Assembly: GCA_029571985.1 (NCBI GenBank)
Contig: JAKQVC010000254.1
Location: 1-44,042, forward strand
DNA: 44,042 nt
Direction: 5' to 3'
Source of the DNA: Bacteroidota bacterium
Lineage (GTDB): Bacteria > Bacteroidota > Bacteroidia > Chitinophagales > BACL12
The notes beneath the pieces are model-generated. The model worked only from the letters and a program-made list of their open reading frames with translations, searched no databases and was not told where the DNA came from. A program made the position numbers and the translations under genes. Shown here piece by piece: positions 1 through 44,042 of the stretch; position 1 is the first letter of the stretch; each line of letters opens with the position of its first letter.

Positions 1-432
1 CTGAGGATTGGTGTCGTGTTGTCGCGCAAAGGCGGCGCTTATCGGGAATTAACGCAAACAGCCGGTATGCGGATATTACCCGTGTTGGGAAATGGAAAAC
101 AAGTGTATCCGTGGATTCATATTCAGGATGTTGCCAAAATCTTTTTGTTTGCCATCGAACAGGGGATTTCGGGCACATTTAACGCAGTAGCCCCCAATCC
201 GATACATCAAAAAAAGCTTATGCAAACAATAGGTGCAACTAAAGGCGGGCTATATATTTATGCACCGGCTCCTGCGTTCGGATTGCGATTGGTCCTGGGC
301 GAAATGGCTGATGCTGTATTAATCTCACAACATGTATCGTCTGCAAAATTGGAAAATGCCGGTTATCGTTTTGATTTTCCGACCATAGAGGCTGCAGTGC
401 AACAAATAGAACATGCCCCACCCAAAAGGTGA
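1..432 (+). CDS. TIGR01777-type NAD(P)-dependent epimerase, C-terminal part (5' truncated by window edge)
   Basis: The frame is open from base 1, reading LRIGVVLSRKGGA, which matches the conserved RxGxVL..GGA stretch of the SDR-type epimerases called TIGR01777 (YfcH/SulA-like). A mid-protein WIHIQDVA follows, as does the C-terminal DUF1731-like block (FNAVAPNP near the middle, then the AEMxD-like GEMADAVLISQHV). About 143 residues are present, roughly the second half of a usual 300-residue protein, so the GTG at 16 is not a real start. The physiological substrate of this family is unknown; members are predicted cytoplasmic NAD(P)-binding sugar-nucleotide-type epimerases. The gene converges on the vWA gene with 23 bases between stops. 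Confidence 0.85.
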   Translation: MRIGVVLSRKGGAYRELTQTAGMRILPVLGNGKQVYPWIHIQDVAKIFLFAIEQGISGTFNAVAPNPIHQKKLMQTIGATKGGLYIYAPAPAFGLRLVLGEMADAVLISQHVSSAKLENAGYRFDFPTIEAAVQQIEHAPPKR

Positions 433-439
433 GGCATGT
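411..439. terminator. Hairpin between convergent genes
   Basis: A 12-bp stem with one mismatch (411-422 pairs with 428-439) around the loop CAAAA spans the stop codon of the epimerase and the gap to the convergent vWA gene. There is no clean T-run on either side, so it is at best a weak bidirectional terminator. Confidence 0.4.
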
Positions 440-455
440 ACAAAAATGTTGATTT

Positions 456-2444
456 TTATTTTATCGAAGCAACGCCGGAGTATTGCTTAACCAAATCAAT
501 AAATTCAGTTCTGTATCCAAGTGCATCATTGCCTTTCGCGCCTGAGGCGAGTTGTAATATTTCAGTTAAAGTTGCATCACCTTTGAATTCTGAGTCACGC
601 AGCACCATGCCAAACTCAGTAACCGCACATGCAAATCTGAAATTATCACTGGTGCCTGCAAAAGAAACAGGCGAATTATAAACGGCTTTTTCAATTAATT
701 TGCTTGTGCTGCTTTTGGGGTCTTTATAGCGCAATTGCAATGTCATTAATTCCTGTGTGTTATAAGCTGAAGGATCAATGGTGCTCGATTGGTATTTTAA
801 TTGTTGCGTTTGCGGTGTCGATGACATGCCATTGGGTTGATAGCTGTTTTTGGTGCGCTTGATTTCATACAGCGCCGTAACGCGGTGGCCGGCGCCTAAT
901 TCACCGGCATCTTTGGTGTCGTCGTTGAAATCTTCTTTATTCAACACGCGATTTTCATACCCAATTAAGCGATAACTTTCCACAAGAGCAGGATTAAATT
1001 CAATTTGAATTTTTACGTCTTTCGCGATGGTAAATAATGTGCCACGCATATCAGTGCCAAACACTTTTTCTGCCTCTTTTTTTGTGTCGATGTAATAATA
1101 GGAGCCATTGCCATTATCTGCAATAGATTCCATTTTGCTGTCTTTGTAATTACCCATGCCAAATCCGCATACGGTTATAAAGACACCTGATTTACGCTTA
1201 TCCTCAATTAACCTGGTCATTTCGGCATCACTGCTTGAACCAATATTAAAGTCGCCATCGGTGCATAAAATCACCCGGTTATTACCGTCGTCAATCATAT
1301 TCTTTTGCGCAATATCATAGGCCAGTTGAATGCCTGCGCCGCCTGCCGTTGATCCACCGGATTCGAGGTTTTGAATCGCCTGTTTGATTTTTTCTTTATC
1401 ACTGGCCGGTGTCGAAGGGAGCACTTCTCCTGCAGCACCTGCATACACTACTAATGCCACGCGATCGGTAGGACGCAACTGGTCAACTAAATAATTCAAT
1501 GAAGATTTTACCAGCGGCAATTTATTTTCCTGACCCATGCTACCGCTAACGTCTATCAGAAACACGAGGTTTGATGGTGCAGCTTTGCTGTAATCAATAT
1601 CTTTTCCCTGTAACCCAATCATGAGAATTTGTGATTCTGGATTCCACGGACAATCGCTTAGTTCATAATGCACTGCAAATGGTTCGTTATTCTTTGGTTG
1701 TACATAGGTGTAATCGAAATAGTTAACCATCTCTTCAATACGAACGGCATCTTTCGGTATTTGCTGTCCATATTGTATAAAACGACGGATATTCGCATAA
1801 GATGCATTGTCTACATCTATCGAGAAAGTTGACAATGGATCTGATAAGGGTTGCTTGAATCCATTTTCAGTAATTGTCGAATAGCTTTCCGTATTATAAT
1901 TGGGGTTGTAAAATTCTTCATCACTATCATGCATGGAATAACCTTGTATGGTCATAGGGCTTGCCATATAACTCTTATCAGCCTTGCCTTCTGTTTTCAA
2001 CCTGAAACGATTTGTGCTCTCCATTTCAACATAATCTGCAGTTACTTCCTCCATGACCTCTGCATCTTTTTTAATTATCATCGTATCTGCTATACTGATT
2101 GATGCCAGGCTTAGTTGAAATATGCGTTGAATCGTGCTGTTATCTTCAATGGAGATTTCTTCCGTATAGCTACTATAACCCGGAGCCGAAACGGAAACAT
2201 AATAAGTTCCGGAGGCTAAAGATTCAATTTTGAATGCGCCGATAGAATCTGTGTTGAACCATACAGCGTCATGAAATTGAATATTCGCACCTTCAATGGG
2301 CGTTTGTGTTATGGCATCAATAACGTATCCTTCCAGCGTGCCGGTGCCATCAAAAATGATTGCATCGGATTCTGAGCGGGAAATGCCTATCCAGGCACCA
2401 AAACTTAATATTGCTGCTCCGGCAGCGTACATCCAGGTTGACAT
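456..2444 (-). CDS. von Willebrand factor A domain protein with carboxypeptidase-regulatory-like domain (YfbK/DUF3520 type)
   Basis: This 662-residue protein starts with a hydrophobic segment (residues 5-20) that anchors or exports it. A carboxypeptidase-D-regulatory-like beta domain follows (about 35-105, GTLEGYVIDA...). Next is a linker and the vWF_A N-terminal block (about 198-248, PLSTFSIDVDNASYANIRRF). The vWA domain (about 292-460) has MIDAS residues DVSGS (298-302), a Thr in GGSTAGGAG and CTDGD (394-398). The C-terminal third matches DUF3520. This architecture is widespread in Bacteroidota; the partner or ligand is unknown. The complete MIDAS suggests divalent-metal-dependent protein binding in the periplasm or at the cell surface. 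No TAnnTTTG box was seen close upstream. Confidence 0.9.
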   Translation of the reverse strand: MSTWMYAAGAAILSFGAWIGISRSESDAIIFDGTGTLEGYVIDAITQTPIEGANIQFHDAVWFNTDSIGAFKIESLASGTYYVSVSAPGYSSYTEEISIEDNSTIQRIFQLSLASISIADTMIIKKDAEVMEEVTADYVEMESTNRFRLKTEGKADKSYMASPMTIQGYSMHDSDEEFYNPNYNTESYSTITENGFKQPLSDPLSTFSIDVDNASYANIRRFIQYGQQIPKDAVRIEEMVNYFDYTYVQPKNNEPFAVHYELSDCPWNPESQILMIGLQGKDIDYSKAAPSNLVFLIDVSGSMGQENKLPLVKSSLNYLVDQLRPTDRVALVVYAGAAGEVLPSTPASDKEKIKQAIQNLESGGSTAGGAGIQLAYDIAQKNMIDDGNNRVILCTDGDFNIGSSSDAEMTRLIEDKRKSGVFITVCGFGMGNYKDSKMESIADNGNGSYYYIDTKKEAEKVFGTDMRGTLFTIAKDVKIQIEFNPALVESYRLIGYENRVLNKEDFNDDTKDAGELGAGHRVTALYEIKRTKNSYQPNGMSSTPQTQQLKYQSSTIDPSAYNTQELMTLQLRYKDPKSSTSKLIEKAVYNSPVSFAGTSDNFRFACAVTEFGMVLRDSEFKGDATLTEILQLASGAKGNDALGYRTEFIDLVKQYSGVASIK

Positions 2445-2510
2445 AGTTTTTGCATTTAGTGAAATGAATGAATGTCACTATGATGCAGATTGCCCCGGAT
2501 TTCCATAAAC

Positions 2511-2540
2511 AAAAAAAATCCCGGTCGACTGACCGGGATT
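2511..2540 (-). terminator. Intrinsic terminator of the small lipoprotein gene
   Basis: A perfect 10-bp stem (2517-2526 with 2531-2540, loop GACT) is followed on the minus strand by eight T residues (A-run 2511-2518 on the plus strand). It lies 24 bases after the stop of the lipoprotein gene and separates it from the vWA gene. Confidence 0.9.
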
Positions 2541-2563
2541 ACATAGGCTATTCAGCAATACAT

Positions 2564-2923
2564 TTAATCTCTGCTGTCTACTGAATTTAAATCAATATAC
2601 ACTAAATCCAGTCCGAGCGGTTTGGCTTTGCGCACGGTGTCTACACCATCCTTAATACGAATGTGTACAACAACATCATCGCTGCCTTTCGCCAGCAAAA
2701 ATACCGGGTCGCCAACAGCGTCTTCCTGATATACCTTGAATACCCCTTCGCGATCATAAACATATTCATAATCGCCATTCGGGTTTTGGTAAATCACATC
2801 AAACGTTGTTCCGGTAACGATGTACGTGATCTTGTTTGTATCCGGTGTTTCTGTGCTGTAGCAGGAAGAAAAACCGAAAAGTACTAGAGCTAGTACGGCT
2901 AAAAAAATTGTCTGTCGCTTCAT
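2564..2923 (-). CDS. Small lipoprotein of unknown function
   Basis: A 119-residue protein with a lipoprotein signal peptide: a basic start (MKRQ), a hydrophobic stretch, and lipobox FSSC with the acylated Cys at residue 21. The mature part is about 98 residues, mostly short polar and hydrophobic alternations suggesting beta strands (YIVTGTTFDVIYQN, GDYEYVYDREGVFKVY). I do not recognise a family. It forms its own transcription unit, with a strong terminator downstream and about 240 bases without genes upstream. Membrane attachment is predicted from the lipobox; nothing in the sequence points to a specific role. Confidence 0.8.
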   Translation of the reverse strand: MKRQTIFLAVLALVLFGFSSCYSTETPDTNKITYIVTGTTFDVIYQNPNGDYEYVYDREGVFKVYQEDAVGDPVFLLAKGSDDVVVHIRIKDGVDTVRKAKPLGLDLVYIDLNSVDSRD

Positions 2924-3160
2924 ATTCTTGAACCTTGAAATACTAAGATATACATTTCCACATTCCTTATGTATATACAGGAATTAATAAAATGTGACAT
3001 GCATATTAGCTGTTATAAAATGAGATTACAGGGCGAATCTCTTACTAATTGCTGATTATTTATAATATTATGTCATTAAAAAGGTCATTATGTGACATAA
3101 TGACTGGCTTAACCAAGGGCAATTACAGGTAAATAATGTGAAAGCGGAATGCTATTGAAA

Positions 3161-4099
3161 TCAAGGCTGTAAGCGGGTCTTTGCTTCCAGATATCCATTC
3201 CATATCTGCGTCAGGATCTCTCCTGCAGGTAAAATTTCCTTAATCATTGCGCTTACCTGTCCTATTTCTAGTTCACCCGCATCCAGATCCCCCTCAAACA
3301 TGCCTTTTTTCGCCCGACCCCGGCCCAGTAAGGCCCGCAGCTCTTCAGGTGTGGCACAGCGTGCGTAAGCCGCAGATAATTCGGAGTAAAAAGCATTCTT
3401 GATTAGCCGTACCGGAGTGATTTCTTTGAGTGTGAGTACGGTGCTGCCTTCATTCGACTTGAGTACTGCCTCTTTAAAGTGAGCATGGGCTGAACTTTCG
3501 AGGCTCGCTACGAAGCGACTGCCAATTTGGACACCCGAAGCACCCAAGGCCATACAGGCCAGCATCGCCCGACCATCACCAATACCCCCCGCGGCTATAA
3601 CCGGAATGCTCACTGCATCGGCAACGGCTGGTATTAAACATAAGGTGGTCGTTTCCTCCCGACCGTTATGCCCTCCTGCCTCAAATCCTTCGGCAACTAT
3701 GGCATCAACGCCCGCATCCTGACATTTAATGGCAAATGCCGTGCTGCTTACCACATGTACTACGGTTATGCCATGCTGTTTGAGCAGGGGAGTCCAGGTT
3801 TTAGGACTGCCGGCAGAGGTAAATACAATAGGCACTTCTTCCTCGATAATGATTTGCATATGTTGCTCAATATCGGGATATAATAATGGCACATTTACGC
3901 CAAATGGTTTTTGTGTTGCCGCTTTACATTTCCGGATATGTGTACGCAATTGATCCGGGTACATACTGCCACTGCCAATTAATCCTAATCCACCGGCATT
4001 AGAAACTGCCGCCGCTAATTCCCATCCCGAACACCAAATCATCCCGGCCTGAATTATCGGATATTGAATGTGCATTAATTGAGTGATTCTATTTTCCAT
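3161..4099 (-). CDS. Nitronate monooxygenase / 2-nitropropane dioxygenase family flavoenzyme
   Basis: A 312-residue FMN-dependent TIM-barrel protein. Recognisable blocks are PIIQAGM near residue 14, the GGLGLIGSG loop (37-45), EAGGHNG (140-146; AGGHxG carries the catalytic-site His in nitronate monooxygenases), AAGGIGDGR (169-177, phosphate binding) and GVQIGSRF (189-196). Members oxidise nitronates, and the fold is shared with the enoyl-ACP reductase FabK, so a FabK-like role cannot be excluded. The length is normal, the protein is predicted cytoplasmic, and the start ATG at 4099 gives the usual short N-terminus (MENRITQLMHIQYPIIQAGM). It lies between a lipoprotein gene and a nucleotidyltransferase gene with no evident functional tie. 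Confidence 0.88.
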   Translation of the reverse strand: MENRITQLMHIQYPIIQAGMIWCSGWELAAAVSNAGGLGLIGSGSMYPDQLRTHIRKCKAATQKPFGVNVPLLYPDIEQHMQIIIEEEVPIVFTSAGSPKTWTPLLKQHGITVVHVVSSTAFAIKCQDAGVDAIVAEGFEAGGHNGREETTTLCLIPAVADAVSIPVIAAGGIGDGRAMLACMALGASGVQIGSRFVASLESSAHAHFKEAVLKSNEGSTVLTLKEITPVRLIKNAFYSELSAAYARCATPEELRALLGRGRAKKGMFEGDLDAGELEIGQVSAMIKEILPAGEILTQIWNGYLEAKTRLQP

Positions 4100-4169
4100 G
4101 AATGCCGGATTTTATCGAATGTATTATTAGAAAATTAATTGCGTAAATGACACCTCATCACTACACATT

Positions 4170-5174
4170 TTAATTTGCTTTTGACAAATCAATTTCTGTA
4201 TTGTCGCCAATATTTAAACTCTGACTCATACCCTTAATAGTGGTATCTGAACCGATAACGCTTTCCTGTAAAACAACATCTTCGATGGTTGCGTCATTAC
4301 CGATAATGGACTGACGAATAATGCTGTATTTTACAGTTGTATGATCGCCTAAAGTAACATTTGGCCCAATGATGGAATTGCTGATATCGCATCCTGAAGC
4401 AATGGACACCGGTTCGATGATAATCGTGTTGGGGTAAGCGTTTCCGTGATGTCCGAGGGGATGTAATTTCTTTAATAAGATGGCATTTGTTTCTAATAAA
4501 ATTTCCTTTTTACCGCAGTCGTACCAATTTTGAATTTTAAATCCGCGAAACACAACACCGTCCTGTATCATCAACATTAAGGCATCGGTTAAATGATACT
4601 CACCCTGTGTTTTATATCCGTGTGTTATTATTTGTTCGAGTGCAGAAAACAGTAGACTGCTTTCGCGAATTTTATAAATACCAACTAAGGCGAGATTGGA
4701 TTTCGGGATACTCGGTTTTTCTATTACACGTACTATCCGCATATCGTCATCAACTTCTGCGACACCAAAATCGCGCGGATCATCAACGCGTTTTAATCCT
4801 AATGCAGATTCAGGCAGTGACATCACCGATTCGATATCTGCATCGAAAATGGTATCACCCAAAACAATATAAATTTCTTCGTTTGCCTGTACCAGATTAC
4901 GGGTTAAATAAATGGCGTGCCCTAATCCCTCACGTTTATTTTGAATAACAAATTGCGCGCGTAATTCTGGATAATTTTCATGCACAAAGGCTTCAATTTT
5001 TTCACCCAGATAACCAATCACAAACACAAATTCGGTAAACCCTGCTTTTACCATGCGGTCGATGATAAATCCTAAAATAGGCTTACCGGCAACCGGAATT
5101 AATGGTTTAGGCTGTGAGTAGGTGTGTGGGCGAAGACGTGTGCCAACCCCGGCCACCGGAATAATCACTTTCAT
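4170..5174 (-). CDS. Sugar-1-phosphate nucleotidyltransferase with left-handed beta-helix tail
   Basis: A 334-residue protein, cytoplasmic. The N-terminal Rossmann-like NTP transferase domain (1-235) opens with MKVIIPVAGVGTRLRPHT, the G-x-G-T-R-x-R-P nucleotide-binding loop, followed by QPKPLIPVAGKP. VLGDTIFDAD holds a metal-binding Asp. Hexapeptide-like repeats (about 245-330) form a beta helix. It resembles glucose-1-phosphate thymidylyl- or uridylyltransferases (RfbA/GalU class); the base and sugar cannot be assigned. The frame is open 12 codons further upstream, but the ATG at 5174 is chosen for two reasons: the family begins at MKVII, and a TACCTTTG box sits exactly 4 bases before it. 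Confidence 0.9.
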   Translation of the reverse strand: MKVIIPVAGVGTRLRPHTYSQPKPLIPVAGKPILGFIIDRMVKAGFTEFVFVIGYLGEKIEAFVHENYPELRAQFVIQNKREGLGHAIYLTRNLVQANEEIYIVLGDTIFDADIESVMSLPESALGLKRVDDPRDFGVAEVDDDMRIVRVIEKPSIPKSNLALVGIYKIRESSLLFSALEQIITHGYKTQGEYHLTDALMLMIQDGVVFRGFKIQNWYDCGKKEILLETNAILLKKLHPLGHHGNAYPNTIIIEPVSIASGCDISNSIIGPNVTLGDHTTVKYSIIRQSIIGNDATIEDVVLQESVIGSDTTIKGMSQSLNIGDNTEIDLSKAN

Positions 5175-5178
5175 GTCG

Positions 5179-5186
5179 CAAAGGTA
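5179..5186 (-). promoter_or_regulatory. Bacteroidota -7 box (TACCTTTG), 4 bases before ATG
   Basis: The minus strand reads TACCTTTG-CGAC-ATG into the nucleotidyltransferase. It matches the TAnnTTTG consensus. The spacing implies a leader of close to zero bases. No clear -33 TTG was seen. Confidence 0.7.
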
Positions 5187-5512
5187 GAGATTGCCCGCCT
5201 TTGACACCAATCAGCCGGATTTTCCATTTTCCAGGTTTTTTGTGACCAGGCTATAATGGCCAATTTTGGGCTGAAAGGCCGTATATGATGGCTTTTAGCT
5301 GATTTTTGTTTCAGTTTAAGCCTGAACAATGCGGACTTTTAGGCGTTTTTGCACAAAGAATTTCTCCCGAAACCAGCCTACTTGTGACATGTCCTGATGC
5401 TCAAAATGACGATTTCTTTACATATTTCGGCCTACGCAAATCCTGAATATCAGATTGTTTCGTATTTTTATAGGCTGAATAAGTAGGGCTTACTTTAACC
5501 TATTCTTAATCT
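5187..5512. other. Intergenic region between divergent genes, no gene seen
   Basis: About 325 bases lie between the nucleotidyltransferase promoter (minus) and the CotH gene (plus). No ORF, RNA gene or strong hairpin was found. The region is T-rich and presumably holds the promoter of the CotH gene, but I see no exact TAnnTTTG box there. Confidence 0.5.
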
Positions 5513-8278
5513 ATGGTAAAAAAATTACTCCTCACTGCGACAATTACTGGAATTGCAGTAACCTCTATGTTTGCTCAGGTTGTTATTAACGAGTATTCTG
5601 CAGCAAACTGGACCGACATTGCCGATAACTATGGCGAATACGAAGATTGGATTGAATTGTATAATGCCGGCGCAACGGCGGTCGACCTTTCGGGTTACCA
5701 TTTAAGCGACCGCGATGATGAGCCGACCAAATATGCCATTCCTGCCGGTGTAAGTATTTCTGCTGGTGGCTATTTGCGTTTTTGGTGCTCCAGCCGAAAT
5801 ACAGCCGTTGGAACCAATTATCACACAAATTTCAAATTAACCCAGACTACCGGTGCTGAAACCGTAGTTTTTGCAGACGCTGCAGGTGCTATTTTGGATA
5901 GTCGTGAACTCGATAATCCAAACCAGACAAACCATAGCTGGGGTAGATACCCGAATGGTGGTGCAGATTGGCGCATTTTTACAGATCCTACACCAAATGC
6001 ATCTAATACCACTGCGCCTAAAATAGCCTATGCCGAAAAACCGGATATGGAACCTAATGCGGGTAATTATGCCGGTTCCGTTACAGTTACGATTACTTCT
6101 CCGGAACCAACCATGACCATCCGCTATACCACCAACGGTGCTTTACCTACTGCGGCTTCAACTATTTATTCCGGACCCATTACAATTACGGAAACAACTG
6201 TTTTACGCACCGTAGCTTTCTCATCATCAAGCGATACATTAAATAGCTTCTGCTCTACAAATACCTATTTTATTGACGAAACAACCACATTGCCAATTAT
6301 TTCACTGGCAGGTGAGGAGATTGACGATTTATTAAATGCTACCGGTTGGGGCATCGAACCAATAGGATCATTTGAATTATTTGATGCGGATTTTAATCTG
6401 GTAGATGAAGCAGTAGGTGATTTTAATGAGCACGGAAATGATTCATGGGCGTATGACCAACGCGGTTACGACTTTATTGTGCGCGATCAGTTTGGCTATG
6501 ATAATGATATCGACCACGAATTTTTTGGCGATGTAACAGATCGTGTTGGTTACCAGCGCTTAATTTCTAAAGCAGGTGCCAATGATAATTACCCATCGGC
6601 CGACGGAGCACATGTGCGCGATGCTTTTATGCATCATATCGCACAACTTGATGATCTGGAATTAGATGAACGTTCTACTTTCTTTAATATCATGTTCCTC
6701 AATGGTGAATACTGGGGTGTATATGATACACGTGAGAAGGCTGATGATAATGATTATACAGATTATTACTACGATCAGGGTGAATACGAAATGGATTATA
6801 TCAAATGCTGGGGCGGCACCTGGGCCGAATATGGTACAATGGCTCCGTGGTCGCCTTTCGTAACATTTGTAACCACAAATGATATGACCATTCCAGCCAA
6901 TTACGATTATGTAACAGATAATTTTAATGTGCTGAGTCTCATTGATTATATTTTATTAAACACATTTAGTGTGTGTTCCGACTGGTTAAATTGGAACACA
7001 GCCTGGTGGCGTGGTTATGACCCGTCGGGGTCTAATTTAACCTGGCGATATGTGCTATGGGATGAAGATGCCACTTTCGGACATTATATTAATTATACCG
7101 GTATTCCGGATGATTCACCAACAGCAGATCCTTGCGACCCGCTTACATTAGGAGGCGTTGATCCAAACGGTCATATCGATATTGCGAATGCTTTAATGGA
7201 TAATCCGGATTTTGAATCATTATATATTAACCGGTTTGCCGATTTATTAAATACCACCTTCGATTGCGAAGTAATTTTGCCAAGATTAGATAGTATTCGC
7301 GCTGTAATTGATGGCGAAATGGAACGGCACACAGATAAATGGGGTGGAACCTACTCCGGATGGAGTGATAATTTCGATGAATTACGCGATTTTATTGAAG
7401 AACGTTGCGGCTATTTAGTTACCGGTGTAGAAGATTGTTTTGATGTAACCGGATATGGTTTGGTTATTCAGGTTGAGCCTGCAGGTTCTCCTAATGATGT
7501 GAAAATATCAACCATCATTCCTGATTATTATCCTTTCGCCGGTACTTACTATAGCGGCACCACACTCAATTTTGAAGCCATTGCGGATCCTGCTTTTTTG
7601 TTTGACCACTGGGAATTCCAGAATCATACACCGGCTCCAAGTATTACAGATGATTCAGTAACCGTTTCCTTAACTTCACCTGATACCATTACCGCATGGT
7701 TTACCACATATGCACTACCGGCCTATGATTTTGTGCTGGATGTATTCCCTCCGGTTTCCGGTACTGCTTCGGTTGAAGGATTGTTTCCAGGATTATATCC
7801 TTATGCAACCACCTATACCAGTGGAACATTTATCGACCTGACCGCTGTGCCAAATGCGGGATTTGTATTTGATTATTGGCAATTGGATAATCATATTGCC
7901 AACCCTGATCCGTTTGCAACAGATGTATTCTTTGCTATCAGTGATCTTGAAAATGCAGTGGCACATTTCAGAATGTTAAATTCGATAAGTGAGAATGGTC
8001 TGGATCTGACTATGACAGCCGTTCCATCTATTACGAATGGTCCCGTTCAGGTGCATTACGGCCTGAGCGCACAAACTGATAATATGCAATTACAGGTATT
8101 TACCTCTACAGGGCAATTGGTGGCTGATTTGAGTAATTCAGCTTCCTTAAGTGGTGCTCAGGGTAATCATGTGGTGCAACTTGACCTTTCCGGATATAAC
8201 CTCGCGGATGGCATGTATATGATTCGTTTAACTGCCGGCGCTTCAGCCATTACTGAGCGGGTGGTTATTGCGAGATAA
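5513..8278 (+). CDS. Secreted lamin-tail / CotH-domain protein with T9SS sorting domain
   Basis: A 921-residue secreted protein. The signal peptide ends at SMFAQ (residue 22). A lamin-tail domain follows (about 22-150, VVINEYSA, WIELYNAG, VDLSGYHLSD). Then come a chitobiase/hexosaminidase C-terminal-like domain (about 178-243, TIRYTTNGALPT) and a CotH-type kinase-like domain (about 260-630, NGEYWGVYDTREKAD and the LWDEDATFGHY stretch, equivalent to the D-x-D-x-x-F-G motif). Two InlB-B-repeat-like modules (about 655-725 and 745-815, each with Y-x-x-G-T then FD-HW/FDYWQ) precede a T9SS type A sorting domain (about 841-921). CotH proteins in Bacillus phosphorylate spore-coat proteins. In Bacteroidota this architecture is common and of unproven activity, so surface protein kinase is only an inference. 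Confidence 0.9.
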   Translation: MVKKLLLTATITGIAVTSMFAQVVINEYSAANWTDIADNYGEYEDWIELYNAGATAVDLSGYHLSDRDDEPTKYAIPAGVSISAGGYLRFWCSSRNTAVGTNYHTNFKLTQTTGAETVVFADAAGAILDSRELDNPNQTNHSWGRYPNGGADWRIFTDPTPNASNTTAPKIAYAEKPDMEPNAGNYAGSVTVTITSPEPTMTIRYTTNGALPTAASTIYSGPITITETTVLRTVAFSSSSDTLNSFCSTNTYFIDETTTLPIISLAGEEIDDLLNATGWGIEPIGSFELFDADFNLVDEAVGDFNEHGNDSWAYDQRGYDFIVRDQFGYDNDIDHEFFGDVTDRVGYQRLISKAGANDNYPSADGAHVRDAFMHHIAQLDDLELDERSTFFNIMFLNGEYWGVYDTREKADDNDYTDYYYDQGEYEMDYIKCWGGTWAEYGTMAPWSPFVTFVTTNDMTIPANYDYVTDNFNVLSLIDYILLNTFSVCSDWLNWNTAWWRGYDPSGSNLTWRYVLWDEDATFGHYINYTGIPDDSPTADPCDPLTLGGVDPNGHIDIANALMDNPDFESLYINRFADLLNTTFDCEVILPRLDSIRAVIDGEMERHTDKWGGTYSGWSDNFDELRDFIEERCGYLVTGVEDCFDVTGYGLVIQVEPAGSPNDVKISTIIPDYYPFAGTYYSGTTLNFEAIADPAFLFDHWEFQNHTPAPSITDDSVTVSLTSPDTITAWFTTYALPAYDFVLDVFPPVSGTASVEGLFPGLYPYATTYTSGTFIDLTAVPNAGFVFDYWQLDNHIANPDPFATDVFFAISDLENAVAHFRMLNSISENGLDLTMTAVPSITNGPVQVHYGLSAQTDNMQLQVFTSTGQLVADLSNSASLSGAQGNHVVQLDLSGYNLADGMYMIRLTAGASAITERVVIAR

Positions 8279-8297
8279 GCCTGCTTTAAATCTATTC

Positions 8298-8334
8298 AGG
8301 GTTGTTTGTCTTAGGGCAAACAACCCTTTTTTTT
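8298..8334 (+). terminator. Intrinsic terminator after the CotH gene
   Basis: A perfect 11-bp stem (8298-8308 with 8317-8327), an 8-base loop and a run of eight T residues, starting 20 bases after the stop codon. Confidence 0.93.
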
Positions 8335-8782
8335 ACCCAATGGTAGTTTCACATTTTTAATTGTTTAATGCATAAGGATGCGTTGCGTTGAGTTATGTAA
8401 AAAAATCCTGCAAGGCACGACTGTCAGGCAGCCAGGGCTGATTAAATTAAATCTTTGCCAAACATACGCTCAGCTATGTGTTAAAATTTGCCTGTCACAA
8501 CATGCAGTTCTCTGAAAACCGCTTATGTAAAAGGAAGCAGCCGAAAACAAATAGTTACTTATAATTTGTTTTTCCATTTGGAAATGAGCGAATAAGCTGT
8601 ATTTTTATATCCGAGTTTATCCGATTTTTGAATTGTTGTTCATTACTTGTTGCCCATTATCCTCAACAATAACTAAACATATTCCCCAAATATGTTTGTC
8701 TGGTTATCCAAGATAACGAGCTCCCATGAAAGTATATGCACACAATCCCTGAACGGATTTTACATTTTTAACACACATATTG
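8335..8782. other. Intergenic region, no gene seen
   Basis: About 450 bases separate the CotH terminator from the PKD-domain gene. No ORF with coding character was found on either strand. A TACATTTT stretch at 8761-8768, one base off the TAnnTTTG consensus and 14 bases before the ATG, could be the promoter of the downstream gene. Confidence 0.4.
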
Positions 8783-11341
8783 ATGAAAAACATGTTACGT
8801 TTTTTGCTGATGCTATGGGTATGCACCTATGCGCTTTCAGAAGCTAATGCCCAGTTTGTAGTTGGTGCCAACAATGGAGCAAATGCAGCTACTTCTTATC
8901 CGGCGCCTATTTTTGATTATTTCAAAACTTCCCGTTCGCAATATTTATATCTGGCGTCCGAATTAACAGCCGCAGGTATGACACCGGGATTTATTGATGA
9001 ATTAAGCTGGAATGTGACTGTAATTCCGGCAGGAACAAATGCTACCGAAAACTACACCATTAAAATGTTGTCGACTGCTGTTTCCTCGCTGAGTATTACA
9101 GGCTGGGAGTCTGGCGCATCCCTCGTTTGGGGGCCCGCTGATTACAACGCAGTTGTGGGCACTAATTTATTTACACTTGATAATCCTTTCTATTGGAATG
9201 GTACGGATAATATCATTGTAGAAGTTTGTGGAGGTGATGATAATATTGAATATACTAAAAACGTGCGCACAACCTGGACAGGTCCACTTGGATTTAATGC
9301 ATCCCGAACCTATGCCAGTGATACAGATACGGATCCTTGTGGTTATACAGGAACAGAATTTGAAGACGCTGTAACAGGTGGAGCTGATTATCGCCCACAG
9401 GCTACCTTTGGAATGATTGAAGCAGTGAATTGCGCCGATCTCCCGATTATCGGACCAACAGATGCATCCTCAACTGAAGTGTGCGCAGGTGAAACATTTA
9501 TTTTATCTATTGCATCCATCGCTGAATTGGGTATTGAATACGCCTGGTATAGTTCACCAAATGGCGTAAGCTGGACACTTATTCCTGGCGCAACCGGACC
9601 TTCTTTGTCATATTCACAAACAGATACATCCTATTATCGATGTACAGTTACCTGTACTTTCAGTGGAGATAATTCAAACTCAATTCCGGCTTATATTACC
9701 ATGAAACCGGAAACAGAATGTTATTGCGAACCATCTTATGTTTTGGGTACACAGGAAGGCGATTTTGTGAGCAATGTTTCTTTGGGTGATATTGCAAATC
9801 CAACAGGTGCAGAACTTTCTCCGTACTATATTTATTACGAAGATCTCAGTACTGATATCACAAAAGGTCAAAGCTATACATTGACTATTTCCTGTGGTGA
9901 ATATGAATTAAACAACTGCATGGCAGCCTGGATTGATTTTGACAGAGATGGCACTTTCTCAGCAAGTGAGAAATTGGGCGAAACTACTGCAATGACAGCC
10001 TATTCATCTACTAGTTATACATTTGTTGTTCCAGCCTGGGCAGTTGTAGGCCAAACTCGTATGCGTGTGCGCGATGTCTATAATGTTGCAGGTATTTTGC
10101 CTTGCGGCGGATATGAATATGGTGAAGCTGAAGATTATAATGTTCAGATTTTATCAGGCGAACCACCAGTAGCAGCCTTCACATTCGCCGGTGATCCGAA
10201 TGTAACTTTCACTGACTTGTCAACGGGTGAACCGTTAAGCTGGAGTTGGACTTTTGGAGATGGCGGTGTGTCTACTGAAGTTAATCCTACTCACCTGTAT
10301 ACCATGAACGGCACCTATTCAGTATGTCTTACCGTTGCCTCCGGACTAGGTGAAAATACCAATTGTCAGGATGTAATTATCAGTTCTTACTTACCTCCTG
10401 CTGCTGCATTTACCTATACCGGTGATCCAACATTTTTATTTACGGATATGACAGCCAATGACCCTGAAACATGGACATGGGATTTTGGTGATGGATTTAC
10501 TTCCACTGACCAAAATCCGGAACATACCTATATTGCAAATGGAACATATACCGTGTGCTTAACCGTTACGAATGTTACCGGTTCTGACAATGTATGCGAA
10601 AATGTTGTTGTAAACGGCTATCCGACACCATTGGCCGACTTTAGTTATACCGGTGATCCGACGGTAGATTTTACTGACTTAAGTACGAATGACCCTGATT
10701 CCTGGTTCTGGGAATTTGGCGATGGTGGTTTAAGTGGTGATCAAAATCCATCACATACCTATCTGGCAAATGGCGTGTATTCTGTTTGCCTTACAGTTTC
10801 AGGTCCCGGTGGTTTGAATACTAGCTGTCAGGATGTAACTATTGCATATTATGGTGCTGCTCCAGTTGCAGATTTTTCATACGTAATCGATGAGCTTTCA
10901 ATTGATTTTACTGACCTGTCTACCAACGACCCAACAGATTGGTTATGGGATTTTGGTGATGGAGAAATTTCAGGTATTCAAAATCCATCACATACGTATG
11001 AAGACGCAGGCCAATTTACAATCTGCCTTACCGCAACCAACGGCTGGGGCGATAGCGAAAATGCCTGTAAAGATTTGGAAGTGTTTGTTGGCATTCAAAA
11101 TACACAACAGACCCATCTGGATATCTATCCGAACCCAACAAGTGATTTAGTATATATTCCAAATGTGCCTGTCGATGCGCAAATACGCGTGATCGATTTG
11201 CAGGGCCGCTTTGTGCAGGTTAATTCTACACAAGCAGGGACAATAACTGCGTTGCATGTGCAATCGCTCCCTGCCGGTACCTATCAGGTGCTGATATCTA
11301 CTCAGGATGCTATGTATCATGCCCTGTTTATTAAGGAGTAA
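8783..11341 (+). CDS. Secreted GEVED/PKD-repeat protein with T9SS sorting domain
   Basis: An 852-residue secreted, probably cell-surface, protein. The signal peptide ends near EANAQF (residue 24), followed by an unassigned domain (25-215). An Ig-like segment (about 220-303) has the paired Cys pattern EVCAGETF...YRCTVTC. A GEVED domain (about 313-456) has WIDFDRDGTFSASE and YGEAEDYNV. Four PKD repeats (about 459-537, 540-613, 617-690, 694-768) each carry a W-x-W/F-x-FGDG core. A T9SS type A tail (about 773-852) contains IYPNPTSD. No catalytic domain was seen, so adhesion or matrix binding is an inference from the modules. A TTG codon lies directly before the ATG at 8783; the ATG is the more natural start. 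Confidence 0.92.
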   Translation: MKNMLRFLLMLWVCTYALSEANAQFVVGANNGANAATSYPAPIFDYFKTSRSQYLYLASELTAAGMTPGFIDELSWNVTVIPAGTNATENYTIKMLSTAVSSLSITGWESGASLVWGPADYNAVVGTNLFTLDNPFYWNGTDNIIVEVCGGDDNIEYTKNVRTTWTGPLGFNASRTYASDTDTDPCGYTGTEFEDAVTGGADYRPQATFGMIEAVNCADLPIIGPTDASSTEVCAGETFILSIASIAELGIEYAWYSSPNGVSWTLIPGATGPSLSYSQTDTSYYRCTVTCTFSGDNSNSIPAYITMKPETECYCEPSYVLGTQEGDFVSNVSLGDIANPTGAELSPYYIYYEDLSTDITKGQSYTLTISCGEYELNNCMAAWIDFDRDGTFSASEKLGETTAMTAYSSTSYTFVVPAWAVVGQTRMRVRDVYNVAGILPCGGYEYGEAEDYNVQILSGEPPVAAFTFAGDPNVTFTDLSTGEPLSWSWTFGDGGVSTEVNPTHLYTMNGTYSVCLTVASGLGENTNCQDVIISSYLPPAAAFTYTGDPTFLFTDMTANDPETWTWDFGDGFTSTDQNPEHTYIANGTYTVCLTVTNVTGSDNVCENVVVNGYPTPLADFSYTGDPTVDFTDLSTNDPDSWFWEFGDGGLSGDQNPSHTYLANGVYSVCLTVSGPGGLNTSCQDVTIAYYGAAPVADFSYVIDELSIDFTDLSTNDPTDWLWDFGDGEISGIQNPSHTYEDAGQFTICLTATNGWGDSENACKDLEVFVGIQNTQQTHLDIYPNPTSDLVYIPNVPVDAQIRVIDLQGRFVQVNSTQAGTITALHVQSLPAGTYQVLISTQDAMYHALFIKE

Positions 11342-11363
11342 TGACAAATTTTAAAATGTTTGC

Positions 11364-11397
11364 AAGAGGCTGTTTGATAAAAACAGCCTCTTTTTTT
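11364..11397 (+). terminator. Intrinsic terminator after the PKD-domain gene
   Basis: A 12-bp stem (11364-11375 with 11381-11392), a 5-base loop and a T-run through 11397, located 22 bases after the stop codon. Confidence 0.93.
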
Positions 11398-11658
11398 GTA
11401 GGTAATATTCGGGTTGTGCCTGCGGGGCGATATTATATTTTAATTCAGCAGATAACGCCTCAACTGCTGAGTGCGCAATAAGTGAATGTTTCAATCTAAA
11501 GAAATCTATAAATCCAGCATCTGACTGGATGGTAGTATCAGCCATTTTCTTTGTGCATCAATATCCCTGCACCCGCACAGGCAGGCTGTCCCATCATACG
11601 TGGGCGTAGGGATTGTCCGAAAGCCAAATCTACTCAACCACCTTTCCCTTCTATTCAG
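11398..11658. other. Intergenic region upstream of glyA, no convincing gene
   Basis: About 260 bases lie before the glyA promoter. The only notable ORF is a 64-codon minus-strand frame (11351-11545), which runs straight through the terminator hairpin and has no recognisable homology. No RNA gene was recognised. Confidence 0.4.
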
Positions 11659-11666
11659 TAATTTTG
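11659..11666 (+). promoter_or_regulatory. Bacteroidota -7 box (TAATTTTG) of glyA
   Basis: An exact TAnnTTTG match 16 bases before the glyA ATG, implying a leader of roughly 10 bases. No obvious -33 TTG was seen. Confidence 0.6.
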
Positions 11667-11682
11667 TCGCAAACAACTTAAT

Positions 11683-12957
11683 ATGCGCCGAGATACGGAA
11701 GTTTTTGATATTATTCAGAAAGAACTCATACGCCAGACAGAAGGCATCGAATTAATTGCCAGCGAAAATTATGTGAGCAATGAAGTGCTGGAAGCGATGG
11801 GCAGTTGCATGACCAATAAATATGCAGAAGGCTATCCCGGAAAAAGATATTACGGCGGTTGTGAATTTGTTGATCAAACAGAAACATTAGCCATCGAACG
11901 TGCAAAAAAATTATTTGGCGCCGAATATGCAAATGTTCAACCACATAGCGGCGCACAGGCAAATGCTGCAGTCATGTTGGCATGTATTCAGCCTGGTGAT
12001 ACTTTGCTAGGATTTAATTTATCTCATGGCGGTCACCTGACACACGGTAGTCCGGTGAATTTCAGCGGCAAGTTATATCGACCAACTTTTTATTCTGTTG
12101 AAGAAGAAACCGGTCGCATTGATATGGATAAAGTGGAAGCCATTGCATTAGCAGAAAAACCAAAATTAATTATCTGCGGCGCCAGTGCTTATGCCCGTGA
12201 TTGGGATTATGCGCGCTTTCGTTCCATAGCTGATCAAGTTGGTGCTATTTTGTTGGCTGATATTTCACATCCTGCGGGATTAATTGCAGCCAAATTGTTA
12301 AATGACCCTATGCCGCATTGTCATATCGTTACCACAACTACGCATAAAACATTACGTGGGCCACGTGGTGGTATGATAATGATGGGAAAAGATTTTCCAA
12401 ATCCATGGGGACAAACCACACCAAAAGGTGAAGTGAAAATGATGAGCGCCGTATTGGATGGTGCTGTTTTTCCTGGAACACAAGGTGGTCCGCTCGAACA
12501 TGTGATTGCTGCGAAAGCCGTTGCTTTTGGCGAAGATTTACATGCCGATTATATTACTTATGGTAAACAGGTAATTGCAAATGCGCAAGCAATGGCCAAA
12601 GCATTTGTAGATAAAGGATATAAGATTATTAGCGGCGGCACCGACAATCACCTGATGTTGATTGATTTGCGCAATAAAAATATTTCCGGTAAAAAAACTG
12701 AAGCACTTTTAGGTGAAGCGCATATTACCGTGAATAAAAATATGGTGCCGTTTGATGATAAATCACCATTTGTAACTTCCGGCATTCGCATCGGAACACC
12801 TGCTATCACAACGCGTGGTATGAAAGAAGCGGATATGCAAAAGATTGTGGATTGGATTGACCGATTGGTTATGGCACCGGATGACGCACATGTTATTGCA
12901 ACTGTGGGAAATGAGGTGAAAGCATTCGCCTCTGCGTTTCCATTGTATGCCTGGTAA
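11683..12957 (+). CDS. glyA: Serine hydroxymethyltransferase
   Basis: This 424-residue PLP enzyme interconverts serine plus tetrahydrofolate with glycine plus 5,10-methylenetetrahydrofolate and supplies one-carbon units in the cytoplasm. Visible landmarks are IELIASENY (22-30), the [14 protein letters not shown] block (51-64), HSGAQAN (88-94), the PLP-binding Asp in [10 protein letters not shown] (D193) and the Schiff-base Lys in [14 protein letters not shown] (K222). The DISHPAGLI variant is typical of Bacteroidota enzymes. Length and ends are normal. A sulfurtransferase gene follows 28 bases downstream on the same strand and may be co-transcribed. Confidence 0.98.
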
Positions 12958-12985
12958 TCTGTCTGTAACAGGCAGTTAATTTACG

Positions 12986-13840
12986 ATGATGTCAATTGCA
13001 CCCATTATATCCATCGGCGAACTCAAAGAAATCTGCAACAAGCCGGAGGTTTTAATTTTTGATGCAAGTAATCATAAACATGCACGCGAACAATATGCAC
13101 ACAAACATTTACAGGGTGCATTTTTTGTAGATATCAATACACAGTTAGCCGATATTCAACCGGATGTAGCTGTTGGTGGCCGACACCCATTGCCGACAAT
13201 TGCAGACTTTTCTACTACATTAAGGATACTCGGGATATCATCCACAAGTCATGTTATAGTGTACGATGACAGTAAGGGGGCCAATGCAGCGGCGCGTTTT
13301 TGGTGGATGTTAAAAGCGGTGGGTCACGACAAGGTGCAGGTTTTGAACGGGGGCATACAAGCTGCAGAGCAATTTGGATTTCCGATGCAAACAGGAATTA
13401 ATATTCCTGTACCTGCTGCTGAAAATTATCCGATGCAGCAGTGGCTGCTTCCAATTGCACAAATGGATGAAGTAGAACAGGTGTCTCAAAAGAATGATTA
13501 TTTGGTCATAGATGTGCGTGATGCCTATCGCTACAACGGTGAATCAGAGCCAATCGATTTGATAGCCGGTCATATTCCAGGCGCTGAAAATATTCCATTC
13601 ACCGAAAATCTGGATGCTGCTGGTTTATTTCTGCAGCCCGATGTATTGAAAGAAGGATACGCCCAAATTACAGAGGGGAAATCTACTGATCATATTATTG
13701 TGCACTGTGGTTCAGGTGTAACGGCTTGTCACACCTTGCTCGCAATGTCTTATGCCGGATTGGAATTACCTAAATTGTATGTGGGCTCCTGGAGTGAATG
13801 GAGTAGGAATGCAAAGGAGATTGCAACGAAAGTTTCCTGA
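12986..13840 (+). CDS. sseA: Two-domain sulfurtransferase (3-mercaptopyruvate/thiosulfate type)
   Basis: A 284-residue tandem rhodanese protein. The N-terminal domain (about 8-130) is the non-catalytic copy: YDDSKGANAARFWWML has Asp where the active Cys would be. The C-terminal domain (about 150-284) carries the active-site loop CGSGVTA with Cys241. The CG[ST]GVT form favours 3-mercaptopyruvate over thiosulfate in characterised family members. DVRDAYRYNGESEPID and GHIPGAENIPF are the conserved rhodanese blocks. Two adjacent ATGs (12986 and 12989) are possible starts. It lies 28 bases after glyA and ends 7 bases before the stop of a convergent T9SS gene. Predicted cytoplasmic, since no signal peptide is visible. 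Confidence 0.93.
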   Translation: MMSIAPIISIGELKEICNKPEVLIFDASNHKHAREQYAHKHLQGAFFVDINTQLADIQPDVAVGGRHPLPTIADFSTTLRILGISSTSHVIVYDDSKGANAAARFWWMLKAVGHDKVQVLNGGIQAAEQFGFPMQTGINIPVPAAENYPMQQWLLPIAQMDEVEQVSQKNDYLVIDVRDAYRYNGESEPIDLIAGHIPGAENIPFTENLDAAGLFLQPDVLKEGYAQITEGKSTDHIIVHCGSGVTACHTLLAMSYAGLELPKLYVGSWSEWSRNAKEIATKVS

Positions 13841-13847
13841 ACAGTTT

Positions 13848-15311
13848 TTAATTTTTAATCCATGTGCCCCAACGATTATTGCCATTAAATTCTTCTACAA
13901 TAAGATATGCTCCTGCTGGCAATTTGCTCACATAGATATAACCATTTTCAGCATTCGATTGTGAAATCAATTGACCTGAAATAGTAAAGATGCTATAATT
14001 TGCTTGCTGAACCAAAGGGGATTGGATATGCAGCAATTCATTTGCGGGATTCGGATATACCGTCAAACCTTGTGAGCCATATTGTTCATCAATTGTAACC
14101 GGCCAGTAGTTTCCTGTTGCATAACCTGAAACAATAGAACCAACTAGGCTGCTGTATTGGTAGTCATCATAGCACCCTTCACCATAAAATGTTAGTCCAC
14201 GATAAAGGTCTATCATAAATTGGCTGGGCCCGCACATAATTTCGCCAATTTCGCAATCGTCAAGTAGAACAAATTCAGGCAAAATACTTACCTGATAGGA
14301 AACACAATCAGCTCCACAAATTGTGTCGAAAAATAATGCCCTAGCTCCCAATACATAGCCGTCAGGATCATGAAATGATATGTCGTTTGATTCAGGTAAT
14401 TCAGGACTTAATATATAGCCATTACCAAAGTAATTTACTGCTGTTTCAAGTGCTTTTTTGTAGAAGGTTTGGCCGTATTCGGTTTCAATAAAATTAATTG
14501 TAATCTTTTCATCATCCCTTTCTACACTTGCGACGGTCCTAATAAAATAGGAAGCGGTAGTAGTATAGCTAGTGGTTAATTTATATTTTAGAATATCGCC
14601 GGGTTGCAGTCCTATCCAATTTGCAAAAGAGGGGACTACTGCGCCAACTGTATCGCCATCTTTTATGCAACCTTGTAAAATTGAATTGCCATAATAATGT
14701 GCATTGTATATGTTGTTTTCCATTCGATTTAATGCGTCCGGGTTAGGATAGTGAACCAGACCATAGTGCTTGCTTAATATTAAATACTGATCATCAAGGT
14801 TATGGTCACCTTCCCAAATTGTATCAATTTGTATGGAGTAATAACGCAAGCTATCAAACACGTTGCCAACCATGCCATAACCGATTGAATCATAGGCAAT
14901 CTGAAAGTGGTCGATATCTGTGTCTGTCAAAGTTGAATATATTGGCCATGAGGAACCCGGCATTGAGTCCAAAGAAATATAAATGGGATTTTCAATCTCA
15001 GGGTGCTCGCTAAAGTAAAGTGTATTGCTAATGCGTTTCCATCTTCGCACCAGACTTTGAGTGCTGGTTTCAAATGCAATGGAATCTAAGGTCGACCGGC
15101 ATAACACAGTATCTGATAAAAGGGAGTGCGCAAAGGCGTAATAAATAGTTGTGTCACCGCTTGATTTAACTGAATCAGTTAAGGTATAAAATGCTTCTTG
15201 GAAAAAATCGTCGCCATAATATGATTTCTGCTCATATGGGAATAAATCCCAATCTTGGCCATATGAAAATGAGGATGCCATAGAAAATAATATAAGCAGA
15301 AACTTGTTCAT
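13848..15311 (-). CDS. Secreted protein of unknown function with T9SS sorting domain
   Basis: A 487-residue secreted protein. The signal peptide MNKFLLILFSMASSFSYGQ ends at residue 19. The large middle part has no family I recognise; it is rich in Tyr, Asp and Ser, with short aromatic strands. The C-terminal T9SS type A domain (about 410-487) contains LTVYPNPANELLHI and ends GTWIKN. The open frame extends 22 codons upstream to 15377, but the ATG at 15311 gives a proper signal peptide directly and is preferred. A cluster of Cys residues around 360-380 (CGADCVSY, DDCEIGEIMCG) could form disulfides outside the cell. No enzymatic motif was seen. Confidence 0.85.
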   Translation of the reverse strand: MNKFLLILFSMASSFSYGQDWDLFPYEQKSYYGDDFFQEAFYTLTDSVKSSGDTTIYYAFAHSLLSDTVLCRSTLDSIAFETSTQSLVRRWKRISNTLYFSEHPEIENPIYISLDSMPGSSWPIYSTLTDTDIDHFQIAYDSIGYGMVGNVFDSLRYYSIQIDTIWEGDHNLDDQYLILSKHYGLVHYPNPDALNRMENNIYNAHYYGNSILQGCIKDGDTVGAVVPSFANWIGLQPGDILKYKLTTSYTTTASYFIRTVASVERDDEKITINFIETEYGQTFYKKALETAVNYFGNGYILSPELPESNDISFHDPDGYVLGARALFFDTICGADCVSYQVSILPEFVLLDDCEIGEIMCGPSQFMIDLYRGLTFYGEGCYDDYQYSSLVGSIVSGYATGNYWPVTIDEQYGSQGLTVYPNPANELLHIQSPLVQQANYSIFTISGQLISQSNAENGYIYVSKLPAGAYLIVEEFNGNNRWGTWIKN

Positions 15312-15901
15312 AATTATGTTCAATAAATCTATATCTTTATTCCTTTCGGTAAACCTCAAAGTGTTTAATAGCCGCATTCACAGGAGATTATAATACATTA
15401 AATATTTAGCAATCATACTTGACGCAAAAAAGTATTATTGTGTAATCCATATTGTTGATTCTGGGGTTTATTCAGTTTGCTGTTTGTTTGGATTAAACTA
15501 ATCGTGCGATTTGGCAATTGAACAAACCGCACTTATACAAATATACATAATAAAGAAATAAATTCCAGGAGGAGGGTTTTTAGTGATAATTTGGAATTGC
15601 ATAATGCACGGAATTATTGTGGTGGCCGCCTCCACCTGACTTCAACTTGAAAATGACATGCCAGAGCGATTGGACTGGTCGAGCACCTTGGGTTAGGGTT
15701 TAACAATGTCATGGCTTGTGACTATAATGGGGGTTTTCGATGGGCATTGATAATTGCTGGTAGAAAATTGCATCCATATGTCACGCAAGGGATGGAAGGC
15801 ACATCTGTCCGGATTGGCGATGTTTTGCGGATTTAACTTCAAAAAGCGGACCGAAGTTCTTTTTCTATGACCCGAACCATAGAATATTTTTCCATCGTGC
15901 T
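15312..15901. other. 590-base gap with no intact gene
   Basis: This stretch lies between a minus-strand T9SS gene and a plus-strand broken GxxExxY gene. All frames are short and interrupted. The last 35 bases or so may contain the displaced N-terminus of the GxxExxY gene in another frame (ATG at 15867 reading MTRTIEYFSIV). The rest may be decayed sequence. No RNA gene or clear hairpin was recognised. Confidence 0.45.
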
Positions 15902-16243
15902 ATGATAGTGCATGGGTTTTTGGGGAATGGATTTCCTGAATTAATTTATCAGAGAGCATTAGCAATTAGGTCTCGGATGGTGTGAATGCACTTTAACCGT
16001 GAATTTGAAATAGATGTGGTTTATCGTGATGAACACATCGGTAATGGGCTCGTTGATTTTCTTGTAGAAGATTTGATTTCAGTAGAACTGAAAGCACGAC
16101 CGGTAATGGAAGACCTCCACATTGCTCAAGCCATCAATTACCTGAAAGCATACAACCTTAAAGTTGCCATCCGCATCAACTTCGGTGAACCCAGCCTCCA
16201 CTTCAATCGCCTCGCAATCAAAAAATTCAATCCCAAGCCATGA
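15902..16243 (+). pseudogene. GxxExxY (PDDEXK_3-like) protein gene interrupted by an in-frame TGA
   Basis: From ATG 15902 the frame reads VHGFLGNGFPELIYQRALAI, which contains the family's name motif G-x-x-E-x-x-Y (GFPELIY). It then hits TGA at 15983-15985 where the family usually has Gly. It resumes in the same frame at ATG 15986 with FNREFEIDVVYRDEHIGNGLVDFLVEDLISVELKA and INFGEPSLHFNRLAIKK, the family's C-terminus with its D-x-x-V-E-x-K nuclease-like core. A GGA-to-TGA change is enough to explain the stop. The usual 30-40 N-terminal residues upstream of VHGFLG are not in frame. Family function is unknown; a PD-(D/E)XK fold is predicted. An 85-residue product from 15986 is possible but would lack the signature motif. 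Confidence 0.82.
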
Positions 16244-16358
16244 TTACACACACTTAACATTTACATTTCATCTCACCCTTTGTATTTAAGCACACACATC
16301 AACTGTATTCAAATACACCCCATATTTGTGTTCAATCGCAGCCATCGCAAAAATCCTG

Positions 16359-17549
16359 TCAAAAGAATTCTGTTTTGTAAGGATACCGGATTTGATATTG
16401 CTCCTTAACTAAATCGGTGAGCATATTGCGGAGTAGTTCAATATTATCGCGTTGTGTTGCGGAAATAAATACACATGTTGCATTTGCTCGTTGCATCCAG
16501 GTGTTTTCTAATTCGGCTAATATATCTCGCTTTACATCACTGGATAGGTATTTGTCGAAATTCCGCTCTTCATATAAATCCATTTTATTGAAAACCAGAA
16601 TTGTTGGCTTCTCGAGAGCGTTTAATTCTTTCAACGTTTCACTTACTACTTTAATATGATCTTCGAAAGCGGGGTGACTAATATCTACCACATGCAATAA
16701 GATATCGCTTTCACGCACTTCATCTAGTGTCGATTTAAAACTTTCGATTAGGTGATGTGGTAATTTGCGGATAAACCCAACAGTATCACTCAGCAAAAAC
16801 GGAGTTCTGTCTAATACCACTTTGCGCACGGTGGTGTCGAGCGTGGCAAATAATTTATTTTCGGCAAATACTTCGCTCTTGCTCAGTAAATTCATCAGCG
16901 TGCTTTTGCCTACGTTGGTGTATCCTACTAATGAAACACGTATCAGTTCACCCCTGTTTTTGCGTTGAGTTTCGTTTTGTTGACCGATTTTGCGCAGTTG
17001 TTCTTTCAACAATGAAATACGCTGTTGTGCAACCCTCCTGTCGGTTTCAATTTCTTTTTCACCGGCACCACGCATACCGATACCCCCTTTGATACGGTCT
17101 AAGTGACCCCATAAACCTTTCAACCGGGGCAGCATATACTGGGTCTGTGCCAACTCAACCTGTGTCTTTGCCTGAACGGTTTGTGCACGGGTGGCAAAAA
17201 TATCCAGTATCAGCATCGAGCGGTCCAGCACTTTTACCTTGAGTTCTTCTTCAATATTGCGTAGTTGCGAAGGTGTTATTTCATCATCAAAAACCACAAT
17301 GTCAATTTCTTCCGCTTCTATAAATTGCTTGATCTCCATGAGCTTGCCCTTGCCAACGTAGGTGCGCGTATCGGGATGCTGCAGTTTTTGATAGAACTTC
17401 TCTACCGTAACCGCACCGGCTGTTTCTGCCAGAAATTGCAGCTCGTCTAAGAACTCGTTCAACTGTTCAAGGGTTTGGTCTTTAGTAACCAGGCCCACTA
17501 AGATGCAACGCTCTGTTTCGTTTGGTTTTATGGTAGGTTTATGCGACAT
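16359..17549 (-). CDS. hflX: GTPase HflX
   Basis: A 396-residue ribosome-associated GTPase, known in other bacteria to split stalled or heat-damaged 70S ribosomes. The N-terminal HflX domain (about 15-130) has YVGKGKL (64-70) and VVFDDEITPSQLRNIE. The middle helical linker has the signature GGIGMRGAGEKEIETDRR (about 155-172). The G domain (about 202-385) has the P-loop GYTNVGKST (209-217), DTVGF (255-259) and NKMD for base recognition. Length is normal. A minus-strand TACCTTTG box lies at 17617-17624, giving a leader of about 60 bases, longer than most in this window. It is divergent from a FemAB-like gene. Confidence 0.97.
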   Translation of the reverse strand: MSHKPTIKPNETERCILVGLVTKDQTLEQLNEFLDELQFLAETAGAVTVEKFYQKLQHPDTRTYVGKGKLMEIKQFIEAEEIDIVVFDDEITPSQLRNIEEELKVKVLDRSMLILDIFATRAQTVQAKTQVELAQTQYMLPRLKGLWGHLDRIKGGIGMRGAGEKEIETDRRVAQQRISLLKEQLRKIGQQNETQRKNRGELIRVSLVGYTNVGKSTLMNLLSKSEVFAENKLFATLDTTVRKVVLDRTPFLLSDTVGFIRKLPHHLIESFKSTLDEVRESDILLHVVDISHPAFEDHIKVVSETLKELNALEKPTILVFNKMDLYEERNFDKYLSSDVKRDILAELENTWMQRANATCVFISATQRDNIELLRNMLTDLVKEQYQIRYPYKTEFF

Positions 17550-17595
17550 GTTGATTAACCGGCTCCCTCTGGAAAATTATTGAGATGGGTTCTGT

Positions 17596-17603
17596 TATAT
17601 TTG
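17596..17603 (+). promoter_or_regulatory. Bacteroidota -7 box (TATATTTG) for the FemAB-like gene
   Basis: An exact TAnnTTTG match 53 bases before the ATG at 17657, with a TTG 13 bases further upstream. It faces the minus-strand box at 17617-17624, so the two start points would almost coincide. Confidence 0.5.
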
Positions 17604-17616
17604 CTGATATTCCCTG

Positions 17617-17624
17617 CAAAGGTA
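17617..17624 (-). promoter_or_regulatory. Bacteroidota -7 box (TACCTTTG) for hflX
   Basis: An exact consensus match on the minus strand, 67 bases before the hflX ATG. Its predicted start point is near 17611, within a few bases of the opposed plus-strand start. Confidence 0.5.
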
Positions 17625-17656
17625 ATGGTTAACCTAGTATTGAACGATTTAGCTGA

Positions 17657-18553
17657 ATGTCTGCCCAAATACACTATCTGAAACATGCCGAATTGGATAT
17701 GCAGCAATGGGATGCCTGCGTGCAGCAATCCGTGAATCGTTTGCCCTATGCCATGAGCTGGTATCTCGATGCCGCAACAGATCAGAGCTGGGATGCACTT
17801 GTGTTAGGCGCCTATCAGGCCGTACTGCCTGTTCCGGTGAAAGGGCAACTATTTTTCAAAAAAGCGTATCAACCGTTTTTTCTGCAGCAATTGGGTTTGT
17901 TTTATAAGGATATTGCCGATGCACAATTGCTCCCCGCGATGTTAGATGAACTTTTCGCACGGCATAAACGCATTCAGCTGCATTTGAATACAGACAATCT
18001 CCCTCCGGAGAAATACATCATCAAAAAAAGGGTTACGCATCACCTCAACCTGAATCCATCGTACGACGAGCTGATTAAACAATATAGCACTCAAATTAAA
18101 CGCAATCTGAAAAATGCGCGGCAATATCAACTCAGCATTGTACACAACGTTCAGCCGGATGACCTGTTACACATGCGTAGAAATTTTTTGTCGCATGTGA
18201 TTAAACAAGGTAATCAAAAAGAAGCTGATACACTTCGGTTGGGACGCATTATGCAGGCTGCAATCGATCATCAACAAGGTAAAATTGTTGGTGTGCAAGA
18301 TGCAGCAGGTAAATTGTGCGCAGGTATTTTTTTATTGTCGAATGACCGGTGCATGATTTATCTGTCGGCTGTTTCTACTGATTTGGGAAAAGATCAACAT
18401 GCTATGACATTTCTGCTGGATGATATTTTTCATCAGCATGCCAATGCTAATATTTTTTTCGATTTTGAAGGAAGTATGCAACCGGGTCTTGCCCGATACT
18501 ACAAAGGTTTTGGCGGCATGGAACACTGGTTTTCTGTTATTGGCAGAAAATAA
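17657..18553 (+). CDS. FemAB/GNAT-like acyltransferase family protein
   Basis: A 298-residue cytoplasmic protein resembling the FemAB-like and GNAT families in Bacteroidota. The N-terminal half (1-130) has the WYLDAAT and FFLQQLGLF blocks. The middle has YSTQIKRNLKNARQYQLSI (about 143-161), the basic helix seen in FemX/peptidoglycan-bridge-type proteins. The C-terminal half (about 170-298) has KIVGVQDAAGKLCAGIFLL and FFDFEGSMQPGLARYYKGFGG, a D-F-E-G-S...YKGFG signature common to this group. Acceptor and donor are unknown; aminoacyl or acetyl transfer onto a cell-envelope precursor is only an inference. The ATG at 17657 is the first plausible start. A possible comF promoter follows the gene. 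Confidence 0.72.
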   Translation: MSAQIHYLKHAELDMQQWDACVQQSVNRLPYAMSWYLDAATDQSWDALVLGAYQAVLPVPVKGQLFFKKAYQPFFLQQLGLFYKDIADAQLLPAMLDELFARHKRIQLHLNTDNLPPEKYIIKKRVTHHLNLNPSYDELIKQYSTQIKRNLKNARQYQLSIVHNVQPDDLLHMRRNFLSHVIKQGNQKEADTLRLGRIMQAAIDHQQGKIVGVQDAAGKLCAGIFLLSNDRCMIYLSAVSTDLGKDQHAMTFLLDDIFHQHANANIFFDFEGSMQPGLARYYKGFGGMEHWFSVIGRK

Positions 18554-18677
18554 ATATCCACAAGTGTATTTTCGACTTCGCTTTGATATTCTTGCTGATA
18601 AGATTCCATATTCGGTTATAAGCGTTTTAATCGACAGAGTTTGAACAATTGTGTCTGTTTTCATGCAGGAAAGTAGG

Positions 18678-18685
18678 TAACTTTT
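18678..18685 (+). promoter_or_regulatory. Near-consensus -7 box (TAACTTTT), 4 bases before comF ATG
   Basis: TAACTTTT-TCCC-ATG has the same four-base spacing as the exact TAnnTTTG boxes elsewhere in this window; only the final G differs. Confidence 0.4.
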
Positions 18686-18689
18686 TCCC

Positions 18690-19388
18690 ATGAAGACGTG
18701 GAGGGTTTTGCGGGATGTTGGTGATTTGTTGTTCCCGAGAATTTGTGTGGCATGCCATATGCCTTTATTGCAACATGAGCAGATTATTTGTCTGAAGTGC
18801 AGGGTGACCTTACCCAGGACTGATTTTGGTGCCTGGCCGGATAATCCGGTGGCGAAAAAGTTTTGGGGAAAAATTCCTGTTGAAGGAGCAGTAGCCATGT
18901 TGCATTTTCATAAAGGCAGTAAGGTGCAATCTATGATGCACGCCTTGAAATACCGAAATAGAAAAGATGTAGGTGTTTTGTTAGGCAATTTTCTGGGAAA
19001 TTATATTCGCCAGCATCAGTTGTTTACACGCGCAGATTGCATCAGCACAGTGCCGCTTCACGCAGATAAATTGGCAATTCGGGGATATAATCAATGCGAT
19101 GTGATAGCAGAAGGTGTGCAACAGATTTTACAGCTGCCTATTCTCAATCATGCCTTAGTGCGGAAACAATTCACCTCAACACAAACCAAAAAATCACGTC
19201 TCGAACGATGGGAAAATGTAAGAGAAGTATTTGAAGTTAGTGAACCTGATCTGGTTATCCATAAACATATCCTGCTTATTGATGATGTGATTACAACAGG
19301 ATCAACATTAGAGGCATGTGCTATGCAATTAATTGCGCAACCTCACACAAAGGTGAGTATAGCGGCGGTTGCCTATGCAGAGCAGTAA
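18690..19388 (+). CDS. comF: ComF family phosphoribosyltransferase-like protein
   Basis: A 232-residue protein. An N-terminal double zinc-ribbon has Cys19-x-x-Cys22 and Cys34-x-x-Cys37 (CVACHMP, CLKCRVT). The type I phosphoribosyltransferase-like domain (about 95-230) contains STVPLHADKLAIRGYNQCD and the PRPP-loop block LLIDDVITTGSTLEAC. In naturally competent bacteria ComF acts in the cytoplasm during import of single-stranded DNA; in other species its role is unclear. Other competence genes are not in the window. Length is normal. It converges on radA with 9 bases between the stops. Confidence 0.92.
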   Translation: MKTWRVLRDVGDLLFPRICVACHMPLLQHEQIICLKCRVTLPRTDFGAWPDNPVAKKFWGKIPVEGAVAMLHFHKGSKVQSMMHALKYRNRKDVGVLLGNFLGNYIRQHQLFTRADCISTVPLHADKLAIRGYNQCDVIAEGVQQILQLPILNHALVRKQFTSTQTKKSRLERWENVREVFEVSEPDLVIHKHILLIDDVITTGSTLEACAMQLIAQPHTKVSIAAVAYAEQ

Positions 19389-19397
19389 ATCTATGCC

Positions 19398-20771
19398 TTA
19401 AACAAATAATTGCTTATAAATTTCTTCCAGTTTGGATGCTGGCTTAAGTTCAATTTGATATTTCTGCTGCTTAAGCGATTTCATATTGTGTTTGGAGATA
19501 AATATTTTTTCGAAGCCTAATTTCTCAGCTTCTGAAATTCGTTGTTCGATGCGTGCCACACCTCGTAATTCGCCACTCAATCCGATTTCAGCGGCAAAAC
19601 AGGCATTCATTGGCAGTGCCATATCTGTCAGGGATGAAAGCAGTGCACATGCAATACTTAAATCAATAGCCGGGTCTTCAACGCGCAATCCGCCGGCCAT
19701 ATTTAAAAACACATCTTTATTGCCGTAAGCAAATCCACCCCGTTTTTCAAGAACGGCCAAAAGCATATTTAAGCGACGTAAATCAAATCCGGTTGCCGTG
19801 CGTTGCGGATTGCCATATACAGCCGGACTTACAAGTGCCTGCACTTCAATCAACATAGGCCTTAAGCCTTCCATGGTAGCGGCAACGGCTACGCCACTGA
19901 GCGGTTCGTCTTTTTCGGTTATCAATAACTCGCTTGGATTATTTACTTGACGCAATCCATCACCTTCCATTTTATAAATACCTATTTCACTCGTTGAGCC
20001 AAATCGATTTTTAATGGTGCGTAAAATGCGATGCGTGTAATTTCTGTCACCCTCAAATTGTAACACGGTATCAACCATGTGTTCCAAAATTTTCGGTCCT
20101 GCGATATATCCTTCCTTATTGATATGACCAATAATAAATACCGGAACATTACTTTCTTTAGCGTATCGCTGAAGTTGCCCTGCACATTCTTTTATTTGTG
20201 CAATACTGCCGGCGGTAGCATCCACAAAATCAGACATTAAAGTTTGTATAGAATCTATAACAACCAGTTCCGGCTTGAGTTGTTTTATTTGTGTAAACAA
20301 CTTGCCAATGGAGATTTCTGTGCTCACAAAAAGTTCTCCATTTTTTCCGTTCAGGCGTTCGGCACGCATTTTAATTTGCTGCTCACTTTCTTCACCTGAA
20401 ACGTATAAAATTTTATGGCCTTTTAACTCAAGAGCGAGTTGTAAGAGCAGGGTGGATTTCCCGATACCGGGTTCACCGCCAATTAATACTAAACTCCCGG
20501 GAACAATACCTCCTCCCAGTGTTCGGTTGAGTTCTAAATCGGCCGTAACTATTCTGTGTGTATTCCCAGCGGTAATTTCATCAATCAATACCGGCCCATG
20601 AACCCGCTTTTCTTTTTTTTCTTCCTTCCACACTGCTGCTTCTGCCGGGCGCTCAATCACCTCCTCTGTAAACGTATTCCATTGATCGCAGGTGGGGCAT
20701 TTGCCCATCCATTTCGATGACTCAAAACCACAGTTTTGGCAGAAAAAGGCTGTTTTTGCTTTATTGGCCAT
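19398..20771 (-). CDS. radA: DNA repair protein RadA
   Basis: A 457-residue ATPase that promotes branch migration in homologous recombination. An N-terminal C4 zinc finger (Cys11, Cys14, Cys25, Cys28 in FFCQNCGFESSKWMGKCPTC) precedes a RecA-like core with Walker A GGEPGIGKSTLL (about 94-105) and the RadA-specific KNRFG motif (about 262-266). The C-terminal Lon-protease-like domain (about 330-457) lacks protease function in this family. The frame is open to 20837, but the ATG at 20771 matches the usual MAKxKTxFxCQxCG start, and the extension would overlap the divergent promoter. Confidence 0.97.
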   Translation of the reverse strand: MANKAKTAFFCQNCGFESSKWMGKCPTCDQWNTFTEEVIERPAEAAVWKEEKKEKRVHGPVLIDEITAGNTHRIVTADLELNRTLGGGIVPGSLVLIGGEPGIGKSTLLLQLALELKGHKILYVSGEESEQQIKMRAERLNGKNGELFVSTEISIGKLFTQIKQLKPELVVIDSIQTLMSDFVDATAGSIAQIKECAGQLQRYAKESNVPVFIIGHINKEGYIAGPKILEHMVDTVLQFEGDRNYTHRILRTIKNRFGSTSEIGIYKMEGDGLRQVNNPSELLITEKDEPLSGVAVAATMEGLRPMLIEVQALVSPAVYGNPQRTATGFDLRRLNMLLAVLEKRGGFAYGNKDVFLNMAGGLRVEDPAIDLSIACALLSSLTDMALPMNACFAAEIGLSGELRGVARIEQRISEAEKLGFEKIFISKHNMKSLKQQKYQIELKPASKLEEIYKQLFV

Positions 20772-20797
20772 AGATTCCTGACACGCCTGATATAGCG

Positions 20798-20805
20798 TAT
20801 CTTTG
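20798..20805 (+). promoter_or_regulatory. Bacteroidota -7 box (TATCTTTG) for the HerA-like gene
   Basis: An exact TAnnTTTG match. It covers the TTG at 20803 that would otherwise be the longest-ORF start, so translation must start downstream, most simply at GTG 20827. A one-mismatch box (TTAATTTG, minus strand, 20809-20816) faces it and could drive radA. Confidence 0.6.
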
Positions 20806-20826
20806 CCGCAAATTAAATCATTTTTT

Positions 20827-22386
20827 GTGGACCGCACCGAACAATTCCGTCAGGTTATCACTGAAGGGTACAACTTTCAGGGTACATCCATCATTTTAGG
20901 CACTGCCATGCTGGATAATACTGCCTTACCGCAAACGCATGTAAAGGTGCCCCTGCGCATGATGAATCGTCATGGGCTGGTGGCTGGAGCAACCGGAACC
21001 GGCAAAACAAAAACCCTTCAGGGCATTGTTGAGCAACTGAGCGATAATGGAGTTGGCGTGCTCATCATGGACATAAAGGGTGATGTAAGTGGAATTGCCA
21101 TGCCGGGTACTGCTAACCCGAAAATTGAAGAGCGGATGCAGATGATTGGCAAAGAATGGAAAGGTACGGGCTATCCGGTGGAGCTGATGAGCATCAGTAA
21201 AGAAAATGGGGTTCGCCTGCGTGCTACGGTGTCAGAATTTGGTCCGGTACTATTCAGCAAGATTCTCGAATTAAATGATATTCAGGAAGGGGTGGTTTCT
21301 TTAGTTTTTAAATATTGCGACGACCATCAGATGCCTTTGCTGGATTTAAAGGATTTTAGAAAAACGCTGAATTATTTAACAAATGAAGGCAAAGAGGAGA
21401 TTGAAAGTGAATATGGAAAAATCAGCACATCGAGTGCAGGAACTATCCTGAGAAAAGTAATCGAAATTGAAGAACAGGGTGCAGATTTATTTTTTGGCGA
21501 GAAGAGTTTTGATGTGCAGGACCTTTGCCGTATCAATGATCGCGGACAAGCCTATATTAATATTTTGCGTTTAACAGATATTCAGAGCAAACCGAAGTTG
21601 TTTAGCACCTTTATGTTGTGCTTGCTGGCCGAGGTTTACAGCACTTTTCCTGAAATTGGCGATAAGGAAGATCCGAAACTGGTGATTATTATCGATGAAG
21701 CGCACCTGATATTTAATGAAGCCAGCAAGAGTCTGCTTGAACAAATTCAAACTATTGTTAAACTCATTCGCTCCAAAGGTGTCGGTATTTTCTTCTGTAC
21801 CCAATTGCCTACTGATATACCGCCAGAAGTGTTATCGCAATTAGGACTAAAAGTACAACATGCGCTGCGTGCTTTTACAGCCAACGACAGAAAAGCAATT
21901 AAGCTGACTGCTGAAAATTATCCGCTTACCGATTTTTATAAAACGGATGATTTATTGACCCACTTAGGGATAGGGGAGGCCATCATCACCGCACTCAATG
22001 AAAAGGGCGCACCTGCACCGCTCGCACATACCTTATTGGTTGCACCGCAATCGCGTATGGATGTTTTAACACCTGAAGAAATGCAGGGCATTGTAAACGG
22101 ATCTGCACTTGTGAAGCAATACAATGCAGAAGTTGACCGCGAAAGTGCCTATGAGATGCTGTCGAAAAAGCTGGAATCATCTGCAAAAGAGGCAGAACGC
22201 GAAAAAGAGTTAAAAGAGGCCGAAAAACGGCAAAAACTCGAGGAGCGGGAACGTAAAGTCAAGGAAAAAACTACCCGTGGAACCAAAGAAAAGCCGCTTA
22301 TCGACCGAACAACCCAGCATCAGATTACACGCACTGTTTTCAAGGTATTGGAGCGTGGATTGCTCGGTATACTGACCAAACGTTGA
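20827..22386 (+). CDS. HerA-like helicase/ATPase, DUF853 (YjgR-type)
   Basis: A 519-residue P-loop ATPase of the HerA/FtsK superfamily. Walker A GATGTGKTKT (about 54-63) follows the family's MNRHGLVAG lead-in. Walker B is LVIIIDEAHLIF (about 283-294), and FFCTQLPTDIPPEVLSQLG is the sensor-type block. The C-terminal 60-70 residues before the final helix are highly charged and probably coiled-coil (AKEAEREKELKEAEKRQ). E. coli YjgR and relatives have no firmly established role; hexameric DNA-dependent ATPase activity is inferred from the fold. The frame extends to TTG 20803, but that lies inside a promoter box, so GTG 20827 (MDRTEQFRQVITEGY) is chosen. Confidence 0.88.
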   Translation: MDRTEQFRQVITEGYNFQGTSIILGTAMLDNTALPQTHVKVPLRMMNRHGLVAGATGTGKTKTLQGIVEQLSDNGVGVLIMDIKGDVSGIAMPGTANPKIEERMQMIGKEWKGTGYPVELMSISKENGVRLRATVSEFGPVLFSKILELNDIQEGVVSLVFKYCDDHQMPLLDLKDFRKTLNYLTNEGKEEIESEYGKISTSSAGTILRKVIEIEEQGADLFFGEKSFDVQDLCRINDRGQAYINILRLTDIQSKPKLFSTFMLCLLAEVYSTFPEIGDKEDPKLVIIIDEAHLIFNEASKSLLEQIQTIVKLIRSKGVGIFFCTQLPTDIPPEVLSQLGLKVQHALRAFTANDRKAIKLTAENYPLTDFYKTDDLLTHLGIGEAIITALNEKGAPAPLAHTLLVAPQSRMDVLTPEEMQGIVNGSALVKQYNAEVDRESAYEMLSKKLESSAKEAEREKELKEAEKRQKLEERERKVKEKTTRGTKEKPLIDRTTQHQITRTVFKVLERGLLGILTKR

Positions 22387-22435
22387 TAAACCTCCGTCTT
22401 AAATCACGAAAAAGCCGTTATTTCGCACCATAAAC

Positions 22436-23443
22436 ATGACTACGATGAAACAACTAGCTATATGCGTTTTGTTAGCCGGACTCCTGTCTGCCTGTGTTCC
22501 CCAACGTCAATACCAGGACGCCGTTACGCAGCGTGATGCCTGTATGCAGGATACAGCAGCACTGCGCAGCGAATTGCGTATGAAAGATAAAGAATTAGAT
22601 GCGCTCACCAAGCAACTTAACGATGTGTATGCCACCATTAACATGATGCGCAAAGACAGCATGGATATTCATAACCGATATGAACAAATGGTGGAAGCAA
22701 ACGAACAATTGCGTGCCATTGAAGATGTGTTAAATAATCGCATCAATCAGTTGCTTGCACTGTCGGCTAATGAGAACCAGCAGCTGCGCGAAGATTTGCA
22801 AAAAAAATCTGACGAGTTGTTCGCAAAAGAGAAAGAATTGAATCTGAAAGCTTCTACCCTGGAAGCACAACAAAAAAGTATAGATGAACTTACCGCAGAT
22901 TTGGAGAATAGATCGAAACGCGTGGCAGAGTTGGAAGGTATTTTAAATCAGCAACAGCAAACCGTTATTGATTTGAAAAATACCATCGACAAGGCATTAT
23001 CAGGTTTCAGCAGCAGTGACCTCACCGTTGAACGCAAAAATGGTAAAGTGTATGTTTCACTCAGCGAAAAATTATTATTTGCTTCCGGCAGCACTGTAGT
23101 TGATCCAAAAGGTAAAGATGCTATCAAGAAACTGGCTGAAGTGTTAAATGCCAACCCCGATATTACAGTTGAAATTGAAGGTCATACAGATAATGTTCCA
23201 TTGAAGAGCAATAACTTTCCAAAAGACAACTGGGATTTATCTGTATTGCGTGCCACCAGCATCGTGAAAATTTTAACACAGGAAAATGGTGTTGATGCAA
23301 AACGCGTAATAGCAGAAGGCCGTGGCGAATACTTCCCGGTTGCCGATAACACAACAACAGAGGGCAAATCGCGAAACAGGCGTACAGAAATTATTCTGAG
23401 TCCAAATCTGGATGCACTGTATAAGCTGATTGAAAACAAGTAA
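22436..23443 (+). CDS. OmpA-family outer-membrane lipoprotein with coiled coil
   Basis: A 335-residue protein. The lipoprotein signal has lipobox LLSAC with acylated Cys20. A long heptad-rich coiled coil follows (about 40-195: MRKDSMDIHNRYEQMVEANE, repeated K/E/L patterns). The C-terminal OmpA/MotB peptidoglycan-binding domain (about 210-332) has LLFASGSTVVD, EIEGHTDNVPLKS and the SKxRRxEI-type SRNRRTEIIL. It should link the outer membrane to peptidoglycan across the periplasm. Two ATGs (22436 and 22445) are equally plausible starts. It lies 49 bases after the HerA-like gene and 16 bases before tatC, probably within one transcript. Confidence 0.93.
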   Translation: MTTMKQLAICVLLAGLLSACVPQRQYQDAVTQRDACMQDTAALRSELRMKDKELDALTKQLNDVYATINMMRKDSMDIHNRYEQMVEANEQLRAIEDVLNNRINQLLALSANENQQLREDLQKKSDELFAKEKELNLKASTLEAQQKSIDELTADLENRSKRVAELEGILNQQQQTVIDLKNTIDKALSGFSSSDLTVERKNGKVYVSLSEKLLFASGSTVVDPKGKDAIKKLAEVLNANPDITVEIEGHTDNVPLKSNNFPKDNWDLSVLRATSIVKILTQENGVDAKRVIAEGRGEYFPVADNTTTEGKSRNRRTEIILSPNLDALYKLIENK

Positions 23444-23459
23444 TTTTTTTTAGTACTTC

Positions 23460-24284
23460 ATGGCTGCCATTAGAAAGAATACGGATGAGATGACCTTTAT
23501 GGAGCATCTCGAGGAGTTGCGTTGGCATATTGTACGTATCGTTGTTGTTGTTGTATTAATTTCCATTGTGTTTTTAATATATCCGCAGTTTGTGTTCGAC
23601 CAGATTATCCTGGCACCCAAAAATCCGGATTTTATTACCTACCGGATGTTTTGCAGTTTAGGTGAGCGATACCATATTTCCGGAATTTGTGTGGAAACAC
23701 TGGATTATAAGTTGTTTTATCTCAATTTGTCATCCCCCTTTTTATTGTATATCAAAATCGCATTCATGGCGGGCTTGATTTTTGCTTTTCCTTATATACT
23801 GTGGGAAGTATGGCGCTTTGTTAAACCTGCTTTATTGGATAAAGAAAAGAGCAGTCTCGGGGGGATTATTCTGATTGCAACCGGTCTGTTTTATTTTGGC
23901 GCATTGTTCGGTTATTTTTTATTGGCTCCGTTTTCTATCAATTTTCTCGCTCAATTTACATTGAGTACGCAAATAGAAAACCAGTTTACTTTTGATTCCT
24001 ATCTGGGCATTTTAACCGGAATGGTGTTGTGGACCGGCGTAATATTTGAAATTCCGATGATTGCCTATTTCCTCGCTAAAGTCGGATTGCTGGGCCGCGA
24101 TTTTTTAGCTAATAACCGCAAATATGCATTTGTTGTTTCACTGGTTTTAGCAGCGATTATTACCCCTTCCGGCGATGTGTTCAGCTTATTGCTGGTAGCC
24201 ACACCCTTATGGATTTTATATGAAGTCAGTATAGTGGTCGTCATGATGGTGGAACGACGCCGCAACAAAGAGGCCATGCAGTAA
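23460..24284 (+). CDS. tatC: Sec-independent protein translocase subunit TatC
   Basis: A 274-residue polytopic inner-membrane protein that recognises twin-arginine signal peptides. The N-terminal MTFMEHLEELRWHIVRI is the highly conserved cytoplasmic start that binds the RR motif. Six membrane spans are visible: about 22-42, 95-115, 135-158, 178-202, 218-235 and 238-255. FVKPALLDKEK and the long periplasmic loop between spans 1 and 2, expanded with GERYHISGICVETLDYKLFYL, are typical of Bacteroidota TatC. No tatA/tatB gene is adjacent. A Tat-signal flavin oxidase lies 3.7 kb downstream on the same strand. Confidence 0.97.
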   Translation: MAAIRKNTDEMTFMEHLEELRWHIVRIVVVVVLISIVFLIYPQFVFDQIILAPKNPDFITYRMFCSLGERYHISGICVETLDYKLFYLNLSSPFLLYIKIAFMAGLIFAFPYILWEVWRFVKPALLDKEKSSLGGIILIATGLFYFGALFGYFLLAPFSINFLAQFTLSTQIENQFTFDSYLGILTGMVLWTGVIFEIPMIAYFLAKVGLLGRDFLANNRKYAFVVSLVLAAIITPSGDVFSLLLVATPLWILYEVSIVVVMMVERRRNKEAMQ

Positions 24285-24339
24285 CGCTATACGGTTTTTC
24301 ACATACGTATTCAGCCATCCGAATTCCTGCGATTAGCAC

Positions 24340-24347
24340 TATCTTTG
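24340..24347 (+). promoter_or_regulatory. Bacteroidota -7 box (TATCTTTG), 4 bases before rpiB ATG
   Basis: TATCTTTG-TAGG-ATG is an exact TAnnTTTG match. It implies that rpiB starts its own, nearly leaderless, transcript rather than relying on tatC read-through. Confidence 0.7.
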
Positions 24348-24351
24348 TAGG

Positions 24352-24792
24352 ATGTCATCTCTAACAATTGCTATCGGTTGCGATCACGCAGGTTTTCCCT
24401 ATAAGGAAGGTATTATTGCTTATCTCGAAAGTAAAGGTTATGCCGTAATAGATCATGGTACTCATGGACTTGATTCTGTCGACTACCCGGATTTTGTGCA
24501 TCCTGTTGCTTCTGATGTTGAATCGCAAAAAGCGGTATTCGGCGTTTTGATTTGTGGCAGTGGTAATGGCGTGTGCATGACGGCCAATAAACATCAGGGC
24601 ATCCGGGCTGCTTTAGTTTGGCAGGAAGATATTGCAGCATTAGCAAGACAACATAATAATGCGAATGTCATTTGCTTGCCGGCACGTTTTATTTCTTTAG
24701 AAGATGCCATCCGCTGCACAGATGTTTTTTTACATACCCAATTTGAGGGCGGACGTCATGCAAACCGGGTAAACAAAATGACGCAATTTTAA
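24352..24792 (+). CDS. rpiB: Ribose-5-phosphate isomerase B
   Basis: A 146-residue enzyme interconverting ribulose-5-phosphate and ribose-5-phosphate in the non-oxidative pentose phosphate pathway (LacAB_rpiB fold). Visible residues are the N-terminal IAIGCDHAG phosphate/substrate block (Asp11, His12), VDYPDF (43-48), the catalytic Cys68 in LICGSGNG with the oxyanion-hole Gly/Ser/Asn, and HNNANVICLPARF. The C-terminus FEGGRHANRVNKM is standard. Length is normal. The M28 peptidase gene begins 9 bases after the stop. Confidence 0.97.
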   Translation: MSSLTIAIGCDHAGFPYKEGIIAYLESKGYAVIDHGTHGLDSVDYPDFVHPVASDVESQKAVFGVLICGSGNGVCMTANKHQGIRAALVWQEDIAALARQHNNANVICLPARFISLEDAIRCTDVFLHTQFEGGRHANRVNKMTQF

Positions 24793-24801
24793 TCAATCAT
24801 C

Positions 24802-26367
24802 ATGCGCAATCTGATTTGTATTGTTTTCCTGTTGTGTGGAGTCTCTCTGATGGCTCAGCAGGATTTAGGTGTGAAATATGCCAATACCATCACCGAAACT
24901 GAACTGCAACAACATGTTAGCTACCTGGCCAGCGATATACTCGAAGGTCGTGAAACTGGCACGCGAGGTTTAGCACGTGCTGCCGAATACATCAGCAAGC
25001 AATATCAAATGTCTGGCATTCCACCCTGGAAAAAAATTGGCGGCTATTATCAGGAATATCCATTGATCGAGTTTGGACTAAACAGTTCAACTATTTCAAC
25101 GGATAAACATGTGTTTAACCTAATGGAAGATTTTATCGGATACGCTTCTGCGAATAAGCAAATGAATTTCAGCGCTGATCAGGTTGTTTTTCTGGGCTAT
25201 GGAATCGACGACTCGTTATATAGTGACTACAGAGGAGTAAACGTTCAAGGTAAAATTGTAATCGTTGCCGCAGGAGAACCTAAACATGATTCTGTTTATT
25301 GGTTGACCCGCACCACTACTAAAAGTGATTGGTCGAAAGATTGGAGAAAAAAAGCAGACGCAGCTACAAAAAATGGGGTAGCCTGTTTGCTGGTTATTGA
25401 TCCGAATATTCCGCAATACCTGCAAAATCCAAGTTGGGTGCATTTCCTAAACAGCACCCTCATGAAACTGGAATCAGAGTACATAGCACCTGAGTACACT
25501 AATAATTTGATGATTACGCCAGAAATGGCCGACCAATTATTGGGCAAACGCGCCAAACTCATGCAGAAATCTGTTAATAAAATAAATGAAACCGGATTAT
25601 CTGTCAATTTTGCCATTAAACAGCGAACGGTAATTACGATCAATAAATTGGAGAACAGAATATTTGCTGAAAATGTGGTTGCATATGTCGAGGGCACTGA
25701 TTTAAAGGATGAAGTAATTGTGGTAAGTGCGCATTTCGATCACCTCGGCAAATCAGATACTGTTGTGTACAACGGGGCAGATGATAATGGCACCGGTACT
25801 GCCGCATTGCTGGAAATAGCGGAAGCATTGTTTATGGCCAAAAAAGTCGGAGAAGGCCCGCGGAGAAGTGTAATGATTATTGCATTTTCCGGTGAAGAAA
25901 AGGGTTTATTGGGCTCAAAAGCATATGCTATGAATCCCATTATTCCTTTTGAGAAAACAGTGGCAGATTTAAATATTGATATGATTGGTCGTGTGGATGA
26001 TGCACATCAAAAGGACAGCAGCTACATCTACATCATTGGTTCTGATTTTTTAAGTACGGGCTTACACGCCATCAATGAGGCGGCGGCTAAAAATTACTCA
26101 TCTATTAAACTAGATTATCGGTACAACACAACTACCGACCCGAATCGATATTACTATAGAAGCGATCACTATAATTTCGCTAAAAATAATGTGCCGAGTA
26201 TTTTCTATTTCAGTGGCACGCATGCCGATTATCATCAACCTACGGATGATATCGAAAAAATTAATTTCCCGCTCACCACTGAGCGCACCAGGCTCGTTTT
26301 TCATACACTCTGGCTGCTGGCTAACCAGGATGCGCGTATTCAGGTAGATGTAGCGCCTCAGGAATAA
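24802..26367 (+). CDS. Secreted M28-family zinc aminopeptidase
   Basis: A 521-residue secreted metallopeptidase. The signal peptide ends at SLMAQ (residue 19). A PA-type insert domain lies at about 110-260. The catalytic domain (about 290-515) shows zinc-site motifs: AHFDH (310-314), the GADDNGTG bridging Asp, GEE at 364-366 with the general-base Glu, DMIGR, and a C-terminal His in FSGTHADYHQPTDD. It should remove N-terminal residues from peptides in the periplasm or outside the cell. No T9SS tail is present. It probably forms an operon with rpiB, which has no obvious functional tie. Confidence 0.92.
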   Translation: MRNLICIVFLLCGVSLMAQQDLGVKYANTITETELQQHVSYLASDILEGRETGTRGLARAAEYISKQYQMSGIPPWKKIGGYYQEYPLIEFGLNSSTISTDKHVFNLMEDFIGYASANKQMNFSADQVVFLGYGIDDSLYSDYRGVNVQGKIVIVAAGEPKHDSVYWLTRTTTKSDWSKDWRKKADAATKNGVACLLVIDPNIPQYLQNPSWVHFLNSTLMKLESEYIAPEYTNNLMITPEMADQLLGKRAKLMQKSVNKINETGLSVNFAIKQRTVITINKLENRIFAENVVAYVEGTDLKDEVIVVSAHFDHLGKSDTVVYNGADDNGTGTAALLEIAEALFMAKKVGEGPRRSVMIIAFSGEEKGLLGSKAYAMNPIIPFEKTVADLNIDMIGRVDDAHQKDSSYIYIIGSDFLSTGLHAINEAAAKNYSSIKLDYRYNTTTDPNRYYYRSDHYNFAKNNVPSIFYFSGTHADYHQPTDDIEKINFPLTTERTRLVFHTLWLLANQDARIQVDVAPQE

Positions 26368-26424
26368 GCACCTTTCAGCTTCTGATCCGGAATTCTTCAT
26401 AATATTTTCGGATATTTAAGTCGC

Positions 26425-27879
26425 ATGAAATGGATGTTTTACCTCCCGACTGTCCTTTTGACCCTTGTTTTGTTTGAGGCAAAGGCCGCCTATACGCTTG
26501 AAGATATTCCGAAACCTCAGCCACCAAACAGTTATGTAAGTAATCCGGATGGCATCATCGATGCATCTACTGAAGCCTATGTTAACCGACGGTTGCAATT
26601 GTTGGAGGATACAACCACCAGTCAGGTAGCTGTGGTAGTAGTACAATCAATCGGAGAGGAAGTGCCCCGCGATTTTGGCATCGAATTATTTCGGCTTTGG
26701 GGGGTTGGTCAGGAAGATAATGACAACGGCCTGCTAATCCTGATGGTGATTGATCAGCGCCGCGTCGAGTTTATCACCGGATACGGATTGGAAGGTATTT
26801 TACCCGATATCTTATGCGTCAGGTTGCAGGAACTGTACATGATTCCGCCGGCAAAGGAGGGAAATTACAGCAAATCTGTAGCTGATGGAGTTGATGCCGT
26901 TATTCATGTGCTCACAGATTCCGCTTATCGTCAGGAAATATATTCCGACGCACAGTCAAATACGAATATGTCGGTATGGCGTCGGCCGGCCGAGCCCGCA
27001 TTACTGATTATCGTGGGTGCCTTGTATATGTTATTTGCATTTGGCGGTTTCAGGTCCAGGAAAAAATCGCTTGAGAAAGCGCCAGACTATATCAAGCATC
27101 AATATAGTGATGGATACGTGCAATCGAAATTTATGGCACTGAACATATTGTTGCCACTAGGCTTATACGGATGGCAGGAAGTTACCGGTCATCTGCGGAC
27201 CGGGGAATTTATATTAGGGTTTTATGGATTACTTGCAGCATTATTATTGGAAAAACGCATCCGGTTAAATACCTATATCCGCCGCGAAAACGAGCAGCAG
27301 GAACCTCAGGAAACCTATATGGCGATGCGCCGCTCGCATAGTAAAGGATGGTTAGCCGCAACAATTTTCTTTCCCATGCCTTTTTTATTGTATGATATCT
27401 TCAACAGATTGCGCATCCGAAAATTCAGGTATGCCGCGCCTCTGTCGGCAGATGGTGTTACACCTATGACATTGATGGATGAAAAAACGGATGATACCTT
27501 CTTAGAAAGTTATCAATTAGTGGAAGAAAAAATCAAGAGTATTGACTACGATGTCTGGCAGAACCCAATTACGCAGGAAAAGAAAATATTTCGCTTTGAA
27601 AATTTCTTCAGCAAGTATAAGCCCTGCCCAAGTTGTTCGAGTAAGGCATATTGTATGACAAAAAATAAAACACTGGTGAGCGCAACGTATACCAGTACCG
27701 GTGTTGGTGAAAAAACATTTTCATGCAAAGCGTGTCAATATCAGAAACAGGAACAATATACGATCGCTAAGTTAACCCGCTCCAGCAGTTCAAGCGGAGG
27801 TGGTGGTTTCAGTGGTGGCGGCGGTGGCGGATTTGGCGGTGGCAGCACCGGTGGCGGCGGTGGCGGAAGTAGCTGGTAA
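26425..27879 (+). CDS. TPM-domain membrane protein with Cys-ribbon and Gly-rich tail
   Basis: A 484-residue protein. After a signal or anchor segment (about 5-20) comes a TPM (Psb32/YgcG) domain (about 38-172, SQVAVVVVQSIG, DNGLLILMVIDQRRVEFITGYGLEGILPD). Hydrophobic spans lie at about 192-212, 238-275 and 310-328. A cytoplasmic-type four-Cys ribbon follows (CPSC near 400-403, CKAC near 433-436). The last 30 residues are almost only Gly and Ser. Gly-rich tails are common in YgcG-type proteins; the zinc-ribbon-like pair is less usual. The function of the TPM domain in bacteria is not settled (acid phosphatase activity is reported for a plant member). Confidence 0.85.
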   Translation: MKWMFYLPTVLLTLVLFEAKAAYTLEDIPKPQPPNSYVSNPDGIIDASTEAYVNRRLQLLEDTTTSQVAVVVVQSIGEEVPRDFGIELFRLWGVGQEDNDNGLLILMVIDQRRVEFITGYGLEGILPDILCVRLQELYMIPPAKEGNYSKSVADGVDAVIHVLTDSAYRQEIYSDAQSNTNMSVWRRPAEPALLIIVGALYMLFAFGGFRSRKKSLEKAPDYIKHQYSDGYVQSKFMALNILLPLGLYGWQEVTGHLRTGEFILGFYGLLAALLLEKRIRLNTYIRRENEQQEPQETYMAMRRSHSKGWLAATIFFPMPFLLYDIFNRLRIRKFRYAAPLSADGVTPMTLMDEKTDDTFLESYQLVEEKIKSIDYDVWQNPITQEKKIFRFENFFSKYKPCPSCSSKAYCMTKNKTLVSATYTSTGVGEKTFSCKACQYQKQEQYTIAKLTRSSSSSGGGGFSGGGGGGFGGGSTGGGGGGSSW

Positions 27880-27950
27880 TGGTTAAACCGTTGCCCTGAA
27901 TGAATTGCGAAATATCTAATTGTATTTTCATCCCATGTAAAATAATCAAT

Positions 27951-29516
27951 ATGGCGAACGCTAAATCACCTCTCATGCGGGCTTTGCAAAAGGCTTATCA
28001 TAAAGCATTATCCGCGCAAAAAAAGCCTGTAAACAGTAAAAACAATCCATTTGCCGATTCACGACGCAAATTCATTAAAACCACTGCATCCGCAACGGCT
28101 TTAACTGCATTAGGCGGCTCGGCATTTCTCGCTTCCTGTACCAAAAAAAATCCACCGGTAATAGCCATCGTTGGCGCCGGAATGGCAGGTCTGTATGCGG
28201 GATATATTTTGCGCAATGCAGGTTATACAGCACAAATTTATGAGGCATCTGACCGCACAGGAGGACGCATTTTTACAGCCCGCAATGTTATGGGTGTTGG
28301 CACACATACTGAATTAGGCGCTGAGTTTATCGATAGCACACATGCCGACATTTTGCGATTGGCGGATGATTTTAATTTGTCTTTATTGGATACCCAGACC
28401 GTTGAGGAATCGGGAATGGAGCCTGCCAGATATTTTATTGAAGGCAAGCTTGTTTCAGATGCAGATATTCTGGCAGCATTTACTCCTTTTGTGTCCAGGA
28501 TTGAACAGGATATTGAAGCCTTTAGTGATGATTTTAATTATCAAAACTCAACCGAACATGATCAACGATTAGACAATTTGTCGCTGGATGCGTATTTGCA
28601 GGAAATTGGCATCAGCGGTGTGCTGTATACATTGATCGACGTTGCTTATACGACTGAGTACGGTCTGGATATTGCAGAACAATCCTGCATTAATTTCCTG
28701 ATGCTGATTAATCCCAGAATGGAAAAACGATTTAAGTATTCAGGATATAGCGATGAGCGATACAAAATTGTAAGCGGCAACCAATCACTCACAGATAGTC
28801 TGGCTGATTTACTTGAAGGTCAGATTTTTACGGATAAATCATTAACAGCCATTTCGCAGCAAAACGAAGGTGATAAAGTGCATTTACGTTTTACATCGGC
28901 AGGAGGGGGAGTGCAGCATGTAGTGGCTGATTATGTTATCATCACCATTCCATTTACCATTTTGAGGCAAGTGGATATTCAATATCCTTTGAGTGCTGCA
29001 AAGAAAAAGGCCATACAGGAATTGGGCTACGGGCAGAATGCAAAATTCTTTATGGGATTTAATAAAAAGGTGTGGCGTGAACAGGGAGCTACCGGATTTA
29101 TGTTCAGTGATACGATTGTGCAAAATGCATGGGATCATACGCAGTTGCAAACTGGGTCGGGAGCAGGATTTACCGTTTTTACAGGTGGTGTTGCCAGTAA
29201 AGAGATGCAAGCCCGTAATAATGAAGCCTTTGCAAACCTGTGTATGCCAGTTTTAAATGCAGTATATCCGGGTATGGCGGATACAGCTAATCAGGTTTAT
29301 AGTCGTTTTTACTGGCCGGATTATAAATTTTCCAAAGCGAGTTACGTCTGTTTTAAACCCGGTCAGTATACCACCTTGGAGGGTGCACAATCGGCCCGTG
29401 AAGGACGTTTATTCTTTGCCGGCGAGCATTGCAGCTTCGAATTTCAGGGATTTATGAACGGGGCAGCAGAAACAGGAAGATTGGCGGCAGAGGCTATTCT
29501 CAAGGCGATTGCATAA
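27951..29516 (+). CDS. Tat-exported flavin amine oxidase-like FAD enzyme (predicted lipoprotein)
   Basis: A 521-residue flavoprotein. The N-terminus has a long basic region and a twin-arginine motif SRRKFIKTT (RR at 38-39), then a hydrophobic stretch ending in lipobox LASC (Cys63). This suggests folded export by Tat followed by lipidation. The FAD-binding Rossmann loop is VGAGMAGLYAG (74-84), followed by EASDRTGGRI (98-107), the flavin amine oxidase signature. The C-terminal FFAGEHCS...GFMNGAAETG is the second FAD-contact block. The substrate is unknown (monoamine, polyamine or amino acid). The frame opens at 27900, but ATG 27951 gives the standard Tat leader. tatC lies in the same gene run. 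Confidence 0.88.
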   Translation: MANAKSPLMRALQKAYHKALSAQKKPVNSKNNPFADSRRKFIKTTASATALTALGGSAFLASCTKKNPPVIAIVGAGMAGLYAGYILRNAGYTAQIYEASDRTGGRIFTARNVMGVGTHTELGAEFIDSTHADILRLADDFNLSLLDTQTVEESGMEPARYFIEGKLVSDADILAAFTPFVSRIEQDIEAFSDDFNYQNSTEHDQRLDNLSLDAYLQEIGISGVLYTLIDVAYTTEYGLDIAEQSCINFLMLINPRMEKRFKYSGYSDERYKIVSGNQSLTDSLADLLEGQIFTDKSLTAISQQNEGDKVHLRFTSAGGGVQHVVADYVIITIPFTILRQVDIQYPLSAAKKKAIQELGYGQNAKFFMGFNKKVWREQGATGFMFSDTIVQNAWDHTQLQTGSGAGFTVFTGGVASKEMQARNNEAFANLCMPVLNAVYPGMADTANQVYSRFYWPDYKFSKASYVCFKPGQYTTLEGAQSAREGRLFFAGEHCSFEFQGFMNGAAETGRLAAEAILKAIA

Positions 29517-29567
29517 GTTTGCAACACGACTGGCATATTTCTTGCTACATAAAGTAAAAACGGCATA

Positions 29568-30104
29568 ATGAAAAACACATTTGTACTCGGATTTGCGGGT
29601 CTAACCCTGTTTCTGTCATCCTGTACGACTCTTTTGAGCCCGTATACATCTGCTACGCAATCACAAACGAATTTTGATGAAACACAATTAAAGCAGGTGC
29701 AGTTTTATTTGCATGGAGATATTGTTTTGAACCGCGAACTGGCGGCAAGCGAAACGGAAATCACCAGTGGCGAGATTAAAATTGTAGATGGCAGGAAAGT
29801 AGAACAAGTGCTCATTAAATCAGGTACGCCAGGCATTATTATCCAGGCTGAAAACCGGGATACGTTTTTGGTGAGTTTCGATGCGGATGGCAGTTTCTTG
29901 CGTTTTGGTGCCAATAGCGATTACGGTGGACGTTACACCTTAATGGCTAAATCTTGGGATGGGCGCTCAGGTATCGTAGATTATGCTGGTCGCGAGTGGA
30001 AAAGCACACCTGAAAGCATTTATGCTTACCTCGAAGTGAATATGGAGAAAATTAATAATACCACAGTGAATACGAAGGAAGCCGGTGGTAGAACTATTGA
30101 ATGA
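29568..30104 (+). CDS. Lipoprotein of unknown function
   Basis: A 178-residue protein with a lipoprotein signal, lipobox LSSC, acylated Cys19. The mature region has alternating strands (QVQFYLHGDIVLNRE, IIIQAENRDTFLVSFD, RYTLMAKSWDGRSGIVDYAGREW), suggesting a small beta barrel or sandwich. I do not recognise a named family. The gene follows the flavin oxidase by 51 bases on the same strand and ends the plus-strand run that began with the HerA-like gene. No function is indicated. Confidence 0.8.
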   Translation: MKNTFVLGFAGLTLFLSSCTTLLSPYTSATQSQTNFDETQLKQVQFYLHGDIVLNRELAASETEITSGEIKIVDGRKVEQVLIKSGTPGIIIQAENRDTFLVSFDADGSFLRFGANSDYGGRYTLMAKSWDGRSGIVDYAGREWKSTPESIYAYLEVNMEKINNTTVNTKEAGGRTIE

Positions 30105-30373
30105 TGACCAGGCTGATAATTGGCTTTGGACCTTCAGGTAAATCAATGATATGCCTAGGCCTTCGGAATCTATGATGAAACCATTTACGCGAGGCTTATT
30201 TAACGTGAAATCATTTTGATCAGTTAACCTTTGATTAATAGGTAGGGAATAAGTAAATGGCTGCTCAGTTAATGAAGCCCTTATTAAGATATTTTTTAAT
30301 GGTTTAATAGTTTATACTAGAAATAAGACATTCATTCTATTAAATGGATTTCATTTTCGTAGGGTTGAAAAGT

Positions 30374-31285
30374 CTAAAATAATATTTTGGCCGACTTTAC
30401 TATGTGTCCATTCACCCTCAACCTGGTGATATAAGTAGCTGGCGGTAAGTCTAGCGGTATCTGATTAAAGTGGTTGGTTATGCCTTTTGTAAATACCATA
30501 TTACCCTGCACGTCAAAAACATCCAGAAATACCCCAGCTAATGTGTCAACATTGGCATACAAAAACAAAACATTATTGTGCGCATAAAGAGTAAAATTAC
30601 TTTCGATTAAGGGTTCTGGGTCGCTAAACGTAGCTCCGGCTAAAATGGACTTCTCTGGTTCAGTTTCGTAGGCAAAATCATGAATGATTATTCCCTCTGC
30701 AGAATCTATTATTGAGCACCTGATCCAACCATAATGCATATTGTATTCACTGTCTTCAAAGTAAATGCCCAGAAATTTTTCATCAGCACCAGGTGCCCAA
30801 TATCCTTCTATGTCAAATAATCGGGGCATACTACTGGCATCAGTATATGTTTTTTTGGCCATGCTTTGATATAACCAAGATGGGTTAAAATTAAGGTCAG
30901 GGGAGATAGATGCACCCGATTCTAGCGCAAAGGGGTAATAGTATACGAAAATCCCAATTCCATAGTTATAATCAAAGTAGGTTTGTGCTGCTATTCGATT
31001 GTTCCCTAAATATGCCGGGCCAACCCATTGTACAAATAAATCAAAATAATCCATAGGTTCTCCATATGAATTATATGACCTGAACTGCTTGTTCCAGTTA
31101 AGAAAATGAAAATCATTTATTCCGTCTTCATTAAGATCTAGTAAAATCGATGAATTAAATTCATTGAGTACTATATCCGGGTTGATGTCTGTATATAGTA
31201 CTTCTGACTGCACTTTTCTCGTTAGCAAGAAGCTGCTTGCAAGGAGTGAGTATTGTACCAATTTTTTATTATGGTACATTGTCAT
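30374..31285 (-). CDS. Secreted protein with probable T9SS sorting domain, translationally coupled to the glycosidase-like pseudogene
   Basis: A 303-residue protein whose ATG (31283-31285) overlaps the TGA of the upstream gene as ATGA. A second ATG lies two codons in. The N-terminus has a hydrophobic signal-like segment (QYSLLASSFLLTRKVQSE). LLDLNEDGINDFHF (about residue 48) resembles D-x-N-x-D-G calcium loops found in surface proteins. The last 70 or so residues (NNVLFLYANVDTLAGVFLDV...GHIVKSAKILF) look like a divergent T9SS type A domain. No enzyme motif was seen. The gene is intact although its upstream partner is broken, so it may no longer be translated efficiently. Confidence 0.78.
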   Translation of the reverse strand: MTMYHNKKLVQYSLLASSFLLTRKVQSEVLYTDINPDIVLNEFNSSILLDLNEDGINDFHFLNWNKQFRSYNSYGEPMDYFDLFVQWVGPAYLGNNRIAAQTYFDYNYGIGIFVYYYPFALESGASISPDLNFNPSWLYQSMAKKTYTDASSMPRLFDIEGYWAPGADEKFLGIYFEDSEYNMHYGWIRCSIIDSAEGIIIHDFAYETEPEKSILAGATFSDPEPLIESNFTLYAHNNVLFLYANVDTLAGVFLDVFDVQGNMVFTKGITNHFNQIPLDLPPATYITRLRVNGHIVKSAKILF

Positions 31286-33909
31286 AGTTTTATAAATGAT
31301 TCGGAAAACGAAATGGATTTTCCTGAAATTGTAAATAAATAAAGCCCACTAGGTAAATAACTAATGTCAATTGTTTGCGAAAAATCTGGCGTTGTTTGCG
31401 AAATTACTTTTCCAGTCATATCTGAAATAGTAATTAATTCAAATTGTGAAGAATAATGACTAATGTATTTAATCTGTTCGGTTGCTGGATTAGGGTATAA
31501 GCTGAGTTCGGAGTTTTCATTATGGGTTGAAGTTTTTGGTGTTGCATAAACTGCGCTTACAGGTACTTTGTAATAACCTACTGAGTACGCCGGCAATGAA
31601 ATGCATGTCTCATTAATATTAGGCATAGTGTAGCAACTCGGAATATTGGTAAAGGTACGAATAGCATCTGGATTTTCAGCTCTGATTTCAAATGGGTGCC
31701 ACAAATCTGGAGTGCCATGACAGTCATAGCAATAGTTAAGATCGTATTTGGTGCTCAAACCTGATGTGCTATATGGCTGAAGTGCATCAATGCAATTTAT
31801 GGTTGCCTCACCAAATTGGACGCCAATTGGCGCTCCGTAAATAGGGTGGTCAGGGTACAATGCTTGTAGATTTTCTCCGTTCAAGATTTGATGTTACTCG
31901 ACAGAAAGTATATTTGAATAATAAACATAAATAGTATCGTGCAATCGTGTTATAAACGTGCTTACCTGCAAGTTTGGATTATTCCAAGAGATATATTGGT
32001 TGTTGCGAATGTATTTGAGATCTTGCCTTGAAATTGGAGATAGGTGCTTCATAACGTAGTAATTCGTGCGTCGTAGGTAAACACGTTGTGATTCACTTAC
32101 ATCAGGTATCAACCCATGTCTTTTCCTATCTGCGCAATCAGCATCTAACAACAAAGTATTTTGATATTCAGTGCCGTGGTAGTTATGAAAATGCGCATAA
32201 GTGAAAAAATTGCTTCTGTATTCACCTTCATAATTTATTTTTACATTTTGTAACCACCATTCCTGCAGGATAAAGGCGCTTACAAAAGAATTATTAAATA
32301 TATTCATGCGTTCCATTACATTAGTTTCTGTGGGTATTGGTGTATATTCATCCAATATGTTCCATTCAGTTGTCCATAGTTCTTTTCTGTTAGCGGAGTT
32401 AAGATTAAAATTCAATATGGAATTGTGATAGTCGTACGATTCTAGAAACCGAGTTTTAATGAAATCTCTAAAGTTTCCATATAAAGGAATGTCAGATTTT
32501 CCTAGGATGCCATCGAAAGCAGGTTGCAAATTAGTGTCATAGCTTGAGTAATCAAAAATTGGGCATGAATAGAAATCATTATACATCATTGCAATATCTT
32601 GATAATTGTCTTTAGCAGCATAATAGGGGTGAATGATTATTGCATCAAATGCAAATGGTCCACCGGGCTCAGCCTTTGCGTTATAATAGCTTCGAAGTTG
32701 AGCGTTCCAATCATCCTCTGGATCTTCAAGGCCTTCAAGTTCGCTAGATTCCCTTTATGCATAGCCGAGGGCGTCAATATTCCTTGCTGGTATGCCAATT
32801 TTACAAGAAACAGTAGGGTCCAATTTAAAGGCATCTATATAGTTGTGGTCAATTTTCATTCCTGACGAAAATACATGATTTGCATATTCATCCCACCATT
32901 CTGAATCTGATTCGCCACCATTTATGTATGTCCAGTAATCAATAAAAGATTTCATTCCTAACATGTCAGTGCTCGATTTATAGTAATTTTCATTTCCAAT
33001 TTCCACACCTACAACGTTCAGATTAGCAACGGCATTTTCTGATTGATTTTCTAAAAAGGTAACAATGTTTTTACACCTAGTTGCAGTTTCACTAAAAATA
33101 TTCAAGCATAAGATGATGTCAACAGTTAGCCCAGGGTTTAGAGTTTGAATGTCATTTACAAGACTAACAAATTGCTCGATGGCTGATGGTTCACCTGCCG
33201 GTATCTCCTCTTGATTCGACCATTTTCTATAGAAACCTTGAAAGTCTTCCTTAAAATTATCAGCATTCATCCATAATACACAATTGTCACAAATGTAATC
33301 AGCAGTAAGGTCACTCAAAACCGATGATATATCCGCAGCTGTAACAATATCTATCTTATTATCTGTTACGTCATAAAAACGAATAATTTCTTCAATATCA
33401 TATCCATAACCCTTTATGGGGTCGAGACCTGGAACACCATCAATGTTTCTATAAGGGCGTAAGTGCATAAATTTGGTTGTCCCACCTGCTGGGAATCGAA
33501 GCGATTTTGGTGCTAGTTCTATAAGCCATTGAATTGCGTCGTCGCTAGATTCTTCATAATAGGGTATTGCGCCAGGACTAAACAGGCTTCCAATATGTAT
33601 GCCAAAAAGCCCATCATTTACTTCCTTAGATATGGACCCTAGAATTATGCCTGTTTCCATGGGGTGATTGAAAACCTTTGAATAGGTGGTATTATTATTC
33701 GTATATGGAATTTTGCCTAGTATTCTTAAATCTATTGAATCCACGGCTAAAGTGTCATAGTCCAAACTAAAAATGCTATCTAACCCATTTACATAGTCAA
33801 AAAGCGTATCGGCTTTTATTATATATGAATCAAGCTCGCTCGAGTCTATTTGGCAATATACTTTAGAAGAAGTGCATATAAAGATTATGCAAAGGGAGGG
33901 AATTAGCAA
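31282..33909 (-). pseudogene. Glycoside-hydrolase-like (clan GH-A-type) T9SS gene with two in-frame TAA stops
   Basis: One continuous frame of 875 codons runs from 33909 to 31282, interrupted only by TAA at 32755-32757 and TAA at 31894-31896. The stretches between the stops translate sensibly (RESSELEGLEDPEDDWN, FAFDAIIIHPYYAAKDNY). It starts with a signal peptide ending VYCQ. RFPAGG (138-143), GVEIGNENYY (Glu307), HPYY (427-430) and LWTTEWN (Glu515) fit the sugar-binding, acid/base and nucleophile positions of clan GH-A enzymes such as GH51/GH79. The final part ends in a T9SS tail (LSLYPNPATEQI). The first codon would be TTG: deleting one C near 33914 would give ATG and the N-terminus MRRLLIPSLC, a possible third lesion. 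The family assignment is inference; the stops are direct observation. Confidence 0.8.
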
Positions 33910-33953
33910 TCTTCGGCATGAGTTGAAACAATTTACAGTTATACCCCTAATAA

Positions 33954-34016
33954 GGGCACGTAGCTCAGATGCTTGATGCTTGATGCTTGATGCTTGATGC
34001 TTTCATATGGTTAGAG
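33954..34016 (+). repeat. Heptamer tandem repeat inside a tRNA-like 5' fragment
   Basis: Five exact copies of GATGCTT occupy 33968-34002. Directly before them is GGGCACGTAGCTCAGATG (33954-33971), which looks like the acceptor and D-arm start of a bacterial tRNA. TGGTTAGAG, typical of the other side of a D-loop, follows at 34008-34016. No anticodon or T-arm follows, so this is not a functional tRNA. Confidence 0.7.
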
Positions 34017-34102
34017 ATTGAGCATCTAAATTAATCAATTTTTTATTATTAAGCATTTTGACACATACATTGTCAATATTGCATTCGTTAGGCTGATAGG
34101 AA

Positions 34103-35179
34103 TTACTTAAAGAGAACCTTGATATAAAACGCATACCACGCAAACCAATAAGCCGTAAAACCATTCATGGGAGTCAATCGACTCCCTTTTTTATTGCCGG
34201 AAATGCAGTATCCGAATACATCATATACATTTCCTTCAGCATCACGCATGATACCGGGCATTTGACCTGTATTTGGCGTGAAGATTAAATTTGAAGGATT
34301 CTGAAAAGCAGTAATATAATTATCTCGTTCACTGCCCACTACGATAATGTTTTTTCCGAAGGCGGTATCCGAAAGAATGCGCAGGCCATTCTTAAAATTG
34401 GCAAATCGATAGCAACGAGCTTCATCGCCGGAAACAATGCCGTAAAGCCTTTCTTTTGGATGTAAGGTGTCATTTTCCTGATCAACTTCAAAATAGATTT
34501 CTTTATCCTCGCGATAGGTGCCGTATGGATAACTGCTATAATCGCGTTGCATACCGGTTTCGGTGCTTACCACTTTGCTGTCTGGGAACATGGTTTTCCA
34601 GGTTGCCCAGGAGGTTTCTATTACCTGAAAAGTTTGTGCTTTTTTTTCATACAATTCTCCATTCACACATACTTGTTTCATCTGACTCCATGCCGAACGT
34701 GTTGTGCGATCGTACGGAATCACATTACTGTTATACAATAAACCGGAAACGCCGAATTCTGTTAGTTTACCGTTGATGGTTCTGTTCCATGCCATGCCTG
34801 ATCCTGTGAGCGGACAATAATTTATCGACAGATAGGTGTCGTCCATAAAATCATTTACGATTTCATGCCAGTTTAAAATATTGTGCGGATATGCATGTAA
34901 CTCATCACCCATTCTTACACCGATAATTAAATCATCGTCTTGCAGAAAGTCAACACGGTCTGCTGATATAAATACTGGATCGTCAATGGATTTGATACAA
35001 TCCAGACGTTCGCACCCATCCTCTACCTTTTCAAGGTCAATGAGCCATTCGTCATATACTTTTCGCTCACCGGAAGACTGATTGTTCACTTCCTGAGTGC
35101 CGGCTTCTTCATGTTTGCAACTTACAGATAATCCAAACCATGTACCTGCCAGCAGGAAAATGTAATTTCGCCCTTTCAT
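34103..35179 (-). CDS. DUF3179-domain lipoprotein
   Basis: A 358-residue protein with lipobox SVSC (Cys21), so predicted to be membrane-anchored on the periplasmic side. The DUF3179 blocks are present: LIIGVRMGDELHAYPHNILNWHEIVND, SINYCPLTGSGMAWNR, FGVSGLLYNSNVIPYDR, RSAWSQM and ATWKTMFPDSKVVS. The Cys in NYCPLTG and the nearby His are conserved in the family, but no activity is known. The start at 35179 lies 7 bases after a TACCTTTG box (35187-35194), so the mRNA is almost leaderless. It is divergent from the nitroreductase, with 20 bases between starts. Confidence 0.92.
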   Translation of the reverse strand: MKGRNYIFLLAGTWFGLSVSCKHEEAGTQEVNNQSSGERKVYDEWLIDLEKVEDGCERLDCIKSIDDPVFISADRVDFLQDDDLIIGVRMGDELHAYPHNILNWHEIVNDFMDDTYLSINYCPLTGSGMAWNRTINGKLTEFGVSGLLYNSNVIPYDRTTRSAWSQMKQVCVNGELYEKKAQTFQVIETSWATWKTMFPDSKVVSTETGMQRDYSSYPYGTYREDKEIYFEVDQENDTLHPKERLYGIVSGDEARCYRFANFKNGLRILSDTAFGKNIIVVGSERDNYITAFQNPSNLIFTPNTGQMPGIMRDAEGNVYDVFGYCISGNKKGSRLTPMNGFTAYWFAWYAFYIKVLFK

Positions 35180-35186
35180 TCTACAA

Positions 35187-35194
35187 CAAAGGTA
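35187..35194 (-). promoter_or_regulatory. Bacteroidota -7 box (TACCTTTG) of the DUF3179 gene
   Basis: An exact TAnnTTTG match on the minus strand, 7 bases before the ATG. It lies inside the 20-base divergent gap shared with the nitroreductase gene. Confidence 0.6.
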
Positions 35195-35199
35195 CTGTT

Positions 35200-35784
35200 A
35201 TGCAGGGAATTCATATGTTAGAAACCATTATACGGACCAGAAGGTCAGTTAAACCGGAATCCTATACCAACGAACCGGTAAACGACGATATCATTGCCGC
35301 CATGCTGGAAAACGCACAATGGGCGCCAACGCATGCCCGCACAGAACCCTGGCGATTTGTTGTGTGCACGGGTGCCGGATTAAAAAAGTTTGCGCACTTT
35401 CAGGCCGGGTTATATAAATCGACGACACCACCGGAAACATTTAATCAGATTAAATATGATAAAATGTTAAGCGGTCCGGTTAAAGCTTCTCACCTTATTT
35501 TAATAGGCATGAAGCGTCAGTCTACCCAAAAACTGCCTGAAGTTGAAGAAGTGGCTGCTGTTTCCTGCGCCGTACAAAATATGTTGCTTACAGCACATGC
35601 CTATGGCGTTGGTGCTTATTGGAGTACCGGTGGTATGACTTATCATCCTGACATGCGCACGTTTATGCAACTTGAAGCGCAAGATCAATGTTTGGGTATG
35701 CTGTATGTCGGTAATTATTCAATGCCTGTTGCAGAAGGAAAACGCGGTGGAATGCAGGAAAAAGTTGTATGGTTGCGATCCTGA
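35200..35784 (+). CDS. Nitroreductase family flavoprotein
   Basis: A 194-residue FMN-dependent, NAD(P)H-oxidising protein. The N-terminal IIRTRRSVKPESY block binds FMN phosphate through its Arg residues. AQWAPTHARTEPWRFVVC is the family's typical PTHxxTEPW variant. GAYWSTGGM and CLGMLYVGNY form the C-terminal FMN site. It probably acts as a homodimer in the cytoplasm; the substrate is unknown. Starts at ATG 35200 or ATG 35215 are both possible, and homologues begin 8-12 residues before TRRS, which fits either. It converges on the HExxH protein gene with 7 bases between stops. Confidence 0.92.
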   Translation: MQGIHMLETIIRTRRSVKPESYTNEPVNDDIIAAMLENAQWAPTHARTEPWRFVVCTGAGLKKFAHFQAGLYKSTTPPETFNQIKYDKMLSGPVKASHLILIGMKRQSTQKLPEVEEVAAVSCAVQNMLLTAHAYGVGAYWSTGGMTYHPDMRTFMQLEAQDQCLGMLYVGNYSMPVAEGKRGGMQEKVVWLRS

Positions 35785-35791
35785 AAACATA

Positions 35792-36775
35792 TTAATGCAA
35801 TTGTAAGCAGTTACTTGCAGCTGCTACCTTTTTATATTGCCCGCGTTTAAGCATGACACGTATCGCCTTTTTTTTGTTGCTGCTTGAATCATAATAGGCT
35901 TTGGCAAACCGGTAACCCATATAATACCCTAAATCTGCCGGAACGCCATTCGTTTGTGAACCATTGTACAGCCAGTTGTCAAGCGCAAAAGGAGCTGCAT
36001 CAATATCTTGTTGTAAAGCTATGCACAGAGAATCATAATGTGCATCACCATAACTGTGTATCTGATCATTGATATTCATGTCCAGAAATTCTACCGTAAT
36101 AAAATCAGCTACACCTTCTAAGATCGACATATTCAAAAGGGAAAGTGATTTATTCCGGATGAGACTGGGCAATTCCCAAAATGGGATTCCGGTTTGTAAG
36201 GTATGCACTGTTTCATGGCCAATGTAGCCTGGTACATTAGGTACGCTATCCATAACGCTGCGCAACCAATCGTTGAGTTCACTTTTATCAGTTGTATAGT
36301 CGGCCAGTACAATTTCACTGCCAATCAGCAGGGTGTTTTTTGTTGTTGTGCCTCCTGTATTTAAACAGCCTATCGCAAAACATACATCAGGTTGTTTGTA
36401 ACCGGGAATATTTTTTTCTAAACGCGCAAACACCGAATCGATTTGTGGTTTTAACGTTTCAATCAGGTTGGTATTTGCGCGTATGGATTGCCAAAATTTC
36501 GGACAAGCGTGAATTACCTGAACATATCTTTTTGCATTGAGCGCTCTTTTATCTATGAAATCCTGAAATGCTGCTGATGCGCGGTCGATATAAAGTCTTT
36601 GTATAACATCTACACTATCTGTATAGGTTTGCGCATAGGCTAATGAATCGTAGGCTTCCCAAAAATGATCAATATCTGAAGTAATGAAAGCATACGGTTT
36701 CGATTTGCCAAAGGATGAAGTTGAAAAACAACATACAACAATGAAAAAAATAACCTTGATAGATTTGAGAGGCAT
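35792..36775 (-). CDS. Exported HExxH-motif putative zinc protease (DUF2268-like)
   Basis: A 327-residue protein with a signal peptide (MPLKSIKVIFFIVVCCFSTSSFG, cleavage near 23). The centre has GHETVHTLQ, an HExxH zinc motif (His187, Glu188, His191), followed about 29 residues later by EGVADF (Glu220), the usual third zinc ligand region of DUF2268-like gluzincins. LNTGGTTTKNTLLIGSEI is another family block. Periplasmic or lipid-free secreted protease activity is inferred, not shown. The open frame extends to 36793, but ATG 36775 puts the positive charges directly before the hydrophobic core. Confidence 0.78.
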   Translation of the reverse strand: MPLKSIKVIFFIVVCCFSTSSFGKSKPYAFITSDIDHFWEAYDSLAYAQTYTDSVDVIQRLYIDRASAAFQDFIDKRALNAKRYVQVIHACPKFWQSIRANTNLIETLKPQIDSVFARLEKNIPGYKQPDVCFAIGCLNTGGTTTKNTLLIGSEIVLADYTTDKSELNDWLRSVMDSVPNVPGYIGHETVHTLQTGIPFWELPSLIRNKSLSLLNMSILEGVADFITVEFLDMNINDQIHSYGDAHYDSLCIALQQDIDAAPFALDNWLYNGSQTNGVPADLGYYMGYRFAKAYYDSSSNKKKAIRVMLKRGQYKKVAAASNCLQLH

Positions 36776-36821
36776 ACAGGTTTTATACAACATTATGTTA
36801 AAAATAGAACAGGATAATCAA

Positions 36822-37211
36822 TCAGGCCTTTCGATGTTTCCAGGCAAAGGCGATTCTGGCAGCACCATACACTTCTAGCGCACTCCACGGAATGGCATAT
36901 GGTAAAATCGAAAAAGGTAATACGGATAAATTTCCAATAACTATCCACATCAACAGAAATCCGTTAATCCAGGCAAGGATACAGGTTTCGGTGAGGGAGT
37001 GTTTTTTAGAAAGGATATAGATGATACTGGCAAGGGCCAACGACCACACCCCCCATATCGCTCCGTTCACCGGCGCAGCAGGAAATGTAAGTCCCATATC
37101 GGCATAATGCGACACCCAGGCGTCTTTTAATAATAATTGATTTCTGAGAAATTCGTGAATGCTAATCCAAAGTGTCGCCAGTAATATGGGTACAACAGGT
37201 GATTTCTTCAT
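36822..37211 (-). CDS. Four-span membrane protein of unknown function
   Basis: A 129-residue inner-membrane protein. Hydrophobic spans lie at about 5-22, 48-67, 78-98 and 101-120, with short charged loops (SKKHSLTE, WKHRKA at the end). Conserved-looking residues include HEFLRNQLLL near the start and the PWSALEVYGAA helix. I do not recognise a domain of known function. A minus-strand TATTTTTG box at 37245-37252 lies 33 bases before the ATG. The gene is followed by the HExxH protein on the same strand, about 46 bases away. Confidence 0.75.
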   Translation of the reverse strand: MKKSPVVPILLATLWISIHEFLRNQLLLKDAWVSHYADMGLTFPAAPVNGAIWGVWSLALASIIYILSKKHSLTETCILAWINGFLLMWIVIGNLSVLPFSILPYAIPWSALEVYGAARIAFAWKHRKA

Positions 37212-37244
37212 AAGGTGCCGGGTTTGATGTTCAGATTATAGACT

Positions 37245-37252
37245 CAAAAATA
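37245..37252 (-). promoter_or_regulatory. Bacteroidota -7 box (TATTTTTG) of the four-span membrane protein
   Basis: An exact TAnnTTTG match on the minus strand, 33 bases before the ATG at 37211. Confidence 0.45.
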
Positions 37253-37357
37253 CATTTATCCGCAGATACAGGCCAAGGGAATGTCCAATAATATGCCCCT
37301 GTTTTCGTTATTCGGGGTGTTGGCTCGTATTTAGGAGATTGTTAGGGAATAATATCC

Positions 37358-37365
37358 TAATTTTG
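37358..37365 (+). promoter_or_regulatory. Bacteroidota promoter (TAATTTTG with upstream TTG) of the beta-barrel gene
   Basis: TAATTTTG at 37358-37365 is 28 bases before the ATG. A TTG at 37339-37341 lies 16 bases upstream of the box, near where a -33 element is expected. Confidence 0.6.
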
Positions 37366-37393
37366 AGCCTGTAATTCAATAAACAAAGACCAT

Positions 37394-38113
37394 ATGTTAA
37401 AAAGGCTCTTCTCATTGGTACTGATGTCAGCTGCTGTCAGTGCTTTTGCCCAAACGGATTCTACATCATCCTTAAACCTGCCTACTACGTTGAATGAAGA
37501 CCAGTCACGCGATCGGTTTTTAATCAGTTTTCATTGGGATGGCTGGATGGGTGCTCCGGATTCGCTCAAGGTTAAAGGACTTTCCAGCGGTTTAGGTATT
37601 CATTCACTCTATGATATTCCACTGGGTAGTGATAAGGTAAGTTTTGCCATTGGTGCCGGATTTAGCTGGTCAAATTATTATAATAATGCCTTGTTTGCCT
37701 ACGACAGCACAACAACTTATATCGACCCGTTGACTGATGAGGACACCATTGGTTATGACAAGAATAAATTTGTAATCAGTTATTTTGAAGTGCCGGTAGA
37801 ATTCCGATTCCGCACAAAGGAAAATAATTCAGGTAACCGGTTTAAGGTAGCTGTTGGTTTCAAAGGTGGATATATGCTTTCTAACCATACAAAATTTGTT
37901 GGTGAAGATTATCTGACCGGTAGCTCCGATCAAATCAAGTACAAACAATATCGCATTAAGAATGTGAGCACGTTACAATACGGCCCCACTTTACGGGTTG
38001 GATATGGTAAGGTAAATATTCAGGCATACTATGGTTTAGCCGGTATTTTTGAAGATGGAAAAGGTCCTTCCGGTACACCGCTTACAGTTGGTGTTTCCTT
38101 TAATCCGTTTTAA
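37394..38113 (+). CDS. Outer-membrane beta-barrel protein
   Basis: A 239-residue protein with a signal peptide ending SAFAQ (residue 20). The mature part consists of alternating amphipathic strands with Gly/Tyr/Phe (FLISFHWDGWMG, VSFAIGAGFSWSNYYNNALF, FVISYFEVPVEFRFRTKE, FKVAVGFKGGYMLSN, YGPTLRVGYGKVNIQAYYGL) and ends in GVSFNPF with a terminal Phe, as expected for BAM-inserted barrels. This fits the OMP_b-brl families common in Bacteroidota. No TonB box or plug is present, so it is not a TonB-dependent transporter. It has its own promoter and a strong terminator, so it is monocistronic. Confidence 0.88.
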   Translation: MLKRLFSLVLMSAAVSAFAQTDSTSSLNLPTTLNEDQSRDRFLISFHWDGWMGAPDSLKVKGLSSGLGIHSLYDIPLGSDKVSFAIGAGFSWSNYYNNALFAYDSTTTYIDPLTDEDTIGYDKNKFVISYFEVPVEFRFRTKENNSGNRFKVAVGFKGGYMLSNHTKFVGEDYLTGSSDQIKYKQYRIKNVSTLQYGPTLRVGYGKVNIQAYYGLAGIFEDGKGPSGTPLTVGVSFNPF

Positions 38114-38132
38114 GTAACGACAAAATATGTTG

Positions 38133-38171
38133 AGAACCCTTCGCAAACCCTGCGAAGGGTTCTGTATTTTT
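38133..38171 (+). terminator. Intrinsic terminator after the beta-barrel gene
   Basis: A perfect 13-bp stem (38133-38145 with 38151-38163), loop AACCC, then GTATTTTT. It sits 20 bases after the stop and 14 bases before the meaB ATG, so the T-run may overlap the meaB promoter. Confidence 0.93.
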
Positions 38172-38184
38172 AGGTCGCACCACC

Positions 38185-39177
38185 ATGAAAGATTTTGTTG
38201 ATTTACCGGTTCAGGAGATGCTTTCAGCCATCAGAAGTGGCGATCGTGTGTCACTTGCACGTGCTATTACCTTAACAGAAAGCAAGCGACCGGACCATAG
38301 AAAAAAAGCCATCGACCTGCTTACGGCTGCATACCCGTTTAGTGGTAACAGCATGCGCATCGGTATAACCGGTTCACCCGGTGCAGGCAAGAGTACTTTC
38401 ATCGAGGCATTGGGTATGTTTCCACCCCTGTCACAAAAACAGATTGGTGTACTGGCGGTTGATCCGAGCAGTCGCATGAGTAAAGGGAGTATTCTGGGTG
38501 ATAAAACCCGCATGCAGCAATTATCACGCATGCCAAATGTATTTATCAGGCCCTCAGCAAGTGGCAACCATTTAGGCGGAGTTGCAGCAGCTACCAGAGA
38601 AAGTATTATTTTATTGGAAGCAGCAGGCTTCAATACCATTTTGGTAGAAACAGTAGGCGTTGGTCAGAGCGAAACGGATGTGTATGATATCACCGATATT
38701 TTTTTGTTGTTATTAATTCCGGGAGCAGGGGATGAATTACAGGGTATCAAACGCGGTATAATGGAAATGGCGGATGGTATTTTGATTAATAAATCTGACG
38801 GTTCAAATCAGGAAAGAGCACAATTGGCAAAGGTTGAGGTGGAAAGAGCCGTGCATTTGTTTCAGGCAAAGCCTTCCGGATTACCCACCTGGGTACTGAA
38901 TATATCTGCCACCACCGGACTTGGTCTGGATACGGTTTGGCAGCAAATAGAACACTATTTTCAGGAAACAACTGCCTCCGGATACCTGCAATCGCGCAGA
39001 ACCGAACAGCGAGAAAAGTGGTTCAGGGAAGCCCTGCATGACGGATTATTACAAATAATTACCAGCCATCCCCAATACACAGAACTTCTCTCTAATGCCC
39101 TCCGGGATGTCGTTTCAGGGCAAACACTGCCACCTACCGCCATCAGTACTCTGATGGCAAACATCAGACTTGCCTGA
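38185..39177 (+). CDS. meaB: Methylmalonyl-CoA mutase-associated GTPase MeaB
   Basis: A 330-residue SIMIBI-class G protein that protects and loads cobalamin on methylmalonyl-CoA mutase (ArgK/MeaB family). The P-loop is GSPGAGKST (63-71). VLAVDPSS follows, with GDKTRM soon after. The switch region is VETVGVGQSETDV, and NKSDG supplies base recognition. The C-terminal dimerisation helix is present. Length is normal. The mutase genes (mutA/mutB) are not in the window. The start at 38185 (MKDFVDLPVQ) is the first ATG after the preceding terminator. Confidence 0.96.
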   Translation: MKDFVDLPVQEMLSAIRSGDRVSLARAITLTESKRPDHRKKAIDLLTAAYPFSGNSMRIGITGSPGAGKSTFIEALGMFPPLSQKQIGVLAVDPSSRMSKGSILGDKTRMQQLSRMPNVFIRPSASGNHLGGVAAATRESIILLEAAGFNTILVETVGVGQSETDVYDITDIFLLLLIPGAGDELQGIKRGIMEMADGILINKSDGSNQERAQLAKVEVERAVHLFQAKPSGLPTWVLNISATTGLGLDTVWQQIEHYFQETTASGYLQSRRTEQREKWFREALHDGLLQIITSHPQYTELLSNALRDVVSGQTLPPTAISTLMANIRLA

Positions 39178-39278
39178 AAAATGTTAGCGCTCGCCGATTG
39201 ATTAAAATCACCGCTTTTCCTGACCCAAGTCATACATTCCACTTTCGGTACATGTGATCTTTACCTACATAAATCACA

Positions 39279-39479
39279 ATGTATATGGACTTCAATCCGA
39301 ATCTCAAATTTGACGAAATTATTGTTCGATATGCCTTACTCATCGGTGTAGGTATTGTATTAGGTGTAATGCATGCTTATTGGTTAACGCCATTAGCAAT
39401 GGGCATTTTCTTAACTGCAATATTGGGCTGGTGCCCAGTTAAGGCAATGATGAAAGGTAAAAAAGCTTCTGCGTCGTAA
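39279..39479 (+). CDS. Small two-span membrane protein, DUF2892-like
   Basis: A 66-residue protein with two hydrophobic helices (about 16-33 and 36-52) and the C-terminal GWCPVKAMM, close to the GWCPxYxxxG ending of DUF2892 (YgaP-type membrane segments). In such proteins the Cys faces the cytoplasm; function is unknown. ATG 39279 or ATG 39285 could be the start. A hairpin follows at 39561. Confidence is moderate because of the short length, but the codon pattern and the motif support a real gene. Confidence 0.72.
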   Translation: MYMDFNPNLKFDEIIVRYALLIGVGIVLGVMHAYWLTPLAMGIFLTAILGWCPVKAMMKGKKASAS

Positions 39480-39560
39480 TTCATCGTTCTGTTAAAACGA
39501 CGCATGACACGAGCAATCGTGCCATACGGTTGTCTTTTCTTTGAGTATGCCTGAAAAAAT

Positions 39561-39584
39561 AGCCCGCCGCCCGGTGGGCTGTTT
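39561..39584 (+). terminator. Probable terminator after the DUF2892-like gene
   Basis: An 8-bp stem with one G-T pair (39561-39568 with 39573-39580), loop GCCC, then GTTTT. An A-run precedes it, so it could also act on the opposite strand. Confidence 0.7.
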
Positions 39585-39649
39585 TCGTTTATATTGTAAA
39601 CCTTTTATTATTGTGGTGATTATTGAATCACTTATTTAAACATCACCAC

Positions 39650-39844
39650 ATGCAACCTAAAAGAGGCATCAACTTTTTTTTCGCGGTAATCGCCTTCACC
39701 ATCGGCCTGACCTTATGGAAGGATATCGATATTAAAAACCGAACACTCGAAGATCCCGCGATTGATATTTTGTATATCATCGTTTTGGCAGCATTGATCT
39801 TTATGATTCTAAAAGACTTTGTCAGGCCAAAAGACAAACAATAA
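39650..39844 (+). CDS. Small two-span membrane protein of unknown function
   Basis: A 64-residue protein with two hydrophobic segments (about 8-22 and 38-55) separated by a charged loop (KDIDIKNRTLEDPAID), and a basic C-terminus (RPKDKQ). No family is recognised. The frame extends to a TTG at 39623, but ATG 39650 is more natural. It is probably a real small gene, since the helices are cleanly spaced and the loop is charged; that is weak evidence on its own. Confidence 0.6.
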   Translation: MQPKRGINFFFAVIAFTIGLTLWKDIDIKNRTLEDPAIDILYIIVLAALIFMILKDFVRPKDKQ

Positions 39845-39893
39845 CCAACCACAACCTTCTTTCCAACTTCCCGGCTTCCAGTCTTACCGCCTG

Positions 39894-39908
39894 CCCGCCT
39901 TCGGCGGG
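39894..39908. repeat. Short GC-rich hairpin (REP-like)
   Basis: A 6-bp perfect stem CCCGCC/GGCGGG around a TTC loop, in otherwise AT-rich intergenic DNA just after the 64-residue membrane protein gene. Confidence 0.55.
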
Positions 39909-40064
39909 GCTATTGAATTTTAGGTAAGCTGATTGGTAGTGGGTAGTGGGTATTGAGTAGTGGGACAATGCAAGGATTTTAGTGGAGCATGAGATTATTC
40001 TCTCGGTTATTAAAATTCGAATGAAAAGACTTTATTCTAAAGCCGCAGGCCTCATTGTATTTGT

Positions 40065-40126
40065 CTCACCACTCACCACTCATCACTCACCACTCACCAC
40101 TCACCACTCACCACTCACCACTCACC
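40065..40126. repeat. CTCACCA heptamer tandem array, larger block
   Basis: About nine copies of a 7-base unit (CTCACCA), one copy with ATC in place of ACC. It lies in the gene-free region upstream of the PLP enzyme. Confidence 0.95.
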
Positions 40127-40177
40127 CCTGAAGTAGAAATTTTCCTCCGCTGCGCTACGTAAAATTTCACTTCGGGG
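40125..40177. repeat. Imperfect inverted repeat splitting the heptamer array
   Basis: The left arm (40125-40143) and right arm (40161-40177) pair over about 17 bases with two single-base bulges, around a 17-base loop. Heptamer units lie on both sides, as if the hairpin had been inserted into the array. Confidence 0.7.
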
Positions 40178-40183
40178 CAGGCC

Positions 40184-40209
40184 CTCACCACTCACCACTC
40201 ACCACTCAC
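40184..40209. repeat. CTCACCA heptamer tandem array, smaller block
   Basis: Nearly four copies of the same 7-base unit, ending 6 bases before the -7 box of the PLP enzyme gene. It covers the space where a -33 element would lie. Confidence 0.9.
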
Positions 40210-40215
40210 AATTTC

Positions 40216-40223
40216 TATATTTG
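40216..40223 (+). promoter_or_regulatory. Bacteroidota -7 box (TATATTTG), 4 bases before ATG
   Basis: TATATTTG-TGAT-ATG is an exact consensus match at the start of the PLP enzyme gene. The mRNA should be close to leaderless. No -33 TTG is visible because the heptamer array occupies that position. Confidence 0.7.
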
Positions 40224-40227
40224 TGAT

Positions 40228-41382
40228 ATGGACATTTCTTACATCCTTAACATCCTTGGTGAAGAACGCTCTGACTATTTTGATGCGGTTACACCTCCCA
40301 TTGTGCAAACCAGCAATTTTGCATTTAAAACAGTTGCTGATTTCAAGGCTGCCATTGCACAGGAAAAAAACGCACATTTATATACCAGAGGAAATAATCC
40401 CACCACAGAAATTGTCCGAAAAAAAATTGCGGCTCTCGAAGGTGCTGAAGACTGTTTGATATTCAGTAGCGGCGCTGCAGCCATATCTTCCGTATTATTA
40501 TACACCCTGAAAAGTGGTGATCATGTTGTTTGTGTGCGCAGCCCATATAGCTGGACGCATTTCCTGCTCACACAAATATTTACCAGATTTCAGGTTGAAA
40601 CTACCTTTGTTGATGGCCGCGATACATCCTTAATCGAAGCAGCCGTCAAGCCAAATACAAAACTTATTTATCTGGAGAGTCCAAATACTTTTGCATTCGA
40701 ACTCCAGGATTTATCAGCAATCTGTCGATTCGCACAGTCAAAACAAATTTTTACGGCAATTGACAATAGCTACTCCGGTGGTTTATATCAGCAGGCGCAT
40801 ACCATGGGTGTTGATTTTATTATTCATACTGCAACTAAATATCTGGCCGGACATAGTGATGTGGTTGCAGGTGCTGTATGTGGTAAGCAGGCGCATATGG
40901 ATGTATTATTCCGCGAAATATTTATGGCCTTTGGGGCAGTGCCTTCACCGCATGATAGTTGGTTGTTGTTGAGGGGATTGCGCACATTGCCTTTGCGTTT
41001 ACAGAAAAGCGCTGAGAATGCAGAGCGTATTATTCAACACTATGAAAAGCATCCGGATATTCAGGAAATAATTTATCCTTATCACCCTTCACATCCGCAA
41101 TACGAGCTGGCTAAAAAACAAATGGTGCGTGGCAGCGGTTTATTTGCCATGGTTTTGCGAACCGGTGATTACCTGAAAACAGAAGCTTTTTGCAACCGTC
41201 TGCAACGATTTTTGCTGGCAGTTAGCTGGGGTGGATATGAATCGCTGGTGGTGCCTGCCAGTATTAAAGAAAACAGTGAGCTGCCCGTCGGGTATGTTCG
41301 GTTTTATGCTGGTCTTGAGGAAGCTGATGTGTTAATCGCAGACATTGAACAGGCATTATTGTGTTTACATGATGAAGCCTGA
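40228..41382 (+). CDS. Cys/Met-metabolism PLP-dependent enzyme (trans-sulfuration family)
   Basis: A 384-residue PLP enzyme of the cystathionine gamma-synthase/beta-lyase/methionine gamma-lyase family, cytoplasmic and usually tetrameric. HLYTRGNNPTTE (50-61) supplies the Tyr/Arg that contact the neighbouring subunit's PLP. IFSSGAAA (78-85) binds phosphate, AIDNSYSGG (177-185) includes the PLP-pyridine Asp179, and HTATKYLAGHSDV carries the Schiff-base Lys204. The C-terminal SWGGYESLVVPA is the substrate-binding signature. The reaction cannot be fixed from sequence; lyase or gamma-synthase activity on cysteine or homocysteine derivatives is likely. Length is normal. It converges on the DUF1361 gene. 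Confidence 0.93.
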   Translation: MDISYILNILGEERSDYFDAVTPPIVQTSNFAFKTVADFKAAIAQEKNAHLYTRGNNPTTEIVRKKIAALEGAEDCLIFSSGAAAISSVLLYTLKSGDHVVCVRSPYSWTHFLLTQIFTRFQVETTFVDGRDTSLIEAAVKPNTKLIYLESPNTFAFELQDLSAICRFAQSKQIFTAIDNSYSGGLYQQAHTMGVDFIIHTATKYLAGHSDVVAGAVCGKQAHMDVLFREIFMAFGAVPSPHDSWLLLRGLRTLPLRLQKSAENAERIIQHYEKHPDIQEIIYPYHPSHPQYELAKKQMVRGSGLFAMVLRTGDYLKTEAFCNRLQRFLLAVSWGGYESLVVPASIKENSELPVGYVRFYAGLEEADVLIADIEQALLCLHDEA

Positions 41383-41408
41383 TTTATTTGGATTGGGCGA
41401 ATCTACAT

Positions 41409-42053
41409 TTATTTTTCTGCACCCTCTGCCGGTCGGTAAAAGGCTAAGTAGAGTAGCGTAAAAAAAGCTGCGAACAATACACTCAGCAAACACATCTGTG
41501 CAAGCAGATTGGGTTGTTGTAATATTTGTATCATCTCACTTACCAGTGTCTGCGGTTGCGTAATGATTTCCCAACTGTTCCAGCGCTGATATCTCCCCAA
41601 ATATATGCCTGCACCGCATACCGTAAATAACAGGAATATACTGATTGGTTTTGCCATCACCGGGTATTTTCGAAATACCTGAATCATTTTGAGCAGTGAC
41701 AAAAATCCAAGCAACAATCCGGTAAATGCAAAGGATAACAACATGATTAAATCAAACCACATGGGCATGCTGGGATATTTATGTAAGTGAAAAATATCCG
41801 TTATCATATATGGTGCATTCGGCAGAAATATTAACCAGATAAAAGCCGAAACCGGAACAAATAAACGCAACCGGCTTTTTCTCAATTTCTGTGTTGCAAT
41901 AGCTGCCCAATAGGGAATCCAGCCGAGTAATAAATTAAAGGCCATAAACCTGAATTCAAAGGATTCAGTATATATCATGCGTGCAGTTAAAAGCGCAATG
42001 CAAAAGCCTGTCCAGATGAGCAGGTAATTTCTTTCTTTATGTTGCATGTTCAT
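41409..42053 (-). CDS. DUF1361 membrane protein
   Basis: A 214-residue polytopic inner-membrane protein with about six spans. The signature FIWLIFLPNAPYMITDIFHL (W-x-x-FLPNAPYxxTDxxHL) defines DUF1361, a family without known function. The frame is open to 42098, inside the upstream kinase gene, but ATG 42053 (or 42047), about 11 bases after that gene's stop, gives the expected short N-terminus. It is the last gene of the minus-strand EEP-kinase-DUF1361 cluster. Confidence 0.85.
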   Translation of the reverse strand: MNMQHKERNYLLIWTGFCIALLTARMIYTESFEFRFMAFNLLLGWIPYWAAIATQKLRKSRLRLFVPVSAFIWLIFLPNAPYMITDIFHLHKYPSMPMWFDLIMLLSFAFTGLLLGFLSLLKMIQVFRKYPVMAKPISIFLLFTVCGAGIYLGRYQRWNSWEIITQPQTLVSEMIQILQQPNLLAQMCLLSVLFAAFFTLLYLAFYRPAEGAEK

Positions 42054-42063
42054 TATAAGCAAA

Positions 42064-42420
42064 CTAAAAAATGTATGGAATAAAAACCAGCAGTCCAATG
42101 GTAATAGCCGCCAATGTACACATCAGTACTGCACCGGCAGCAATATCTTTTATTGTGCGAATGCGCTCGTCCCGTTCCGGTTGAACTACATCACTCAGGT
42201 GTTCTATCGCTGTATTAAATGCTTCAGCCGCAATTACTAAGGCAATAGCAAAAACAATTAGCATCCACTCAATGGAGGTAATATGGAAAATGCATCCTGC
42301 GATACATACCACAATAGCTACGCTTGCATGAAATCGCGCATGAGGTTCAGCCGCAATTAAAACGCGTATGCCGCGCAATGCATCACTGAGACTTTTTATA
42401 AAGGATGTTTTATGGCTCAC
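42064..42420 (-). CDS. dgkA: Diacylglycerol/undecaprenol kinase family protein
   Basis: A 118-residue small membrane kinase with three hydrophobic helices. AEPHARFHASVAIVV is the N-terminal amphipathic/active-site stretch. AEAFNTAIEHLSDVV carries the catalytic Glu and Asn (E-x-x-NTAIE motif), followed by IKDIAAGAVLM. In Gram-positive and many Bacteroidota members the substrate is undecaprenol, recycled for wall synthesis; diacylglycerol is the alternative. The start overlaps the end of the EEP gene by 11 bases, so the two are likely translationally coupled. Confidence 0.93.
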   Translation of the reverse strand: MSHKTSFIKSLSDALRGIRVLIAAEPHARFHASVAIVVCIAGCIFHITSIEWMLIVFAIALVIAAEAFNTAIEHLSDVVQPERDERIRTIKDIAAGAVLMCTLAAITIGLLVFIPYIF

Positions 42421-43432
42421 GGGGCGATTTTTTTTCAGGGGCTAATGTATATGCGCCTAACAAACCTAAATGGTTACTCGTTGTTCCGCCAACGGTGGTA
42501 AATTCTGCGCACCGAATGTGTTTGCTGTGAAAAATATAATCTATCGGAATTTGCATCGGCGATTGTGCCGGATAGGTGCCGGCTAAATCTTTGCGACTAT
42601 CCCTCAATTCGGTTGCCTGTAAAAGCTTTTCAATCTGTTCGCTCCATGGTACGGCATTTAAATCGCCCATGAGCATACAGGGTTTTTGTATGAGTAGAAT
42701 TTGATCGGTAATAAATGAAAATTCCTGCGCTTGTCGCTTATAATCTTTTTCATTTGTTGGCGTACTGGTAGTGGCAGCAAAAATGTGTATGTCTGTGTCT
42801 TTTACCCGCACCGTACCACGCAGAACAGGAAAATTATTGGATACCAGCGTAATCGTATCTGTAAACGGAACCTGCGCATACAAGGCAATGCCATATCCCG
42901 GATATTTTAAGCTTACAAAACTGTATGGATATGCTTTGCGCAACATGCTGTCAACTACGGGAAAAGATTCTGGGCGTAATTCCTGTAAGGAGACTATTGT
43001 GGCATTCGCTTCCAATGCCGCTTCTGCCACTGAGGCGATATGTTTATTTTTTTCCTTCACATTAAAATGCAATACTGTAAAATCTGAATTGATTATTTCA
43101 TGCTTATCTGCGTGCATGGCAGCAGGTGTTTCATTGGCCGGTTTCCAATATCGCCATAGTCCGGGGGCTATTATCGCAAAAGCAATACCGCCAGCTGTAG
43201 CCAGCGCATAATTTCCGCGAAGAAAAAAGAACATAATAAATGCCACTAAAAATACGGCATAAGGAATGCGCAGTGCATCAATCATCGATACAAACCATGC
43301 CGGTTCCGTAACCATGATAATGGAGGCTACAATTAAAAGTATACCTATCACAAAGCGGCCTGTATACATATCAACCCAGCGCAAGGCAATTTTTCCATAC
43401 TGTTGGATAGGATGCTCTTTTTTACGGCTCAT
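42410..43432 (-). CDS. Membrane-anchored endonuclease/exonuclease/phosphatase (EEP) family protein
   Basis: A 340-residue protein. Three N-terminal membrane spans (about 22-42, 55-70, 76-95) are followed by an EEP domain (about 115-335). The domain shows VLHFNV, a metal-binding Glu in IVSLQELRPES, GDLNAVPWS and, near the end, IDYIFHS and SNHLGLLG (Asn-His in place of the common Asp-His). The membrane form is frequent in Bacteroidota and may act on a phosphodiester or phospholipid headgroup outside the cytoplasm; the substrate is unknown. TAATTTTG lies 4 bases before the ATG. It heads the cluster with dgkA and DUF1361. Confidence 0.9.
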   Translation of the reverse strand: MSRKKEHPIQQYGKIALRWVDMYTGRFVIGILLIVASIIMVTEPAWFVSMIDALRIPYAVFLVAFIMFFFLRGNYALATAGGIAFAIIAPGLWRYWKPANETPAAMHADKHEIINSDFTVLHFNVKEKNKHIASVAEAALEANATIVSLQELRPESFPVVDSMLRKAYPYSFVSLKYPGYGIALYAQVPFTDTITLVSNNFPVLRGTVRVKDTDIHIFAATTSTPTNEKDYKRQAQEFSFITDQILLIQKPCMLMGDLNAVPWSEQIEKLLQATELRDSRKDLAGTYPAQSPMQIPIDYIFHSKHIRCAEFTTVGGTTSNHLGLLGAYTLAPEKKSPREP

Positions 43433-43436
43433 GACA

Positions 43437-43444
43437 CAAAATTA
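43437..43444 (-). promoter_or_regulatory. Bacteroidota -7 box (TAATTTTG), 4 bases before EEP ATG
   Basis: The minus strand reads TAATTTTG-TGTC-ATG, an exact consensus match with the same spacing as at rpiB and the nucleotidyltransferase. Confidence 0.7.
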
Positions 43445-43451
43445 CACATTC

Positions 43452-43468
43452 ACTTTGAAATTCAAAGT
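43452..43468. promoter_or_regulatory. 17-base inverted repeat upstream of the EEP promoter (candidate operator)
   Basis: ACTTTGAA-A-TTCAAAGT is a perfect 8-bp palindrome with a 1-base centre. It lies 8-24 bases upstream of the -7 box, overlapping the position of a -33 element, where a bound repressor would block polymerase. Confidence 0.5.
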
Positions 43469-43654
43469 AAAAATGATGATTCTTTTTGAATTGATCGAAA
43501 TTAGAGTGGTGGGTGTGGGCAGTGATTAGTCCCAACTCAGGCATCGGCGCAACGTATATTTGCCTGTCAACGCTGTAATCACGGACTTTGCATGGATGTT
43601 CCAGCAACAAAACCAGGATGGCAGGTGCGCAGCCAAGTAGCATGGTAGAGGAAC

Positions 43655-43957
43655 TTACGACTTGCCACCATCACGCAGGGAAATAATTTTTTCAAGAGCA
43701 TCTAAATGTTCGGCAAACGCTTTTTTACCTGTGTCGGTTGCCCTGTACGTTGTACGTGGTTTTTTGCCCACGAAGGCTTTATCAACGGCAACAAAACCCG
43801 CTTTTTCAAGCGCTGTAATATGACTGGCCAGATTGCCATCAGTTAATTGCAACAGGTTTTTAACGGTATTAAAATCAACATCCTTATTTACCATGAGGAT
43901 GCTCATAATACCAAGGCGCACACGATGGTCAAATTCTTTATTTAATCCTCCAATCAT
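43655..43957 (-). CDS. Winged-helix transcriptional regulator (HTH_34/MarR-like)
   Basis: A 100-residue DNA-binding protein. The helix-turn-helix spans about 22-60 (DFNTVKNLLQLTDGNLASHITALEKAGFV), and the wing has KKPRTTYRATDTGKKAF, as in the small PadR/MarR-like regulators of Bacteroidota that pair with a membrane protein. A frame upstream of ATG 43957 is open to 44023, but the family begins at about MIGGLNKEFDHRVRLGI. The ATG overlaps the stop of the upstream gene as ATGA, so the two are coupled. It may regulate its own operon. Confidence 0.9.
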   Translation of the reverse strand: MIGGLNKEFDHRVRLGIMSILMVNKDVDFNTVKNLLQLTDGNLASHITALEKAGFVAVDKAFVGKKPRTTYRATDTGKKAFAEHLDALEKIISLRDGGKS

Positions 43958-44042
43958 CTCTCGTAGCGGAAATACATTATCGAGCCGTAAATAATATGCA
44001 GGAATCCAAAACCTAATGCCCAAAAAATGAGGCTATAGCCTG
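43954..44042 (-). CDS. Membrane protein, C-terminal end only (gene runs off the window)
   Basis: The minus-strand frame GYSLIFWALGFGFLHIIYG...MYFRYER ends at TGA 43954-43956, overlapping the ATG of the winged-helix regulator. Only about 28 residues are visible: one hydrophobic helix and a charged tail. This pairing of a multi-span membrane protein with a small regulator is common in Bacteroidota. Family and length cannot be judged from this fragment. Confidence 0.7.
   Translation of the reverse strand, partial: GYSLIFWALGFGFLHIIYGSIMYFRYER

Follow-up and report, generated by a model that had tools for sequence, protein, structure and literature searches.

What becomes of a gene for a glycosidase-like protein whose reading frame carries two TAA codons with no frameshift between them? 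The question is raised by a locus in contig JAKQVC010000254.1 of a Chitinophagales bacterium (assembly GCA_029571985.1), a stretch of 44,042 nucleotides that was analysed as a whole and is called here the window; its relevant features are collected in Table 1. In the preliminary description, three separate ORFs were read as pieces of one protein of 875 codons, interrupted at the two sites listed. Translation bears this out: the frame holds the two TAA and no frameshift, and the same stretch, read in the two remaining frames of the gene strand, meets 58 and 98 stops, and in the three frames of the opposite strand 50, 60 and 58, so that a frame left open by chance is excluded. The explanation that we consider probable is that the gene was recently inactivated by nonsense mutation, within an islet of two genes that is gained and lost.

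Table 1. Features of the interrupted gene and its surroundings, in coordinates of the window
Feature	Position	Strand	Remarks
Flanking lipoprotein-like gene	29568..30104	(+)	label from sequence appearance; counterpart adjoins the DUF3179 gene in G001:C204
Islet, two-gene unit between convergent genes	30105..34102	(.)	missing at the corresponding place in G001
Companion gene, intact, 303 aa	30374..31285	(-)	its start codon overlaps the 3' end of the interrupted gene (ATGA)
Interrupted GH-A-like T9SS gene	31282..33909	(-)	read-through frame, 875 codons + terminal TGA; frame open from 34002
T9SS type A C-terminal sorting domain	31288..31500	(-)	TIGR04183 residues 132-202, PF18962 residues 132-197 of the third fragment
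In-frame TAA 2	31894..31896 (codon 672)	(-)	3' of the barrel, 5' of the T9SS tail
Predicted (beta/alpha)8 catalytic region, GH51/GH79-like	32215..33636	(-)	structure model, mean pLDDT 59.4
In-frame TAA 1	32755..32757 (codon 385)	(-)	between E307 (GNE) and E515 (TEWN)
7-bp tandem repeat x5	33968..34002	(-)	directly 3' of an out-of-frame ATG (about 34006-34004)
Flanking DUF3179 gene	34103..35179	(-)	68% identical in G001:C204

Neither stop is a natural end of the gene, since most relatives have a sense residue of one kind at each position. Among 11 aligned relatives, the first stop corresponds to F in eight (and to Y, V and a gap in one each) and the second to Q in nine (T and N in the other two); no homologue starts or ends at either site. 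The window copy has its stops where homologues have sense codons, as a nonsense pseudogene would. Genome-wide recoding of TAA, judged unlikely from the window alone, is indeed ruled out: TAA terminates 21 of the 31 window ORFs taken as genes, and every type of stop (TAA, TAG and TGA) is found within the family. The second TAA had been said to separate the catalytic part from the sorting tail. It does lie upstream of the tail, but about 130 residues of non-tail sequence, common to the relatives, precede the tail beyond this stop and are cut off as well.

The tail itself was correctly recognized. The third fragment scores 48.7 bits with TIGR04183 (cut-off 23) and 45.9 with PF18962 (cut-off 27), so the gene shares with T9SS type A cargo proteins a C-terminal sorting domain above cut-off; in the window copy, however, TAA 2 severs this domain from the catalytic part, so that no one product would carry the exported protein together with its tail. 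The GH-A-type motifs that had been pointed out (GVEIGNENYY, HPYY and LWTTEWN) are likewise present in the translation. In clan GH-A enzymes, sites of the GNE and TE(W/Y)N types provide the acid/base and the nucleophile, and by this likeness we presume that E307 (GNE) is the acid/base and E515 (TEWN) the nucleophile. Both residues are invariant in both sequence alignments; in the clan, the catalytic pair of Glu sits at the ends of barrel strands 4 and 7.

The nature of the catalytic part was approached through AlphaFold models, which were built with 8 sequences and are weak (mean pLDDT 50.9 for the whole protein; see Table 1 for the barrel). The best structural match of the barrel model is the GH51 structure 3ug3_A, with a Z of 15.1, an rmsd of 3.8 over 268 residues and 15% identity, and the model resembles GH51 alpha-L-arabinofuranosidases (3ug3, 2c7f, 1pz3) generally. 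The whole model aligns with GH51 structures over 98-783 at an rmsd near 11-12; after GH51 come heparanase and beta-glucuronidase structures (5la4, 5bwi and 7psh, which we take to belong to family GH79), then GH44 and GH39. The GH79-type structures are like the window barrel in fold class, with Z about 12-13, and have no sequence-level match to the window family; they lie only about 2 Z units below GH51, so no firm choice can be made between the two. With Foldseek, the whole model gave 23 matches below E 0.001, headed by GH51 1pz3 (4.9e-6), and the barrel model alone gave none below that value. On these models the product is likely to be a clan GH-A enzyme, nearest to GH51 and then to GH79. A (beta/alpha)8 barrel is indeed predicted, with moderate support since the model is of low confidence.

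At the level of sequence families, the catalytic part of the window gene is matched by no family of Pfam (E up to 1) or NCBIfam, and a Pfam scan of six relatives (E up to 0.1) gave no catalytic-domain match and none to GH51. Neither the window fragments nor these relatives thus match the curated GH51 model, and the family differs from GH51 in this respect as well as in its 15% identity and its T9SS tail, a comparison made with a low-confidence model. A search of solved structures by sequence, with an intact relative, gave three weak matches, of which only that to the T9SS tail was sensible, and the consulted portions of the literature on T9SS pseudogenes and heptamer repeats contain nothing about this enzyme family. 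This rare family, likely of clan GH-A and with a catalytic part that no Pfam model describes, may be a candidate for a new CAZy family, which intact copies in related genomes make testable.

Three observations lay outside the view that a single window affords: a paralogue with three stops in the same genome, the pairing of the gene with a companion in a two-gene islet, and the absence of this islet from the matching site of the nearest genome. With all candidates scored, the window's genome (G000) holds two near-full copies, the window copy (C99) and C23, whose stops are TAA, TAG and TAA. A MAG of the same genus (G001) holds six: C94, C90 and C43 are intact; C19 has an open frame but an ATG that is one base out of frame compared with its 89%-identical sister C94; C188 has a TAG in place of the W of TEWN; and C9 has one TGA. 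This amounts to 7 in-frame stops (four TAA, two TAG, one TGA) in 4 of the 8 near-full copies of the two genomes. Rescoring of all candidates in G001, G004 and G320 added only C154 of G001, a stop-free fragment at a contig edge (query 476-874). Elsewhere stop-free copies occur in G004 (two), KLAP29 (one) and G320 (one), and the family was present in 3 of 149 relatives (best six candidates per genome scored) and in 2 of 395 genomes of the class (best two scored), G000 being included in both counts.

Other copies are more deeply damaged. C245 of G000 is a relic with only the C-terminal part of the enzyme, followed by an intact companion. In C43 of G001, a second, tandem unit is a relic from which the middle of the enzyme is deleted; the companions of the two units do not differ over 897 nt, and the repeat shows 98.6% identity over 1247 nt, against only 71% for the adjoining GH N-terminal remnant. 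C19 and C94 form a mosaic, with 74% to 99% nucleotide identity across 50-codon windows and an overall omega of 0.136. All other near-full pairs of the two genomes have at most 55% protein identity.

Could the stops be errors of assembly or consensus, or reflect a strain mixture with intact alleles in the population? Both genomes are fragmented (282 contigs in G000, about 240 in G001), four family-bearing contigs of G001 have a coverage of 8.8-13.5x, and according to the consulted part of PMC11017572, assembly error is often the source of pseudogenes with internal stops in assemblies, with a link to coverage, platform and assembler. But such errors should strike all genes. Stops were found in 0 of 52 matches to TonB receptors and in 0 of 13 matches to ACR pumps in G000, G001 and G004. 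In G000 and G001 only, they were found in 0 of 41 matches to both families together and in 0 of 31 companions among the matches listed (15 candidates per genome scored; one companion, C243, is divided between two frames), against 4 of 8 copies of the enzyme. Fisher tests against the TonB and ACR controls gave p 0.003 for G000 alone and p 0.0003 for both genomes; by our own arithmetic the latter becomes about 0.0005 when C154 is counted as a ninth copy. In addition, substitution errors do not account for the large deletions and the shifted start of other copies. Because the stops are concentrated in one family in two separate MAGs whose control families are stop-free, we regard random error, as sole cause, or a strain mixture as unlikely. 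Nor do the stops reflect recoding or a general problem of quality, since TonB, ACR and companion controls are clean and TAA is the usual terminator in the window. Decay, error and strain mixture had been left side by side as options in the preliminary description; decay is now the favoured one, and the other two have receded.

Another possibility is that the stops are tolerated or used, low readthrough yielding a little full-length enzyme in a short-lived down-regulation of expression. We hold this to be quite unlikely, and keep it as a rival because frameshifts are fewer than expected and three stops fall in one loop. Neutral decay brings about one indel per 10 substitutions. In a neutral simulation, one stop was reached after a median of 16-20 substitutions, two stops after 37-46 (with a wide 5-95% range of 8-133) and three after 57-82 (17-184). 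This implies about 150 substitutions for the four stop-bearing copies and, at the above rate, about 10 frameshifts; the frames themselves contain none, and one or two are possible only at the starts (C19, perhaps C99). As to the loop, it lies just before the conserved WN, and 6 consensus columns of it take up 3 of the 7 stops (a TAA, a TAG and a TGA), each from a different paralogue; mutual identity among these three paralogues does not exceed 33%. The chance of this is 0.005 for a span of 6 columns and 0.03-0.10 if 16-30 columns are allowed, in a test that was post hoc.

Conservation in the window copy, which violates none of the 31 columns invariant in all other aligned copies, fits recent decay and counts for readthrough as well; it suggests that the inactivation is recent or weakly felt. 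When columns conserved in 8 of 8 copies are counted (the distant copies L010, L012 and L026 being left out), the stop-bearing copies are changed at 9.0% (C99), 10.1% (C23), 6.6% (C188) and 22.0% (C9) of them, and the stop-free ones at 16.5% (C43), 9.0% (KLAP29), 2.7% (C90), 2.7% (C19) and 1.4% (C94). The two sets overlap, and the copies with stops are not consistently worse than the intact ones. A relative-rate test of C23 against a sister copy indicated acceleration (p<0.01) with 3 of 7 outgroups and was not significant with the other 4.

A precedent exists in PMC7918605, the consulted part of which describes bacterial genes with in-frame stops that are for the most part short-lived and show dN/dS below 1. 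The window family shares with these cases an otherwise conserved frame and the use of all three stop types, but it differs by several independent lesions in one family and up to three stops per gene, the focus of the authors, as far as that part goes, being orthologous stops common to relatives. Several features argue against readthrough here. As all three stop codons are used, no single suppressor explains them. The sites do not look tolerant either, both window TAA standing at positions of mostly F or Q and the stop of C188 replacing W/Y beside the presumed nucleophile. Finally, the yield of full-length protein past two to three successive stops would be negligible.

The start of the window gene may be broken as well. 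The frame extends open over 906 codons, and the TTG at 33909 is the first ATG, GTG or TTG downstream of the upstream stop. Two ATGs near the gene start, at about 34006 and 33919, are both out of frame and the former is followed by five copies of a 7-bp repeat, which is why we suspect damage to the N-terminus. This repeat might conceivably act as an on/off switch of the gene: the array abuts an ATG and its unit length is not divisible by 3, but its 19-base core occurs at a single site in the whole genome, no comparable array was seen by eye at the starts of other family copies, and further 7-bp arrays sit in intergenic positions of the window.

The interrupted gene and its companion are the only ORFs of at least 100 aa in the islet, the GC content of which is 0.363, compared with 0.425 +- 0.024 for 25 genes of the window. 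In G001 the lipoprotein-like and DUF3179 genes are almost directly joined, with no islet between them, and the genes flanking C23 are 159 bases apart in G001:C182. The same holds in the reverse direction: the flanks of C188, C9 and C19 of G001 lie close together in G000, with no enzyme match between them. The unit is therefore missing at the matching place of the other genome at 5 of 5 testable sites; outside this count are C94 and C43, one flank of which has no counterpart in G000, and C90, which fills a short contig. At the window locus, the islet would have been either gained in G000 or lost in G001. An origin from a plasmid or phage found no support, a plasmid search with an intact relative and a PHROG search with the companion and an intact relative having given no match. 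A recombinase-looking gene adjoins one copy, C43.

A companion of about 300 aa lies downstream of 7 of the 8 near-full copies of the two genomes, in several cases with an overlap of stop and start; C9 has none. The C-terminus of the window companion matches the T9SS tail below cut-off. The companion family is wider than that of the enzyme, with matches in at least 70 of the 149 relatives; G000 has at least 16 matches and G001 at least 15, and some other companions sit behind different T9SS-tailed genes. In the nine companion-bearing units that were read, the enzyme is broken in six and the companion in none. It could then be imagined that the islet spreads within this Chitinophagales genus while stops or deletions silence the enzyme again and again and leave the companion in place, the stops being favoured in one loop, perhaps with occasional repair or readthrough, rather than arising by neutral decay. 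If true, the cell surface would show the pattern of an arms race or of contingency. We give this idea little credence: the case for selective loss of the enzyme is weakened because the enzyme is three times longer than the companion, so that by our own arithmetic breakage of the enzyme only has a chance of about 0.1-0.2, and by the lack of a companion at C9. Least probable of all, and by a long way from being likely, is that the stop-bearing copies are silent donors from which gene conversion feeds variation into an expressed paralogue, as the C19/C94 mosaic and the C43 tandem might suggest, since other near-full pairs are too distant for frequent conversion, C19 and C94 are both without an in-frame stop, the C43 pattern fits a simple recent tandem duplication equally well, and a single expression site was not identified.

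Recent inactivation by nonsense mutation, the reading that we prefer, would have proceeded as follows. The ancestor was presumably a full-length secreted clan GH-A glycosidase, with a signal peptide, a TIM barrel, a beta domain and a T9SS tail, encoded together with the smaller companion in a two-gene unit at scattered sites of the genus. Such units would be gained and lost, would diverge under purifying selection while in use (as the omega of C19 against C94 suggests), and, where unneeded, would be inactivated by nonsense mutations and deletions. In the window copy, two point mutations would have turned sense codons into TAA, the N-terminal start perhaps being damaged too. The present product, from any upstream start, should be a fragment that retains E307, the presumed acid/base, but has lost E515, the presumed nucleophile, together with the sorting tail, and an active, exported enzyme is therefore not to be expected. 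The sister copies would have been broken likewise, through other stops and deletions.

This explanation is mostly ordinary, and the enzyme family without a name and the scattered two-gene islet are its more interesting by-products. Decay itself is commonplace; what the family illustrates is that a single scattered family can gather in-frame stops in genomes whose control families look clean, a concentration that a per-genome count of pseudogenes would miss. Also in keeping with decay, a PDDEXK_3 gene elsewhere in the window (15764-16240) is likewise interrupted by an in-frame stop.

Members of the enzyme family, that of the interrupted gene, occur in several further copies in the genome of the same genus (G001), and in one of its contigs, C43, the companion gene is present in tandem: the two companion copies do not differ over 897 nt, the repeat is 98.6% identical over 1247 nt, and between them lies a remnant of the glycosidase-like gene that has lost its middle part. 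Immediately upstream of one enzyme-family copy on this contig stands a putative tyrosine recombinase gene. Two other copies, on C19 and C94, are paralogues with 89% protein identity, and their nucleotide identity along the gene forms a mosaic ranging from 74 to 99%, a pattern that could possibly reflect gene conversion.

Companion-family genes are also found in runs in both genomes; when the stretch analysed on C129 of the window's own genome (G000) was compared with the enzyme profile, it matched the T9SS tail only. Elsewhere in G000, on C243, a companion gene is split into two frames, and thus frameshifts do occur in this genome.

The window itself contains another broken gene, of the PDDEXK_3 family: a TGA that lies in frame at 15983-15985 splits it, and its N-terminal part also seems to be damaged. 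The intergenic arrays between 39935 and 40209 have the unit CTCACCA in 8.9 and 3.7 copies, plus one other array of 4.3 copies, and their unit length (7 bp) is that of the array preceding the interrupted gene.

Coordinates of related and neighbouring features in the window and in the two genomes
Feature	Location	Position	Strand	Remarks
PDDEXK_3-family gene, broken	window	15764-16240	+	PF13366, 62.6 bits in second fragment
69-codon open stretch lacking ATG	window	30105-30311	-	within the two-gene islet, behind the companion gene
Further 7-bp tandem arrays	window	39935-39964, 40065-40126, 40184-40209		intergenic
Three companion-family genes in a run	G000:C129	36563-39589		among the matches listed
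Companion gene in two frames	G000:C243 (L054)	6149-7025		
Second unit, tandem	G001:C43 (L038)	2570-5017		
Putative tyrosine recombinase gene	G001:C43 (L038)	7750-8880		labelled by appearance
Four companion-family genes in a run	G001:C134	6177-10009		among the matches listed
Enzyme-family fragment at contig edge	G001:C154	55-1299		query 476-874, stop-free
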